From Planctomycetota bacterium (GTDB lineage Bacteria > Planctomycetota > Planctomycetia > Planctomycetales > Planctomycetaceae): a stretch of DNA of 64,000 bases. Positions 1-64,000 of the stretch are shown in pieces. The stretch lies in NCBI GenBank assembly GCA_003388505.1, contig QQVO01000053.1:1-64000 (forward strand), read 5' to 3'. The position numbers were made by a program, and so were the translations under genes. The notes under the pieces were generated by a model. That model was not told the DNA's origin. It was given only the letters and a program-made list of their open reading frames with translations, and searched no databases. Positions within the stretch are counted from its first letter, which is position 1; the number at the start of each line of letters is the position of its first letter.

Positions 1-616
1 GGTGGAGTTGCGGCTGGTTCTGTTTGACGGTCAACACATAGTCGGCCTCGCGTTCGACAATCGCGCGAGCCGTCTCCACCTGGCAGTGCATGGCGTCCAG
101 CGTGACCACGGCCCCGTCCAGTTCCAGGAGTTGCAGCAGCACCGGCACGGCGGGAATCTCGTTCGACTTCTCGCCGACCGACATCTGCCGCAGCACCAAC
201 CGCGTATCGGTGGCGAAGGCCGTGATGGTGTGCAGCGGGGATTGCCCGGCCGCCTGGTCGAACGACCCCCGCAACGTCTTGCCGTCGATGGCGATCCCCC
301 GGCCCCGCAGCGACCCGGCGAACTGGTCGACCCACTCATGCATGGCCGAGAGAAACTCGCCTGTGTCGAGCCGTGCGAACACGCGGCCGAACGTGTCGTG
401 CGAGGGGACGCCGTGCGGCAGTTCAATGTACTGAAGGAACCAGTCGAGCTTGGCCTTGGCGAAGCGTTCGACGTCGGCCCAGCCGTTCGCTCCGCAGAGG
501 GCGGCCGTCAACGCGATGAACACCATTTCCAACAGATCGTGATTACAACCTCGGTCGACGCGCGGGTCTGTCACATCTTCAAAATGCCGTTGTACAATTT
601 TCGCAGGTCCGAGCAT
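1..616 (-). CDS. ISAs1-family transposase, N-terminal part (cut by window edge)
   Basis: DDE-type transposase that would move an ISAs1-family insertion sequence. The minus-strand frame is open from an ATG at 616 to the edge of the window, about 205 codons. It reads MLGPAKIVQRHFEDVTDPRV, then ALCGANGWADVE, then LPHGVPSHDTFGRVF, then RGIAIDGKTLRGS and finally DYVLTVKQNQPQLH at the edge. The GVPSHDTFGRVF block, the IDGKTLR block with the catalytic Asp and VLTVKxNQ are hallmarks of the family. A GGAGG stands just upstream of the ATG. The C-terminal part with the remaining acidic residues lies outside the window, so intactness cannot be judged. I could not recognise the terminal inverted repeat. 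Confidence 0.9.
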   Translation of the reverse strand, partial: MLGPAKIVQRHFEDVTDPRVDRGCNHDLLEMVFIALTAALCGANGWADVERFAKAKLDWFLQYIELPHGVPSHDTFGRVFARLDTGEFLSAMHEWVDQFAGSLRGRGIAIDGKTLRGSFDQAAGQSPLHTITAFATDTRLVLRQMSVGEKSNEIPAVPVLLQLLELDGAVVTLDAMHCQVETARAIVEREADYVLTVKQNQPQLH

Positions 617-842
617 GCCCTCTTCCTCCGTGCTGAAAATCCCCACCGACCCCCACGGCCGGTTGACTTCCACGCGGACAATGCAATCCTGAGACCAAAC
701 CCGTCACTAACGTGCGATTGCCGTGGGTAGAACCCGCCCTTGATCTGGGCGGCAAGTCGCATAGGCAGGTCTCCAGAATTTGCGAGCTATTTGTGAATCG
801 TGATGACTCGATCTACAACATGAATTGATCGAGGAATCACAA

Positions 843-1427
843 ATGACAGAAATCACGCTGCAATGGCAGGGTCCCTTCGCGTTCTTTCCTGAACAGACTC
901 TCCCGTACCTATTCGATCAGAGTGCTGCACAAGGTCGAGGCCTCTACCTCTGGACAGTTCCGACCGATCGCGGGCACCAGGTCAACTATGTCGGCGTCGC
1001 ACACGGAAAAACGCGAACGCTCGGCGCTCGCCTTGCCGAAGAGTTGATGGATGGTGTGCCGGACAGCCGCTACATCCAGGTCGTTGACCTCGATGCTTGG
1101 CGAAAGGGATACCGAAAAGTTCTGCACGACTACGGAACCTTCGATTCCAACGACCACAAGGAATCTCTCATCGAGATGCATCGATTCTGCGTCGGTTTCT
1201 TGGCCCAGATTGATGCCGACCGAGAGATCATCGAGCACTGTGAGCGATGTCTGATCATGCGTCTCGCCGCCGAGTACGACGATGGAGACGACTACGATGC
1301 GTATCTCAGCAACAAGGCCCGGCACCCAAACATGAGGGACATTCAAGTTCGATCATACGGCGAGGACATCTGGGGATTGCCAAACGGTGTGCTGCTCAAC
1401 AAGGACGGGATCGTTCTCGAAGGGTAG
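843..1427 (+). CDS. GIY-YIG-like domain protein
   Basis: Stand-alone protein of 194 residues. Near the N-terminus it has GLYLW (33-37) and, after a loop, NYVGVA (48-53), followed by LGARLAEEL with a conserved-type Arg at about 63. This is the order of the GIY-YIG nuclease core: GIY, YIG, then a helix with Arg. A later segment around ERCLIMRLA...YLSNKA resembles the C-terminal E...LI...LNK end of that fold. The start at 843 is chosen over an in-frame ATG at 825 because GAGGA lies seven bases before it. It stands alone between an insertion sequence and hypothetical genes in an accessory segment. Nuclease activity is inferred, and the target and role are unknown. Confidence 0.6.
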   Translation: MTEITLQWQGPFAFFPEQTLPYLFDQSAAQGRGLYLWTVPTDRGHQVNYVGVAHGKTRTLGARLAEELMDGVPDSRYIQVVDLDAWRKGYRKVLHDYGTFDSNDHKESLIEMHRFCVGFLAQIDADREIIEHCERCLIMRLAAEYDDGDDYDAYLSNKARHPNMRDIQVRSYGEDIWGLPNGVLLNKDGIVLEG

Positions 1428-1593
1428 TGTCCCTTGAACAATTGACATACATACCGTCAATTCGTACGCCCCATCCTTCGCTGCCTCCCGGTGGTTCCAA
1501 TCCGCATGTCTCACCCAATTGCGAAGTGGATTGGAATCTCCGCGTGGTTGTTCATCCGTTGCGTTCAAACCATCGGGAACGCCTCCATGCCGC

Positions 1594-2190
1594 TTAGTTT
1601 CCAGCTTCTCTGTCGATCGCCATTCCCTTGAGGACAAGGAAAGCAAAAAAGCTCCCAGTCCCAACTAATATTGCGAAGAATGTTAACAAGAGCAGCGTTT
1701 TGAAAAGCGGTCTCCATCTCCAGATTTCATTTTGGTCTTCGTCCGCATTTCCGTATTCAATCAACAGAGATGTGACGTCACTTTGCACAACGCCAGTTTC
1801 GATCGCGGTAGTTGCGCCAGTCGTCAACCAAGGGCTGCTTAGATACCGATGGCTTCCGACTGTTCCAGTGAATGTCGCAAGGAGAGAAACATAAACACAG
1901 AGTGACGCGACAGCTCCAACGGCGTGCCACTTGAGCCAGTCGCGAAATCCAGTGCTGGCTGTTCCCTGATGAACGCAGGCAATCGCAACGACCCAAACCA
2001 AAGCGACGATAGTTGACAGCACGACCGAGTATGGCGGCCATGGAGGCACCCAGAAGTCCCATTTGAGACCAGCGAGTGGCAACGCCATGACCAAGCTGAG
2101 AATTAGACCATAGGCGGTTTTGATGCGCTTGCCGAATTCGGTCAAGTGTTTCAGCTGCTCAGAAGCGGCGTCGGTCTCTTCGTCTGCCAT
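1594..2190 (-). CDS. hypothetical membrane protein, four TM segments
   Basis: 198 residues, not recognised as a known family. After an acidic N-terminus (MADEETDAASEQLKHL) there are four hydrophobic segments at about 25-46, 55-75, 90-110 and 165-188. A soluble loop of about 55 residues lies between the third and fourth. The layout suggests an integral inner-membrane protein. It is followed in the same direction, and preceded by 12 bases, by another gene of unknown function (2203-2946), so the two are probably co-transcribed. Codon use is less GC-biased than in the core genes to the right, which fits acquired DNA. Confidence 0.7.
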   Translation of the reverse strand: MADEETDAASEQLKHLTEFGKRIKTAYGLILSLVMALPLAGLKWDFWVPPWPPYSVVLSTIVALVWVVAIACVHQGTASTGFRDWLKWHAVGAVASLCVYVSLLATFTGTVGSHRYLSSPWLTTGATTAIETGVVQSDVTSLLIEYGNADEDQNEIWRWRPLFKTLLLLTFFAILVGTGSFFAFLVLKGMAIDREAGN

Positions 2191-2202
2191 GGTTCCACAC
2201 TT

Positions 2203-2946
2203 TCATTCCGGCACTTCTACTCCCTGGGATGGGTGATCACAGTCGACCGGTCCCATTCTGCCAGTCTCGGCACCATTCCGAAGCAAACGAAACATGTAGA
2301 AGCCGCGATCAAGCTCCAACGTCACCATCGTCGGAGTCGGTGCCTCAAGCCAGTTGTCGCGTCTCGCGTCTGCAGGCTCTGCATATTGCACGGTCGCGCC
2401 AGCCCCCTTCGCTCCAGTGACATATGTCGTACACTTGTTCTCGTCATTCACGAAGGCCAAATTTTCGTAAAAAAGGTGAACGCCGGAAAACACAGCTGGC
2501 CCCACATTTCCCGTGAAGATGGCTGGCCGGTACTCTCCTTCCCATTCGGTCTTGTATGCAAGCAGGCGGTCGTTCATCAGACCTTCTGACTGTAGTTGAG
2601 CGAAAAGCTCACTCGTGGCATGCACTTCGGCCAACGCCGCTTCAGGTAGGTTCTGCAACACATCTGGTGTTGTTACCAGCTTGGTGAATCTACTGGCAAC
2701 TCCCGCAGCGTTCTCAAGAACTTCTGCTCGCTGAGCAGCCGCGTTTTCGGCGCCAAGTAGTACAACAACGACTCCGTCAAATGCGAGGAAGCGAGTCCCG
2801 GGACGCGTGGTGAGAGTGCCCCAGATGTCTCTCAATGCATCGGGGTCCTCGAAAACTCTGGCGTGAAAAAATTCTTCTCGACGATCTGGGTCATGAATCA
2901 GGAGGCGGACTGATCCCCGCGACCGCTCGAAGTCATGTCCAAGCAT
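2203..2946 (-). CDS. hypothetical protein
   Basis: 247 residues, no recognised family and no signal peptide or membrane segment. The middle is Ala/Glu-rich and probably helical. The C-terminal third (from about ENLAFVNDENKC) looks like a beta-rich domain. The start at 2946 lies inside the end of the upstream gene (2898-3311) by 49 bases in another frame. The overlap suggests translational coupling, although a later internal start is possible. It sits in a same-strand run with 1594-2190 and 2898-3311, the three probably forming one transcription unit. Confidence 0.55.
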   Translation of the reverse strand: MLGHDFERSRGSVRLLIHDPDRREEFFHARVFEDPDALRDIWGTLTTRPGTRFLAFDGVVVVLLGAENAAAQRAEVLENAAGVASRFTKLVTTPDVLQNLPEAALAEVHATSELFAQLQSEGLMNDRLLAYKTEWEGEYRPAIFTGNVGPAVFSGVHLFYENLAFVNDENKCTTYVTGAKGAGATVQYAEPADARRDNWLEAPTPTMVTLELDRGFYMFRLLRNGAETGRMGPVDCDHPSQGVEVPE

Positions 2947-3311
2947 TGGTGTTGATCTTCGGGAGAAAGTCTGGCGACTTCTCGCGGTACAACTTGAACG
3001 AGAGTTGTTCCGATCTGCCTTGCTTCGCGATCGAATTCGACCGTCGAATACACCTGCCCCAGACTGTAGGAGTCACTCAGATGCTGCGTTGCTCGGAAGG
3101 GGGCAACCGAGTATTCGCGAGTTACGTCAAAGCCGTCAAACTCAGCCTTGTACCGGATTCGTACTGGTCCTTCCCTTTCAATCAACAACGTTGTCTCTTG
3201 TGAAAAATCAACCAGCCCGACCAACTCGGTTTGGCCGACTGCGACTGACTGGATGAATGCAATGACGGAAGTCACGGCGGCAATACGCCTAAGGAGCCCG
3301 ACGCTGCTCAT
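2898..3311 (-). CDS. hypothetical exported protein
   Basis: 137 residues when begun at the ATG at 3311. This start gives a clean Sec signal peptide: MSSVGLLRRIAAV followed by a hydrophobic core, with likely cleavage after about residue 26 (SVAVG|Q). The frame is open further upstream but that part is Arg-rich and unlike protein. The mature part is about 110 residues with alternating hydrophobic residues (TELVGLVDFSQETTLLIERE) and no recognised domain. It overlaps the next gene, 2203-2946, by 49 bases. Function unknown; probably envelope-located together with the membrane protein at 1594-2190. Confidence 0.5.
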   Translation of the reverse strand: MSSVGLLRRIAAVTSVIAFIQSVAVGQTELVGLVDFSQETTLLIEREGPVRIRYKAEFDGFDVTREYSVAPFRATQHLSDSYSLGQVYSTVEFDREARQIGTTLVQVVPREVARLSPEDQHQCLDMTSSGRGDQSAS

Positions 3312-3496
3312 GATGAGATCTCCAGTCGAAGGTCCAACGTGGTTAGTGCCGATCCTAACCAGCCTTGTCGCAGAATTCACTTGCCAGCCGACAGGAAAGG
3401 CATTGTTTGAAGCGGAGGAGGGAATCATCGCGTAAGTGTTCACAGAGAGACGACTTTGCCAAGTGCGTAATTTCAATTGCAGAAAGCGAAGTGTGC

Positions 3497-4234
3497 TCAC
3501 ACCGCCAGCCCGCACACCGCATCCATCAGCCCGTGCAGTGCCTGTGACCTCTTCGGCAGCACCGCCAGATTCCGGCCCTTCAGTGCCTCCGTGAAGCCAT
3601 TGAACAGCCGCCACACCGTCTTCCCACCCTCCTTGAATTCCGCGTGGCTCGGCTCACGCCATTCCGACAACACGGTTGGCACCTGCGTCACCGGCAGCAC
3701 TTGGGCGTCCAGACTGCGGACGATCAAATCGTGAGCCGCCCGGTCGTTGATTCGCGTGCTCTTGTACGCCTCGATCCGCTGGTCCTGCTTGCCACGCATG
3801 CCAACGAGGCGACCAATCGCCTGAGTCACGAGACCGGGCAGATCCCGCTGGATGAACCGGGTGTGCTTGCGGGCAATCGTCACTTCGCCACTGAAGGCCA
3901 GGTTGTCGCAAATGAAGACGCCGCTTCCCAATGCGATTCCGGCCGGGAACGACTTGTCGTGCGAATTCCGCAGGCCGAGGACGAGCCCGTAGTCGTCATG
4001 GGCCTTTCCGTTCTGAACTTCCATCAGACCGAAATACCGGGTTCCCTCGTGCCACAGACCGTGCGACTGGTTCACGACCTGAAAGCCGTTGTCTCCGAGC
4101 GTTCGTTCGACCAGGCCCAGCAGCCGGTGGTGGGGGATCGGCACCCAGGTCTTCGTCCGGTCCGGCGTGGGAGCACAGAGGACTTCCTGCCTGTCGGCGT
4201 GATGAGCGCCACAGTGGAGCATCAGGTTCAGCAT
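3497..4234 (-). CDS. DUF932 family protein (phage/plasmid type)
   Basis: 245 residues matching the DUF932 family, which is often found on phages, plasmids and islands and has no established biochemical role. Seen: GLVLGLRNSHDKSFPAGIA (84-102), then GVFICDNLAFSGE (105-117), then RKHTRFIQRDLPGLV (122-136). Near the end are HAEFKEGGKTVWRLFN and LPKRSQALHGLMDAVC. These blocks are the conserved core of the family. The length is close to the usual one and the gene looks intact. It lies in the accessory segment between hypothetical genes and a lipoprotein/membrane gene pair. Its presence supports the view that this end of the window is mobile DNA. Confidence 0.85.
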   Translation of the reverse strand: MLNLMLHCGAHHADRQEVLCAPTPDRTKTWVPIPHHRLLGLVERTLGDNGFQVVNQSHGLWHEGTRYFGLMEVQNGKAHDDYGLVLGLRNSHDKSFPAGIALGSGVFICDNLAFSGEVTIARKHTRFIQRDLPGLVTQAIGRLVGMRGKQDQRIEAYKSTRINDRAAHDLIVRSLDAQVLPVTQVPTVLSEWREPSHAEFKEGGKTVWRLFNGFTEALKGRNLAVLPKRSQALHGLMDAVCGLAV

Positions 4235-4275
4235 GGGTAGGTTCTCCGTTGATGGTTTTGTTTGATGGTTCTCAG

Positions 4276-4815
4276 TCAGGCCGACTCAGCCAATTGCTCG
4301 GCGTCCTCAGCAGAGGCGATTCGCCGGAAGGGAGTGTCGCCTCTCGTCAGCCGCGGATGCTCGGAGACCATGTCGTCGAGCAGCAGTTGGCTGACATCGG
4401 GGGCCTCAGAGTGGTTGACGTGCCACAGCATGAGGCCGGCGACTCCCACAGGCAGCAGGCAGAGCAGTCCCGCTCCCTGGGTGTAGAGGATCGGCGCCAG
4501 GACCGAGTCGGTGCGTCTTTGTGCGGCGATGTTGCGGCGTTCCTGTTCCAGAGCGTCCCGCTGCTGGTTCACGCCGTGCTGCTGGGCCTGGATGTCCCGC
4601 TGGGCGGCCAGGATCTCCGTTCGGGCCTCGGCGTCGGCTTCCACCAGTCGCTGGGTGCTCTCGGCGACTTCGCGGTTAAGCCGGACCATTTCCTGGTTCT
4701 GTTCGGCCTGCTGCTGCAAGGCCTGCTCGGCGACGCGGGCGACCTGCGCACCGTCGTCAGCGCAACCCGTGATGCCGAACATCAGCGTCAGCATCACCAA
4801 CACGTGTCTTCTCAT
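4276..4815 (-). CDS. putative lipoprotein with coiled coil and C-terminal TM
   Basis: 179 residues from the ATG at 4815, chosen because it follows GGAGAG and opens a lipoprotein signal, MRRHVLVMLTLMFGITGC, with lipobox ITGC and Cys18. The next 100 residues are a Gln/Glu/Arg-rich amphipathic helix typical of a long coiled coil. After that comes a hydrophobic segment (GAGLLCLLPVGVAGLMLW) and a short acidic tail. A lipid anchor plus a second membrane segment suggests a protein spanning or linking envelope layers. It overlaps the small membrane gene upstream (4757-4954) by 59 bases. Family not recognised. Confidence 0.6.
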   Translation of the reverse strand: MRRHVLVMLTLMFGITGCADDGAQVARVAEQALQQQAEQNQEMVRLNREVAESTQRLVEADAEARTEILAAQRDIQAQQHGVNQQRDALEQERRNIAAQRRTDSVLAPILYTQGAGLLCLLPVGVAGLMLWHVNHSEAPDVSQLLLDDMVSEHPRLTRGDTPFRRIASAEDAEQLAESA

Positions 4816-4954
4816 CTTGGGCTCTCCAGCGGGCAAAGAGTCGAGCCAGCAGTTCCTGAAGCGTCCGCCGCAGCCGGACTTCACGGGCCAATGCCCAGAC
4901 GGCCAGCAGCAGCGCCAGGGACAGACAGACAACGAGCGATGTGTTCAGGGGCAT
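4757..4954 (-). CDS. small single-pass membrane protein
   Basis: 65 residues: MPLNTSLVVCLSLALLLAVW forms one membrane segment, followed by an Arg-rich amphipathic helix (REVRLRRTLQELLARLFARW) and an acidic tail. A near-perfect ribosome binding site (AAAGGAGGTG) stands directly before the ATG at 4954, much stronger than at most genes here, and fixes the start. The 3' end overlaps the lipoprotein gene at 4276-4815, so the two are very likely one operon. Function unknown. The pattern of one TM plus a basic helix is shared with phage-type accessory proteins, but no family is recognised. Confidence 0.55.
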   Translation of the reverse strand: MPLNTSLVVCLSLALLLAVWALAREVRLRRTLQELLARLFARWRAQDEKTRVGDADADVRHHGLR

Positions 4955-5372
<418 letters not shown>

Positions 5373-6644
5373 TGTTGATGTAAGCGAATATCACCACATG
5401 GCTTACGAATACGCTGCGCCGCTGCCGCCGCCGTCGTTCGAGCGATGTCCGCGAGGTTGAACAGGCAGGTTCCCGGGCAGCGCTGTGGCGCTCTGCCTGG
5501 TTGCGGCGACGCGTCAAAGAGTCTACTGGTGCGTCCGTCGCGCGTAAAGCGGCGACGAAGCGTGACCAACTTCAACCAGATTTCCCCATTCTTTTCCACG
5601 CACGCAGCAGCTTTGAGCATTCGATTCGCGGAGAGCACCACCGCTTCCGAACGGCGGATGACGATCCGGAAGGTGCGGCACCGCCGAAGTAATTCAAGAC
5701 TGAGCGACCGTCTCTCTCAAAGGCTGTCAGTTACACACAAGCTCGGCTGGGGCCCACTGCAAGGAACCGGACTCAGGGGATTCTCGAACAGGACACAGAT
5801 TTTCGCGGATTCGGCGGATCAGCACGGATTTGCGGGGAATTTCTTCAAGAGGCGGCAGCGACGAGACCTCATTGATCCAGGCGTAAATACTCTGCACTCC
5901 ACAGAAAACAATCAGCGAGAATCGGTCCGATCCGTGGTCATCCGCGTTCCACTCGAATCTCTCGGAGAGCAACTCTATCAGGAATCGAGAGATGTGTGTA
6001 AGCGACAGCTCTCAAAGGTTCTCCCCATCCCGCCTTGACACAGAGGAGTTCCGCACGGTTCGCGAGGCGATGCCGTTGCATCGCCGGATTGCGTCGATCC
6101 GGTTGGCGCGAGGTGCGGGATGCGCGCCTCCTGTTGCGACCTTTGCGACTCGGGGGGGGGGGAGGCCACGCTGGGGTGTTCGGGGGCATCCGCGGGCTGA
6201 CGCCGCGCGGCTCGCCGGGTCTCTTTTTTGGGATGGGAGTTGCGCCGGGCCAAACGAAAGAACGTCCCGGGTCGTGAGACACCGGGACGCCTTTCGCCAG
6301 CGCTGGCCCGCGCTGTTGTGGCAACACGACGGATAGGCCGCTGACATGTCCGCGCCATGAGACAGTCATCGATTCTGCCTGGCCACTTCCCTTTCGTCTT
6401 GATTCGCCCTTCGATGTTTCCGGGGTGCGTGTCCCCCTGTTGAGAGAGTTACGAACGAACGGTTGGAAACCTGTCATGGTTTTCTGGGTTCGTCCGTTGC
6501 TCCTCTGACATCAGGAGTAGAACCGGCGGGTGTGACAGTTTTCTTGCGAAATCCGTAAGTCCAGTCGTGTGAGAGCGATGTGGTCTGGCGGTATGCCAGG
6601 TGGTAGACTGCGGATCTCCATCGTTCAGGGATCACGTCCGGGCC
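5373..6644. other. 1.27-kb region without genes, containing repeat A
   Basis: No supported gene. 5724-6008 is a copy of repeat family A. Around 6151 there is a run of about ten G. A hairpin GTCCCGG...CCGGGAC stands at about 6264-6290 without a T run. The long open frames on both strands are GC-driven and mostly Arg/Pro-rich. Confidence 0.6.
5724..6008 (+). repeat. dispersed repeat family A, copy 1
   Basis: About 285 bp, beginning near CTGTCAGTTACACACAA and ending near GATGTGTGTAAGCGACAG. The inner part carries GGATTCTCGAACAGGACACA, GCGGATTCGGCGGATCAGCA and GATCCGTGGTCATCCGCGTT. The same order of blocks recurs at 53535-53820 on this strand and at 40790-41069 on the other. It has no open frame of its own with protein character. 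Confidence 0.85.
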
Positions 6645-7214
6645 ATGAACACCACTTCTCCGAGTCTGATTGAACGGCTGCGCACGACTGAGGATCAGCA
6701 GGCGTGGGGCCGGTTCGTCGAGTTGTATTCGCCGCTGCTCTATTACTGGGCGCACAAGATCGGGCTCTCGCGCGATCAGGCGGCCGACCTGGTGCAGGAC
6801 GTGTGCCTGGTGCTGATGGACAAGCTGCCGGAGTTCGATTACGACGCGTCGCGCAGTTTTCGGGGCTGGCTGCGAACGATCACGCTGAACAAGTGCCGGG
6901 ATCAGTTGCGGCGGCAGGCGCGGGGGCCGCGGAACGAAAGGACCGGCGAGATGGCGAAGCTTGACGTGAGCGACAACGTCGAGTTTCTCGGCGAACAGGA
7001 GTATCGCGAGCAGTTGGTGCGGCGGGCGCTGCAGTTGATGGAGACGGAGTTCGAGGCGACCACCTGGCGGGCCTGCTGGGAGCACGTCGTCTCGGGGAAG
7101 TCGGCGGAACGGATTGCGGCGGAACTGGGGATGTCGGTCAACGCGGTGTATCTCGCCAAGTCGCGCGTGTTGCGGCGGTTGCGGGAGGAGTTGGCGGGGT
7201 TGCTGGATCCGTAG
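6645..7214 (+). CDS. ECF-type RNA polymerase sigma factor
   Basis: 189 residues from the ATG at 6645; an earlier in-frame start at 6600 adds an unlikely leader. Sigma region 2 spans about 20-90, with WGRFVELYSPLLYYWAHKIG, the DQAADLVQDVCLVL segment that binds core polymerase, and FRGWLRTITLNKCRDQLRR for -10 recognition. Region 4 is at about 125-185, with GKSAERIAAELGMSVNAVY as the -35 helix-turn-helix. No anti-sigma factor gene follows as a separate unit. Instead the next gene (7487-12025) begins with a zinc-finger-like segment fused to a protein kinase, and this pairing is common in planctomycetes. It likely directs transcription in response to a signal relayed through that kinase. Confidence 0.93.
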   Translation: MNTTSPSLIERLRTTEDQQAWGRFVELYSPLLYYWAHKIGLSRDQAADLVQDVCLVLMDKLPEFDYDASRSFRGWLRTITLNKCRDQLRRQARGPRNERTGEMAKLDVSDNVEFLGEQEYREQLVRRALQLMETEFEATTWRACWEHVVSGKSAERIAAELGMSVNAVYLAKSRVLRRLREELAGLLDP

Positions 7215-7314
7215 TGTCGGCCCGGCCTCGTTGAGGCCGGCTACAGGTTTGGTGACGTTCCGGGGCTTCCTTCGCTTCGCTCGGTCCAGCCCCTGCCTGC
7301 GGTCGCTGGTTTGT

Positions 7315-7366
7315 CCGAAGTCTGACGACTTCGGCTACATGCCGGTCCGAAGTCTCACGACTTCGG
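7315..7366. repeat. pair of 20-bp palindromes
   Basis: CCGAAGTCTGACGACTTCGG at 7315-7334 and CCGAAGTCTCACGACTTCGG at 7347-7366, each a hairpin with an 8-bp stem. A third copy of the second form lies at 15591-15610. They fall in the 270-bp gap between the sigma factor and the kinase and could act as transcript hairpins. Confidence 0.8.
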
Positions 7367-7486
7367 CTACGTGTTGGTTCGTCGCTTTTCGCTGGAAAAG
7401 GTGACAGATTCGGGGGAGGCTGGGCGTATCCTGGGTGTCCGTGAGACGCTGTCGCCGCGCGTTTGCGCTGTCTGAGGAGTTTCGTC

Positions 7487-10400
7487 ATGCCGCTCGTCGC
7501 CTGCCCCGATCGCCAGACGTTGAACGAGTTCCTGCTCGGGAGATTGTCGGGTGAGATTGCCGAGAGCATTGAGGAGCACTTTGCAAGCTGCGCAAGCTGC
7601 CTGGAATCCGCCAGCAATCTCGGCGCCGACGACGAGCTCTGCGCCGCAATGCGCGCGGCCGGCGAGGAGGATCTGGAGCGTTCGCCTGAAGTGTCGGAAC
7701 TGGTCTCGCGGATTCAGTTTCAGTTGGCCAGCCGGGACACCGTGCTGACGGGCGATACGCATTCGGTTCCGGACGATGAGCCGGCCGAGGCAGATCTGAA
7801 ACGGGAGTTGCTGGAGTGCCTCTCGCAGGCGGAGTCGGCCGATGAGCTGGGCCGGCTGGGGGGCTATCGCGTGCTGCGGCTGCTCGGCGTGGGCGGGATG
7901 GGGGCGGTGTTTGAGGCGGAAGATCCGAAGTTGAAGCGGCGGGTGGCGCTGAAGGTGATGCGTCCGTCGCTGGCGGCGATGACTTCGGCTCGGCAGCGGT
8001 TCCTGCGCGAGGCGCAGTCGGCCGCCGCGTTGCAGCACGACAACATCATCTCGATCTTCCAGGTTGGTGAGGACCGGAAGGTTTCGTTTCTGGCGATGCA
8101 GTTGCTGGAGGGGGAGTCGCTCGCCGCACGACTGAAGCGCGAGTCTCCGCTGCCTGCGGAGGAAGTCCTGCGGATCGGCAGGGAGATCGCGCAAGGCCTG
8201 GCCGCCGCGCATGAGCGGGGCCTGCTGCATCGCGACGTCAAGCCGGACAATATCTGGCTGGAAGCCGCCGGCGGCCGCGTGAAGCTGCTTGACTTCGGAC
8301 TCGCGCGGGCTGTGGACGAAGGGGTGCAGGTGACTCAGACCGGCGCCATCATCGGGACTCCAAAGTACATGTCTCCCGAGCAGGCGACCGGCGGCGAGGT
8401 GGACCCGCGCAGCGACCTGTTCAGCCTGGGGAGCGTGCTGTACGAACTGGCGACCGGTCGTTCCGCCTTCGGGCGGCAGAACCTGATGGCGACGATTTCG
8501 GCGATCGGAGCGGCTCAACCGGCCGCGCCCGAAACCCTGAACGGCGAACTGCCGGTCGAACTCTCTTCGCTGATCATGCAGCTTCTGGAGAAGGCCCCGG
8601 ACCGGCGGCCGCAGTCGGCAAGGGAGGTTGTCACGCGAATTCGGGGAATCGAGGAGTCGCGCACGTCGCCCGCCGCTGCGGTGCAAGTCGCCGCGATGAA
8701 GCAGCCGCCGATTTCTCGGAACAAGGTGCTGGCGGGTCTCGGCGGTGTCGCGGCGGCAGTCGTGCTGGCGATCGTGTTCTTCATGCCGACGCCGGAGGGG
8801 ACGATCCGTGTGGAGATCAGGGACCCCAAAGTGAAGGTCGAGGTGGTCGATGAGGGGATCGTGTTTACGGATGCCGAAGGCAAGCCTGTCGAAGTTGGTG
8901 TGGGGGACCATGAACTGGTCGTGACGTACGGCGACCTGCGGTTCACGACCGATTCCTTCTCGGTGAAGAAAAACGACACGGTGATCGTCAGCGTGGAGTT
9001 GCTGGCGGGCAATGTGCGGGTCATGGCGGACGGCCGGGAAATCGGACGACACGATCTGCCGCCTCGAGAGAACAAAACACGCCGGATCGCCCAACTGGTC
9101 CTGGAATTGGGCGGTACTCTGAAGACCAGCGAAGGGGTGGTTGTTGCGATCGCAGAGTTGCCCGAGCCGCCGTTCCGAATCTGGGAAATTGACCTCAACG
9201 ACACCGCGGTCCAGAACTCCGACCTGTCGCGCTTTTCGGAATTGACGACGTTGCGCAGGCTCTCGCTCGGATTCACGGAGGTTGGCGACGAGGGACTCGC
9301 CCACTTGGTCGGCCTGTCGAACCTGAATACACTCGTCCTCAATAACACCCGTGTGACCGACAAGGGGCTCGCGCAGCTTGCGGGGCTTTCGCATCTGTCG
9401 TACTTAAGTTTCGACGGCACAGGCGTCGCTGATTCAGGTCTCTCCCATCTCACGGGGTTGAATCGGCTCAGAACGCTCCTGCTGAGCGGGACGACGACCA
9501 GCGATGCGGGAGTCCGGCATATCGTCGAACTCAAGGGCCTCACGACTCTGAATCTTGACGGAACCCTGATCTCCGATACGGGGCTGGAACTCCTCGGGGA
9601 ACTGAGAGAACTCGACTATCTCGGATTGCATGGCACGCAGGTCAGCGACCGGGGGGTCCAGCACATTCAATCACTGAAGAACCTCTCTGTTTTGCACCTT
9701 CAGAAAACTGAAGTCTCCGATGAGAGTTTGCCGGTCTTCGAGGAACTCGAGAGGCTGAAAGAGCTTCACCTCGATGACACAAGCGTGACGCCCGACGGTC
9801 TCAAACGGCTGAGACGGGCGCTGCCGAATTGCTGGATCACTCCCAGCGCGGGGCCGCCCGAAACGGCTGCGCTGACTCAGATCGCACTTGTCGGCGACCC
9901 GACCCCGCTCGAGGGAGTCCGCCGCTGGACCGTCGAAACAGCGCGGCATCGCGGGGCGGTGAAGGATCTGGCCGTCAGTCCGGACGACAGGCTGCTGGCG
10001 ACGTGCGGGGTGGACGGGTCGGTGAGGCTGTGGTCGATGGAGTCGCTGGAGCTGGAGAAGATCCTGCTGCGTCATACAGACGAGGTGCAGAGTGTGGCGT
10101 GGTCATCGAAGGGTGACGTGCTGGCTTCGGCGTCATTGGACGGGACGATCGTGTTGTGGGACGTCGAGTCGGGTTCGGTCACGGGCACACTGGAGGCCGA
10201 GACGCGGCCGTACAGTCTGAGCTGGTCGGATGAGGGAGATTTGCTGGCGCTGATTGCCTTCGATCCAGACGCCGAGGCGCCGAATGAGCCCCGATACTCG
10301 GTCCACGTCTGGGATGTGGGTGCTGGCAAGCGGGTTCAAGAGCTTGACGGCTACGACCGCTTTCGCTGGAAGCCGGGTCAGCGGGTTCTCAGCCTGCGGC

Positions 10401-12025
10401 GGAATAACTCGATGACGTACGAAGAGCGCGACGGCGTGAGTGGAGAACTCGTGGGACGGACCGAACTGCCGGTCGAGATTGCATCGTCGGAAGTTTCACC
10501 CGATTTCACACAGGTCGCGGTGATCCAGGGCGCCACGGTTCAGATTCTCGACATGAGCACGGGCGAGGTTGCCGTCGAACTGGAAGGTCATACCGAGAAC
10601 GTACGAGCGGGGGCCTGGTCGCCCGATTCCTCTCGCTACGCGACATTCACCGGCCGGGACAACTCGAACGAGAGCGAGTGCCGGATCTGGAATGTTGCAG
10701 ACGGGACCGTTGAGCAGGTTTACGAGACGGGTGCATTCCGGCACGGTGACGGGTTTAGTGTTCGGTTGCGTTGGACGTCGGACAGTGAAGAGCTGGTATT
10801 GTGGACTCCCCCCATGCACAACGAGGGCAGGACGCATGTCTTGAGTCTGAACGGTGCGGAACAGCGCTTCCGTGAAATGAATTACGGGATTGTCACATAC
10901 CATGGAGTACACGGTGCCAGGCTGCGCGTTCGGCCGTGGAAACCGGACGACGGATCACTGGTGTTTGGTAATCCAGGTTTCCTGTTGGTTGACCGGGAAA
11001 GCGGCTTTGTTCGGGAGACGTGGAATTGGAATCAGGTATCCGGATTCGTGTGGTCGCCGACGGGAGACACTGCGTATCTGGTCACGTCGTCGAGCGGCGG
11101 GCCGACTCCCGGCGTTCGAGTCATCGACGGCGGCACGGGTCAAGAGCGCGCGTACGTTCAAACCGATATGCGCTGGAGGTCGTGTTCGGCTGACGGCGAG
11201 CGACACGCACTGACCGTGCTGAATCGCGTGCGGATCGTCGAAATCGAGACGGATGAAACGATCAATGAATTTGAACTGCCGGTCTATCCGGAGGAACCGT
11301 CCGGCAACCAGTCGGTGCATCTGGCCCGGCTGTCGAACGATGGAGACCTGCTGGCGACGACCGGACGGGACACGGCACGTGTCTGGGACGCGGCCGTGCA
11401 TGTCTGGGACGTGAGCACCGGTGAATTGCGTTGTGCGATCGAGGGTTTTCAGGAGCCGGTCACGTCTGTCCGATGGATTCCCGGCGACGAGATGCTCGCC
11501 ACGACCGGACGGGACCGGATGATCCGGTTCTGGAACGCAGCGAGCGGGAAGCAGGAGTTTGCGCTTCAGGGCGGCGATGATCCGTTTGTCTCCTTCAGCA
11601 TCTCGCCCGATGGTACTCAACTTGCGATTGTCACGGAGTCCGGCAAGTGCCGGCTGTGGGAGGTAGGATCGCGCGAATTTGCGATCAGTTTTCCGGTCTT
11701 CCCCGGAGGATGCGGGACACCGGAGTGGTCGCCCGACGGCAACGTTCTGGCCATCGGGACGCCGCACGGAACTGTGCAGTTGCACTCGACCGAGACCGGC
11801 GAGCGCTGGGGCACGTTCCTGACATGGCGCGGCGGTCCGCTCGTCGCGATCAGTGCCGACGGACACTTCCGGCTGAACAACGCGCGGACCGACGACAAGG
11901 ACGAATTCGTCTATGTCGTCGAGACGGAGGACGGGTCGCAACTGACGCTCGACCGCACCGGGATGAGCAGCCGGTTCGGGTGGTTGAACGACCCGGTGGC
12001 GATCTCGCTGACTCCTGAAAACTGA
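7487..12025 (+). CDS. membrane Ser/Thr protein kinase with zinc-finger head, LRR and WD40 repeats
   Basis: 1512 residues from the ATG at 7487, preceded by GAGGAG. Order of parts: an anti-sigma-like zinc-binding segment, HFASCASC (31-38); kinase domain about 125-390, with glycine loop GVGGMGAVF (134-142), VALK with Lys156, catalytic loop HRDVKPDN (248-255), DFG (269-271) and activation segment GTPKYMSPEQA. A membrane segment follows at about 413-433. Then come a small domain, leucine-rich repeats at about 560-790 (repeating L..LV.L..L..L.L..T.V.D.G) and a WD40-type propeller from about 810 to the end. All kinase catalytic residues are present. The kinase is cytoplasmic and the repeats lie outside. 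With the ECF sigma factor upstream it probably forms a sensing unit in which the zinc finger may hold or receive the sigma factor. Confidence 0.92.
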   Translation: MPLVACPDRQTLNEFLLGRLSGEIAESIEEHFASCASCLESASNLGADDELCAAMRAAGEEDLERSPEVSELVSRIQFQLASRDTVLTGDTHSVPDDEPAEADLKRELLECLSQAESADELGRLGGYRVLRLLGVGGMGAVFEAEDPKLKRRVALKVMRPSLAAMTSARQRFLREAQSAAALQHDNIISIFQVGEDRKVSFLAMQLLEGESLAARLKRESPLPAEEVLRIGREIAQGLAAAHERGLLHRDVKPDNIWLEAAGGRVKLLDFGLARAVDEGVQVTQTGAIIGTPKYMSPEQATGGEVDPRSDLFSLGSVLYELATGRSAFGRQNLMATISAIGAAQPAAPETLNGELPVELSSLIMQLLEKAPDRRPQSAREVVTRIRGIEESRTSPAAAVQVAAMKQPPISRNKVLAGLGGVAAAVVLAIVFFMPTPEGTIRVEIRDPKVKVEVVDEGIVFTDAEGKPVEVGVGDHELVVTYGDLRFTTDSFSVKKNDTVIVSVELLAGNVRVMADGREIGRHDLPPRENKTRRIAQLVLELGGTLKTSEGVVVAIAELPEPPFRIWEIDLNDTAVQNSDLSRFSELTTLRRLSLGFTEVGDEGLAHLVGLSNLNTLVLNNTRVTDKGLAQLAGLSHLSYLSFDGTGVADSGLSHLTGLNRLRTLLLSGTTTSDAGVRHIVELKGLTTLNLDGTLISDTGLELLGELRELDYLGLHGTQVSDRGVQHIQSLKNLSVLHLQKTEVSDESLPVFEELERLKELHLDDTSVTPDGLKRLRRALPNCWITPSAGPPETAALTQIALVGDPTPLEGVRRWTVETARHRGAVKDLAVSPDDRLLATCGVDGSVRLWSMESLELEKILLRHTDEVQSVAWSSKGDVLASASLDGTIVLWDVESGSVTGTLEAETRPYSLSWSDEGDLLALIAFDPDAEAPNEPRYSVHVWDVGAGKRVQELDGYDRFRWKPGQRVLSLRRNNSMTYEERDGVSGELVGRTELPVEIASSEVSPDFTQVAVIQGATVQILDMSTGEVAVELEGHTENVRAGAWSPDSSRYATFTGRDNSNESECRIWNVADGTVEQVYETGAFRHGDGFSVRLRWTSDSEELVLWTPPMHNEGRTHVLSLNGAEQRFREMNYGIVTYHGVHGARLRVRPWKPDDGSLVFGNPGFLLVDRESGFVRETWNWNQVSGFVWSPTGDTAYLVTSSSGGPTPGVRVIDGGTGQERAYVQTDMRWRSCSADGERHALTVLNRVRIVEIETDETINEFELPVYPEEPSGNQSVHLARLSNDGDLLATTGRDTARVWDAAVHVWDVSTGELRCAIEGFQEPVTSVRWIPGDEMLATTGRDRMIRFWNAASGKQEFALQGGDDPFVSFSISPDGTQLAIVTESGKCRLWEVGSREFAISFPVFPGGCGTPEWSPDGNVLAIGTPHGTVQLHSTETGERWGTFLTWRGGPLVAISADGHFRLNNARTDDKDEFVYVVETEDGSQLTLDRTGMSSRFGWLNDPVAISLTPEN

Positions 12026-12069
12026 CGCCGTTGACCGCCGGGCAACATGAATTTCCGTCAACCCCTGCT

Positions 12070-12180
12070 ACTGCCCTGTCAGGGCCTTATTTTCGGGTTG
12101 GCTGAACCGCAAAACCGCACGAAACCCTGCGGGATTCGTGCTTCCGAGCGAACCGCTCAACCCGAAGATTCTCAATTGAC
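12070..12180 (+). repeat. dispersed repeat family C, copy 1
   Basis: About 110 bp between the convergent ends of the kinase gene and the oxidoreductase gene. It opens with a short CCCTGTCAGGG palindrome. Its centre is a strong hairpin, GCACGAA-CCCTGCGGG-TTCGTGC, and it ends near CTCAATTGAC. Other copies are at 31263-31372 and, inverted, at 60153-60268. The central hairpin could stop transcription from both sides here. Confidence 0.85.
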
Positions 12181-12186
12181 AAAGCC

Positions 12187-13506
12187 CTACGTCAACTCGG
12201 TCAGTCCCGGCTTCGCCAGCGGGAGTTGTTCCACAGTCGTATTCCAGTCCAGCGATTCGGGGACCAACTGCTGCTCGGAGTTGAGCGCCTGCTCCCAGGT
12301 GACCTGCTTGCCGGTGTAGGCCGCCATGCGGCCCATGACCCCCATCAAGGTCGTATGCGCCATACGATGGCCGTCGTTGATCGGACGCCCGCTGCGGATC
12401 GAAGCGAACAGCTCATCGTGCTCGACCTGGTACATGCTCCTGCCGTCGCGTTTGGCGCGCCACTCGGCGGCCCCTTCGATGACCGGCACGCGGCCGTCAA
12501 ACCGGCCGACACCTGTTGAACCGATCACGAGATCCGCGTTTTCGAGGTAGCAGCCGTCCTGTGAGCGGCTGCCGAGGAACCCGCGCACGCCGCCGGCGTA
12601 CTCGTACACGACGAAGACGTTGTCGTAGGTGTTGCCGTCCGAGGGGAACTGCTGGCTGCCGACCGCCACGGCCGATTCGGGCATCTGGTCGTCCAGCCAC
12701 CACGCCATCTTGTCGAGGCTGTGGCCGCCGGAGAGTAGGATCGTCAGATCGCCCGACAGCCACAGGTACGGATACCAGTCCCGAATCTGCCATTCGAGGT
12801 CGCTCATCTCGGGCGTCCGCTCGCCGTAATACTTGTGTCCCAGGCTGTTGCGATAGTAAGTCGCATACACGGCCCGAATGTCGCCGATCGCACCGCCGGA
12901 GAGCTGTTCCTTGAACGCCCTGAGCCCCGGGTGATACCGCCAGCAGAACCCGGAAACGACCGACAACCCCTGCTCTTCCGCCTTGTCAGACGCCGCCAGC
13001 GCCGTTCGCACGCCGGGCGCGTCGATCGCAGCCGTGATCTCGACAAAGCAGTGCTTGCCGGCGTCGACCGCGGCCGCATACTGCTGTGCGCGAAAAGCGG
13101 GCGGCGTCGCCAGAATCACAACGTCCACGTCGCTTTCCAGCAGCCGCTGGTAGGCGTCGAAACCGAGATAGCACCGCTCGGGATCGACCCGGACCTTCTC
13201 ACCCGCGTGGGTCTGCAGTTGAGTCAGGCTGGCCTGGAGGTTGTTCTCGAACAGATCGGCCATGGCGGTCAACGCCACATCCTCATCGGCCGCCAGCGCA
13301 TTGAGCGCCGCGCCGGCCCCGCGCCCGCCGCAGCCGAGCAGTCCCACGCGGAGCGTTTGCGTACTCGGCACGGCAGAAAGCACGGCCGGCGCTGTGATCG
13401 TTGATCCGAGCGCCGTGCCGACGGCGGCGGTCGTCGAGGACTGGAGGAAGTCCCGGCGCGATGCGCCGGTTACTGAGGAGTCCCGTCGAGTCTTGTGTTG
13501 ATCCAT
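12187..13506 (-). CDS. Tat-exported Gfo/Idh/MocA family oxidoreductase
   Basis: 439 residues. The N-terminus carries a twin-arginine signal (SRRDFLQSSTTAAVGTALGS), so it is exported folded, presumably with its nucleotide cofactor. The Rossmann fold begins at about 50 with LRVGLLGCGGRGAGAALNAL, and the C-terminal alpha/beta domain runs to about residue 400 with RYHPGLRAFKEQ and GGHSLDKMAWWL. Unusually, the motif normally read as EKP in this family, whose Lys acts in catalysis, is EIT here (CFVEITAAIDAPG). It may therefore have altered activity or none. It is followed 3 bases away by a secreted protein gene on the same strand. The substrate is unknown, though relatives act on sugars and their derivatives. 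Confidence 0.88.
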   Translation of the reverse strand: MDQHKTRRDSSVTGASRRDFLQSSTTAAVGTALGSTITAPAVLSAVPSTQTLRVGLLGCGGRGAGAALNALAADEDVALTAMADLFENNLQASLTQLQTHAGEKVRVDPERCYLGFDAYQRLLESDVDVVILATPPAFRAQQYAAAVDAGKHCFVEITAAIDAPGVRTALAASDKAEEQGLSVVSGFCWRYHPGLRAFKEQLSGGAIGDIRAVYATYYRNSLGHKYYGERTPEMSDLEWQIRDWYPYLWLSGDLTILLSGGHSLDKMAWWLDDQMPESAVAVGSQQFPSDGNTYDNVFVVYEYAGGVRGFLGSRSQDGCYLENADLVIGSTGVGRFDGRVPVIEGAAEWRAKRDGRSMYQVEHDELFASIRSGRPINDGHRMAHTTLMGVMGRMAAYTGKQVTWEQALNSEQQLVPESLDWNTTVEQLPLAKPGLTELT

Positions 13507-13509
13507 GAT

Positions 13510-14490
13510 CTACTCATCCTCTCGCATTTCGTTCACGAACGCGCGATACATCTCAAGCGGCTGAGACATTTCGTCATCCAGCGGCGTCAGCGCCAATCGC
13601 ACGCGTATGGACCGCTGGTCGCCCGGCCGCACATCATCGCCGAAGAGTGAGAGGTCAAACGCACTGTAATCAGTCAGCCGGTCTTCTTCGGTGTCGCCGT
13701 GATATCGCGTGCTGATCGCGTAGCAGTCTTCCGGCCGCGCCATCAGCACCACGGCCGACTGCTCTTCGGGATCTGTGAGAAACGCCAGGCAATACCCGTA
13801 CCGTCTGACCGGGCACATCTGGACGAACGGCACGCCTCCCTCCGATCGTTCCCATCGTCCGTCCACACAATGCCGGGCCGCCAGCGGGTCGCGGGGAAAC
13901 ACGAGCACCGTATCGCGGAAGACGTCGTTCACCGTCGGCAACACCAGTTGCGGCTCATCGCCAATCCGCGGCTTGAGGTAGACGTGCGGCCGCAGCGTTC
14001 CGTCAAAATAGTTCGACATGAACAACTCGTAAGCGGCGTAGTTGCCGTTCGACCGCAGTCGCACGATGACATCGACCGAATTCCGACCCGACACTTCATA
14101 CCGGGCCGTCAACTCTCCCAGATGCGAGTCGGTCTCCGGCCACGTGACTTCCGCCCAGTTGTCCTCGCTCGCGATCGACCGCTCCATAATCCGCGGCTGT
14201 CCCATCACCAGGTTGACCGACATCAGCTTGAAGAGATTCAGCGCGGAGTACCGGCTGTCGATCACCTGCCTCCCCGTTCGCTTGTCCACCAGCCGGGAGA
14301 CGCCGTGATAATTTCCATCAAGCCGGATCGTGCCCTCCATGTCGTCGGTCGCGAACTCGAACGTCGACTCGGTCTCGCCGGGGCTCAGTGTCAGTTGCGT
14401 ATCGTCCGCCGGCAACGTCGACCCGTACAGCGAGCACAGAGACGCCGCACACCACAAGATGAGTCGAGCCGGCTGGATCGTAAGTGTCAT
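13510..14490 (-). CDS. hypothetical secreted protein
   Basis: 326 residues with a Sec-type signal (MTLTIQPARLILWCAASLCS..., cleavage near residue 27). The mature part is rich in beta strands and aromatic residues and has no domain I recognise. Stretches such as DGNYHGVSRLVDKRTGRQV and YEVSGRNSVDVIVRLRSNG look like a carbohydrate-binding or lyase-like beta sandwich, but this is only an impression. Its stop is 3 bases before the start of the oxidoreductase gene (12187-13506), so the two form an operon and probably act on the same substrate outside the cytoplasm. Confidence 0.7.
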   Translation of the reverse strand: MTLTIQPARLILWCAASLCSLYGSTLPADDTQLTLSPGETESTFEFATDDMEGTIRLDGNYHGVSRLVDKRTGRQVIDSRYSALNLFKLMSVNLVMGQPRIMERSIASEDNWAEVTWPETDSHLGELTARYEVSGRNSVDVIVRLRSNGNYAAYELFMSNYFDGTLRPHVYLKPRIGDEPQLVLPTVNDVFRDTVLVFPRDPLAARHCVDGRWERSEGGVPFVQMCPVRRYGYCLAFLTDPEEQSAVVLMARPEDCYAISTRYHGDTEEDRLTDYSAFDLSLFGDDVRPGDQRSIRVRLALTPLDDEMSQPLEMYRAFVNEMREDE

Positions 14491-14645
14491 AGGATCAACT
14501 TCCGCTGGTTCTCAAAACGCTCACGAAACCCGGCTTCCTGAAATGAAACCGTCTCCTCCACCCCGACATCAGTGTGGACTGACCGAACTCCATCTGCAAG
14601 CGCGCGCGGAACCGGCGCTCTCGAAGTCAGAATTGGCGCGGCCGG

Positions 14646-15353
14646 TTACGGCTCGCGGCGGAGTTCGAGAATCTGAAGCTTGGTTCCGGAAGGAAATGCA
14701 CACTGGTTTCCGGTTTCGTCACGAGTGGTGATCTGGAAACCGTGGTCCAGCGCAAGTTTGTAGAAACGTGGCGCCTGCGAGCGGCCGGGGTCCCCAATCC
14801 AGCACACGCCGCCCGGCGCGAGCATCGCCTGCAGCAGCGTCAGCAGCGGCTCGTGACTGCGGGCCTCGTAGATCACTTCGCAGCCCAGGATGACGGGGAA
14901 CTGCCGCTCAGCCGGGCGACGCCAGTCGAGCCGCAGCGTCTCGACAGCTCCCAGCGAGTTTCTCTCGGCGTTGACCCGGCAGAGCGCCAGCGACGTCTCG
15001 TCATAGTCACTGAAGGTCACCTGCCAGCCACGCGCCTTGGCGGCCAGGCCGACCAGTCCGATTCCTGAACCAAGTTCCAGCACCTCGGTTCCGGGCGCCC
15101 AATTCGCCGTTTTCAGAACGCGGGCCATTGGAACACTGGCCGGCCAGAGATAGGTCCAGTACGGCATGTAATCGTCGCGGCGATTCGCTTCGAGCACACT
15201 CGGTTCGTCCAGAAAGCAGTCGGGCGTCGCCGGCTGGACGAGTTCGATCGTTCTCCAGCCCAGATCGATCGTCTGCCGCGTCCATCCGCCGGGGATCTCC
15301 GGCAAGCCGCCGGGTGTGGAGATGCTCGAAGCGTTGGTGGACAGAGTGGGCAT
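14646..15353 (-). CDS. class I SAM-dependent methyltransferase
   Basis: 235 residues from the ATG at 15353. No clear ribosome binding site precedes it, so the start is uncertain. The AdoMet-binding motif I is VLELGSGIGLVGL (about 91-103). It is followed by the acidic post-I motif VTFSDYDETSLALC and by the motif IV region FPVILGCEVIYE. The overall pattern YMPYWTYLWPASVPMA before motif I and CEVIYE after it resembles the family-16 (lysine) methyltransferases that modify proteins. The substrate is not known. It stands alone, divergent from the YTV-like gene and convergent with nothing. Confidence 0.85.
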   Translation of the reverse strand: MPTLSTNASSISTPGGLPEIPGGWTRQTIDLGWRTIELVQPATPDCFLDEPSVLEANRRDDYMPYWTYLWPASVPMARVLKTANWAPGTEVLELGSGIGLVGLAAKARGWQVTFSDYDETSLALCRVNAERNSLGAVETLRLDWRRPAERQFPVILGCEVIYEARSHEPLLTLLQAMLAPGGVCWIGDPGRSQAPRFYKLALDHGFQITTRDETGNQCAFPSGTKLQILELRREP

Positions 15354-15590
15354 GTCTGAATTGTACAGGGCGTTCGTGCATCGAAAACGATGGCCGCCCG
15401 GATTCCTCCCGACCTCCCGCCGCAGTAGGGAGGCCTCCCGCAGCGGACGCCATGAGACTTTCGACCCGCTGGCAGAGGCTGTGGAACGTGCGAAGGCTGC
15501 CCACTGCATGTCGCAGACGCCGTGAGACTTCTGATTGCTTCACGCCCAATCGTCCGAATTCGCGCGATTTCGGCTGCAGTCTCGGTTCCT

Positions 15591-15610
15591 CCGAAGTCTC
15601 ACGACTTCGG
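15591..15610. repeat. 20-bp palindrome, third copy
   Basis: CCGAAGTCTCACGACTTCGG, identical to 7347-7366. Confidence 0.8.
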
Positions 15611-15710
15611 AAACTGATCGGCGAGAATCGCCGGAACGGGCGGCCGGCGAGGCGATCAGAACGCCTCTGCTGCAAAAAATACAAAGTATCGGCAAAAACA
15701 GCCCCCGGTC

Positions 15711-15739
15711 TTGACCCAAAATTTCAACTCCGGTAGAAA
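15711..15739 (+). promoter_or_regulatory. candidate sigma-70-like promoter of the YTV-like gene
   Basis: TTGACC at 15711-15716 and TAGAAA at 15734-15739 with a 17-base spacer, about 110 bases before the start codon. The match is moderate and the planctomycete consensus is not well fixed. Confidence 0.4.
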
Positions 15740-15851
15740 CCGCCACCCACAACGCGGACGGAACATCGACCCTCTCCCGTCCGTTCGTCCGGCCCGTTCG
15801 GGCCACTCGGCTCTCTCCCCCTCCCATTCCCGTAACGGTAGGAACGAATCC

Positions 15852-16946
15852 ATGTTCGTGCTTTCGTCCCGCGCCCTTCGCGCGCTGTCTGTCGCCGGAG
15901 CCCTGCTGACGCTGAACGCGGTTGCGTCGGCCCAGTGGTACGATCCCTGCGGCCCCTGCGGCCAGCCGGTGGCCTACGCCCCGCCCCCCGTGACCGTCAT
16001 GGCCAACCCCTGCCCCTGCCTGCAACCGGTGCAGGAGACGGTCTACAAGGAAGTGCCGGTCACGAAGTACCGCACTGTGCAACGCACGGTCAAGAAGCCG
16101 GTCGTGCGCACGGTTTACGAAGATCGCCCGGTCACCGCCTACCGCACCGAGTACGAACAGCGCACCGCGGAAGTCCCCGGCGTGTCCTACCAGACCGTCA
16201 CGGAATGCCGTCAGGTGACGCAGAACCGCAGTTACTGGCGGACCGCCTGGCAGCCCAATCCCAAGATGTCTCCCTGTCAGTACGACCCGAGCCCGACCTT
16301 CATGGGCGCGATGAATCGCATGGGTTACTCCCTGCGGATGGCGATGACGCCGAACTACACGCCCCGCCGGGAGTTCGTGCCGAACGTCGTGGCCTATAAC
16401 GTTCCCACCACGCGGACGGTGGCTGTGCCGACGACGCGGCAGGTGACCTATAACGTCGCCAAGACCGTTCCCTACCAGACCACGCAGCGTGTGGCGGTCC
16501 AGAAGACGGAATACGTCGATCAGGAAGTCACGGCCTACGAGCCTTACACCGAAATGCAGACCGTGGCCGTCGGCACGACGACCCGCTATGCCCTCGTCGA
16601 CCCGACCGGTGGAACGGCCACCGCCGCCCGCCCCACGCCCGCCGCCACCGCCGAACAGCCCGTTCCGCAACGCACGGCGGATGGCTCGGACGACGAGACC
16701 GATTCGGGCTCGGACGACGCCAACTGGAATTTCAATTCCTACGAGCGGCCGAAATCGAAGACTCCCCGGGATCCCGGCTACTACGACACCCGCCGCGAGA
16801 CCGACAACGAAGCCGCCCGCGTGGCGGATTCGTCCCAACCCGCCAGGCCCGGCGTTGTTCGCACCGCCGGTTGGCGCAAGTCCCGTCGCACCCGCGGCGA
16901 CGCACCGGTTAAGACCGGCCCCGCTCGGTCGGTCGCCTCCAACTGA
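15852..16946 (+). CDS. secreted YTV-type repeat protein
   Basis: 364 residues from the ATG at 15852, which follows TAGGAA and opens a signal peptide (MFVLSSRALRALSVAGALLT..., cleavage at VASA|Q). The mature start is Cys/Pro/Gly-rich (YDPCGPCGQP). A long region follows of repeated Val-Thr-Tyr-Arg units such as VPVTKYRTVQRTVKKPVVRT, VYEDRPVTAYRTEYEQRT and later VAVPTTRQVTYNVAKTVPYQ. Cysteine-containing YTV-repeat proteins are known as cell-wall components in planctomycetes, and this resembles them in composition and repeat style. The tail is Ser/Asp- and then Arg-rich. It is likely a surface structural protein. It ends at a strong terminator and is not in an operon. Confidence 0.75.
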   Translation: MFVLSSRALRALSVAGALLTLNAVASAQWYDPCGPCGQPVAYAPPPVTVMANPCPCLQPVQETVYKEVPVTKYRTVQRTVKKPVVRTVYEDRPVTAYRTEYEQRTAEVPGVSYQTVTECRQVTQNRSYWRTAWQPNPKMSPCQYDPSPTFMGAMNRMGYSLRMAMTPNYTPRREFVPNVVAYNVPTTRTVAVPTTRQVTYNVAKTVPYQTTQRVAVQKTEYVDQEVTAYEPYTEMQTVAVGTTTRYALVDPTGGTATAARPTPAATAEQPVPQRTADGSDDETDSGSDDANWNFNSYERPKSKTPRDPGYYDTRRETDNEAARVADSSQPARPGVVRTAGWRKSRRTRGDAPVKTGPARSVASN

Positions 16947-16980
16947 GGATCGCCCGCTCGCAATTCGCTGAAAAACTGAA

Positions 16981-17017
16981 ACGACGCCGATCGTCCGGTC
17001 GGCGTCGTTTTCTTTTT
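16981..17017 (+). terminator. Rho-independent terminator
   Basis: ACGACGCCGA and TCGGCGTCGT form a perfect 10-bp stem around TCGTCCGG, followed by TTTCTTTTT. It lies 35 bases after the stop of the YTV-like gene. Confidence 0.9.
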
Positions 17018-17112
17018 CGGGCCGCATCATTTCGGTCCAGGCGTGCTCAGCGGCTCACATTCACTACAATTCTCACTCCACGCCACGACCAACGACTTCC
17101 TGCCTGCTGCAA

Positions 17113-18240
17113 ATGGCCCACGCTTACACGCCCGGACTGCAGGTCGCACAGCGCACGCGGTACCGCGCGCGGCGGGTGCTGCCGATTGAAGGCGACGTGC
17201 TGGTCGAAGCGGGTCAGAAAGTCCAAGCAGAGGAGATCGTGGCGCGAGCCGAATTGCCGGGGGATATTTTCCCCGTCAACCTGGCCAACGTGCTTTCGGT
17301 TCCGCCGGCCGACGTCCCGACCTCTCTGCTCAAGCAAGAGGGGGACCGAATCGAGGTCGGCGAAGTCATCGCGATCACCAAGGGGATCTTCGGTTTCTTC
17401 AAATCGGAGTACGCCGCCAAGGTCGCCGGGCGGATCGAAACGGTCTCCGGCGTCACCGGCCAGATGATCGTCCGGGGTGCGCCGATCCCCGTGGAAGTCC
17501 GGGCGTACCTCACCGGCGAAGTTGTCGAAGTTCTCCCTTCGGAAGGCTGCGTGATTGAAGCCGAGACCACCTTCGTGCAGGGCATCTTCGGCATCGGCGG
17601 CGAGGCTTACGGCCCGATCCGGATGGCGTGCGCCGAGCACACGGAAGAGTTTTCGCCCGAACTGATTCGCGACGACATGCGCGGCGCGATCGTCATCGGC
17701 GGAGCGCGGGTGACGGGCGAAACCGTGAAGCGAGCGATCGACGCCGGAGTCAATGCGATCATCTCCGGCGGCATCGACGACGCCGACCTGAAGCAGGCGC
17801 TCGGCTACGATCTGGGCGTCGCCATCACCGGCACGGAGAAGATCGGCCTCACGCTGATCGTCACCGAAGGGTTCGGCGAGATCGCGATGGCGGAGCGGAC
17901 GTTCCAGTTGCTCGCGGCCCACGAGGGCGCTGCCGCCGCCTGCAACGGCGCAACGCAGATTCGCGCGGGCGTGATGCGACCGGAGATCGTGATTCCACTC
18001 GCCGCCGCGGACGAAGAGGCCGCAGCGGCATCGAAGCACGTGGCGGCGGCCCTCGAAATCGGGACGCCGGTGCGAATCATCCGCGACCCGCACTTCGGCG
18101 TGCTGGGAGAAGTCGCTGCGCTGCCGTCCGAGCCGCAGGTGCTGGAGTCCGGTTCCAAAGCGCGGGTTCTGGAAGTAAAGTCTGCGTCGGGACAGACGCT
18201 GCTCGTGCCGCGGGCCAACGTGGAAATCATCGGAGGATAA
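17113..18240 (+). CDS. barrel-sandwich domain protein, first gene of a membrane cluster
   Basis: 375 residues, cytoplasmic by sequence (no signal or membrane segment). The N-terminal 130 residues have hairpins like those of biotinyl/lipoyl or RnfC-type barrel-sandwich domains (VLPIEGDVLVEAGQKVQ, then GDRIEVGEVIAITKG). The middle has RGAIVIGGARVTGETVKRAI and GVNAIISGGIDDADLKQALG. The last 60 residues (LGEVAALPSE...GQTLLVPRANVEII) look like a small KOW/SH3-like barrel. I know of no assigned function. Its stop is one base before the next gene, and the run continues to 22049. It may be the soluble part of a membrane complex. Confidence 0.7.
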   Translation: MAHAYTPGLQVAQRTRYRARRVLPIEGDVLVEAGQKVQAEEIVARAELPGDIFPVNLANVLSVPPADVPTSLLKQEGDRIEVGEVIAITKGIFGFFKSEYAAKVAGRIETVSGVTGQMIVRGAPIPVEVRAYLTGEVVEVLPSEGCVIEAETTFVQGIFGIGGEAYGPIRMACAEHTEEFSPELIRDDMRGAIVIGGARVTGETVKRAIDAGVNAIISGGIDDADLKQALGYDLGVAITGTEKIGLTLIVTEGFGEIAMAERTFQLLAAHEGAAAACNGATQIRAGVMRPEIVIPLAAADEEAAAASKHVAAALEIGTPVRIIRDPHFGVLGEVAALPSEPQVLESGSKARVLEVKSASGQTLLVPRANVEIIGG

Positions 18241-18241
18241 C

Positions 18242-19453
18242 GTGCGTTTCCATCACGCTGCGCTGATCTTGGCGCTGATTCTCGGGTGGAACGCAATGGC
18301 CCACAGTCAGGATGCGCCGCGGCCTCCCTCGGACGTCATTGCCGTCGATCAGCCGAACGACGTGGGCAATACAGTTGACGTTTCGTGGTCGCTGTCTCCC
18401 GACGATCGGGCAGACGTCTCTCCGCGGCTTGTCACCCGCTACGACGTGTACCGGCGTGCCGTGGGTGAAGAGGAGTTCGTCAAGGTGGGCGACCAGCCGC
18501 CCGGGGCCAGCACTCTCGCGGACTCCAATGCGGTCCGTGACACCGAGTATCTCTACCAGGTCGTCGCCGTCGGTCCGGACGAGGCGGAATCGGCTCCGGC
18601 CGCTGCCGCCGCGACCGTTGTTCCCCGCATGGAGTACTTCCGGCGGGACCGCGCGTGGTTCGCAGTCATCGTGTTCTGCATTTGCTCCACGGTGGTGGCC
18701 TTTATTGTGATCGCGCGATCCGGCCGCGAACTCTACATCCGGAAGATTCCCGGACTGGAGGCGGTCGACGAGGCGGTCGGCCGGGCGACCGAGATGGGCC
18801 GGGACTGCCTGTTCGTCCCGGGCATCATGGACATCAACGACATTCAGACCGTGGCGGGGATCAACGTCCTCAGCCGCGTCTCGCAACTGACGGCCGAGTT
18901 CGGCGCGCGTCTCGAAGTCCCCACCGCGCGATCGCTGGTGATGACGGCGGCTCGCGAGACGGTCGAAGCGTCCTACTACGCCGCCGGTCGCCCCGACGCC
19001 TACAACGAGGACGACATCTACTACATCTCGGACGAGCAATTCGGATACGTCGCGGGCGCGATGGGCGCGATGGTGCGCGAGAGACCGGCCGCCTGCTTCT
19101 ACATGGGCGTTTTCTACGCAGAGAGCCTGCTGCTGGCGGAGACCGGGAATTCGATCGGCGCGATTCAGGTTGCCGGAACCGCGATGCCGGCCCAGTTGCC
19201 GTTCTTTGTCGCCGCCTGCGACTACACGCTGATCGGCGAAGAGTTCTTTGCAGCGTCGGCCTACCTGTCGGGTGAGGCGTCTCAGCTCGGCAGCCTGCGG
19301 GGACAGGACGTCGGCAAGCTGCTGGTGGCCTTTTTGCTCCTCGTCGGCTGCTCTGCCGCAACCATTGCCGGACTCACCGATTCCGACTCGGCGGAAACCG
19401 CGCTGACATTCATCAAGGACCACGTGCTGGGAGACAAAGGGTTTCTGCCGTGA
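18242..19453 (+). CDS. DUF6754-like membrane protein with fibronectin III domain
   Basis: 403 residues. A signal peptide (MRFHHAALILALILGWNAMA) is followed by a fibronectin type III-like domain at about 27-130 (VDVSWSLSPDD, YDVYRRAVG, YLYQVVAVG). A membrane segment lies at about 137-158 (WFAVIVFCICSTVVAFIVIA). A cytoplasmic domain of about 200 residues then includes FVPGIMDINDIQTVAG and ITEEASYYAAG-like helices, and a last membrane segment sits near 360-378. The gene starts 1 base after the stop of 17113-18240 and overlaps 19450-20163 by 4 bases. Tight coupling with both neighbours points to a stoichiometric complex. Function unknown. Confidence 0.75.
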   Translation: MRFHHAALILALILGWNAMAHSQDAPRPPSDVIAVDQPNDVGNTVDVSWSLSPDDRADVSPRLVTRYDVYRRAVGEEEFVKVGDQPPGASTLADSNAVRDTEYLYQVVAVGPDEAESAPAAAAATVVPRMEYFRRDRAWFAVIVFCICSTVVAFIVIARSGRELYIRKIPGLEAVDEAVGRATEMGRDCLFVPGIMDINDIQTVAGINVLSRVSQLTAEFGARLEVPTARSLVMTAARETVEASYYAAGRPDAYNEDDIYYISDEQFGYVAGAMGAMVRERPAACFYMGVFYAESLLLAETGNSIGAIQVAGTAMPAQLPFFVAACDYTLIGEEFFAASAYLSGEASQLGSLRGQDVGKLLVAFLLLVGCSAATIAGLTDSDSAETALTFIKDHVLGDKGFLP

Positions 19454-20163
19454 AACGCACCGTGCCACTGATCATCGCCGGGACAGTCGGCTTCGTGCTG
19501 ATCGTCTCGTACTTCATCCCCTACACCGAATCGTGGGGGGAGGATGCGATGACCTGGTTCAACATCCTGGCCGCCATCGCTTTTGTTCTGGGCGCGGGGA
19601 ACCTGGTCAAGATGCATCTCAAGAAGATCTCCGACCAGCAGGCCGGCTGGGGATACTCGGCAATCACGCTCGCGGCGTTCTTCTTCACTCTGATCGTGGG
19701 GATGCTGAAGATCGGCGTGACGCCCTCGGAGAAGTATCCGACCAACGCCTGGGCCGGGCCGTATGACCAGGCAGGCTCGGCGTTTCGCTGGGTCTACGAT
19801 TACCTGTTCCTGCCGCTTTCGGCGACGATGTTCGCAATGTTGGCGTTCTACATCGCGTCCGCCGCATTCCGCGCCTTCCGCGCCAAGAATGTGGAAGCGA
19901 TTGCCCTGCTGACCACCGCGTTCATCGTCCTGCTCGGCCGCACCTACGCGGGCGTCTGGCTTACCGATTGGATTCCCGAGGAATCGATCGGACTCGAGGC
20001 GGATGCGCTGCGGCTCGACAACGTGACCGGCACGATCATGAACACGTTCAACCTGGCCGGCATGCGGGCCATCACCATCGGGATCGCCCTGGGAGTCGCC
20101 TCGACCAGCCTCAAAGTCCTGCTGGGCGTCGATCGCTCCTATCTCGGTTCCACGGACGATTAG
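19450..20163 (+). CDS. polytopic membrane protein of the same cluster
   Basis: 237 residues with about six membrane segments (5-23, 35-54, 68-87, 120-140, 147-166 and 200-222). No family recognised. It overlaps the previous gene by 4 bases (ATGA-type). Its stop codon TAG is the first three bases of repeat B copy 1, so the repeat directly abuts the coding sequence and may have replaced the original end of the gene or been inserted exactly at it. The next gene of the cluster begins 108 bases later, across the repeat. Confidence 0.75.
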   Translation: MKRTVPLIIAGTVGFVLIVSYFIPYTESWGEDAMTWFNILAAIAFVLGAGNLVKMHLKKISDQQAGWGYSAITLAAFFFTLIVGMLKIGVTPSEKYPTNAWAGPYDQAGSAFRWVYDYLFLPLSATMFAMLAFYIASAAFRAFRAKNVEAIALLTTAFIVLLGRTYAGVWLTDWIPEESIGLEADALRLDNVTGTIMNTFNLAGMRAITIGIALGVASTSLKVLLGVDRSYLGSTDD

Positions 20164-20264
20164 AGCAAATTGCTCTACCATGTGTCCGCGTCGAGCGGTA
20201 TTTGGACTGTCGAGAACGAGAATCCGCGAGAAAGATCGCCAACACTGATTTGCAAATCGCCATA
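20161..20264 (+). repeat. dispersed repeat family B, copy 1
   Basis: 104 bp beginning with the palindrome TAGAGCAAATTGCTCTA, then GTGTCCGCGTCGAGCGGT, AATCCGCGAGA, and ending with the palindrome GATTTGCAAATC and GCCATA. The first TAG is the stop codon of the preceding gene. It lies inside an operon, directly before the start of 20272-21126. Other copies are at 25921, 63390 and, degenerate, 22053. Confidence 0.9.
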
Positions 20265-20271
20265 AGTGCGG

Positions 20272-21126
20272 ATGTATACGTTTCTCAGAGATCTTGACCG
20301 GCGCTGGATCTTCCTGTTGATGGGGATCGTGGCCACCGTCCCGATCCTCGCCGGCTGGCGGTTTCCCGAAGACCCCTCTCCCATGGTCCGGGACGTGTTT
20401 CACGCCATCGAGGATCTACCCGACGGCTCCCGCATTTTCATGGCCTACGACTACGACCCGGCCAGCCAGGGAGAACTGCACCCGATGGCGTTGGCGTTTA
20501 CCCGTCACTGCGCGCTCAAGGGGCACAAGCTGTACTTCTTCACGCTCTGGCCGCAGGGAGGGCCGCTGATCCAGCAGAACATTCGACTGATCGAGCGGAA
20601 TTTCCCCGATTACGAATACGGGGAGGACTACGTCAACCTGGGATACCGCTCGGGACAGGAAGGGCCGATCAAGGTGATCGTGACCGACCTGCGGAAGTCG
20701 GTTGCCGTCGACGTCAACGGGACCAGTCTGAGCGAAATTCCCATGACACGCGACATCCGCAACATTCAGCAGATGGACCTCATCGTGAATGTCAGCGCCG
20801 GTTACCCCGGCACCAAAGAGTGGGTGTTGTACGCCTCAACTCCCTACAACATCGAAACCGTCGCCGGCTGCACCGGAGTCTCGGCCCCGTATCTGTACCC
20901 CTACTATCCCGAGCAGTTAGCCGGCATTCTGGGAGCGATCAAGGCCGCGGCCGAGTACGAGTACACGCTGATCGAAGAGTATCCCCAGCTCAAGGACGAT
21001 CCCACCGCCCAGGAAGCTTTGCGCCGCATGGGTCCGCAACTCGTGGCGCACGTCACGCTGATCGTGCTGATCATCGTCGGTAACACGATCTACTTCGTCG
21101 GCCGATCGCGGGGGGATGTGACATGA
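20272..21126 (+). CDS. membrane-anchored protein of the cluster
   Basis: 284 residues from the ATG at 20272 (a GTG six bases earlier is possible). An N-terminal membrane segment (WIFLLMGIVATVPILAGW, about 12-29) is followed by a 220-residue domain. Its blocks include GSRIFMAYDYDPASQGELHP, HCALKGHKLYFFTLWPQGG, and repeated QGGPLIQQNI/PIKVIVTDLRKSVAVD patterns suggestive of a Rossmann-like fold. A C-terminal membrane segment is at about 255-275. No family recognised. Its stop overlaps the next start by 4 bases. It is the first gene after repeat B inside the cluster, so its expression may depend on that element. Confidence 0.7.
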   Translation: MYTFLRDLDRRWIFLLMGIVATVPILAGWRFPEDPSPMVRDVFHAIEDLPDGSRIFMAYDYDPASQGELHPMALAFTRHCALKGHKLYFFTLWPQGGPLIQQNIRLIERNFPDYEYGEDYVNLGYRSGQEGPIKVIVTDLRKSVAVDVNGTSLSEIPMTRDIRNIQQMDLIVNVSAGYPGTKEWVLYASTPYNIETVAGCTGVSAPYLYPYYPEQLAGILGAIKAAAEYEYTLIEEYPQLKDDPTAQEALRRMGPQLVAHVTLIVLIIVGNTIYFVGRSRGDVT

Positions 21127-22049
21127 AGCCGCAGACCCTGGGCTGGACGCTGTTAATGGTCGTGGGAGGCGCGTTCCTCATCGGCCGCGCCGTGCTGACC
21201 GGGGCCGGCACGGTGTATGTCCAGGACGTCGAGATCGAGGTCGAGATTGAGGATGAAGCAGAAGAGGAAGCACAGGTCGTAACACTCCAGCGCGTCGAAC
21301 AGGTTCCTCCGAACGCGCGGAGCGAGCCCGGCGTCCGGCTGAGCTACGTGCACACCTTCGGCCTCTGGGTCGCGGCTGCCTGTACGCTCGGCATTTTCTC
21401 GTTTCTGTGGGGCGACAACCCGCTCTACAAGGTGACGGAGGCGATCTTCGTCGGCTCATCGGCCGCATATGCCATGGTGGTCGCCTTCTGGTCTGAACTG
21501 GTGCAGAACCTCTGTGGCAATCTGCTGCCCGACCTGATGCGGGAGACGTTGATTCCGGGACTGAAAGTCGAAGAACCGAATCTCTGGTATCTCGTCCCGC
21601 TCGTGATGGCGATCATGCTGTTGTGGCGGCTGATGCCGAGCGGAGGCTGGATTTCGCGCTGGCCGCTGGCGTTCTTCATCGGCGCCACGGCGGGCTTCCG
21701 CATGATGGGCTACCTCGAAGCCGACTTCACGCAGCAGATCAGCAACACAATCATGCCGTTGATTGTCACCGGTGCAGACGGTTCGTTTCAGTTCTGGGCG
21801 TCGCTGAAGAACATGACCATCGTCGGCAGCGTGCTGGTCTGTCTCACCTATTTCTTCTTCTCGGTCGAGCACACCGGTCCCGTGGGTTGGGCGGCGAGGC
21901 TCGGCATCTGGGTGTTGATGATCACGTTCGGAGCGAGCTTCGGGTATACCGTCATGGGTCGGATCGCTCTCCTCGCGGGTCGTCTCGAATTCCTCTTCGA
22001 CGACTGGCTCTGGCTGATCGACCCCCTCGGCCGCCGCCTCGACATGTAG
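21123..22049 (+). CDS. polytopic membrane protein, last gene of the cluster
   Basis: 308 residues. After a first membrane segment (LGWTLLMVVGGAFLIGRAVL) comes an acidic stretch of Glu/Asp and Val (about 35-55). Then follow about six more segments, including a long conserved-looking one at WISRWPLAFFIGATAGFRMM and one near the end (LGIWVLMITFGASFGYTVM). It overlaps the previous gene by 4 bases (ATGA). No family recognised. Together with 17113-21126 it completes a five-gene run in which three proteins are integral to the membrane and at least one carries a large soluble domain. Confidence 0.75.
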   Translation: MKPQTLGWTLLMVVGGAFLIGRAVLTGAGTVYVQDVEIEVEIEDEAEEEAQVVTLQRVEQVPPNARSEPGVRLSYVHTFGLWVAAACTLGIFSFLWGDNPLYKVTEAIFVGSSAAYAMVVAFWSELVQNLCGNLLPDLMRETLIPGLKVEEPNLWYLVPLVMAIMLLWRLMPSGGWISRWPLAFFIGATAGFRMMGYLEADFTQQISNTIMPLIVTGADGSFQFWASLKNMTIVGSVLVCLTYFFFSVEHTGPVGWAARLGIWVLMITFGASFGYTVMGRIALLAGRLEFLFDDWLWLIDPLGRRLDM

Positions 22050-22052
22050 CCG

Positions 22053-22150
22053 GCGAGAGCAATTCGCTCGACCGTGCGTCCGCGTTGAGCGGTGATCAGA
22101 TTGCCGAACGTGCGCCCGGAGAGTCTCTCAGCCGTTGACGGTTTCTACGT
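22053..22150 (+). repeat. degenerate copy of repeat family B
   Basis: Right after the stop of 21123-22049: GAGAGCAATTCGCTCGACCG, then TGCGTCCGCGTTGAGCGGTG, matching the first half of repeat B. The second half has diverged. Confidence 0.6.
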
Positions 22151-22232
22151 CTGTCAGTGATACTCAGTGACACAGAAACCGGCGGAGCGACCGGAGGCCC
22201 GCCTGCGCACTTCTTTGACCAGGAGAGTTCTC

Positions 22233-23744
22233 ATGGCTCGCCCCCACACTGTCGCCGCCTGTCTGATCGCCGCCGGGATCTTTGCCGCGTCGACTCTCAC
22301 ATTGCGAGCCGCTGAGCCGTCGTTGCTCGAAAAGTTGAAAGCCGACGAGGCGGACGCCGCGGCGGAAGCCGAGCGGTATTCCAAACAGGGCGCCCGGGAC
22401 GTTTCGCAGGACGCGACTCACGTTCAGGTCGGCACGATCGATCTCGGCGGGACCGACGGCGGTTGCGTGGTCAATACGTTCTGTATGGTTTCCGAAGGCC
22501 GGTTGCTGGTCGCCGTCGGAGGGCGGCAGCAGTCGGTGCAGGTGGTCAGCGGAGAGCGGACCGTGGAGACGGTCGAGACCGGCAACGAGATCCGCATCTT
22601 TTCGCAGGAGGGCGAGCTGGTCGACACCTGGAACGTGCCGTTTGCTCCGCAGGCGATGAACGTCGCGCCGGATCTGTCGGTGTACATCGCCGGAGCCGGT
22701 CAGATCGCCAGGCTCGATGCGGAAGGGAACGTGGTCAAACAGGGCTCCACGCCGCAGATCGGCAATCTTGAAGAATTCAAGGAACAGGTGCGGCAGCAAC
22801 TGGTCGAACAGGCCAAACAGCGAGCGGAAGTGTTCACGCAGCAGATCGAGCGTGCCGAGGAGATCGTCGCCAAACTGAACGAGAAGCCGGAGAACGAGCG
22901 GACGGCCATCGACAAGCTGAGGCTGCGGAACGCACAACGGCAGCTCGATCTGCTGGAGTCGAACGCCGAGTTGGTCGAGTCGCAATCGGCGGAGATCGAT
23001 ATCGGCTATTACATGACCTACAAGCTCAAGGTGCCGGGGATGGCGGTCAGCGAACAGGATGTGTTCGTGGCCGTCAGTGCGGTGAACGGCTACGGGTATG
23101 ACGTGTGGCGGATGGACCATGACTTCGGCGATCCGGTGAAAGTCGTCGAAGGTCTCCGCGGCTGTTGCGGTCAGATGGACATTCAATGTCAGGACGGAGA
23201 CCTGTATGTGGCGGAGAACTCCCGGCATCGCGTGTGCCGTTTCAGCCGGGAGGGAGAACTGATCGGCCAGTGGGGCAAAAGCGACCGCACCGGCAAGGAG
23301 GGCTTCGAGGGCTGTTGCAATCCGATGAATCTCCGCTTTGGCGCGAACGGAGAGGTGCTGACGGCGGAGTCCGGCTGTGGAGCGATCAAGCGGTATACGC
23401 CGGAGGGCGAATTCATCGGACTGCTCGGACACGCCGAACTCCAGGGAGGCTGCAAGCACGTGGCCGTGGCGGCGACGCCGGACTCATCGAAAGTCTTCAT
23501 GCTCGACGTGCCGCGGACCAGGATCTGCATTCTGGAACCGCGTTCCGACGCGGCAACCCCCGCAGGCGACGGAGAGAAACCGGCGACGACCGTCAATCCG
23601 ACGGATGAGAAACCCGCCGCAACAACGGAAACTTCCGCGTCGACTCCCGCCCCGGCCAAACCGGAGATTCGCCGTCCCGCGAAGTTGAAGGTGAAGCAGC
23701 GTCCGACGGTGTTGAGGCAGCGATCGGCGAAGGGTTCCCGCTGA
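22233..23744 (+). CDS. Cys-rich NHL-repeat beta-propeller, secreted
   Basis: 503 residues from the ATG at 22233, which follows AGGAGAG and opens a signal peptide (MARPHTVAACLIAAGIFAAS...). Propeller blades are visible as GDLYVAENSRHRVCRFSREG and GEVLTAESGCGAIKRYTPEG, typical NHL repeats. A helical Gln/Glu-rich insert of about 90 residues, likely a coiled coil, splits the propeller in the middle (EEFKEQVRQQLVEQAKQRAE and onward). Cysteines come in recurring spots (GCCGQMD, GCCNPMN, SGCGAI, GGCKHV), one per blade, which suggests disulfides or a metal site. The tail is Pro/Thr-rich and basic. The next gene encodes a PhnD-like binding protein. Confidence 0.7.
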   Translation: MARPHTVAACLIAAGIFAASTLTLRAAEPSLLEKLKADEADAAAEAERYSKQGARDVSQDATHVQVGTIDLGGTDGGCVVNTFCMVSEGRLLVAVGGRQQSVQVVSGERTVETVETGNEIRIFSQEGELVDTWNVPFAPQAMNVAPDLSVYIAGAGQIARLDAEGNVVKQGSTPQIGNLEEFKEQVRQQLVEQAKQRAEVFTQQIERAEEIVAKLNEKPENERTAIDKLRLRNAQRQLDLLESNAELVESQSAEIDIGYYMTYKLKVPGMAVSEQDVFVAVSAVNGYGYDVWRMDHDFGDPVKVVEGLRGCCGQMDIQCQDGDLYVAENSRHRVCRFSREGELIGQWGKSDRTGKEGFEGCCNPMNLRFGANGEVLTAESGCGAIKRYTPEGEFIGLLGHAELQGGCKHVAVAATPDSSKVFMLDVPRTRICILEPRSDAATPAGDGEKPATTVNPTDEKPAATTETSASTPAPAKPEIRRPAKLKVKQRPTVLRQRSAKGSR

Positions 23745-23800
23745 AAACAACCGGCGATTAGCGTTGAGGCGCGCCGGCCGGTTCTTCGGGAGAGAAGCTC

Positions 23801-24709
23801 ATGACATTCGGAATGCGTATGAACAAGTCGCAGCGAGTTTTCCTGGCGGTCGTGGTAGTGTGCGCGGCAGTGTCCGGCTTGGGACTGACCGCGCAGGCGG
23901 AAGACTCGCCGACCGATGCGTTTCAGCTCATCGTGATGGATCCGCTGGCGGCGCCGCTGGCGTGCGACTGCGTCGAGGGCTACGCACAGCGCAAGTACGA
24001 GAAACTGGGCGAGTACCTGGCGCCGTTCATCGGGCGGCCCGTCAACGTTGTCTTCGTCAACGCAATCGGGACGGCGCTGGAGGAGAAGTCGACCGGCCGC
24101 GCGGACCTGGTGATTGGAAAGCACTCGGTGGTCGCCTCGGACGCGAAAAAGAATGATCTGAGCCTCACCCCCGTCGCGCATTTAACGGGACCGGACGGAA
24201 AAACGACGCAGACCGGACTGATTGTCGTCCTGGCGGATGATCCCGCTCAAACGGCCGCTGATCTCGCAGGCTATCGTATTTTCTTCGGTCCGGCCGATTG
24301 CGACGAGAAGTCGGCCGCGCCGATGAAACTGTTGCGGGAAAGCGGCGTCGAGTTGCCCGAGGACGTTGAGACCTGCCCGGCTTGCAGCGACGCTGCGGTG
24401 AAGATTCTGGAACTCGGTCCGGAGGTGCGGTCCGCGGCGGTGATCTCCAGCTACGCGAAGCCTCTGCTGGAGGGATGCGGCACGGTGAAGAAAGGCGACC
24501 TGCGCGTCGTCGGTGAGTCGGACAAGGTGCCGTTTATCACGGCGTTCGTCAACGAAGACCTCTCCGCGAGTGAACGCGAAAAGGTGATGGCCGGCCTGAA
24601 CGAAGTGCAGTACGACATCCAGATGCTGATTGCCCTGGAAAGCAAGGTCGGGTTCGTTCCCGTCGATCGCGCTGATGACGAGCCGGACGTCGCAAAAAAA
24701 AAGAACTGA
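23801..24709 (+). CDS. PhnD/SsuA-type periplasmic binding protein, 0-frame product
   Basis: 302 residues, start at 23801 after GGGAGAG. A signal peptide (MNKSQRVFLAVVVVCAAVSG...) follows the first five residues. It resembles PhnD/TctC-like substrate-binding proteins: LIVMDPLAAPLACDCVEGYA, GRPVNVVFVNAIGTALEEKS, GRADLVIGKHSV, then LAGYRIFFGPADCDEKSAA. It has CxxC (ETCPACSD). The frame ends VAKKKN-stop right after a run of nine A (24694-24702). Directly beyond, in the -1 frame, starts a PQQ-type propeller that has no start codon of its own, so the full protein is probably PhnD-like plus propeller joined by a -1 frameshift. Confidence 0.8.
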   Translation: MTFGMRMNKSQRVFLAVVVVCAAVSGLGLTAQAEDSPTDAFQLIVMDPLAAPLACDCVEGYAQRKYEKLGEYLAPFIGRPVNVVFVNAIGTALEEKSTGRADLVIGKHSVVASDAKKNDLSLTPVAHLTGPDGKTTQTGLIVVLADDPAQTAADLAGYRIFFGPADCDEKSAAPMKLLRESGVELPEDVETCPACSDAAVKILELGPEVRSAAVISSYAKPLLEGCGTVKKGDLRVVGESDKVPFITAFVNEDLSASEREKVMAGLNEVQYDIQMLIALESKVGFVPVDRADDEPDVAKKKN

Positions 24710-25923
24710 CCTCGGCGGTCGCTGATGAGGCGATTCGGCCGAAACGCGACGAATTCGTCTGGACGGGTTGGCGCGGGCCGGAGCGAGACGGACTTGTCCC
24801 GTGGCTGCCCGCCGCTTTCCCTGACCAGCCGAAGATTGAGTGGACGCTCCCGCTGACCGGCGACGGCCTGGCGGGCGTCGCGGCGACTTTGGAGCTTGTG
24901 ATCGTCGCTGATCGCGATTTCCTGGACACGCACGACGTCTGGCGGTGTCTTGACGCGGCGCTCGGCCTCGAGTTGTGGACGGTGACCTACCGGGCCGAAG
25001 GCCAACTCGACTACGGGAATTCCCCCCGCGCGACTCCGCTGATCCACGGGGACTTCGTGTACCTGCAGGGAGCGTTCGGCCATCTGCTCTGCGTGGAACT
25101 GGCGAGCGGCGAAATTGTCTGGCAGCGAGACCTGCTGGCCGACTTTGATGCGGAACTGCCGATCTGGGGTCTGTGCGGGTCGCCGTTGATCGCCGGAGGA
25201 AACCTGATCGTCAATCCGGGCGGTCCGCAGGCGTTTCTCGCTGCTCTGGACCCTGCCACGGGCGAGACGCGGTGGACGACGCCCGGCCGGACTGCGGCGT
25301 ATGCGTCGTTCATCGAAGCGGACCTCGGCGGCCGGCGGCAGCTCGTCGGATACGACAAGGTTTCTCTGGGAGGCTGGGACGTCGAAACGGGCCGCCGCCT
25401 GTGGGAACTCAAGCCGGCGATCCCCGGCGACTTCAATGTTCCCACGCCGGTCGTTGTCGAAAAGCAATTGCTCGTCACCACCGAGAACAATGGGACGAGG
25501 TTGTACGGCTTCAACGACGACGGGACGATCGTCCCGCAACCGAAAGCCCGTTACGAACGGCTGGCGGCCGATTCCAGCACCGCCGTCGTGATCGATGGTC
25601 GCGTGTTCGGCGTGTGGAATGATCTGCACTGCCTGTCGGCGGAAAACGACCTGGAACCGCTGTGGCGCAGCCGGGATCGTGTGTTTCGGGACTATGCCAG
25701 CCTGATCGCCGCACCGGGCCGGGTGCTGGTGACGACGACGAGCGGAGAATTGATCCTCGTCGACTCGACTTCGGCGGACTACAACGTCGTGGGGCGAATG
25801 CCGGTGATTGCCGACGACTCTGAGGTGCATGCGCATCCGGCGCTGGCGGGGACGCGGCTCTATGTGCGCAGCGCCTCGTCGATCCTTTGCGTCAATCTTG
25901 GCGATGCTGATCCGCTTCCGTAG
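24679..25923 (+). CDS. PQQ-type beta-propeller in the -1 frame, no own start
   Basis: The frame opens after TGATGA at 24673-24678 and runs to TAG at 25923. Its start lies within the end of the 23801-24709 gene, -1 relative to it. The first signature is WTGWRGPERDG at about 24760, typical of the start of secreted PQQ-like propellers in planctomycetes, followed by blades such as GLELWTVTYRAEG, GEIVWQRDLLAD and GETRWTTPGRT. No ATG, GTG or TTG stands before that signature; the first TTG at 24889 would cut off the blade. The simplest reading is translation continuing from the PhnD-like gene by frameshift at 24697-24703. Its stop TAG belongs to repeat B copy 2. Confidence 0.75.
   Translation, partial: RAGRRKKKELTSAVADEAIRPKRDEFVWTGWRGPERDGLVPWLPAAFPDQPKIEWTLPLTGDGLAGVAATLELVIVADRDFLDTHDVWRCLDAALGLELWTVTYRAEGQLDYGNSPRATPLIHGDFVYLQGAFGHLLCVELASGEIVWQRDLLADFDAELPIWGLCGSPLIAGGNLIVNPGGPQAFLAALDPATGETRWTTPGRTAAYASFIEADLGGRRQLVGYDKVSLGGWDVETGRRLWELKPAIPGDFNVPTPVVVEKQLLVTTENNGTRLYGFNDDGTIVPQPKARYERLAADSSTAVVIDGRVFGVWNDLHCLSAENDLEPLWRSRDRVFRDYASLIAAPGRVLVTTTSGELILVDSTSADYNVVGRMPVIADDSEVHAHPALAGTRLYVRSASSILCVNLGDADPLP
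24694..24703 (+). other. slippery site A-AAA-AAG in a run of nine A
   Basis: In the PhnD-like frame the codons read GCA AAA AAA AAG AAC TGA. The heptamer A-AAA-AAG at 24697-24703 is the classic bacterial -1 slip site, as in dnaX. A -1 slip here joins the PhnD-like and propeller frames. Transcript slippage on nine A, or a missed A in the assembly, would give the same result. Confidence 0.65.
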
Positions 25924-26024
25924 AGCAAACTGCTCGACCGTGTGTCCGCGTCGAGCGGTGTTCGGACTGTCGAAGACGACAATCCGCGAGACAGATCCAC
26001 AACCCTGATTTGCAAAGCGCTATA
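25921..26024 (+). repeat. dispersed repeat family B, copy 2
   Basis: 104 bp starting TAGAGCAAACTGCTCGACC, then GTGTCCGCGTCGAGCGGT and AATCCGCGAGAC, ending at TTTGCAAAGCGCTATA. As with copy 1 the first TAG is the stop codon of the gene in front. Confidence 0.9.
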
Positions 26025-26116
26025 GCCGGGAGAGAACTCACGAAACCCCGGTTGATTTCATCCGGGTTCGGTCCGATGATTGGGGTTGCGTGACTTACGA
26101 ATCATCGGAACACGAC

Positions 26117-27520
26117 ATGCGTCCACCGGCTCTTGTACGACTCACGGTGAGAATTCTCGCGTGGTTCGCAATTTCCGCGTGCAGCAAGTGCCTCGTCATG
26201 GACATCCGAATCGCGGAGCGAGTCGGCTCCATTGGAACCTTCTGTTTTTTCGTGTTCGTCGCGGCGTCGCCCGCGCGGGCCGTTGATGCGCCGCCGGAGA
26301 TTTCCGGCCAGACGATGGGGACCAGCTACAGCGTCAAGCTGCGCCAGCTTCCACAAGGTCGCACGCCATCCGATTTGCAGGCGGACATCGACCGGTTGCT
26401 GGACGAGATCAACGACCAGATGTCGACCTACCGCGCAGACTCGGAACTGTCGCGTTTCAATCGGCGGGCGTCGCTCGAATGGTTTCCCGTTTCCGCCGAC
26501 ACGGCGGTCGTGGTGGCCCGCGCTCTCGCGGTTGCGGAAGACTCCGGCGGTGCGTTCGATCCGACCGTCGGTCCGCTGGTGCGGTTGTGGAACTTCGGTC
26601 CCGGACCACGGACGAATCAGGTTCCCGGAGATGCGGAGATTGACGCTGCGTTGGAAATCGTCGGCTATGAAAAGGTTACGGCCCGGACCGATCCGCCTTC
26701 GCTCCGCAAGACTGTTCCCGGCGTGGAACTTGATCTCAGTGCGATCGCCAAAGGATTCGCCGTCGACCGTGTCGCGGAATACCTGAGCGGGGCCGGTGTC
26801 GCAGATTTCATGGTGGAAATCGGCGGGGAGATGCGGGTGTCCGGCAGCCGGCCTGACGGCGACGCCTGGCGGATCGGCGTCGAAGCGCCCGCGATCGACG
26901 CGCGGCGGGCGGGCTGGATGCTGCCTCTGAGTGACGCGTCGCTGGCGACTTCGGGGGATTACCGCAACTACTTTGAATCGGACGGGACACGCTACTCGCA
27001 TACGATTGATCCCCGCACCGGAAGACCGGTCACGCATTCGCTGGCATCGGTCACGATCGTCGCCGACGACTGCGCCACATCCGATGCTTGGGCGACGACG
27101 CTGATGGTGCTGGGGCCGGAGGAAGGCCTGCGTTGGGCGGAAGAGCGGAAAATCGCCGCGTGGATGCTGCTGCACGAGAGGGATGGGATTTCGCAGCAGG
27201 CGACATTGGATTTCTCGGAGCGTTTCGGTGAGCCGGAGCCCATCGGGGGAGTGACGGCTGAGGGTCCGCCGTCGTGGATCACGTTCGCATTGGCAGCGGC
27301 GCTGATCGGCGTGGCGGTGATCGGTCTGGGAATCGGCGGAATTGTTGCCAATCGGCAGTTGCGCGGTTCCTGCGGCGGGCTGGCGGAGATGACCGACGCG
27401 GCTGGAAATCCGGTCTGCTCGTCCTGCACGAATCCCCCGGAGGACTGCGACGAATTCCGGCGGCGGGTGGTGGACGCCGCCGCGAGCGACGCCCGCGATG
27501 AGTCGCCGAATCGGGGCTGA
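26117..27520 (+). CDS. FAD:protein FMN transferase (ApbE) fused to an NqrM-like tail
   Basis: About 467 residues from the ATG at 26117. Earlier GTG (26090) and later ATG (26198) starts are possible; the last gives a simple signal peptide, the former a lipobox-like AISAC. The ApbE core is clear: GQTMGTSYSVKL, DQMSTYRADSELSRFN, FDPTVGPLVRLWNFGP, DLSAIAKGFAVDRV, VEIGGEMRVSG, then TSGDYRNYF and SHTIDPRTGRPV, and CATSDAWATTLM. It transfers FMN from FAD to a Thr/Ser on target proteins outside the membrane. After a membrane segment (FALAAALIGVAVIGLGIGG) a tail with GSCGGL...CSSC...C matches NqrM, the maturation factor of Na+-NQR. Those two are usually separate genes in an nqr operon. No nqr gene is present in the window. 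Confidence 0.88.
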   Translation: MRPPALVRLTVRILAWFAISACSKCLVMDIRIAERVGSIGTFCFFVFVAASPARAVDAPPEISGQTMGTSYSVKLRQLPQGRTPSDLQADIDRLLDEINDQMSTYRADSELSRFNRRASLEWFPVSADTAVVVARALAVAEDSGGAFDPTVGPLVRLWNFGPGPRTNQVPGDAEIDAALEIVGYEKVTARTDPPSLRKTVPGVELDLSAIAKGFAVDRVAEYLSGAGVADFMVEIGGEMRVSGSRPDGDAWRIGVEAPAIDARRAGWMLPLSDASLATSGDYRNYFESDGTRYSHTIDPRTGRPVTHSLASVTIVADDCATSDAWATTLMVLGPEEGLRWAEERKIAAWMLLHERDGISQQATLDFSERFGEPEPIGGVTAEGPPSWITFALAAALIGVAVIGLGIGGIVANRQLRGSCGGLAEMTDAAGNPVCSSCTNPPEDCDEFRRRVVDAAASDARDESPNRG

Positions 27521-28011
27521 GGGCGGGTCGACCGAGCAGACGAGTGAAATTGAACACTCGCCGCGCACCTATTGTTTTCACGCAGCGTCCCGGCGCGGGC
27601 GACGCCCGCAACCCAACCACGTAGCGCACGCAGCCTTGCGTGCGTCCCGCTGATCGCAGAGGTGGTTGGCGCACGCCGGCAGCGTGCGCTACGGGCCCGC
27701 GCAAGAATCTGCGCTCGAAAGTCGAGTGTGGCCAGGTTCTTCGAGGGCCGGCCGATTGTTCGACGGATCGCGTCGGCCTATGATCCGGAAACGCGACAGG
27801 CCCGCTCGCCCGGATTATTCATGACGAGGGCCCGGTTCACTATAAGTGTTTGCCAAACAGCAGGTTATCAAGAAGTTGCCCAAAGCGCCGCGCTTTTCGA
27901 ACGCATTGCACGCCGACGCCAAGTCAACGGAGACGCACGCTGGCAGCGTGCGCTACGAATAATCCGGGCTCGGTCTCGGGTGCGTGAAACAGGCGAGGTG
28001 GAACGACGGAA
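27521..28011. other. intergenic region with palindromic GC-rich units
   Basis: No gene supported. It holds imperfect hairpins built on GCGCACGCAG/CTGCGTGCGC, at about 27620-27645, 27668-27695 and 27927-27955, related to the tandem array at 57657-57743. The long frame on the plus strand across it is not protein-like. Confidence 0.5.
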
Positions 28012-28500
28012 ATGCCCGTTATCGAAGGACAGCTCGACGCCGGGCCGGATGCGGAACTGGCGATCGTGGTCGCGCGATTCAACGACGTCGTCACGCGGAA
28101 ACTGCTGAGCGGCGCGTTGGCGACGCTGGGCGAACACGGCGTCTCGGAGGATCGTGTGAATGTCGTGTGGACGCCCGGTGCTTTTGAGATTCCGCTGGCC
28201 GCCGCTCGCCTGGCCGCCAGTGGACGATACGCCGCCGTGATCTGTCTCGGTGCGGTCGTTCAGGGCGAGACGCTGCATCACGAATACATCAACAGCGAGG
28301 TCTCGCGGGCGCTGATGCAGATTGGGCTGGAGACCGGAATCCCCGTCTTGTTCGGCGTGTTGACGACTCGTAATATGGAGCAGGCCCTGGAACGCGCCGG
28401 CGGGAAGGCCGGCAACAAGGGAAGCGAAGCGGCCTTGGCGGCCCTCGAGATGATCGGGTTGATCCAGCAGCTTCCCCCGCCTCACGACTCCGGCTCGTGA
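28012..28500 (+). CDS. ribH: 6,7-dimethyl-8-ribityllumazine synthase
   Basis: 162 residues. It condenses 5-amino-6-ribitylamino-uracil with 3,4-dihydroxy-2-butanone phosphate in the penultimate step of riboflavin synthesis. Motifs seen: ARFNDVVTRKLL (substrate pyrimidine loop), TPGAFEIPLAA, GAVVQGETLHHEYI with the catalytic His, and RNMEQALERAGGKAGNKGSEAA near the C-terminus. The usual Arg before G-x-T-x-H is Gln here. Length is normal for the family. It is followed after 52 bases by nusB, a pairing common in many bacteria because the two genes share an operon. No other rib gene is nearby. Confidence 0.96.
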   Translation: MPVIEGQLDAGPDAELAIVVARFNDVVTRKLLSGALATLGEHGVSEDRVNVVWTPGAFEIPLAAARLAASGRYAAVICLGAVVQGETLHHEYINSEVSRALMQIGLETGIPVLFGVLTTRNMEQALERAGGKAGNKGSEAALAALEMIGLIQQLPPPHDSGS

Positions 28501-28560
28501 GCGGTCTTCTGAGACTCGCCGCGCTTCCCGGCGGGAGAATCAACGGCAAGAGTGGCGGTT

Positions 28561-28983
28561 ATGGCACGGCGGAGCAAGGCGCGCGAAGTTGCGCTGCAGA
28601 TGCTTTATCAGGTCGACTTGAATCCCGACGTGGACGGGCACGCCGTGCGCGAGATGATCGCGGAACGGATCCGGGAGAAACCGCTGCAGGATTTCGCTTG
28701 GACTCTGTTTGCCGGCGTGATGGAGTACCGCGCGGCCCTTGATGAACGGATCCAGCGGGTCGCCACGAACTGGAAACTGGGGCGGATGGCGGCGACCGAT
28801 CGAAATTGCCTGCGGCTGGGCGCCTTTGAGCTGTTACACACCGAAACGCCGCACCGCATTCTGATCGATGAGGCGCTGGAACTGGCGAAGAAATACGGCA
28901 ACGAACAGTCCGCTTCGTTCGTCAACGGCGTGCTCGACAAGCTGGTTCCGGAGGAGAAGCGGAAGGCGGACTCCGCCGAATAG
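28561..28983 (+). CDS. nusB: transcription antitermination factor NusB
   Basis: 140 residues from ATG 28561; GTG at 28552 is an alternative in the same frame. The N-terminus ARRSKAREVALQMLYQ, the ALDERI...NWKLGRMAATDRNCLRLGAFEL centre and the end HRILIDEALELAKKYGNEQSASFVNGVLD are the full NusB signature. It binds boxA RNA with NusE and joins the antitermination complex on rRNA operons. It follows ribH by 60 bases and precedes upp by 30, so the three are probably co-transcribed. Nothing unusual. Confidence 0.96.
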   Translation: MARRSKAREVALQMLYQVDLNPDVDGHAVREMIAERIREKPLQDFAWTLFAGVMEYRAALDERIQRVATNWKLGRMAATDRNCLRLGAFELLHTETPHRILIDEALELAKKYGNEQSASFVNGVLDKLVPEEKRKADSAE

Positions 28984-29013
28984 CACGACGGGTCGGCAAC
29001 GACTCTTTTCTGA

Positions 29014-29655
29014 ATGGACGCGATGCCCGGTCTTCATCTGCTCGACCATCCTCTGGCGAAGCATCACCTCACGCATGTGCGGTCGCGCGATACGCAGCCG
29101 GGCGAGTTCCGCCGGCATGTCGGCGAACTGGTCAAACTGCTGGCATTCGACGCCACACGCGATCTTCGCGTCCGGGAAACGACCGTCATCACGCCGTTGT
29201 GTGAGACGACCGGGCATGTCATCGACGAGCGAGTCGGTCTTGTTCCAATTCTGCGGGCCGGCCTGGGCATGGTCGATCCGCTGCTCACGCTCCTCCCGGA
29301 AGCCGAGGTGTGGCATCTCGGTTTGTATCGCGACGAGCAGACGGCCCGACCGGTGGAGTACTATCGCAAGTTGCCGGAAGGGAACCCTGTTGAAACCGCG
29401 ATTGTGCTCGATCCGATGCTGGCCACCGGCGGTTCGGCCCTGCTGGCTCTCGACGCGTTGAAGAAGTGGGGCGTCGCGCGACTCAAGCTGCTGGCCGTAA
29501 TTGCGTCGGCTCCGGGAGTCGAGACCGTCGCGCAGGAGTTTCCCGAAGCATCGATCCACGTCTGCGTGGTCGACCCGGAGCTGAACGACCGGAAGTTCAT
29601 CGTCCCCGGCCTGGGCGACGCGGGGGACCGGTCGTTCAATACGCTCGGAGAGTAA
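29014..29655 (+). CDS. upp: uracil phosphoribosyltransferase
   Basis: 213 residues. Makes UMP from uracil and PRPP in pyrimidine salvage. Motifs: VPILRAGLGMVDPLL, LGLYRDEQTARPVEYY, the PRPP-binding loop VLDPMLATGGSALLA and the uracil-binding end FIVPGLGDAGDRSFNT. Length and order match UPRT. It sits 30 bases after nusB on the same strand. The next gene, a DUF1501 protein, is convergent. Confidence 0.96.
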   Translation: MDAMPGLHLLDHPLAKHHLTHVRSRDTQPGEFRRHVGELVKLLAFDATRDLRVRETTVITPLCETTGHVIDERVGLVPILRAGLGMVDPLLTLLPEAEVWHLGLYRDEQTARPVEYYRKLPEGNPVETAIVLDPMLATGGSALLALDALKKWGVARLKLLAVIASAPGVETVAQEFPEASIHVCVVDPELNDRKFIVPGLGDAGDRSFNTLGE

Positions 29656-29665
29656 AGGGCGCGAG

Positions 29666-31141
<1,476 letters not shown>

Positions 31142-31556
31142 GTCTCCTCGAAATGGTCTCAACGCCCGCGAGCGAGAAACCCCTTTTCCGGGTCACACAG
31201 AAGGAAAGCAAGTCAACGAAGCGGGCTCCCTGTTCGTTCTCGCCAAACTCATGACATCCAGAGTGCCCTGGCAGGGCTGTGTTTACGTGTTGGCTGGATT
31301 GCGAATTCGCACGAAACCCTGCGGGATTCGTGCTTCCGTACGAACCGCTCAACCTGCAAATTCGCAATTGCCGGAACAAGAGTTCAAGGTTCTGCTCCCA
31401 GCCCACCCGCGCGACCACAGCCGGCCGCATTCTTACCCACTTTTCGTTCCCTTCGTTTCCTTCTGTCCTCCCGAACCACTCACGAACTCTCCTCGTCGCC
31501 TCCGTTCCGAAACGGAAGTTCGGGAACGAGGAGTCGTACCACTGTTGCTGAGCATT
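31142..31556. other. intergenic region with repeat C
   Basis: No gene supported. It contains repeat C copy 2 (31263-31372). The rest is a CT-rich sequence with runs of TTCC/CTTC (31430-31510). Confidence 0.5.
31263..31372 (+). repeat. dispersed repeat family C, copy 2
   Basis: Begins TGCCCTGGCAGGGC, centre CGCACGAAACCCTGCGGGAT followed by TCGTGCTTCCGTACGAACCG, ends near TTCGCAATTGCCGG. Same block order as 12070-12180. Confidence 0.85.
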
Positions 31557-31832
31557 TCACGACTGGTGTCCCGCTGAACGTTCGCGAGTTTCGCGCAGCG
31601 CCTGTTTCGCCTGCTCGAAGGCCATATCCACCGGAATACCTTGCACCGTGCCGTCCCTCAACTCCTGCGCGCGACGCTTGTAGATCTCCATCGCTTCGTC
31701 GTCGATGACGACCTGCACGCTCTCAATCAGCCGTTCCCCGATCGCCAGCCGCTGCTCGGGGGTGAGTTGCAGCAGCCGGTCGACGGTGGCTTCAAGTTCG
31801 GTCGGCAGCTCGCTCTTGGTTTCGGTGTTCAT
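31557..31832 (-). CDS. addiction-module antitoxin-like protein, orphan copy
   Basis: 91 residues from ATG 31832. It has ELEATVDRLLQLTPEQRLAI, GERLIESVQVVIDDEA and EIYKRRAQELRDGTVQGIPV, the shape of the short antitoxins of the unstable-antitoxin family. Its first 70 residues are nearly identical to those of 32241-32504, also at the DNA level (31629-31800 against 32301-32480), so it is a recent duplicate. The C-terminal 25 residues differ and become Glu/Arg/Lys-rich. No toxin gene lies next to it in the usual order, so it may be an orphan. Confidence 0.75.
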   Translation of the reverse strand: MNTETKSELPTELEATVDRLLQLTPEQRLAIGERLIESVQVVIDDEAMEIYKRRAQELRDGTVQGIPVDMAFEQAKQALRETRERSAGHQS

Positions 31833-31951
31833 GAGTCTCTTGATTCTCTCTCGTTCCCGCTCTTTTATCTTACCCGCAGCCTCCACTCCGGCGAGCACCG
31901 ACGAATTCGGACCCGCGCGTCCCGCACAGCGGACGCTGCCGGTTCATTTCC

Positions 31952-32266
31952 TCAACCTTCTTCACTTGCAAGTTTGTCGAAGCGTTTCTGCCAGTAGGTG
32001 TGGTCTCGATGTCCGTGGTGGACGGCGATAATCCAGATGTCGTCTGTGCGCTCGACGAAGACAACCCAGTATGAAAACGGTCGAACCGATTTCAGCCGAA
32101 ACCCTCCGTCAAGAATGCCTGTCTGTGGATTCGCCCTGATCACCTGCAACGCGTCGCCAACGAGCGCTCGGAATCTTCGGCCAAGACGGCTTTGTTGACT
32201 TTCGAGGTATCGAACCGCCTCCCGCAATTCAGTTCGTGCGTCAGGATGGAAGCGGAAACTCTTCAT
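31952..32266 (-). CDS. RelE/ParE-type toxin
   Basis: 104 residues with the ParE/RelE pattern: FRFHPDARTELREAVRYLES, then RFRALVGDALQVIRANPQTG, then SVRPFSYWVVFVERTDDIWI and AVHHGHRDHTYWQKR. Proteins of this shape either cut mRNA at the ribosome or inhibit gyrase, and a preceding antitoxin blocks them. It overlaps the antitoxin gene 32241-32504 by 26 bases, which supports a real toxin-antitoxin pair. It is part of a cluster of three antitoxin-like genes and one toxin lying between the two members of a PSD1/DUF1501 operon. Confidence 0.88.
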   Translation of the reverse strand: MKSFRFHPDARTELREAVRYLESQQSRLGRRFRALVGDALQVIRANPQTGILDGGFRLKSVRPFSYWVVFVERTDDIWIIAVHHGHRDHTYWQKRFDKLASEEG

Positions 32267-32504
32267 CGAGCATCTTCCGAATCTCGGTCATCACTTCGTC
32301 GGCGGGAATACCTTGCACCGTGCCGTCCCTCAACTCCTGCGCGCGACGCTTGTAGATCTCCATCGCTTCGTCGTCGATGACGACCTGCACGCTCTCAATC
32401 AGCCGTTCCCCGATCGCCAGCCGCTGCTCGGGGGGGAGTTGCAGCAGGCGATCGATGGTTGCTTCGAGTTCCGCGGACAAGTCGCCACCTGTGTTCGTCT
32501 TCAT
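32241..32504 (-). CDS. addiction-module antitoxin
   Basis: 87 residues, SAELEATIDRLLQLPPEQRL followed by AIGERLIESVQVVIDDEAME and GIPADEVMTEIRKMLDE. It matches short antitoxins that pair with ParE-type toxins. It ends inside the toxin gene (26-base overlap) and starts 4 bases inside the end of the antitoxin-like gene 32501-32761. The order antitoxin, then toxin is normal for type II modules. The N-terminal 70 residues are duplicated at 31557-31832. Confidence 0.85.
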   Translation of the reverse strand: MKTNTGGDLSAELEATIDRLLQLPPEQRLAIGERLIESVQVVIDDEAMEIYKRRAQELRDGTVQGIPADEVMTEIRKMLDEEFPLPS

Positions 32505-32761
32505 AGGACACTCACTCCCAGCCGCTCCTCCAGTTTTCGGAAGACGTCGTCTCCGTCTACGCCCTCCACTTCACCGGATTCGATTTGCCGAATCCGTTCG
32601 GCAATTTCCGCGGACCGGGCATGGTCGGTCTCTTCGATGGTAATGCTGTCGACCAACCGACGACTGATTTCAAGCCGTTGATTGGCGGGCAATTGGAGCA
32701 GTCGCGTGACAGTACCCGCAATGTCCGGTGGGAGAGTTGTCGGCTCGTTCATGGAGTCCAC
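32501..32761 (-). CDS. antitoxin-like protein, third paralogue
   Basis: 86 residues. LPPDIAGTVTRLLQLPANQR and LEISRRLVDSITIEETDHAR follow the same layout as the two antitoxins downstream, but the sequence is clearly diverged. It ends SGEVEGVDGDDVFRKLEERL, like other addiction-module proteins. It begins 6 bases after the end of the PSD1 gene and overlaps 32241-32504 by 4 bases. It may be an antitoxin without its own toxin. Confidence 0.7.
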   Translation of the reverse strand: MDSMNEPTTLPPDIAGTVTRLLQLPANQRLEISRRLVDSITIEETDHARSAEIAERIRQIESGEVEGVDGDDVFRKLEERLGVSVL

Positions 32762-32767
32762 TTCGCG

Positions 32768-35299
32768 TCAATCCAGATACACAAACTCGTTCAGATTCAG
32801 CGCCAGCACACAGTAGTACCGCAGGGCGTCGGCGCGGCTGAGGCCGTGGTCGGTCTCGAGCAATTCCATCAGTTCGACGCCGCGCGTGATCTCGTTCTCG
32901 TTGGGGGGCCGCTGAGTCACACGGCCGAGAAGCAGGGCCACCTGATCCCTTCGTTCGTCGCCGGCGTTCTCGCGGACGAATTCGGCGAAGACGCGGGCCT
33001 CGCTCCCGACGAACTCACTGTTGAGGAGCGTGAGGGCCTGCGTCGGCTGCGTGGTGGCGAAGCGGACCGGGCAGGTGAAGTCGGTGTCGGCGGCGTCGAA
33101 GGCCGCCAGCAGCGGAACCGCCAGCGACCGTTTCACGTGGATGTAGATGCTCCTCCGCCGGCGGTCTGCGGGAGACGACTCACCCCATCCGTGCCCGGGA
33201 CGCGACTGCCCGGCGAGCACTTCCGCAGGGATGACCTCGTAGATGCTCGGGCCGTGCATCTTGTCCAGATTGAGGCTGCCGTTGACAGCCAGGATCGAAT
33301 CGCGAATCTCCTCGGCGCGCAGCCGCCGCATGTCGAATCGCCAGAACAGATCGTTCTGCGGGTCTTGTTCGAGTCCGGCGGACTGACCGGGCGACGACAT
33401 GCGATAAGTGTTCGACGTCAGGATCAGCCGGTGCATCTCCTTGATGCTCCAGCCGCGCGCGATGAACTCAGACGCCAGCCAGTCGAGGAGTTGCGGATGG
33501 GTCGGCGCGTCGCCCTGGAGGCCGAGATTATTGGGCGAACGGACGATGCCGCGTCCGAAATGCCACTGCCAGATGCGGTTGGCCATCACGCGGGCGGTGA
33601 GCGGATTCGCCGGATCGGCGATCCAGTTCGCCAGCGCCAGCCGACGTCCACAACTCTCGCCGTCCTCGGGGACGGCGATGTGCGGTTCGGGCGGTGAAAG
33701 GACCACCGGGAACGCGGGCAGGACTTCCTCACCTTTCGCTTTCGGGCTTCCGCGGGCCAGCAGAAACGTCGGCGGGCACTCCGCGCCATGTTCCTTGATG
33801 CACAGCGCCTGATGCGCGCTCTGGGGCGGGAAGTTGCGGAGGTCGGTCCACTCCTTCCGCCGGCGCGCGTATTCGTCGAAGGCGTCTTGCGTGATATGGC
33901 GGCCGATCTGTTTTTCGATGATGCGGAGCCGCACCGCATCGTCCTGAAAGTCGTCCTTTTCACCCCCTGCGAGGTGCGGCCGGATTTCATTTTCGACCGC
34001 GTCGAGTTCTGTGCGCAGTTCGGCGACGCGCTGCTCGTGGGCGATCCGCTCTGCTTCGAATGCGGCCCGTTGTTCGGGCGTTGAAATGTCCCGCACCGAT
34101 GCGGCAAAGACCGTTTCGTCCGCGCGAACGCCGTAATGCCGGATGTTGCGGAAGAACGAGATGAAGCTGTAGTAGTCGTGCTGCGAGATCGGGTCGAGCT
34201 TATGGTCGTGGCAGCGGGCGCAGTTCATCGTCAGGCCGAGAAAGGCCTGCGCCGTCGTGGCGGCGATGTCGTCGAGGCCATCGTAGAACGCCAGTTCCGC
34301 GTCGACCGGTTCGTCGTCCCACAACCCCAACCGATAGTAGCCGGTGGCGATTATCGTCTCGGCCGTCGCGTCGGGGAGTTCATCGCCGGCGAGTTGCTCG
34401 CGGATGAACCGGTCGTAAGGCTTGTCGTTGTTGAAGGCGTCGATGACGTAGTCGCGGTATCTCCACACGAACGGCTTCGGATTGTCGCGTTCGTAGCTGT
34501 TGGATTCGGCGTAGCGCACAATGTCGAGCCAATAGCGGGCCCAGTGCTCGCCGTAATGGGGCGAATCGAGCAGCCGCTCGATGAGTTGTTCGTACGCGTC
34601 GGGAGAGTCATCGGCTGCGAAGGCTGCGACGCCTTCGGGCGTCGGCGGCAGTCCGAGCAGGTCGTAATGGACGCGGCGCATCAGTGTCCGCCGGTCGGCG
34701 GGAGGAGCCGGCGTCAGCCCGGCCGACTCCAGACGCGAGAGGACGAAGGCGTCAATCGGGTTGGCGATCCATTCGGCGTGCGAGACCGTCGGAACGTCCG
34801 GACGCTCTAAAGCGCGAAACGACCAGTGGTTTCGCGTCTGTTCATTGACCTGCGGCGGACCGGCGTGTTCGACCTCGACGTCAATCTCTCCATCGGGCAT
34901 CGGTGCGCCCTGCTTGACCCACGCCGTCAGAATCGCAATCGACTCGGCCGGGAGCTTCCCGGTCGGCGGCATCTCGAAGCTCTCGTAGTTGATCGCTTCG
35001 ATCAGCAGGCTGGCTTCGGGGTCGTCCGCATCGACGGCGGGGCCGCTGTCACCGCCTGTGAGAATTGCGTTCCGGGAGGTCAATTCCAGGCCGCCTTTCG
35101 GTTCTTCACCGGAGTGGCACTTCAAGCAATTTTTCTGCAGGATCGGGAGCACTTCCTCGTGGAACGCCTGCAGGCGATCGCTCTCGGTCCGGTCGTCCGC
35201 AGCGAGTGCGCAGCATGAAACGCCGATGATCGGCAGTACCGCGGTGAGAGTGAAGCCCCATACCGTTGACATACTTGCGGGGCTGAGCAATCGGTTCAT
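32768..35299 (-). CDS. PSD1 / planctomycete cytochrome C domain protein
   Basis: 843 residues with an N-terminal export signal. The first domain is a planctomycete cytochrome C type (PSCyt1) with a haem site NCLKCHSG, Cys58, Cys61 and His62. The second is a PSCyt2-type domain (LLIEAINYESFEMPPTGKLP then VKQGAPMPDG). The DUF1549/DUF1553 parts follow with HWSFRALERPDVPTV, DYVIDAFNNDKPYDRFIREQ, LGLTMNCARCHDHKLDPISQ (a second CxxCH) and MANRIWQWHFGRGIVRSPNN. The pair with a DUF1501 protein is characteristic of planctomycetes and is thought to act in the envelope, but the reaction is unknown. It is directly followed by three toxin/antitoxin genes, then by its DUF1501 partner. Confidence 0.93.
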   Translation of the reverse strand: MNRLLSPASMSTVWGFTLTAVLPIIGVSCCALAADDRTESDRLQAFHEEVLPILQKNCLKCHSGEEPKGGLELTSRNAILTGGDSGPAVDADDPEASLLIEAINYESFEMPPTGKLPAESIAILTAWVKQGAPMPDGEIDVEVEHAGPPQVNEQTRNHWSFRALERPDVPTVSHAEWIANPIDAFVLSRLESAGLTPAPPADRRTLMRRVHYDLLGLPPTPEGVAAFAADDSPDAYEQLIERLLDSPHYGEHWARYWLDIVRYAESNSYERDNPKPFVWRYRDYVIDAFNNDKPYDRFIREQLAGDELPDATAETIIATGYYRLGLWDDEPVDAELAFYDGLDDIAATTAQAFLGLTMNCARCHDHKLDPISQHDYYSFISFFRNIRHYGVRADETVFAASVRDISTPEQRAAFEAERIAHEQRVAELRTELDAVENEIRPHLAGGEKDDFQDDAVRLRIIEKQIGRHITQDAFDEYARRRKEWTDLRNFPPQSAHQALCIKEHGAECPPTFLLARGSPKAKGEEVLPAFPVVLSPPEPHIAVPEDGESCGRRLALANWIADPANPLTARVMANRIWQWHFGRGIVRSPNNLGLQGDAPTHPQLLDWLASEFIARGWSIKEMHRLILTSNTYRMSSPGQSAGLEQDPQNDLFWRFDMRRLRAEEIRDSILAVNGSLNLDKMHGPSIYEVIPAEVLAGQSRPGHGWGESSPADRRRRSIYIHVKRSLAVPLLAAFDAADTDFTCPVRFATTQPTQALTLLNSEFVGSEARVFAEFVRENAGDERRDQVALLLGRVTQRPPNENEITRGVELMELLETDHGLSRADALRYYCVLALNLNEFVYLD

Positions 35300-35606
35300 G
35301 TCGTTACCGAGCCGTGACAGGTCTGGAGATAACTGGATTCGCGTTTCCCGGAATACTCAGTGTAACAGGCGGCGCATGACGCGCTCCATACTGTGTGAGC
35401 AATCGAAAGAGATGTGGCGCCGCCAGCTCGGTCATTGGCCGGACCCCGGTTTCGAGGGAAAAACGACCAGGACGCTCGACGGAAGCCACAGGAGGAACTT
35501 ATCTTAAGAATCTTGCCACGGACCGTCGGCACAAGTCGAGTTGCCGCCGAATCGGAATCCCCGGCGGCGATCCGGTTCCCGTTCACGACGAACAGCTCTG
35601 ATCGCC
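35300..35606. other. short intergenic region between divergent genes
   Basis: Nothing supported here. It should contain the promoters of the PSD1 gene and of the RNase D gene. Confidence 0.4.
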
Positions 35607-36791
35607 ATGCCTCATCGGCTCATCACCCGCCAGGATCAACTCGAAGAGCTTTGCACGCACATCCGCGAGGCGGGCATCGTCGGATTCGACACCGAGTTCG
35701 TAGCCGAGTACTACTACCGGCCGCGTCTGTGTCTGCTGCAGTTCGCGACGCCGGATCGATTGACGGCGATCGACCCGTTTGAAGTCGACGACCTGTCGCC
35801 GTGGTGGGAGCTGATGACCGATTCGGAAACGACGGTCGTGGTCCACGGCGGGCGCGAAGAGGTGCGTTTCTGCCACCAGATAACCGGTCAATTGCCGCAG
35901 CGACTGGTTGACGTGCAGATCGTGGAAGGCTTGCTCAGTCGCGGTTACCCGCTGTCCTACACGAATCTGGTGCAGCGGGTCGTCGGAGATCGTCTCAAAA
36001 GCCATGAGACACGCACGGAATGGCGACGGCGGCCGCTGACAAGCCAGCAGGTGGACTATGCCCTCGACGACGTGCGGCACCTGATCCGCATCTGGGAATG
36101 CCAGCAGGAGATGCTGTCCGAGCACGGCCGCAGCGACTGGGCCGAAGTCGAGGTTGCGAGGTTTATTGAGGAATCGACGTCGAACGGGAACGGCGAGCCC
36201 TGGCGGCGGTTGTCCGGCGTTCATCGGCTCAGTCGCCGGGCGCTGGGGTGCATTCGGGAGTTGTTCGAGTGGCGGGAACGGTTGGCGGAGCAGCAGGATC
36301 GGCCCGTGCGGGGAGTCTTGCGGGATGATCTGCTGGTCGAGGTCGCGAAGCGACAACCGCGTTCGCGCGACGACGTTACGGCGATCCGCGGCATGCAGCG
36401 GCGGGATTATGCGAAGTTCGCACAGGATCTGCTGGACTGCGTCGAGCGCGCGGCCGCGTTGTCGGACAAGGAGTTGCCGGCGAAATCCCCGCCCCGGCCG
36501 ACCGTGACGCAGAACGAAGTGCTCGGCAAAATGCTGTCCATCGCACTGGCGCAGCGGTGCGCCGAATGCGGCATCTCGACAACGCTGGTGGGCACTAACG
36601 CCGACCTGCAGGAACTTGTGCGGTGGTATCTTTCCGGTCGAAAGCCTGAAAACGCTCCCCGCCTTGCGGAAGGATGGCGGGGCGAGGTGTGCGGCGACCT
36701 CCTCGGCGACGTACTGGCCGGCAAAGTCGCTCTGCGGATCGTCGACCCCGCCGCCGACGCACCCTTGCGGTTTGAGCGACTCGACTCGTAA
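35607..36791 (+). CDS. rnd: ribonuclease D
   Basis: 394 residues from ATG 35607. RNase D trims the 3' end of tRNA precursors. The exonuclease domain has Exo I FDTEFV (Asp28, Glu30), Exo II VVHGGREEVRF, and Exo III YALDDVRHL with Tyr151 and Asp155. In the aligned E. coli motif HAGSEDLEVF the metal-binding residue is Asp; here that position (Glu85) is Glu. An HRDC RNA-binding domain follows at about 195-270, and a C-terminal extension of about 120 residues has no match I recognise. Alternative: a related nuclease with other specificity. The gene is convergent with the HisA-like gene at 36812. Confidence 0.9.
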   Translation: MPHRLITRQDQLEELCTHIREAGIVGFDTEFVAEYYYRPRLCLLQFATPDRLTAIDPFEVDDLSPWWELMTDSETTVVVHGGREEVRFCHQITGQLPQRLVDVQIVEGLLSRGYPLSYTNLVQRVVGDRLKSHETRTEWRRRPLTSQQVDYALDDVRHLIRIWECQQEMLSEHGRSDWAEVEVARFIEESTSNGNGEPWRRLSGVHRLSRRALGCIRELFEWRERLAEQQDRPVRGVLRDDLLVEVAKRQPRSRDDVTAIRGMQRRDYAKFAQDLLDCVERAAALSDKELPAKSPPRPTVTQNEVLGKMLSIALAQRCAECGISTTLVGTNADLQELVRWYLSGRKPENAPRLAEGWRGEVCGDLLGDVLAGKVALRIVDPAADAPLRFERLDS

Positions 36792-36811
36792 AGGCGCGCT
36801 GGGAACGGAAT

Positions 36812-37540
36812 TCACAGACCGTGCAGATCGTCGCGGGTCAACCGGCCGTCGTGCAGGGCCGACGCCACCAATGCGGCATCCACTCCGGAATCGGCGAGTC
36901 TCATCAGGTCGTCTCGATTTCGGACGCCGCCGCCCGTGATCAGTTCCAGACTCGGGAATCGCTTTCGCAGGCGACGGCAGAGATCACTGGTCGGGACGCC
37001 GTTCCCTTCGCCGACGGAGGCGAGATCCAGCAGAATCAGGCAGTTGACACCGCAGTCAACAGCCTGCACCGCGATGCTGAACGGGTCGTCCCCGCTCCAG
37101 CGGGACGGGTCGCCGAGCGGCCGGCCCAGTTTCATATCGAGACTGAAGACCAGCGACTCACTCCCGATGCACTTGACGAAAGCGGCGAGTTGCTCGGGAC
37201 CGTGGGACGTTTCCAGCGCGGCGACGACCCGCCGGACCCCGGAAGCGATGAGCGCTCGTCCGTCGGCGACGTCGCGCAGACCGGGGTCGACCAGCAGATC
37301 GAATCGGGCGGCAGCGAGTTGAGCGATGGCATTCGACGGCGGCCGCTCCGCCTGAATCGCATCGAGGTCGGCAAGATAGAGTTCATTCGCGCCGAATTCG
37401 CGGCGCAGCCCCTGCGCGACGTCGAGGGGACCAGACGTCTCGGAGAGTCGGCTGCGAACAGGCTGGTATTCGTGGCGGCGCCCGCCGACGCCCCGGACCA
37501 CCCGGCCTTGCATCAGATCGAGAACAGGAATCACGCGCAT
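36812..37540 (-). CDS. HisA-related TIM-barrel protein, COG1411-like
   Basis: 242 residues from ATG 37540. HisA-family beginnings and phosphate loops are seen: MRVIPVLDLMQGRVVRGVGG, then NELYLADLDAIQ, then LITGGGVRNRDDLMRLADSG at the C-terminus. It is shorter than and different from true HisA. The opening VRGVGGRRHEYQPVRS fits the COG1411 group, which in methanogens and methylotrophs accompanies genes for methanofuran and tetrahydromethanopterin metabolism. In planctomycetes that C1 gene set is often present. This role is inferred from family distribution only. Alternative: a HisA relative with another isomerase activity. Confidence 0.65.
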   Translation of the reverse strand: MRVIPVLDLMQGRVVRGVGGRRHEYQPVRSRLSETSGPLDVAQGLRREFGANELYLADLDAIQAERPPSNAIAQLAAARFDLLVDPGLRDVADGRALIASGVRRVVAALETSHGPEQLAAFVKCIGSESLVFSLDMKLGRPLGDPSRWSGDDPFSIAVQAVDCGVNCLILLDLASVGEGNGVPTSDLCRRLRKRFPSLELITGGGVRNRDDLMRLADSGVDAALVASALHDGRLTRDDLHGL

Positions 37541-37724
37541 TCGATGGGTCACCCGATCTGTCAACCGCTCATTCGGTCGCGTATCATAGCTTGGGATCCC
37601 GAGGGGAGATACAACCCGTTTCGTGGCTCTTTGGGCTCCGCCGGTGGGAGTGAAAATTGCTCTCACTCCAGCACACCCTCAGCGGCTTTTTCGCGTCCGC
37701 AGACCGAGCCTGTAGACCGTTTCC

Positions 37725-38672
37725 ATGAATGGCGAGTCGACTGACCTCACTGAAAAGCGTATGCGTCGGCGCGGGTTTCTCATCCGGCTGATGCTGTTCG
37801 TGTTTGTGCCGTATGCCACAATCGCAGCGATGCTCGCATTCTTCCAGCGGAAACTGATCTACCTGCCGACCAGAGAAGCGGTCTCCGCATCTGACGCTGG
37901 TTTCTCGAACGGTCAACTGCATCATGTCGAGGTCAAGGTTGACGAGGGACTCGACCTGCAGGGGTGGCTCGTGCTGGCGGAAGGAAGCAGCAGCGAGTCC
38001 AACGACCTTGAGAATTCGCTGCGCACCGACGAACGACGTCTGATTCTCTACTTCGCGGGAAACGGCGGTCATCGCGGGTACCGGCTGAAGGAAATCCGGC
38101 AGTTCACCGGTCTCGGCAACCACGTGTTGTACGTCGACTATCGTGGATACGCGGAGAACCGCGGCAGTCCCACGGAGATCGACCTGGTCCGTGATGCTCG
38201 GCACATCTGGGACTTCGCCACGGTCGATCTCGGCGTCCCTCCCGAACGGGTCATTCTCTGGGGAGAGTCTCTCGGGGGCGGCGTCGCGATTCAACTGGCG
38301 GCGAACCTCTGCGACGAGGGGACGATTCCCGGCGGGTTAATGTTGCGCGGAACATTCACCGCACTGACCGATGCCGCCGCCTACCACTATCCGTGGCTGC
38401 CCGTCCGGTGGCTGCTGCTCGACCGGTATCCGTCGATTGACCGGATTCCGGATGTCGCGTCCCCGCTCCTGGTCATTCACGGCAGGCGGGACCGGGTCGT
38501 CCCCTTCGAGCAGGGTGAGCGGCTGTTTGCGGCCGCCCCGGACGAATCTCACAACGGCGTCGCCAAAATGTTCGTCGAACTCCCCGAGGCCGGACACAAC
38601 GACGTGATGTACGTTGCGGCCGACGAGGTGGAAACGGCGGTGGCCACGTTTCTTGACAGTTTGCCGGATTGA
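37725..38672 (+). CDS. membrane-anchored alpha/beta hydrolase
   Basis: 315 residues. An N-terminal membrane segment (LIRLMLFVFVPYATIAAMLAF, about 19-39) precedes the hydrolase domain. Catalytic residues visible: Ser172 in GESLGG (oxyanion GNGG at about 112-115), Asp256 in HGRRDRVVPF and His291 near EAGHND. Similar membrane-bound hydrolases act on lipids or peptides, but the substrate is unknown. It is followed almost directly by an AlkA-type DNA glycosylase gene on the same strand. Confidence 0.88.
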   Translation: MNGESTDLTEKRMRRRGFLIRLMLFVFVPYATIAAMLAFFQRKLIYLPTREAVSASDAGFSNGQLHHVEVKVDEGLDLQGWLVLAEGSSSESNDLENSLRTDERRLILYFAGNGGHRGYRLKEIRQFTGLGNHVLYVDYRGYAENRGSPTEIDLVRDARHIWDFATVDLGVPPERVILWGESLGGGVAIQLAANLCDEGTIPGGLMLRGTFTALTDAAAYHYPWLPVRWLLLDRYPSIDRIPDVASPLLVIHGRRDRVVPFEQGERLFAAAPDESHNGVAKMFVELPEAGHNDVMYVAADEVETAVATFLDSLPD

Positions 38673-38677
38673 AGCGG

Positions 38678-39298
38678 ATGGACGACGCCATCGTTCGCAA
38701 AGCGCGGAGGCATCTTCGGAAGTCCGATCCTGTGATGCGCGGCGTGATCGAACGAGTCGGCCCGTTCAGCTTGAAGCTGCAGAGAAACCGGTTTCAGTCG
38801 CTGGTGCGGGCGATTATCGCGCAGCAGATCTCCGGTCAGGCGGCGCGATCCATCAACAACCGGCTGCAGCAGGCGATCCGGCCGCGGCGAATGACACCGG
38901 ACGTGATTGCCGGGATGACCCTCGAGCAACTGCGGTCGCTCGGTCTCTCGCCGCAGAAGGCGTCCTACGTCCACGATTTGGCCGCGAAAGTCAGCGACGG
39001 CCGCGTCCGATTGAACCGCGTCCGCACGATGTCGGATGCGGAAGTCGTGGCGGAACTCGTCCAGGTCAAGGGCATCGGCGTGTGGACGGCGCAGATGTTC
39101 CTGATTTTCTCGCTCGGACGGCCCGACGTTTTCCCGCACGACGACCTCGGCATCCGGATGGCGCTTCGCAACCTCTACAACCTCAGCGACCTGCCGGGGA
39201 AGGAGGAATCGCACGCGATCGCAGACTGCTGGCGCCCCTATGCGACCGTCGCGTCGTGGTACTGCTGGCGGAGTCTGGACAATGGCGGCGCGGCGTGA
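38678..39298 (+). CDS. DNA-3-methyladenine glycosylase, AlkA type
   Basis: 206 residues from ATG 38678; a TTG at 38669, overlapping the previous stop, is also possible. Contains the helix-hairpin-helix-GPD fold: LVRAIIAQQISGQAARSINN (about 42-61), LRSLGLSPQKASYVHDLA, VKGIGVWTAQMFLIF and PDVFPHDDLGIRMAL with the catalytic Asp (Asp146). It removes alkylated bases from DNA in base-excision repair. No adjacent Ada regulator is present. The end, ADCWRPYATVASWYCWRSLD, is the usual family C-terminus. Confidence 0.92.
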   Translation: MDDAIVRKARRHLRKSDPVMRGVIERVGPFSLKLQRNRFQSLVRAIIAQQISGQAARSINNRLQQAIRPRRMTPDVIAGMTLEQLRSLGLSPQKASYVHDLAAKVSDGRVRLNRVRTMSDAEVVAELVQVKGIGVWTAQMFLIFSLGRPDVFPHDDLGIRMALRNLYNLSDLPGKEESHAIADCWRPYATVASWYCWRSLDNGGAA

Positions 39299-39393
39299 CT
39301 GAATCCACCCTGCTCAGGCTGACAGGTTCCCCGCCAGGAAGTCACCGAGTTATTGACACCCCGATTGACGACCTTGAGCCACGGACCGAGATC

Positions 39394-40692
39394 ATGAAAG
39401 CACAGTCGACACTCCGGCGGATCGCCTTCCTCATCGTTCTGTTCTGTCTCGTTGCTTCTCCGGAGGCGTTCGGATGGGGAAAAGGGCATCGCTTGATCCG
39501 GCTGTGGGCCGTCGCGAGGCTGCCGGAGTGGCAACGGGAGATGATCGGCCGGGAGCACCTCGACCGCCTCTGCCGCGAGTATACGTCGCTTCAGGACCAG
39601 CACGCAGGGGGAACGGCGCCAGAACTTGATCCCTACTGCCTCGTGCCCGGTGCGCGGCTTTCACTGCACGACGTGAATCCGGCGGAGCCGAGCTTGATCG
39701 GGATGCGTTGGTATATCGAGCAGGTCTCCGAACAGCTTGCGGCCGGCGAGACCGACGAGGCGATGAAATTCCTGGGCGTGCTCTGCCACTGGAATGAAGA
39801 TCCCGGCTGCCCGTCGGCTCACAGCAGTCCCGTTTCGGAACTTCAACTGCGAAGGCTGTTGCCTCCCCCGAAGGACAAGCAGCGGTACAACTATCTCTTC
39901 GGCTACGGCGGCATCGCCGACGTCGGCAGCTACGAGATCGATGACGTCGAATATCAACCTCAACTGCTGGGGACCACCGTCGACGAGGCGGCGGCGAGAA
40001 TCTACCAGCATCAACGACTGCTTCGCGCCGGGGCGGCGGCGCACATCGTGCCGATCGTGCAGGACATGATGCACGGCGATGGCGCGGCGGCCGACGAGCA
40101 CCGCGCCGCGGCGGCGCTGGCCAACGCCCGGCATACGGCCGACGTCATCTACACGGTGCTCTGCCTCTCCGCCGGCCGGGTCGATGAAGAAGAGGCGGAA
40201 GCGCTGGCCGTCCAGCGGTTGAGCGAGTGGCTTCCCGAATTCGAAGGACAGATGATCGGGCACCCGTACTACGTGACGCCGTTTCTGGTCGATCAGTCGA
40301 TGGACGCCCGACGGAACCTGCACCCGCTGGCCTTGCCGGGAACCGGCGAGCCCGAACCGGTGGAATTCGGTTTCGGCATGGGGGCGCCGTTCTCGCTCGA
40401 TTTCACTCTTGCCCCGGCGGGCGTTTTCGATCGCTTCACCTGCCGTGTCGGCCTGCATCCGACGGCGGGTCCGGAAGGTGAAGTGGCCTTTGCAGTCTGC
40501 GCCGGAGACGAAGAGCTGATCCGCACCGACCCGATCCGATCGGGGGCATCACCACAGGCGATCGACATCGCACTCCCGCGCGACGAAACACTCACGCTCT
40601 CGCTCAAGACGATCCCCTCCGATCAATCCAAGTCGCTTCAGAATCTTGCGGTGTGGGCCGAACCAACGCTGCACCGGGCAAAGACCGAATAG
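39394..40692 (+). CDS. secreted zinc phospholipase C / S1-P1 nuclease-like protein with NPCBM domain
   Basis: 432 residues from ATG 39394. A signal peptide (MKAQSTLRRIAFLIVLFCLV..., cleavage near ASPEAFG) leads to FGWGKGHRLIRLWAVARLPE and CHWNEDPGCPSAHSSPVSEL. That resembles the zinc-binding start and the HxxED...SAHSS region of phospholipase C/S1-P1 nucleases. The last 110 residues (FDRFTCRVGLHPTAG and following) match an NPCBM-type carbohydrate-binding domain. It is probably an extracellular hydrolase that binds polysaccharide. Start of the catalytic domain at residue 1 of the mature protein fits the zinc-binding N-terminus of PLC proteins. Substrate unknown. Confidence 0.7.
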   Translation: MKAQSTLRRIAFLIVLFCLVASPEAFGWGKGHRLIRLWAVARLPEWQREMIGREHLDRLCREYTSLQDQHAGGTAPELDPYCLVPGARLSLHDVNPAEPSLIGMRWYIEQVSEQLAAGETDEAMKFLGVLCHWNEDPGCPSAHSSPVSELQLRRLLPPPKDKQRYNYLFGYGGIADVGSYEIDDVEYQPQLLGTTVDEAAARIYQHQRLLRAGAAAHIVPIVQDMMHGDGAAADEHRAAAALANARHTADVIYTVLCLSAGRVDEEEAEALAVQRLSEWLPEFEGQMIGHPYYVTPFLVDQSMDARRNLHPLALPGTGEPEPVEFGFGMGAPFSLDFTLAPAGVFDRFTCRVGLHPTAGPEGEVAFAVCAGDEELIRTDPIRSGASPQAIDIALPRDETLTLSLKTIPSDQSKSLQNLAVWAEPTLHRAKTE

Positions 40693-40789
40693 TGCTGCCG
40701 GCGATTCAGTGTGGCGTCGGCGGATTGAGCGACGCAGGGTCCGCTGTGCGGACCAGAGTTTGGAGCCACGGCCTTGGAAGGCTTTCTCT

Positions 40790-41069
40790 TTCACACAACT
40801 CTCGATCCCCGATTGAGTGACTCTTCGAGAGATTCGAATGGAACGCGGATGACCACGGATGGGACCGAATTTCGCTGATTGCTTTCTGTGGAGTACAGAG
40901 TATTTACGCCTGGATCGCTGCGGTCTCGTCGCTGCCGACTCTTGAGGAACACCCCGGCGAATTCGTGCTGATCCGCCGAATCCGCGAAAATCTGTGTCCC
41001 ATTCGAGAATCCCCTGGGCCCGGTTCCTCGGGGACTGGCGCCAGCCGAGTCGTGCGTAACTGACAGCCG
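40790..41069 (-). repeat. dispersed repeat family A, copy 2
   Basis: Inverted copy with the same block order as 5724-6008 when read on the minus strand. It ends inside the prepilin peptidase gene, so the last 50-55 codons of that gene are repeat sequence. Confidence 0.85.
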
Positions 41070-41868
41070 TCCGAGGCCGTGATAGTTCCTGGCAGCGCCC
41101 GCGCTGGGCACTCTGGGGCTCTGTGGTGCAAGACTCGATGAATAATCCGGGATCGGGTGGCCGCAGGCCGGCCGCGCTCTCCGCGGAGTTCGGCAGCCGG
41201 TGAGAGTCCCAAATCGCGGCGGCAATCCCAGGCGAGAACCAGTGCGCTGGAAATTGTGAGCGGCAGCGCGAAGCTCTGGATTCTCTTCCGCTTTTTTTCC
41301 GGGTTCGCGCCAGGTTCTCCATCGGCATCGCCGCCGCCGGGGGGCGCTCGCGTGCCCGTCCCTCGGACGACCTGCACAAACAGCGTCAGGGCGACGACAA
41401 CCACCGATCCGAACAGGATCCGCAGCGCTTCGCCGGGACCGACCCAGGCGCCGATGGCCGCGAAAAGTTTGACGTCGCCGCCCCCACCCGTGCCGAGAAC
41501 CCACAGCAGGAAGAAGACCCCGAACGCCAGTGCGAAGCCGGCGATGGCGAACAGCAATCCGTCGATAGCGCCAAGACCCGCTCCGGTCGGAGACAGCAGG
41601 AAGACCCGCTGCTTCAGACCGCCCAGCCACGCGCCGCGCAGGAGATTCATGAGCAATCCGCCGGCAAGAATGCTGAGCGTCATGCGGTTGGGGATCTTGA
41701 GCGTCCGGAAGTCGTTGATCGCGACGCGTGCGAGCAGGCCGACCAACAGCAGCACTGTGGCCCACGCGAAGACCGGGTTGGGAAAGTGAAGCTCACCCAC
41801 TGGTCGAATCAGTCTGAAACCGCTGCGTGAGACGCTCCCACGGAGCACGGACAGTCGGAGACTCACAC
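40904..41868 (-). CDS. prepilin peptidase (A24 family), 3' end made of repeat A
   Basis: Aspartic peptidase that cleaves prepilin signal sequences and is part of type IV pilus or type II secretion machinery. Seen: [20 protein letters not shown] with the first catalytic Asp, [20 protein letters not shown] with the second, and several membrane segments. The start is uncertain: GTG at 41868 overlaps the stop of the DUF1501 gene, GTG at 41800 is later. From about residue 200 the sequence leaves the A24 fold. Its last 50-55 codons, ending [20 protein letters not shown] and so on, are the same frame reading of repeat A seen at 53.5 kb. The gene therefore runs into repeat A and its true C-terminus may be lost. 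Confidence 0.8.
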
Positions 41869-43299
41869 GATCAAGTCGTGCAGGACCTCCCCGTGGACGT
41901 CGGTCAGGCGGAACTCGCGACCCTGGTATTTGAACGTGAGTCGTTCGTGGTCGAGGCCCAGGAGGTGCAGCAGCGTCGCATTGAGATCGTGGACGTGGAC
42001 CGGTTTGTCGACCGGACTGAAGCCGAATTCGTCGGTTTCTCCGTAGGAAACCCCGCCCTTCACGCCGCCCCCCGCCAGCCACGTGCAATAGGCGTCCTTG
42101 TGATGATCGCGACCGGGATTGGTGGAATTCCCCTCGCCATTCACTCCCTGCCGCAACGGCGTCCGGCCGAATTCCGATCCCCACACGATCAGTGTTTCGT
42201 CCAGCAGCCCGCGCTGTTTGAGATCCGCGATGAGTGCCGCCATCGCCCGGTCGACCTGTTCGCACTTTTCCGGAAGCGACTTCCGGATGTTCGAGTGGTG
42301 GTCCCAGTCGGCGTCGTACAGTTCGATGATTCGCACGCCCCGCTCGACCAGACGCCGGGCCAGCAGGCAGTTGTTGGCGAACGACGCGCCGCCCGGTTGT
42401 GCGCCGTACAGGTCGATCGTCTGCTTCGTTTCCTGGGCAATGTCCATCAGGTCGGGCACCGACGTCTGCATGCGATACGCCATCTCATACTGACTGATGC
42501 GAGTCGCAATCTCCGGATCACCGACTAGGGCGAGGCGGCGCTCGTTCAGGGATTTGACGGCGTCGAAGATCCGCCGGCGGTCCGCGTCGCTCTGTCCGTC
42601 GGGATTGCTGAGAAACAGCACCGGGTCGCCGCTGCTGCGAAACTGAACGCCCTGATACACGCTCGGCAGAAATCCATTGGACCACACCGACGTCCCCGCC
42701 CCGCCCAGCGGCCCGGAGAGCATCACGACGTAGGCGGGCAGGTTCTGATTCTCCGTTCCGAGTCCATAGTTGACCCACGAACCGAAACTCGGGCGTCCAC
42801 CGCGGCCGAAGCCGGTGTGCAGGAACATCTGCGCCGGTGCGTGATTGATCTCCTCGGTATGCAGGGTGCGGACAATCGCCAGTTCGTCAGCGACGCTGGA
42901 GAGGTGAGGCAGCAGTTCCGAGATTTCCTGTCCGCTCTCGCCGTGCCGTGAGAACCGGAACGGGCTGCCGGCGAGTGTCATCTTCCCGCCGATGAAGGCG
43001 AACCGCCGGCCCTCGAGAAACGATTCGGGGCATTCCTCGCCGTCCCGGGCCGACAACTCGGGCCGGTGGGTGAAGAGATCGAGCTGAGACGGCGCCCCGA
43101 TCATATGCAGATAGATGACGTGCTTCGCGCGCGGTGGAGACATCGCAGGCCGCGCAGCGCGCGGATCCCGATCAGCGGCCCGGAGGCTGGAATCCTCCCG
43201 GAGCAACGACGCCAGCGCCGCCGCACCGAGGCAGACGCCGGAGCGCCCCAGAAACTGGCGCCGCGTAGCTTGCAGTAATGTTTGCTCAAGCGAAATCAT
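41863..43299 (-). CDS. DUF1501 domain protein, Tat-exported (second)
   Basis: 478 residues. The N-terminus has the twin-arginine motif [20 protein letters not shown]. Core blocks: [74 protein letters not shown] and [20 protein letters not shown]. These are the DUF1501 features. It follows a PSD1-type gene after 5 bases, the normal arrangement in planctomycetes, in contrast to the pair at 29.7-35.3 kb. Together they are thought to form a secreted protein set of unknown reaction. The prepilin peptidase gene overlaps its end. Confidence 0.95.
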
Positions 43300-43304
43300 G
43301 GTGG

Positions 43305-46300
43305 TCAGTTCTTGGAGATCGTCTCGTCGAGATTCAAGACCGCCGTGGCGACGGCGTACCAGGCGGCCAGTTCGCCGGCCGTCTGCCGGGGAGACAGTGG
43401 GAACTCTCCGATGAGCCGGATTGCGGACTCGGGATCGGCGGCCACAGCGGATCGTTGGCTCTCCAGCAGAGCAGAGAGGACGTCGACCTCGGCCGGTTCC
43501 GGCGGGCGGGCGACGGCGACGCGCATGGCGAATGCAATTCGCACTTCGTCGCTCGCTTCAGGGCGTTCCGTGAGAATCCGCGCCGCAAAAGCCTTCGCCG
43601 CTTCGACGTAAACCGGGTCGTTCATCAGCGTCAGCGCCTGAAGCGGCGTGTTCGACCGGGGACGCTTGACGCGGCAGGCCATGCGGTTGTCGGCGTCGAA
43701 ATTGACGAAGCTGGGATACGGTGCGCCGCGTTTCAAAACAACGTACAGTCCGCGTCGATACCGCTGCTCCCCGGGGCTGACCTTGTAGTCGTAGCGCTGG
43801 CCGCCCACCTTCACCCAGATGCCGTCCGGCTGATAGGGCTTGATCGGCGGCCCGCCACGATTGAGGCTCAACAGTCCGGCAATTGAAAGGGCGTTGTCCC
43901 GGACCATCTCCGCGCTCATCCGAAACCGTGGGCCTCTCGCGTAGAACAGGTTCTGGTCGTCGGCCGCGAGAAGTTCCGGAGTCACCGCCGACGACTGACG
44001 GTAGGTCTCCGAGAGCACGATCGTTCGCAGGACGTGTTTCATCGACCAGCCGCTCTCCATGAATTCGACGGCCAGCCAGTCGAGGAGGTCAGGATGCGTG
44101 GGCCGTTCCCCTTTGACTCCAAAATCTTCAGGAGTTGTGACAAGGCCGTGTCCGAACAGTTCGGCCCACCAGCGGTTGACCGTCACGCGGGCGGTCAGCG
44201 GATTCTGCGGGTCGACCAGCCAGCGGGCGAGGTCCATCCGCGTCGGAGCCGCATCGCCGCCTGCATCAAGATCATGCAGGATGGCGGGCGTAGACGGTGT
44301 CACCGGCTCGCCCGGCGTCTGATAATTTCCGCGCAGAAAGACCGCGTTCGCCCGCTGCTGCTCGACTTCTTGCATCACGAGCGTCGTGGGCGGTTTTATG
44401 GCTGCGAGTTCTTTCTCGAGACGAGCGTGTTTCGCCTTGAGTTCCCGGTACGTCTCATCGTGGTCACGGCGATAGCTCAAGACCGCGTCCCGCTGCTCCT
44501 CGGTGCGTTCCCGGTGGTCGACGGCCAGCGCCGTCGCTACGGCGCTGGGAATCGTCGCTCCGCGGTAGTCGCCAGTGATCGCGGACAGCCGCAACCGACC
44601 GATCGTACGGGCCCCTCCATGGTTCTGCACGAGTTGGAATTCGAAAGCGCTCTCGCCGGTGCAATCCACAGGGTGTTCCGTCTCGAACACGGCCCAATGC
44701 GGCTTGTGAAACTGCGGGTGGATCGCCCAGGCGGACTTCGGATCCTGGTCGATGGCGCCGGCGATGTCGTAGTTCTTCTGCGAAAAGTCAGCAGTCGCAG
44801 CGACGAATCGAACCGTCTGGGGCTCGCCCCCCGCCGCCGGTCGGACCGACAGCCGGAAGGCGTGGAGTACAAAATTCGGTCGCTCGGCGTCGCCGCGTCC
44901 GGGCCCCTTTCCCGGCAGAGACGGGTCGGTGAGCGCTTCGAGTTTGAAGGCCGTCACGCCGCTCAGGTTCGGCCGGGCGCGAATCGTGTAAGTGTCCCGC
45001 GCCGGCGCATCGCCACGGAGCAAAATCGATCGGTCATCCAGAACCTCGTGCCCTGCCCCGCCGGACGATTCGAACCCGGTCACCTCAAGCGGATGCTCCT
45101 GCGGCGCATCCGCGATCGCGCCGGCGAGTTCAGTTTCCCATTCGGCGTCAAACTCTTGCAGTTCCGCCTCTCGGGCTGTCAATTCTGCCGCAACGGCGTC
45201 GATTTCTGTTTGCAACGCATCCCGCTGTCTCTGCACGACCGGATCGGTGAGCGGCATTGACGGACCGAGAAACTTGATCGAACCCGGCACATCCGGATTG
45301 GCCCGATCAGCCTCGATCTCGGTTCCGTTGAAGAACGCGAACAGCCCGTAGTAGTCCCGCATTGTGAACGGATCGTACTTGTGGTCGTGGCATTGGCAGC
45401 ATTCGAGGGTGCTGCCCAACCAGACCATGCCGAGTGTGTTCACCCGGTCGAAAATCTGATTGACCCGCGTCTCTTCCGGTTCCGTGCCCGCCTCAACGTT
45501 CGTCGGAGCGCTGCGGTTAAATCCGGTCGCGATCCGTTGTGATTCGGCGGCGTTCGGCAACAGGTCTCCGGCAAGTTGTTCGATCGAAAACCGATCAAAC
45601 GGCATATCGTCGTTCAGTGCGTCAACCACCCAGTCGCGATACGGCCAGAGGTCGCGAAAGTCATCCCGCTGAAAACCGTGCGAATCGGCATAGCGGGCGT
45701 AGTCGAGCCACGGTCGAGCCCAGCGAACGCCGAACTGATCGGAGGCCAGCAAACGGTCGACGAGTTCCTCATAAGCGATCGGAGAGTCGTCGTTCAAAAA
45801 GGCGTCGACATCTTCCGGCGAGGGGGGCAGACCGATCAGATCGAGAGTCACCCGCCGAATCAACGTCTCCCGATCGGCGCGCGGTGAGGGGGCGAGTCCC
45901 CGTTCCTCCAGTCGCGCCAAAACAAAGCGATCCACTGGGTTGGCCGTCCATCGGGCTCGCTCAACCTCTGGCAGCGTCGGCCGCTCGGGGCGCTGATAGG
46001 CCCAGTGCACAAGATCCTGATTGGAAGCGGGCCACACGGCGCCCTGTTCAATCCAGTTCCGCAACAGTTCGATCTGTTCGCCCGTAAGCGGGTCGCCGAC
46101 AGCCGGCATGATTTCTGGATCACCGGCCGGGAGGGCAACGCGGCGAATCAATTCACTTTCGCCCGGTGCGCCGGGCTGCACGACTTTTCCGCTGTCGCCG
46201 CCGTTGAGCGCGGCCGCTCGATTGTCGAGGCGCAGCCCCCCTTCCTGCTTCTGCGGACCGTGGCATTCGACACAGGCGCGCACCAGCAGAGGACGCACCT

Positions 46301-46421
46301 CGGTTTCGAAGTCGATCGGAGCGTCCGCCGAACGTGCCCCATCCTCTCCCAGACCGCAGACAGGCGCCGCAAACAATGCCAACAACAGCGTCGCGCTTCG
46401 AATTGGAAAGATCACTCTCAT
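43305..46421 (-). CDS. PSD1 / planctomycete cytochrome C protein (second)
   Basis: 1038 residues with a signal peptide ([20 protein letters not shown]...). The first haem-type site is RACVECHGP (Cys50, Cys53, His54), and a later CxxCH is in [17 protein letters not shown]1549 and DUF1553 parts are seen as [54 protein letters not shown] and [20 protein letters not shown]. An extra domain of about 200 residues sits in the middle (LGPSMPLTD... to ...VDHRERT), absent from the first PSD1 protein and possibly beta-rich. It is upstream of its DUF1501 partner by 5 bases. Envelope-located; function unknown. Confidence 0.94.
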
Positions 46422-46497
46422 TTTGATCGATCCGTCGCCTTTGCCGGCGACGATGTGCGCTGTTCGTCAGAATCAGGAATCGTCCGTCGACAACAGT

Positions 46498-47172
46498 TCA
46501 ATCTTGCGGCTGTCTGGAAACGGAGTCGCCGTCGGTGGCGAGCGCTTCGTAGTACCGCCGGACCAGTTCATCGTAAGCGGGCAGGAACCGTTCGCTGAAC
46601 GCGCCTTGCATGCGGTCCCGCTTTCGCGGCGGGAGATGCCCCCAGACGGAAGTCGCCAGGTCGAGTCGCTGCTCGACTTCCGTTGCGCTCGGGTCTCCCC
46701 CCTGCCGGGGCGTTTCTGATGAGTCTCCCTCGCCGGACGGGCTGTCTCCGCCCGCATCAGGACTGCCCGTTCGCTCCGCTTCGGACGTCTCCGCAGTTTG
46801 TGACTCGGAATCCGACTCGGTGTCCATCGGCACGTCCACCCGCTCAGCCTTCTGGTTCGCCGCCTGCTCCAACAGGTCTTCCAGATTCGCGAGAATCCGC
46901 TGCTGCAAATACGCGGTTTCATCGTCCAGTTTCGCGTCGGCCAATCGTGTCTCGGCCTGTCGCATCAATTCGAGCGTCTCTCGAATCGCCGCATCGGTCT
47001 GATCGGCAGAGGCGTCTGCCAAGTTCTCTTGCGCCGGTTCGGCGGTGATCTGAGGATCGACACTCTCCTCTGCGCGAACAGACAGGCTGCTGAGCAGGAC
47101 CGCCGCCGTCAGGCAGAAGACGTGCAATCCCACCGGGCGCCGCTGAGAATCAGTAATGAACGCCACATTCAT
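46498..47172 (-). CDS. hypothetical exported protein, third gene of the envelope operon
   Basis: 224 residues from ATG 47172. It overlaps the stop of 47169-50717 by 4 bases (ATGA), so translation is probably coupled. A signal peptide reaches about residue 34 (VRA|EESVD). Mostly acidic helices (AAIRETLELMRQAETRLADA), a Ser/Glu/Gly-rich linker and a conserved-looking end FLPAYDELVRRYYEALATDG follow. It resembles the last member of VWA/BatA-type envelope operons in planctomycetes. No known domain. Confidence 0.65.
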   Translation of the reverse strand: MNVAFITDSQRRPVGLHVFCLTAAVLLSSLSVRAEESVDPQITAEPAQENLADASADQTDAAIRETLELMRQAETRLADAKLDDETAYLQQRILANLEDLLEQAANQKAERVDVPMDTESDSESQTAETSEAERTGSPDAGGDSPSGEGDSSETPRQGGDPSATEVEQRLDLATSVWGHLPPRKRDRMQGAFSERFLPAYDELVRRYYEALATDGDSVSRQPQD

Positions 47173-50100
47173 GGGGTGACCTCGGTCGGTTCGTCCGTGG
47201 GAACTGCATCGGCCTGAGCCTGCAGCAATTCTGAGAGGAGCGACCTCAGCCGCGCCTGCTGCTGCTCCAGTCGTTCGCGCTGGGAATCCTCGGCGGGAGA
47301 GAGTTCGTCGGCTTCGCCGGCGCTCTCGATCAGTTCGGCGGTGCGTCGGGCGACGTCCTTCTGCATGCTCAGCACCAGTCGGACTTGAGAAATGACCGAC
47401 CATCCGGACGAGCCGGATTCATTCTGATCGGTTGTTGCGCCGGGGCTGACTTCACGCCGCGACTCCACCTCCTGCAGGGACTCGAGGACGCCCTGCATCG
47501 ATGTCAACGCAGCCTGCTGGATCTGCTGGACCTGCCCATCCACTTTTCGGTCGGAGAGCAATTCTGCTGCCGCCGACATTTCGTCGGCAGCGAGACGGAG
47601 CACCTCTCTGAAGACCAGTGCGTCTTCGACCGTTTCCGCCAACCGGCGAACGTCACCTTGCAATTGCGCCTGCGCCTCGGCCGTGCTGTGCAGCGTTTGC
47701 AGTTGCGCTCGCGTCAGATTCCCCCGCGCCTGGCGGGCCTGGTCGAGGCGTGTTGTCTCCTCGGCAAGTCCCTGCTGTCGTTCAATACAGGACTCCAGCA
47801 TCGCCGACACTTCGGCAATCTGCGCGCCGGTTCGGGCTGACATGATGCGCTGGCGCATCGCGGACAGTTCCCGCTGCGCCTGCAGCAGATCGTCGACTGC
47901 GTCCTGCTGCTTCGCCAGCACGTCCGGCGGAACCGCTTCATCCTGTAATCCGACGGCCGCCTGCCGCATCGTTCGCGCGGCGCGAGACCCAATCGATGCC
48001 GAGTCCCCCAATTGCTGTCGGCGAAGGCGTTGCGCGAACTCTTCCGTCTGCCGGGCCAGTCGCTCCTGTTCACGTCGCAGTTGTTCGAGTTGTTCGGAAT
48101 GCGATGGACCGCTTTCGGCGATCTCCCGCGCTTTGCGCAGCGTTTCTTCCTGCCGCTCTCGAAGTGATTCCAGTTCGGTCTCCGCGGCCTCAATCTGGCT
48201 GAGCAGAGTGTCGGGAGAAGGCACGCCCAGGCCGCGGAGGATCTCTTCGAGTTCCTCCAGCGACTCGAGAAGTTGCTTCTGCGTCTCGGCGGAGTCGATG
48301 ACCTCATTCTCGGCCAGCAGGTGCGCGGCGCGCTGCATCTCTTCCTTGATTCGCCGGTCTCGCAGCAGCGCGAGGGCGTCGCGGAGGTCTTCGCGAGCCA
48401 CCGTCGCGCGATCGGCGTCGGAATCGGCCGCCATCCGGGAGAGTTGCTCATCAAGTCGTTCGATCTGACGCGACAACTGTTCTTCCCGTTCGGCAAGCCG
48501 CAGGAGGTCCGCTTGCAGTTGCGCCGGGAGCGAATCGAACGGCGTGGTCAACGTCTGCTGTCCAAGGCGAATGCTCTCCTGGTGCAACTTCTCCTGTTCC
48601 TCGTGGATTTCGGCCGCGCGGCGGATCACGTCAAACTGCCGCTGCCATTCAGAAAACAACGCCGCAAGAGAATCGAGCGTCTCGAGGGCTGCGGTCTGCG
48701 AACGTTCGGCGTTGATCAACTCCTGTTCGACGTCGCGCCTTGCCACCTCCGCCTCTGTGGAGAGCGCCTTGCGAACGAACGTCAACGAATTCTCAGTCGC
48801 GGGGAGAGCCTCGGTGCGGAGCCGGGTGAGTTGATCGACCAGTTGGTTCAGACGCAGCGCCGTCGGTTGATCGGCGATGCCGTTCCAGTCGAGTTCGGAC
48901 AGAATCTCTTGTGCGCGGTCAACCACTCCGTTCCGTTCATCGAAGAGCCGTTCGGTCAGCCGCTGCTGATTGCTCCGGATGCGCTTGATCCGATCGACGT
49001 CTTCGACGAGGAATTCGCCCGCTGCCTGCCACTGGACGACCAACTCGCGCGTCTGCTGGACAGCCTGCGACTGCATCGAACGGGCACTTTGCAGGCTTTG
49101 TGCAATCCCCTTCTGGCGAGATTGAAGCTCCCGCAGTTTCTCTTCGGCGGCCACAATCCGCACGATTCGGGCTTCGCTCCGTCCCGGTTCCCGGCCGCTG
49201 TTTGCGTTCGCGTCAAAAGCCTCGGCGCGAACGGACAGTTCCCGGCCGGGGGCCAGTTCGAACTCAGCGATCTCGAGCGTCGAGTCGACCCGTGTTTCGC
49301 TGACGTCGGCGGGCGTCGACAAGGGGAAGTAGTGGTCCTCGGCGCTGCCGGGCAATTCGGACACCGCAAGCCGCATCCGGACGATCTCGTGATTATCCCG
49401 CGCATCGATTGAGAGCGGCAATCTGGCGACTGGAGTCACGGTCACGTCGTGCGCCGGCTGCAGTATCGCGACGACCGGCGGCTGATCGACGACGGCAACC
49501 ACCTCAAAGCGATCGGCAATTGTCGATTTCAATCCGCTCCTGGCTGTCAATTCAAACCAGTAGCTGAATCGAGCGGCCTCATCGAGTTGAAATTCGACGT
49601 GAAAACTCTTGCGATCGCCGTGAAGTTGGAGGTTCTGCGGTGATTCGCCGTCGCGGCAGAGTCGCGCAGCGGCCAGGGGGGTGTTGGCTTCCACATCGAT
49701 CCGCACATGGGAGCCGACGAGGCCTTCGAAACTGCCGGTTTCGGCGGTTCTCTCTGAGACGTCGCCGCCCAGGTAGTCGGGATCGGTTGTCGTGATCGTC
49801 AACTGCTCGATCGCAGGGCGGGGTGAAAACCGATACGTGTACCACGGCATCCTGCGATCGTCGCCCCCGGTCGCCTTCACCGAGACGGAATCCGTCACAG
49901 CGGGCAAGACGGCGAAACCGACCGTCGTCTCCCGGCCGTTCCGGCCATCCAGCGTGGTGCGCCTCAGCGCAATCGTTTCCCGCTCTCCATCCGGATGGGC
50001 GATGTGCAGCACCGCGTCTTCGGGAAGTTCCGAATCCACGTCTTCGATGAAGAGCGTGACCGGTTCCCCGCGCGCCGATTCGATGGGCGCGGTTGGCGGC

Positions 50101-50717
50101 GGCAGCGGCTGACCGTGATGATCCAGCAGAACGAGCGTGTGCTCTCGCGGCCATTCCGCCGCAGTCGAGGGAAAGAGCAGCCTTTCCAGAGCGAGCGCGG
50201 CGCGGTCCGGGCTTCCCACCACGATCGCCGCCGCAGCCAGACAGCTAAGCAGGGCGCTGCCGGCGGCGATGACCAGCGGCTGCGTGCTCACGAGCGTGTC
50301 GAGTTCAGCTTGTGACAACGCGCCCCCGGCGCGATTCACCACGGACCGCTGCAGAGTCGGCGCGCCCAACCGGGGATCGCAGCCGGCCTCAATAAACTCG
50401 ACGCTGCTCGCCAGCGAGCCGCCCCATCCAGGCTGAATGCGTTCAATCTGCCGAGCGAGTTCGAGATCCCCGTACCGCCGCATCCACGGCCGAACAATCA
50501 ACAGCCCCGCCGCGACACTCGCCAGCAGGAGCATGCCCGCGCCAAGCCAGATTCTCTGGCTGACGTTGTCGAAGTGAAGCCACCAGTCGCCCAGGCAGAC
50601 GGCCATCAGCGCGCACAGCACCGTCGTAAACCACCACACGGCGCCGGCGGCGGCGCCCATGCGGCGCAGCCTCTGCCGCAAGCGATCCAGGATTTCGTTC
50701 GGCGCACGCATTGCCAT
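47169..50717 (-). CDS. large membrane protein, DUF4175-like
   Basis: 1182 residues. Three membrane segments near the N-terminus (about 22-43, 55-75 and 147-165). Beta-rich domains follow at 200-500, and then a very long Arg/Glu/Gln coiled-coil region (about 540-1170) with repeats such as LREERQEETLRKAREIAES-like heptads. It resembles DUF4175-type proteins that in planctomycetes and bacteroidetes accompany MoxR/DUF58/VWA genes. It is followed by 46498-47172 with an ATGA overlap and preceded by 50721-53108 with 3 bases between. It probably holds a membrane complex that senses or remodels the envelope. Confidence 0.75.
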   Translation of the reverse strand: MAMRAPNEILDRLRQRLRRMGAAAGAVWWFTTVLCALMAVCLGDWWLHFDNVSQRIWLGAGMLLLASVAAGLLIVRPWMRRYGDLELARQIERIQPGWGGSLASSVEFIEAGCDPRLGAPTLQRSVVNRAGGALSQAELDTLVSTQPLVIAAGSALLSCLAAAAIVVGSPDRAALALERLLFPSTAAEWPREHTLVLLDHHGQPLPPPTAPIESARGEPVTLFIEDVDSELPEDAVLHIAHPDGERETIALRRTTLDGRNGRETTVGFAVLPAVTDSVSVKATGGDDRRMPWYTYRFSPRPAIEQLTITTTDPDYLGGDVSERTAETGSFEGLVGSHVRIDVEANTPLAAARLCRDGESPQNLQLHGDRKSFHVEFQLDEAARFSYWFELTARSGLKSTIADRFEVVAVVDQPPVVAILQPAHDVTVTPVARLPLSIDARDNHEIVRMRLAVSELPGSAEDHYFPLSTPADVSETRVDSTLEIAEFELAPGRELSVRAEAFDANANSGREPGRSEARIVRIVAAEEKLRELQSRQKGIAQSLQSARSMQSQAVQQTRELVVQWQAAGEFLVEDVDRIKRIRSNQQRLTERLFDERNGVVDRAQEILSELDWNGIADQPTALRLNQLVDQLTRLRTEALPATENSLTFVRKALSTEAEVARRDVEQELINAERSQTAALETLDSLAALFSEWQRQFDVIRRAAEIHEEQEKLHQESIRLGQQTLTTPFDSLPAQLQADLLRLAEREEQLSRQIERLDEQLSRMAADSDADRATVAREDLRDALALLRDRRIKEEMQRAAHLLAENEVIDSAETQKQLLESLEELEEILRGLGVPSPDTLLSQIEAAETELESLRERQEETLRKAREIAESGPSHSEQLEQLRREQERLARQTEEFAQRLRRQQLGDSASIGSRAARTMRQAAVGLQDEAVPPDVLAKQQDAVDDLLQAQRELSAMRQRIMSARTGAQIAEVSAMLESCIERQQGLAEETTRLDQARQARGNLTRAQLQTLHSTAEAQAQLQGDVRRLAETVEDALVFREVLRLAADEMSAAAELLSDRKVDGQVQQIQQAALTSMQGVLESLQEVESRREVSPGATTDQNESGSSGWSVISQVRLVLSMQKDVARRTAELIESAGEADELSPAEDSQRERLEQQQARLRSLLSELLQAQADAVPTDEPTEVTP

Positions 50718-50720
50718 TCA

Positions 50721-53108
50721 TCATACCAGCCGGAGGCGCTTCCTCAACGTCCATTCACACGCCAGCAGGCCAACGAATGCCAGCAACACCTCCACACGGC
50801 TCCACAGCGGAATCGAGTCCGCATCGGCGACGGCGACGGCTTTGCCGCGCGGCAGCACCTCGGGAATTCGGCCCACCGCAGCGATGTCCAGATAAGTCCC
50901 CCCGGTTTGCGCTGCGGCTCGCGCCAGGTCGGCCGGGTCCGCAGCCCGCTCCTGAAGCTCCCGTTGAGGCAGTTCCACCAGAAAGTCACAGGCGGGAGGG
51001 GCGTCCGGAAACGTCGGCGCAGCCAGCCAGGCGTGATACGAACCGACCGTTGCGTTGGACACCGAACCCTCGAAGACCGAGTCATCCGAACTGCGGCGGG
51101 ACAGCTCCACCCGCACCTGTCTCCCGTCATGATGTTCCAGAATGACCGTGACCGGCTCGCCGGACTTCGGAACGAGTCTCTGATCCACAAACCGCAGTCG
51201 AAGGCGGATCGTCTCACCGTCCACGTAGGTTTGCCGATCGGACGTCAGTTCAACGCCCCGCACGCCGCCCAGCAGCCGGGAGCGGCTCAAAAACCTCACG
51301 GCTTGCGACCAGTACCGGCCATAGAATTGATTTTCAACCTGTCGCCGCCACCGCCACAGTTCGTCGGTCGCATGAAACAGCACCTGTCCGGCGCCGAACC
51401 GCTGGAGCACGATCATGGGCAGCCGGCCCTCAGCGGTGTGCCGCGACGAATGCGCGGCAAGAACCAGTGCGGCGGGCCGACGCCGCGGCGCCTCGACCGC
51501 CCAGTAGATGGGCGGCAGTTCTCCCCACAGCGCCCGGTTCGCCGACTCCCCGTCCAGTAACTGAAAGATGGGGCTGCTGAAACCGGCTCGAGTCGGTTTA
51601 ATGCGAAAGCCGCTCGTCGCGGCGGCCGGTTGCGTGAGCGTGTCAAGCTCGACGGGAACGAGCGGCTCGATGACCGATCCGCGAAACGCCAGCGGGTTAT
51701 GCGATTCCCCGGCGATCAGTATCAGACCGCCCCCTCGTTCGGAGACGAACGCGCGGATGGAGTCGAGAGCGCCGGGGTTGAGGTATTGCAGGTCCACGTC
51801 GCCGAGAATGATCACGTCGTACTCGAACAGTTCCTCCTGCGCGGCGGGAAACGCCGCCAAAGCCGTGCGATCCTCTTCCTGGTAGGCCGGATCCGATTCC
51901 TGCAGGACCGTCGCCACCGAAACCGCGTCGTCGAACTCCAGCACCGCTTTCAAGTGCCGGTACTCCCAGCGCGGCGCCCGATCGACGAGCAGCACCCGAA
52001 TCTGTTCCCGCTGGACGCGCACTCGGCGGCGGAGCACGTTGTTCTCCAGGTTGGTTTCACCGGGGACCGGTCTGGCTTCGACGATGAACTCGTAGTCTCC
52101 CTCCTCCCGGGGAGTGAACGTCAGTCGCAGTGGAACCGCGACCCCGTCGCCCGGAACCCGGACTTCTTCACGGGCCAGAATCTCGTTGCGATCTGACTCG
52201 CGGACCACGACCTCGACCGATTCGCCGGAGTAGTCATAGGCTTTCGCTTGCAGCTCGAACGTGACGGGATCTTCGACGAACACGACCGAGTCGGCGAGCA
52301 GATCGTAAATCTGCACATCGCGCGTCGGTTTGCTGGTCCCCAAGCCGATCGGAAACACGGGGACGGTCCGGCCGACGGCCGACTCGGCCGCCGCCGACAG
52401 GCGGTCGTTGTCTCCCGTGCTGGAGACTCCGTCGGTCAGCACAACAATCGCGGCCGGTGGAGCGCCGCGATGTTCATCCAGCACCTGCTTGAGGCTGGCC
52501 CCCGGACTCGTGTTCGCGCCGTCCGCCGTCAATGCCCGGATGCTCTCGAGCGGAACCCGATCCGGCGACGCGCCCGGTTCCTGAACCAATGGTTCAGCCG
52601 ACTCGGCGAACGTGTAAAGCTTCAGCCGATAGTCTTCGGCCAGTTGTGCCAGCAAACGCCCCTCGTCCTGCAAGAGAATGGACTTCGCCAGGGCGAGTCG
52701 GGCCAGGCGGTCGGTCCCCGGTTCGCCGGTCAGTGTCCCGGCAGCCGCCGCCTCTTCCCCAGAGTAGCGGTCGTCCAGTCCCATGCTGGCGGACGTATCG
52801 ATCATCACGATCAGCGTCGGCAACCCGGTCCGCACGGCGTGGAGAGTCAGTTCGCCGAACCAGAAGGCCACCAACAACAGAGCCAGCAGCCTGAACATGG
52901 GGAGCAGCCAGCGGGCTGTCCCTGTCACGCGCCGCAGTTCACGACTGTAAATCAGGACGACGCAAACCGCGCACACCAGCAGCAGCACCACCCGCCAGCC
53001 CGAAAAGACGTCGGCGCCCTCGAGCGAGAGCCTCCAATCGGTCCCCTCTCCCGAACCGGCCGGTTCGATTCCGAAATACCATTCCAGCAACCGCTCAATC
53101 ACGGACAT
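50721..53108 (-). CDS. von Willebrand factor A membrane protein
   Basis: 795 residues from ATG 53108 (a GTG at 53129 is an alternative). Two membrane segments at about 38-54 and 68-86 are followed by a VWA domain with an intact metal site: LIVMIDTSASMG (DxSxS, Asp104, Ser106 and Ser108). Beta-sandwich repeats follow, then a glutamine-amidotransferase-like region (about 425-520, FVSERGGGLILIAGESHNPL). A last membrane segment is near the C-terminus. Such VWA proteins usually sit in operons with a MoxR ATPase and a DUF58 protein, but neither is present here. The operon continues into the two genes downstream. Confidence 0.85.
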   Translation of the reverse strand: MSVIERLLEWYFGIEPAGSGEGTDWRLSLEGADVFSGWRVVLLLVCAVCVVLIYSRELRRVTGTARWLLPMFRLLALLLVAFWFGELTLHAVRTGLPTLIVMIDTSASMGLDDRYSGEEAAAAGTLTGEPGTDRLARLALAKSILLQDEGRLLAQLAEDYRLKLYTFAESAEPLVQEPGASPDRVPLESIRALTADGANTSPGASLKQVLDEHRGAPPAAIVVLTDGVSSTGDNDRLSAAAESAVGRTVPVFPIGLGTSKPTRDVQIYDLLADSVVFVEDPVTFELQAKAYDYSGESVEVVVRESDRNEILAREEVRVPGDGVAVPLRLTFTPREEGDYEFIVEARPVPGETNLENNVLRRRVRVQREQIRVLLVDRAPRWEYRHLKAVLEFDDAVSVATVLQESDPAYQEEDRTALAAFPAAQEELFEYDVIILGDVDLQYLNPGALDSIRAFVSERGGGLILIAGESHNPLAFRGSVIEPLVPVELDTLTQPAAATSGFRIKPTRAGFSSPIFQLLDGESANRALWGELPPIYWAVEAPRRRPAALVLAAHSSRHTAEGRLPMIVLQRFGAGQVLFHATDELWRWRRQVENQFYGRYWSQAVRFLSRSRLLGGVRGVELTSDRQTYVDGETIRLRLRFVDQRLVPKSGEPVTVILEHHDGRQVRVELSRRSSDDSVFEGSVSNATVGSYHAWLAAPTFPDAPPACDFLVELPQRELQERAADPADLARAAAQTGGTYLDIAAVGRIPEVLPRGKAVAVADADSIPLWSRVEVLLAFVGLLACEWTLRKRLRLV

Positions 53109-53852
53109 TCCCGGCTTCGACTGGCGCACTCACCTCGCGCATTCAAGAACAGCGCCGCGCCCAATTATACGGGCAGGCCGTGGAAGCGGTAGACGAACGC
53201 AGAGAATAGGAATCGCCGAGCGTGGCTCAGTCGAGCCTGAGTCTGATCTGCCTCAGGTTGATCGGACAGATCAACCACTGAACTCTGTCAGTGACACACA
53301 ACTCTTCCGAAACCCTCGTGCGACGTTGGCCAGAAACGCCGACTTGAGCGACGCTGAAGGCGTCGCACAGCAAAGCCGGGGGTCGCGACGACAGGAGCGC
53401 ACCCCCGGTCTACGGTCTACGCGCACGCAGGAACGCTGAAGGCGTTCGACTCCTATTCTGAAGGGCTCAATGAGGATTGTTCGATGTCGGCCTATTCGGT
53501 ACACTTGTACACCTACGGTCGCAGCAGGCTTGGCGCTGTCAGTTCCACACAACTCGACTGGGGCCCGGCCCCGCGAAACCGGGCCCAGGGGATTCTCGAA
53601 CAGGACACAGATTCTCGCGGATTCGGCGGATCAGCACGGATTTGGCGGAGTGTTCCCCAAGAGGCGGCAGCGCCGAGGCCGCATCGATTCAGGCGCGCCT
53701 GGCGTCAACACGCAAGAAAACAATCAGCGAAAATCGGTCCGATCCGTGGTCATCCGCGTTCCATTCGATTCTCTCGGAGAGTCACCCGAATGGGCATCCA
53801 GAGATGTGTGTAAACGACAGGGCTTGCCGTCGTAACCCGTCAAACGAATGAA
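53109..53852. other. intergenic region with repeat A and short palindromes
   Basis: Holds repeat A copy 3. Before it are short inverted units such as GACGCTGAAGGCGTCG (53349-53364) and AACGCTGAAGGCGTT (53432-53446). The frames seen across it are readings of repeat A and not genes. Confidence 0.6.
53535..53820 (+). repeat. dispersed repeat family A, copy 3
   Basis: Same orientation as 5724-6008 and the same block order. It ends near AGATGTGTGTAAACGACAG, 32 bases before the radical SAM gene start. Confidence 0.85.
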
Positions 53853-54929
53853 ATGAAACACTCGTCGCCGAAGGGTCGGGGATCGGGGATTCAGCCGCCG
53901 AATCGGTTCGAGTCGGTGGCGGCGGAGGCGGACTTCGAACACGTCGCGGAGGACGAGGAGTACCTGGCCGGGCTGGGGAGCGTGCGGACCGAGTACCTCC
54001 CGGATGAGTCGCGATCGATCATCAGTGAGAATGACAGTCCGGATCTGCCGTTCCGGTACAGTCTGAATCCTTACCGGGGCTGTCAGCACGGATGCGCGTA
54101 CTGCTACGCACGGCCGACGCACGAGTACCTCGGGTTGAGCGCGGGGCTCGATTTCGAGTCGAAGATCTTCGTCAAGCATCGTGCGGCGGAACTGTTTCGC
54201 GAGTGGCTGCGGCGGCCGAGGTATCAGCCGGAGACGGTGACACTGTCGGGAGTGACCGACTGCTATCAGCCGGGAGAGCGGGAGTTTCGCATCACGCGCT
54301 CGTGCCTGGAGGTGGCGCTGGAGGCGCGGCAGCCGGTTACGATCGTCACCAAGAACGCTCTGGTCACGCGCGACCTGGACCTGCTGAGCGAGATGGCGGC
54401 GATGTCGCTGGTGGCCGTTGCGGTGAGCGTTACGACACTGGATGCCGGGCTGGCGCGTGTGCTGGAGCCGCGAACGAGCAGTCCGGAGGCGCGACTCAAC
54501 GCACTGCGCAGTCTGAGTGACGCGGGGATTCCGACGCGGGTGATGACGGCGCCGATCATCCCGGGACTGAATGACTCGGAGTTGCCGGCGGTCCTGCAGG
54601 CGGCGGCGGATGCGGGAGCGAGGTCAGCGGGCTACATCCTGCTGCGGCTGCCGCTGGCGGTGCGGCCGATCTTCGAAGAATGGTTGTCGCGGAATGCGCC
54701 GAGCAAGGCGTCGCGGGTGGAGTCGCTGATTCGATCCACGCGCGAAGGGCAGATGAACGACAGCCGGTTCGGCAGTCGATTTCGCGGGACGGGACAGATC
54801 GCGGAACAGATTCGGCGGACTTTTCAGGTGTTTTCTCGCAAGTATGGCCTCGATGGTGCGGGGCAGCCGCTCGATGTGTCGCGGTTTCGGCGGCCGCGGG
54901 CGGTAGAGGGGCAGTTGGAGTTGTTCTGA
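53853..54929 (+). CDS. radical SAM protein, PA0069/SplB-like
   Basis: 358 residues. The radical SAM cluster site is NPYRGCQHGCAYCYARP (Cys77, Cys81, Cys84, CxxxCxxC), which binds 4Fe-4S with AdoMet. It has the family block LSGVTDCYQPGEREFRITRS and the glycine-type patch VTIVTKNALVTRD. The C-terminal end GLDGAGQPLDVSRFRRP is usual in the PA0069/Rv2578c group. Relatives include spore photoproduct lyase, but the substrate of this group is unknown. It stands alone and repeat A precedes it. Confidence 0.9.
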   Translation: MKHSSPKGRGSGIQPPNRFESVAAEADFEHVAEDEEYLAGLGSVRTEYLPDESRSIISENDSPDLPFRYSLNPYRGCQHGCAYCYARPTHEYLGLSAGLDFESKIFVKHRAAELFREWLRRPRYQPETVTLSGVTDCYQPGEREFRITRSCLEVALEARQPVTIVTKNALVTRDLDLLSEMAAMSLVAVAVSVTTLDAGLARVLEPRTSSPEARLNALRSLSDAGIPTRVMTAPIIPGLNDSELPAVLQAAADAGARSAGYILLRLPLAVRPIFEEWLSRNAPSKASRVESLIRSTREGQMNDSRFGSRFRGTGQIAEQIRRTFQVFSRKYGLDGAGQPLDVSRFRRPRAVEGQLELF

Positions 54930-54981
54930 ACGGGGGCGCGCTCATGGTTCTGCGGGACAAGCCGGCAGTGGTCCGCGATGT

Positions 54982-57291
54982 TCACGCGAGAGCGTAAGCT
55001 TCGTCGGTTTCTTCCAGCATCGCCTCCCATTGCTCCATCGTCATGACGACTTCGCGGGACTTGGAGCCGTTGTAGTCGCCGACGATTCCGTCTTCGGCCA
55101 TGTAGTCGACCATGCGGGCGGCGCGGCCGTAGCCGATGCCCAGCGCACGTTGCAGGAGTGAGACGCTGCCGCGTCCTTCGCGAATGACGACCTCGACCGC
55201 CTGGTGATAGAGTTCGTCGCGACGACGGGACTCATCGAGTCCCGCTCCGCCGTTGGCCGCGGCTTTGGTCGCCTGCTCGATCTCGACGCTGTAATCGGGC
55301 TGATGGTCGCCGAAGAAATCGATAATGTTGTTGACCTCTTCGTCGCTGACGAAGGTGCCCTGGGCCCGCGTCAACTCGCTTGTCCCCGGGGCAAGATACA
55401 GCATGTCGCCGTTGCCGAGCAGCCGATCGGCGCCGCCTTCGTCGAGGACGACGCGGCTGTCGGTGCGGCTGGCGACCTGGAACGAGATGCGGGCCGGGAG
55501 GTTCGACTTGATCAGTCCGGTGATGACGTCGACGGTCGGCTTCTGTGTCGCCAGCACCAGGTGGATGCCCACGGCGCGCGACTTCTGCGCAAGGCGGATG
55601 ATGTGGCCTTCCACGTCCTTGCCCGAGGTCATCATCATGTCGGCCATTTCGTCGGCGACGATCACGATGTAGGGCATCTTCTCGGGGATATTCTCGGCGT
55701 CTTCATCGTCTGGATCGAGGCCCATACGGTCGAGAACGCGATCGCGGCCGAGCTTGTTGTAACTGTCGAGATGGCGGACCCCGGCCCGCGCCAGGAGGTC
55801 GTATCGTTCTTCCATCTTTTCGACCGCCCAGGCCAGCACCGCTTCGGCCTTCTTCATGTCCGTAATGACGGGATGCATCAGGTGCGGAATCCGCATGTAG
55901 GGGCTGAGTTCGACCATTTTGGGGTCGATCAGCAGCATGCGGACGTCGTCGGGTGAACGGCTCATGAGCATCGAGAGGATGAGCGTGTTGAGACAGACGC
56001 TCTTTCCGGTCCCGGTGCGGCCGGCAATCAGGAGGTGCGGCAGTTTGGTGAGGTCGACGGTCAGGGGGCGTCCGCTGACGTCCTTGCCGAGGAAGATCGG
56101 GATCCGCATCTTCTCGTCGGACGAGTCGCAGGCGTCTATCAGTTCGCGGAGGCGGACCATGACGCGTTTGTCGTTGGGCACTTCGACGCCCACGGTGTTC
56201 TTGCCGGGAATCGGAGAGACAACGCGAACCGCCGGTACGCGGAGTGCGATTGCGAGGTCGTCCGCCAGGTTGGCGACCTTCGACACGCGCAGACCGGGTT
56301 CGAGCTTCAATTCGAACTGCGTGACGACCGGACCGGTGTCGACCTCGGAGACTTTGACGTTCAGGCCGAATTCCTCGAAGGTCCGCTCCAGAATGGCGGC
56401 GGTCTGTTGCGCCTTTCTGGCGAGCAGTTCAAAGGGGAATTCCTCCGCCTCTTCGAGAAGGTCGAGGCTGGGGAACTGGAACTCTTCATCAGACGGTTGG
56501 CGGTCGCGTGCCGCCATCGCTTCGCGAACGGCGTCGCGCACTGTGAGCGGAGCGACCGGCGGATTGACCTTGAACTCCGACTCCTCCGCTTCATCCGGTT
56601 CGATCTCGTCGTTCTGCGCAGCCTCGTCCGGATCAACGAGCGAAAGCGGATCACCGCGATCCGCGTCTGCTTCGTCGTGTTGCTTCTCGATGCCCGGTTC
56701 CCGACCGGCGGTCGACTCCCGCACCAGTCCGTAGAAGGGCCACATGGCGACGGCGATCGGCAGTGTCGCGGTCCGCCAGACAAGGCGCAACATCCAGATC
56801 TCGCCCGACATGATGACGCCGGCCGTGAGCAGAGTCGCCAGGAAAATGAGGGCCCCTCCCGACGAGAAGTGCTCGGAGAGCATGGTGCTGCCGAGCGCGC
56901 CGACATAGCCGCCGCTGCCGATCACGGGGCCGTCGCCGAGGCTCGGGACGAGCGTTTGCAGGGTTCCACAACCGGCAAGGACGACGCAGAGCCAGCCCGT
57001 CGTGCGAATCCCCGGGTCGTGCAAGCCGTCGCGCGAAAAGAGTTGCAGGTCGACGACGACCATCACGCCGAGCAGCAGCCACGCGCCGAGACCGAGGCCC
57101 TTCTTCAAGCTGTGGGCGAGATGCGCTCCGACCGGCCCGCAGAGATTGACTGGCTCAGAGTTGAGTGGATAAACCGACGTCGACGGAGGATCGGCCGGGT
57201 CATAGCTGAACAGGCTCACGGCGAGAAAGACACACCCCGCCAGGAGCGCTAGAGCCAGCAGATCGGTGATGAGACGTCGATAGTCGATCAT
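54982..57291 (-). CDS. ftsK: DNA translocase FtsK/SpoIIIE
   Basis: 769 residues from ATG 57291; the GTG at 57309 is an alternative. Four or five membrane segments in the first 190 residues are followed by an acidic linker (about 200-240). The FtsK alpha and beta domains come next, with Walker A AGRTGTGKS (424-431) and Walker B MLLIDPKMVELSP at about 456. The C-terminal winged-helix gamma domain is at about 705-769 (VEVVIREGRGSVSLLQRALG), which reads KOPS-type polarity sequences. It pumps DNA at the septum and helps resolve chromosome dimers. Shorter than in E. coli because the linker is short. Both neighbours are unrelated. Confidence 0.93.
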   Translation of the reverse strand: MIDYRRLITDLLALALLAGCVFLAVSLFSYDPADPPSTSVYPLNSEPVNLCGPVGAHLAHSLKKGLGLGAWLLLGVMVVVDLQLFSRDGLHDPGIRTTGWLCVVLAGCGTLQTLVPSLGDGPVIGSGGYVGALGSTMLSEHFSSGGALIFLATLLTAGVIMSGEIWMLRLVWRTATLPIAVAMWPFYGLVRESTAGREPGIEKQHDEADADRGDPLSLVDPDEAAQNDEIEPDEAEESEFKVNPPVAPLTVRDAVREAMAARDRQPSDEEFQFPSLDLLEEAEEFPFELLARKAQQTAAILERTFEEFGLNVKVSEVDTGPVVTQFELKLEPGLRVSKVANLADDLAIALRVPAVRVVSPIPGKNTVGVEVPNDKRVMVRLRELIDACDSSDEKMRIPIFLGKDVSGRPLTVDLTKLPHLLIAGRTGTGKSVCLNTLILSMLMSRSPDDVRMLLIDPKMVELSPYMRIPHLMHPVITDMKKAEAVLAWAVEKMEERYDLLARAGVRHLDSYNKLGRDRVLDRMGLDPDDEDAENIPEKMPYIVIVADEMADMMMTSGKDVEGHIIRLAQKSRAVGIHLVLATQKPTVDVITGLIKSNLPARISFQVASRTDSRVVLDEGGADRLLGNGDMLYLAPGTSELTRAQGTFVSDEEVNNIIDFFGDHQPDYSVEIEQATKAAANGGAGLDESRRRDELYHQAVEVVIREGRGSVSLLQRALGIGYGRAARMVDYMAEDGIVGDYNGSKSREVVMTMEQWEAMLEETDEAYALA

Positions 57292-57865
57292 GACAGGACA
57301 GGCGCGCACCGCGATCGCGGCGGCGCGCGGGGCGCAGGCTCCTCCAGTCGAAATTGGAGATCACGGATCGGATGACAGCGTCCCTGGTCATTGGATGGGC
57401 CGGCCCGTCGACCCCGTCCAGACGAGTCCTGGTTGAGCCGGCTCAGCCCAAATCTAGCACCTGTCCGGCAGCGTGAGGCGTTTCGGCAGCCTCCGCTGTT
57501 GCTTTTTTGCAACGCCCCGTCCGCAAAGCGCGATTATGAGGGTGACGGCCGACGGTTGTGCAGGTCGAAAAGGAGCCTGCGGGACGTGTGGAATCGGAGT
57601 GCAGTACGGCTGAGGCAAGCTGCGTGAAGCGCACGGTGGGACGCGCACTCCTCGTCGCGCACGCAGCCTGCGTGCGCCGCTCCCCGTAGCGCACGCAGCC
57701 TGCGTGCGCCGCTCCCCGTAGCGCACGCAGCCTGCGTGCGCCGCCACAGCGTGTGCCCAGACTCCTGGATTGGCGCAGTTCCAGTCACTCCAGCCGGGTC
57801 TTCCCAAACGGATGTTCGGAAACGAGAAATCGACGTGCGACGAAGCGGATCACGGCATCGCGCGA
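57292..57865. other. intergenic region with a 32-bp tandem array
   Basis: No gene supported. Contains the three-unit array at 57657-57743. The remaining sequence shows no clear signal. Confidence 0.5.
57657..57743. repeat. 32-bp tandem palindromic array, three units
   Basis: Unit GCGCACGCAGCCTGCGTGCG followed by CCGCTCCCCGTA, exact in units 1 (57657-57688) and 2 (57689-57720); the third (57721-57743) is cut short. Each unit contains a 9-bp stem hairpin. The same core occurs singly at 27620-27960. Confidence 0.85.
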
Positions 57866-58495
57866 TCACGCGGAAGCGGAACGAATCCGTCCGATCCAGG
57901 CGATGAGATCGCGGGCGATGGCGCTCTTTGAGCCGGTCCATTGGGCCTGGATCTCACCGGTCGGGTCGATCAATTCGACGGAATTGTCGTCGGACCCCAC
58001 TGCCGACGGTGCGTTCAGGACGATCCAGTCGCAGTTCTTGCGCCGGAGCTTCTGCAGCGCGTTTTCATGGGGATTCTGCGCTTCCAGCGCAAACCCCAGA
58101 ACCCAACGATGTTCTTTTTTCGCGCCGAGGGCGGCGAGAACGTCGTCGGTTTCGATCATTTCGAGCGTGATGCCCCCGCCGGTCTTGGAGATTTTGCCCG
58201 CTGTGCGCTGTCGGGGCCGGTAATCGCAAACGGCCGCCGCGGCGATGACGCCGTCGCAGTTCGGGAAGGCGTCCGTTGCGGCCGCCAGCATCTCCGCAGT
58301 CGTTACGACCGGCAAAACGGTGCAGCCCACCGGCGGATTGATCTCCACCGGACCGGTGACGAGGGTGACGTCCCACCCCGAATCCCGCGCCGCTTGCGCG
58401 AGGGCGTACCCCATCTTGCCGCTGCTGGCGTTCGTCAGATAGCGAACGTCGTCGAGGTATTCGCGGGTGGGGCCCGCGGTGATGAGCACGTGCAT
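57866..58495 (-). CDS. coaB: phosphopantothenate-cysteine ligase, stand-alone CoaB domain
   Basis: 209 residues. Joins 4'-phosphopantothenate and cysteine with CTP in coenzyme A synthesis. In many bacteria this is the C-terminal half of the fused CoaBC (Dfp) protein; here only the CoaB half exists. Seen: ITAGPTREYLDDVRYLTNAS, SSGKMGYALAQAARDSGWDV, VIAAAAVCDYRPR and GFALEAQNPHENALQKLRRK. No flavin-binding CoaC domain precedes the gene in the window, so decarboxylation must be encoded elsewhere. It follows the AAA ATPase gene on the same strand after 99 bases. Confidence 0.9.
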   Translation of the reverse strand: MHVLITAGPTREYLDDVRYLTNASSGKMGYALAQAARDSGWDVTLVTGPVEINPPVGCTVLPVVTTAEMLAAATDAFPNCDGVIAAAAVCDYRPRQRTAGKISKTGGGITLEMIETDDVLAALGAKKEHRWVLGFALEAQNPHENALQKLRRKNCDWIVLNAPSAVGSDDNSVELIDPTGEIQAQWTGSKSAIARDLIAWIGRIRSASA

Positions 58496-58594
58496 GGAAC
58501 AATCGCCGACTGCAAGTCCCGCAAGGAATCGGCCCTGACCGGACCGCCGCTTCCCGGACGGTATCCCGTCGATCGCTCCCGGTAAACCGCGGCG

Positions 58595-60055
58595 TTACAT
58601 GATGCTGAAGTAGTTCTTCACGGCGACGTCGAGCCGCTCGGGAGTCGCCTCCAGGGGGAGCTTGTGGAGCTTGCAGTAGTGCTCCACCTGCCGGAGCAGG
58701 TCGCGCGGGTGGCAGAAGCGCATCCCGCGTTCGGCCTGCCGGTAGTGACGGTCGATGACGTAATCGACATCCTCCGGGGAGCATTCGATCTCCATCGCCT
58801 CGGCCAGGTCCAGGAAGAGCGTCCGGTACTGCTCGACGGTGGGATCGAGCACTTCAATCTTGTACGGGATTCGACGGAGGAACGCTTCTTCCACAAGATC
58901 ACGGGGTTCAAGGTTCGTCGAGAAGACAATCAGTTCGTCGAAGGGGACTTCGACGGTGCGTCCGCTTTCCAGATAAAGGAAATCGCGACGCTCTTCGAGC
59001 GGGACGATCCAGCGGTTGAGCAGCTCGTCCACGTTCATCCGTTGACGGCCGAAATCGTCAATCAGCAGCGTCCCGCAGTTCGCCTTGAGTTGCAGCGGCG
59101 CTTCTCCGATTCCCGAACCGCGGGTGTAGGCGATTTCGAGATTCTCCATCCGGAGCTCACCGCCGGCGATGATCGTCGGTCGTTCAATGCAGACCCAGCG
59201 GCCGTCGGCCAGCCTGCCCAGGTTGGGATCGACGATGACGGCCTTGTGCTTGTTCGGATCGTAAAGCCGGATGATTTCTCCGGCCGTGATGATCGACTTC
59301 GGAATCCAGATCGTGTCGCCGAACGCCTTGGTAATGCGCGAGGCGATGCTGGTTTTTCCGTTTCCGGCGTTTCCGAAGAGAAACATGCCCCGCCCGGCGT
59401 GAATGGCCTGGCCGACGCGGCTCACCAGCCGTTCGCTCATCGACATGTCGGCAAACGCCGCGCGGATTTTCTCCAGCGTCGGCCGGCGATTATCGAGCGT
59501 TTGCGCCTGCACGCTTTCGACGTACTGGTCGAGAGGCACCGGCGCGGCGCCGAAGTAGGATGATTGGGCAACGAGACCGCGGGCCTGCTCCAGACCGATC
59601 TCGGTCAATTCGTAAACGTAGTCGCCTCCCGCCGCAGATCCCTTGTAGACGACAAGACGGTCCTGCTTCATCTGCCGGAGCAACCCCTCGATGACCGGCA
59701 GGCGCAGCCCGAGTTGATGGGCCGTGCGAAACCCGGTCTCTGCCCTCCGGTGGTAGAGGAACTTGAGAATCAGCGCGCTGACGTCGGATTCGGGGAGTCC
59801 CACGTCATCCAGCGTTCGCGGCGCCTCCGGGAGAAAGACGTCGGACTTTGTCCGCTTGCGTTGTTTCGGTTTCTTGACCGGCGGTTCGGCGTCCGGTGTG
59901 TCGGTCGGCAGTTGCGGAGGAGTCGGTTCAACACTCGCTGCGGGCGGTTCGGATTCTACGACCCCGGCGGCCGCTCCCTGACCGTCCGCCGGAGGTTCGC
60001 CGGCCAGTCCGAGACTCAACAGCAACGAATCGATCTTGTGTGTTGTCTGAGCCAT
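58595..60055 (-). CDS. AAA-type ATPase
   Basis: 486 residues from ATG 60055. The N-terminus is Pro/Ala-rich with a basic patch KKPKQRKRTK. A winged-helix-like part (about 90-165) precedes the ATPase core. Walker A is GNAGNGKTS (229-236), Walker B is TLLIDDFG (about 329-336), and the sensor-type region is LIVFSTNLEPRDLVEEAFLR (415-435), with Arg finger RRIPYK following. This type is common in planctomycetes and annotated as an AAA ATPase of unknown partner. A repeat C copy lies before it and CoaB after it. Confidence 0.85.
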   Translation of the reverse strand: MAQTTHKIDSLLLSLGLAGEPPADGQGAAAGVVESEPPAASVEPTPPQLPTDTPDAEPPVKKPKQRKRTKSDVFLPEAPRTLDDVGLPESDVSALILKFLYHRRAETGFRTAHQLGLRLPVIEGLLRQMKQDRLVVYKGSAAGGDYVYELTEIGLEQARGLVAQSSYFGAAPVPLDQYVESVQAQTLDNRRPTLEKIRAAFADMSMSERLVSRVGQAIHAGRGMFLFGNAGNGKTSIASRITKAFGDTIWIPKSIITAGEIIRLYDPNKHKAVIVDPNLGRLADGRWVCIERPTIIAGGELRMENLEIAYTRGSGIGEAPLQLKANCGTLLIDDFGRQRMNVDELLNRWIVPLEERRDFLYLESGRTVEVPFDELIVFSTNLEPRDLVEEAFLRRIPYKIEVLDPTVEQYRTLFLDLAEAMEIECSPEDVDYVIDRHYRQAERGMRFCHPRDLLRQVEHYCKLHKLPLEATPERLDVAVKNYFSIM

Positions 60056-61166
60056 TTCAATGGAAACCTCAGTCGATCGAACAGATAGAACGCGGAGAGT
60101 TCCGCAACCCGACTGGACGACGTTGAACAACGTGTCGAACTGGATGAGTGGTTTGGCAAGTGCGAATTCCCGGGTCGCGCGGTTCGCCCGCAATCGCGAA
60201 TCCCGCAGGGTTTCGTGCGGATTCGCGGTTCAGCAACCCGAAAACAATGCCCCGACAGGGCATTGGCCGCAATCGCCGCTTGCGCCGCGTCGAGCGGACT
60301 CCCTTCCCTCGACGGAAGAGCGTGCTTCAAGAATGGGGTCCGTATACGAGCGTGACCGAGATTCAATGCGCCTGGAGGACGAATCACGTCGAATCGATAG
60401 CGTCCGCCGCGATTGTGCAGATGGCGCGGGTTCCGCGAATTAAAGCGGCCGAACCATGTTGCGCGTCTCACAACGCACGCCGAGTCCGTCAGTGAGCAGG
60501 CCCGCCGGGATCAATGAGTGGACCGGCAAGGCCTGGCCCGGATTATTCACTGAGGAGTTTGGGCGTGCGTCGTTGACACACAACTCGTGGTCCATTCGCC
60601 AGACGCCGGCCCGCGGGGACGTCCGAATGGACCGCGGATCGGCACCGATCCAGCGGATTGGCGCGGATTCGACCACGTCGCGCTGCTCGAGCTGAAACGC
60701 AGAGTGACGTAGCACCAATCGATCTCTCTGAGTGGCACGCAACGCCGCAGAGCGGACCCTGGCGTCGGTGGAGGTGGACCCCCCGACAGCGGTTCGAATT
60801 CCGAGCAAGTCAATCAGCGACCATCGGTTCAATCCGTGCTGATCCGTGTTCTCTTCGTGTCTCTCGTACGACGAACGAAACGAGGACGGGCTGTCCAGAA
60901 GCTGTGGAACTCTTTCAGAGTTCAGGCGACCACGTCGTCCACGACACCCAGGGTGGCGCGGCTCCGCCGCTGTCCCTGGGCTTTGATTGTCGTGCGCCTT
61001 CAGCGTACTGGAATCGCGTCAGGAACGACGCCGGGCGCCCGCACATTTCATCGAAGGCAGCACACAATACACCATGTCGAACATGCTGCGCGCCGGGTTT
61101 CGCTTTGAGTCTTTTTCTCCGTGTCCTCCGTGCCTTTGTGGTGCAACTCTCGATGAATCATCCGGG
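60056..61166. other. 1.1-kb non-coding region with repeat C and decayed repeats
   Basis: Holds repeat C copy 3. At 60810-60870 there is a stretch (CAATCAGCGACCATCGGTTC, then AATCCGTGCTGATCCGTGTT) that resembles part of repeat A. At 61110-61165 a CCGTGTCCTCCGTGCC and GTGGTGCAACTCTCGATGAA stretch recurs in part at 41115-41145. I found no gene. The frames here are readings of these elements. Confidence 0.5.
60153..60268 (-). repeat. dispersed repeat family C, copy 3
   Basis: Inverted copy: read on the minus strand it begins TGCCCTGTCGGGGCAT, has CGCACGAAACCCTGCGGGAT in the centre and ends near GGGAATTCGCACTTGCC. It lies upstream of the AAA ATPase start. Confidence 0.85.
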
Positions 61167-61778
61167 TTAGCGATCTCCGGAGCCCGCCCGCAGGTTGATC
61201 CACTCGATCGATCGGACGTGCTGCGCGACGACCGGGAAGTGCGCATCCACGGCGCCGTCGTTGGCAGCCTCCCGCCAGAAACGGCCGGGGCGATCAGTCG
61301 ATTTCATCAGCACAAGTTTCTGCGCGTCCATCATCGCGGCGATCCATCCGGCGATCGTATCGGAGGCTGCGTCCCAGGTGTGGGGGAGGGGGAGATTCGA
61401 GCGCGCCTCCAGGTCTGCGAGAACGCGAGGGGGATGGACAATGGGAATGAGTCCTTCGCGCCAGGCCGGTTCGATCTCGCTGTCATCGAACACCAAGACC
61501 GACTGCGGCAGCAGACGGACGACAAGCGCGGCGTTGAAGGCCATCGCCTCGAGAGCCAGTTGATGGGCCGTCTCTTCCGAGAGGCAGAATTGCCTGCTCC
61601 AGCGTCGCACGATGTCGGCCGCCGCCCCGCCGCCGACGACGAGCAGGCTGCGGGAGCGTCCCTGTTCCTCCAGGACGGATTCGATTCGCTCCGCCAGGCC
61701 GGGCAGGGAAAGCAGGCTGCCCCCCAGCTTGCAAACGACCAGTTTCGAATCGTCGTTCTGGTCAGGGGAGGCGGGCAT
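61167..61778 (-). CDS. amino acid kinase family protein, MfnE-like candidate
   Basis: 203 residues. VVCKLGGSLLSLPGLAERIE is the amino acid kinase beginning, LLVVGGGAAADIVRRW the second nucleotide-binding piece, and AASDTIAGWIAAMMDAQKLV the C-terminal one. The short length (about 200) and the DAASDTIAGWIA block fit the group that includes archaeal MfnE, a kinase of methanofuran synthesis, as found in bacteria with C1 pathways. This assignment is inferred from length and motifs only. Aspartate or uridylate kinases are longer. It lies 51 bases after hisG on the same strand. Alternative: another small kinase of unknown substrate. Confidence 0.65.
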   Translation of the reverse strand: MPASPDQNDDSKLVVCKLGGSLLSLPGLAERIESVLEEQGRSRSLLVVGGGAAADIVRRWSRQFCLSEETAHQLALEAMAFNAALVVRLLPQSVLVFDDSEIEPAWREGLIPIVHPPRVLADLEARSNLPLPHTWDAASDTIAGWIAAMMDAQKLVLMKSTDRPGRFWREAANDGAVDAHFPVVAQHVRSIEWINLRAGSGDR

Positions 61779-61829
61779 TTCGATACGAAGGCGGTCACGA
61801 CCTCCGGCGGGCCGACGCGCAGAGCGGCG

Positions 61830-62708
<879 letters not shown>

Positions 62709-62714
62709 GGGTAG

Positions 62715-63110
62715 CTAGCTCTTCTTGTACACCTCAGCCGGGTCGAAGATCCGCTCGCCTTCGACGCTCACTTCGCCGGACTCGGGGTCGACGCGGCGGA
62801 AGAAGCAGCTCTGGTAGCCCTCGTGGCAGGCGGCCCCGCCGATCTGGTTCACCTTCACCAGAATCGTGTCGGCGTCGCAGTCGAAGTAGACGGCCCGCAG
62901 CTCCTGCACGTTCCCGCTCTCTTCGCCTTTCCGCCACAGTTTCCCGCGGCTGCGGGAGAAGTAGCAGACGCGGCCGGTGCGCAGCGATTCCTCGTACGCT
63001 TCGCGGTTCATCCAGGCCATCATCAACACGACCCCGGTCTCCTCGTCCTGGGCGATGGCCGGGATGAGATCGTGTTTCGAGAAATCGGGTGCGGTCGCGT
63101 CGGTCGCCAT
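62715..63110 (-). CDS. hisI: phosphoribosyl-AMP cyclohydrolase
   Basis: 131 residues from ATG 63110; an earlier open frame adds an unlikely leader. Third step of histidine synthesis. Metal and catalytic parts seen: [60 protein letters not shown] with the DCDAD site, and [14 protein letters not shown] with the conserved cysteines. It is the stand-alone HisI without the HisE pyrophosphohydrolase half. hisG follows 6 bases downstream, so the two form an operon. Confidence 0.95.
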
Positions 63111-63610
63111 GGGTCTCAGACGGTTCGTTGAAGCAGATACTCGTTCGACGACTGCCGCCGGCATGAACGCTGCCAGGCCGGCAAGCCGCGGCGGGACTGT
63201 CGATCGTGGGAGCCGACAGGCTGGAGACCTGTCATACGGCACGAATATTTCGCCGGAGGGGCACTCTATCAGTTCCGCCGAAAGGCCTCCAGCGGCTGCG
63301 AAGTAGCCTTTCCGCGTGCTGCGGCATTCTCTACCATCGCCGCTTTCCGGGCCCGGCCGTCACCCGCTGCGGGCTCTGATTCTCCTGGCTAGAGCAAATT
63401 GCTCTACCATGTGTCCGCGTCGATCGGTGTTCGGACTGTCGAGGACGAGAATCCGCGAGACAGATCGCCAACACTGATAAGCAATGCGGTATCAGCCGGC
63501 TTTTTCCGGAGAGGCCGCCCACACCGGAGCGGCTTCCCAAACCTGCGTCGCGCGTGTGGGCGACGCTCTCCGGATCGCCCGAACCTCGAACAGGAACACC
63601 CGACAGAATC
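63111..63610. other. intergenic region between divergent genes with repeat B
   Basis: Contains repeat B copy 3 (63390-63493) about 117 bases before cysC. No gene supported. Promoters of hisI and cysC should be here. Confidence 0.5.
63390..63493 (+). repeat. dispersed repeat family B, copy 3
   Basis: Begins with the palindrome TAGAGCAAATTGCTCTA, then CATGTGTCCGCGTCGATCGG and AATCCGCGAGACAGATCGCC, ends at AAGCAATGCGGTATCA. Here the TAG does not end a gene. Confidence 0.9.
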
Positions 63611-64000
63611 ATGGCACAACAAGTCGCAACCAACATCACCTGGCACGAACAGAGTGTATCGAGCGAGGATCGCAAGAAACTCAAGGGCCACAAGGGGGCC
63701 GTGCTCTGGTTTACGGGGCTCTCCGCGTGCGGAAAGAGCACGATCGCCAACACCGTCGACCACATGCTGCACTCGTTGGGCAAGCACACCTATCTGCTCG
63801 ACGGCGACAACATCCGTCACGGCTTGAACAAGAACCTGGGTTTCTCGCCGGAGGACCGGACGGAAAACATCCGCCGCATCGGCGAAGTCGCGAAGCTGTT
63901 CGCGGACTCAGGTCACCTGGTCTTGACGGCGTTCATTTCCCCCTACCGCGCCGACCGCGATGCGGTTCGGGAACTGCTCGCCGACGGCGAGTTCATCGAA
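63611..64000 (+). CDS. cysC: adenylylsulfate kinase, N-terminal part (cut by window edge)
   Basis: 130 codons to the edge. Phosphorylates APS to PAPS in sulfate assimilation. Walker A is GLSACGKST (36-44); the usual family form is GLSGSGKST, so the loop has Ala-Cys in place of Gly-Ser. [20 protein letters not shown] (about 58-77) and [20 protein letters not shown] are the classic APS kinase signatures, then [18 protein letters not shown]. Start at ATG 63611. The family is normally about 200 residues, so roughly 70 more are expected beyond the window. Confidence 0.94.

Follow-up and report, generated by a model that had tools for sequence, protein, structure and literature searches.

The DNA analysed here (the window) is a 64-kb stretch at the start of contig C14 in a planctomycete genome of 6.78 Mb (G000 in the coordinates below). 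On its plus strand, an NHL-repeat-like gene (22167..23744; NHL 19.7 bits, just below the Pfam cut-off of 20) lies immediately 5' of a PhnD-like ORF (23801..24709), which was recognised by ORF and domain scans and by its orthologues, and whose 302-aa product carries a Phosphonate-bd domain (PF12974; 76.7 bits versus a cut-off of 27), an N-terminus that by eye is signal-like, and the C-terminal end AKKKN*. An earlier note on this DNA had stated that the binding-protein frame ends at an A run with the heptamer A AAA AAG in register, and this holds: the 3' end of the ORF reads GCA AAA AAA AAG AAC TGA in the 0 frame, the nine A occupying 24694..24702 and the heptamer 24697..24703, and the stop codon TGA (24707..24709), 4 nt past the A run, terminates the short product. 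The letters at window positions 24680-24709 are GAGCCGGACGTCGCAAAAAAAAAGAACTGA. The -1 frame, open from 24679 to 25923, reads KKKELTSAV...EFVWTGWRGPERDG... and specifies a linker and a β-propeller of the BamB/PQQ_2 type (104.7 bits). As the same note had claimed, it runs into the propeller without a start codon: no ATG, GTG or TTG occurs ahead of the TTG at 24889, which lies 43 codons beyond the tryptophan encoded at 24760 and hence past the conserved WTGWRG motif (24760..24777) that opens the propeller. Given one A added to the transcript, the long product would have 707 aa by hand count. A run of nine A is found once in the window, versus 0.09 expected, with at least one in 8 of 100 shuffles; the AAAAAAG heptamer by itself is not rare, occurring seven times versus 3.0 expected, a count reached by 1 of 100 shuffles.

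The earlier note had proposed that related planctomycetes be compared for a fused gene with or without the run, and this comparison provides the decisive evidence for the junction run. Counting the source genome, a PhnD-like gene is present in 14 of 59 genomes, two of the matches being weak, and a closely similar propeller adjoins it in 11 of these 14. Wider PhnD searches matched 84 of 397 genomes class-wide and 17 of 392 phylum-wide, in overlapping sets; five class-wide matches on short fragments (G253, G261, the second of G329, G352 and G286) were left unfetched. The named relatives bearing the same gene pair are planctomycetes, and many of the compared loci come from metagenome bins. For the pooled loci (L046-L211 plus L004, L006, L032 and L043), a PhnD score above 150 was required and those identical over the last 300 nt of PhnD were given one count, which yielded 126 distinct loci. 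The propeller lies in the -1 frame in 75 of these and in the +1 frame in one, it is fused in frame in 44, and no propeller was found in six, three of which are close to a contig end.

All 75 loci of the -1 type carry an A run at the junction, with exactly nine A in 58, eight in 16 and ten in one. The 75 gene pairs (148 kb) contain a total of 76 A runs with a length of at least eight, all but one of them at the junction. In 72 of the 75 loci, no more than 10 nt separate the run from the 0-frame stop, and the C-terminus of the short product is uniform (KKK* in 48 and KKN* in 12 of 75). An assembly error, which the earlier note had considered, or a sequencing error or recent frameshift mutation in a truly fused gene, might be suggested by the error-prone nature of homopolymers, by the existence of fused relatives, and by a cytochrome-like gene of the same genome (G000:C18:25927) that looks to carry such a private A9. 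This explanation is rejected, its probability being in our view close to negligible, because the run and the -1 frame are common to 75 loci, eight of which are in single-contig genomes (G018, G047, G083, G092, G095, G129, G156 and G247) and one in the named isolate Rubripirellula obstinata CECT 8602 (L095), and because the nearby stop and the short C-terminus are so regularly kept. Since A8-A10 and the -1 frame are shared in this way, the A run at the PhnD/propeller junction is, as judged from the compared sequences, a conserved recoding site that is predicted to give two products, the binding domain alone or the binding domain plus the propeller.

If the two genes were instead translationally coupled, two separate proteins would be made, the second from a start, possibly a non-standard codon, close to the junction. 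Overlaps of the -1 type are common among coupled genes, and an ATG, GTG or TTG is present between the run and the motif in nine of the 69 loci in which a W..WRG motif was recognised. In the other 60, however, there is no such codon, and the motif begins 12-156 nt past the run (median 27), making an independent propeller start codon unlikely for these 60 loci. Moreover, a BamB-like propeller without a signal would be odd, and coupling leaves the poly-A run unexplained; we consider it very unlikely.

The suggestion in the earlier note of one two-domain secreted protein gains support from the relatives in which both domains occupy one uninterrupted ORF (44 of 120 propeller-bearing loci), among them Lacipirellula limnantheis, Aeoliella straminimaris and Botrimarina hoheduenensis. 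The fused protein of Lacipirellula, modelled from 22 aligned fused relatives (mean pLDDT 86.3, pTM 0.58), is predicted to have a two-lobe α/β domain with the binding fold, followed by a disordered linker (residues 281-311) and then the propeller, and the top Foldseek matches of this model are BamB. In this model, the predicted disordered linker is the part of the fused protein that matches the position of the slip site in the split genes.

A PhnD tree was built with 125 of the 126 rows (one short row was dropped, and the +1 locus was scored as 'slip'); support is weak for 43 of the 122 inner branches. On this tree, the split/fused label changes 11 times, at least four of the changes being forced by well-supported branches, versus an average of 36 in shuffles, and thus the two states seem to interconvert. 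Of the 16 loci with A8 in the -1 state, 13 fall within one cluster of 17 rows. DNA-level phase variation, in which replication slippage alters the length of the A tract and switches the propeller on or off, would find a suitable substrate here, since A9 is slippage-prone for DNA polymerase also, and -1 loci with A9 and in-frame loci with A10 do occur side by side within one small clade. Random phase, however, predicts all three frames, and 75 of the 76 non-fused loci are of the -1 type, 58 of these 75 having length nine; A9 or A10 is kept as well in dnaX, an unlikely phase-variable gene. Phase variation is thus disfavoured by the frame and the length of the junction runs, and we regard it as highly improbable.

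The question of where slippage would take place bears on the heptamer. A programmed -1 ribosomal frameshift at A AAA AAG of the E. coli dnaX or IS3 type, in which the P-site and A-site tRNA-Lys slip in tandem, would yield the long product without any change to the A9 transcript. Such a reading fits every site, since A AAA AAN is in register at 75 of 75 junctions, with G or C as the last base in 67, and the exact form xxA AAA AAA AAG is the commonest (45 of 75). The A8 loci fit it too; RNA polymerase slippage is expected to be weaker on A8. The ribosomal heptamer requires six A only, and the wobble A preceding it is dispensable; yet nine A are usual, and among 66 loci reading AAA AAA AAG/C, which are related sequences and not 66 independent events, the preceding wobble base is A in 50, versus 15.2% A across the third codon positions of these genes. 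Among the 59 A9/A10 rows, the PhnD tree requires a minimum of seven changes of codon register, and, when all 75 rows are taken, the register changes at least 13 times and the run length at least seven times, six of the latter being changes between A8 and a longer run. An SD-like element upstream of the run was not enriched (10 of 75 loci versus 46 of 300 control windows). The fold energy downstream of the run is lower than that of the +300 nt control (mean z -0.75 versus 0.06), but -1 and in-frame fused loci did not differ in this respect (mean z -0.70, n=69, versus -0.50, n=43; p=0.31), and a stimulatory hairpin 3' of the run was set aside because the fused loci fold alike around the W..WRG codons. 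Two sequence features of programmed transcriptional slippage were found, namely an A or T homopolymer of at least 8-9 that is retained by the homologues, and conserved coding in the shifted frame with a nearby unshifted stop, whereas of the features of -1 ribosomal frameshifting the X XXY YYZ heptamer in 0-frame register was found and the upstream SD-like and downstream stem-loop stimulators were not detected.

The tRNA genes also bear on this question. The genome has standalone tRNA-Lys UUU and CUU genes plus a second copy of each, both located in a tRNA array on contig C19. Excerpts of PMC5009743 give E. coli as having tRNA-Lys(UUU) as its sole species, with weak reading of AAG, and offer the two tRNA-Lys species as a possible reason for RNA polymerase slippage in Thermus. 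With tRNA-Lys CUU in the genome, the sole-tRNA-Lys(UUU) condition of E. coli dnaX-type frameshifting does not apply here. Dense arrays of extra tRNA genes occur beside normal singletons at G000:C19:127426-130214, C30:5826-10164 and C67:12573-13119.

Two further groups of loci deviate from the common -1 arrangement. The only +1 case among the 76 non-fused PhnD loci is L046 (same contig as G023:C25), which has A10 at its junction near position 6830; this state fits indels in RNA and not a -1 ribosomal slip, and the possibility of an assembly error applies to this locus. In the in-frame loci with A9 or A10, removal of one A gives an immediate KKK* in four of five, the exception being L141 (A10), and these loci look as if the default had been flipped with both products kept; no immediate stop is hidden in the A8 in-frame loci L143 and L207.

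The genome contains, on both strands, 13 separate runs of nine or more A (16 overlapping matches). Five of the 13 are within recognisable genes in the sense orientation, and four of these five are at conserved recoding positions, namely in dnaX, PhnD-propeller, a VWA gene and an ABC-GNAT gene. By eye, several of the other runs resemble the T tracts of opposite-strand terminators, and one in a long frame on contig C52 was judged non-coding. In dnaX, the A9 is located at G000:C3:243984-243992 (L230, run at 1985); the tau frame is open and the -1 frame reaches a stop two codons later, and by analogy this gene would undergo gamma/tau slippage of the Thermus type. In a dnaX survey covering 50 of 58 matching genomes, A9 or A10 was found in 40 (26 of 30 within the family and 14 of 20 in other families), and the other 10 have no run of nine or more; the runs are in differing registers, and the next base is C, G or T. 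In the VWA gene, whose A9 lies at G000:C13:108206-108214 (L228, run at 4207), an 869-aa frame ends soon past A9C and the -1 continuation is 513 aa. Thirty of 56 matching genomes were surveyed, and the VWA junction has A8-A10 in 29 of the 30 loci, the sole miss being cut by a contig end. The second part is in the -1 frame in 27 of the 29 and in the +1 frame in two; loss of one A in the RNA would join the latter two, one of which is cut by a contig end and both of which may be errors. The frame ahead of the run exceeds 400 aa in 25 of 29 loci, and 11 genomes from other families have the second part within an open frame of 1286-1621 aa, a length that could accommodate both parts. The ABC-ATPase/GNAT-like gene has an A9 with a -1 join on the minus strand at G000:C14:147516-147524 (L229). 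Both motifs could be located in 20 of 26 fetched loci, the source genome counted; 13 of these 20 are -1 (11 with A9, one with A8 and one without a run) and seven are in frame, five of these without a run; the stop of the first frame lies ~100 nt past the run in most and does not follow at once.

The fifth run provides a contrast case. It breaks the frame of the cytochrome-like gene on the minus strand at G000:C18:25927-25935 (L231), and the site was found in six of 19 fetched relatives. Since the six relatives read are all in frame and have no A run longer than five, this gene is not counted among the slip genes, and its A9 is an error or a fresh mutation.

Taken together, the run length is kept better than the codon register, specific stimulators were not found, both tRNA-Lys species are encoded and dnaX has an A9 that resembles that of Thermus; for these reasons transcriptional slippage on A9 appears to fit better than a ribosomal slip on A AAA AAG. 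The former was the second option of the earlier note and now seems the more likely, and the dnaX-type -1 slip that it had placed first seems less likely. We therefore consider it probable that 24694-24702 is a conserved site of programmed transcriptional slippage. A ribosomal frameshift, which would leave L046 and the two +1 VWA loci unexplained, is in our estimation unlikely, though less so than the other alternatives discussed above.

Under transcriptional slippage, RNA polymerase would occasionally gain one A on the nine-A run. A faithful A9 transcript would give the exported 302-aa PhnD-like protein (...KKKN*), and an A10 transcript, in which the propeller is in frame, would give an exported protein of ~707 aa consisting of the binding domain, a Lys-rich flexible linker and the BamB-like propeller. 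Selection would act for two products at a set ratio. The fusion would have been hard-wired in frame in some relatives, and in a few others, in which the run is in frame, the short form would result from the loss of one A. We lean, by a small measure, towards a Planctomycetia-wide set of A9-slippage genes (dnaX, PhnD-propeller, VWA, ABC-GNAT and perhaps more), in which the local RNA polymerase would misread nine A at a useful rate, the choice between A8, A9 and A10 would tune the addition of a domain, and slippage, reversed slippage and hard-wired fusion would be freely interchangeable in evolution.

The neighbourhood of the gene pair is in part conserved. In a scan of titled records, the best 80 of 112 loci were used as named loci, and an NHL-repeat-like gene lies 5' of PhnD in 70 of these best 80. 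Downstream of the propeller, the window has an ApbE gene with a C-terminal NqrM-like stretch (26090-27520), and ApbE was found beside the PhnD module in none of the best 80 of 112 named loci. A search of a plasmid collection gave zero matches. A possible reading is an exported module of NHL protein, binding domain and propeller, in which only a share of the binding protein would carry the propeller; this share might, for example, anchor or recruit the binding protein to an envelope complex at a fixed ratio.

To our knowledge, few bacterial genes have programmed RNA polymerase slippage. The PhnD-propeller genes would add to these a gene family that occurs in much of one class and whose exported protein would gain or lack a whole second domain depending on slippage, and they link this case to the dnaX, VWA and ABC-GNAT genes of one genome. 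Plain ORF calling would annotate such a gene as two, a binding protein followed by a propeller that lacks a leader. The predictions can be tested by ordinary RNA-seq and proteomics in cultured planctomycetes. Among the open-access matches listed, no report of slippage in planctomycetes was found; one relevant paper, PMC3711429, covers two planctomycete genomes.

The two domains resemble known proteins and differ from them. Like the PhnD and PtxB binders, the PhnD-like protein has a Phosphonate-bd domain, and its profile matches in the PDB are 5jvb (E 1.5e-10) and 5o2j (E 5.4e-4). Unlike these binders, for which excerpts of PMC5700983 describe an STS-H ligand motif of phosphite/phosphonate binders, it shows no match to STS-H at the positions aligned to 5jvb in a profile alignment inspected by eye that is not structure-based; cysteines 55, 57, 195 and 226 are invariant among 11 aligned relatives, and a scan of eight neighbouring ORFs (19450-31162) revealed no ABC transporter domain. 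The propeller is like BamB and other PQQ_2 propellers in its PQQ_2 match and in the BamB matches of the fused relative, but it is joined to a binding-protein domain and scores 45.6 bits with the BamB equivalog assembly_YfgL, below the cut-off of 285.2.

With regard to the junction, the in-register A AAA AAG heptamer is shared with E. coli dnaX; unlike the latter, PhnD-propeller has a nine-A run whose register is not fixed, no SD enrichment or specific hairpin was found, and tRNA-Lys CUU is encoded in the genome. As in Shigella mxiE, where according to excerpts of PMC1088944 slippage on a T run joins two overlapping ORFs into a longer protein, slippage would join two frames; mxiE is an unrelated regulator, whereas the PhnD-propeller run is mostly A9, is common to many genera and is replaced by an in-frame fusion in some relatives. 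Programmed A9 slippage is already known from Thermus dnaX (available parts of PMC1088944, PMC5009743 and PMC3711429), and Baranov and colleagues, in excerpts of PMC1088944, hold that a 9-A run conserved in length among homologues very likely serves purposeful slippage. PhnD-propeller is thus best described as a new candidate case of this known type. It is similar to Thermus thermophilus dnaX, as portrayed in the excerpts of PMC1088944 and PMC5009743, in having a coding A9, a nearby stop, two (here predicted) products with a common N-terminus and two tRNA-Lys species. It differs in that the unslipped product is the long one in Thermus dnaX and would be the short one here, in belonging to another gene family, and in that slippage would add a whole exported domain.
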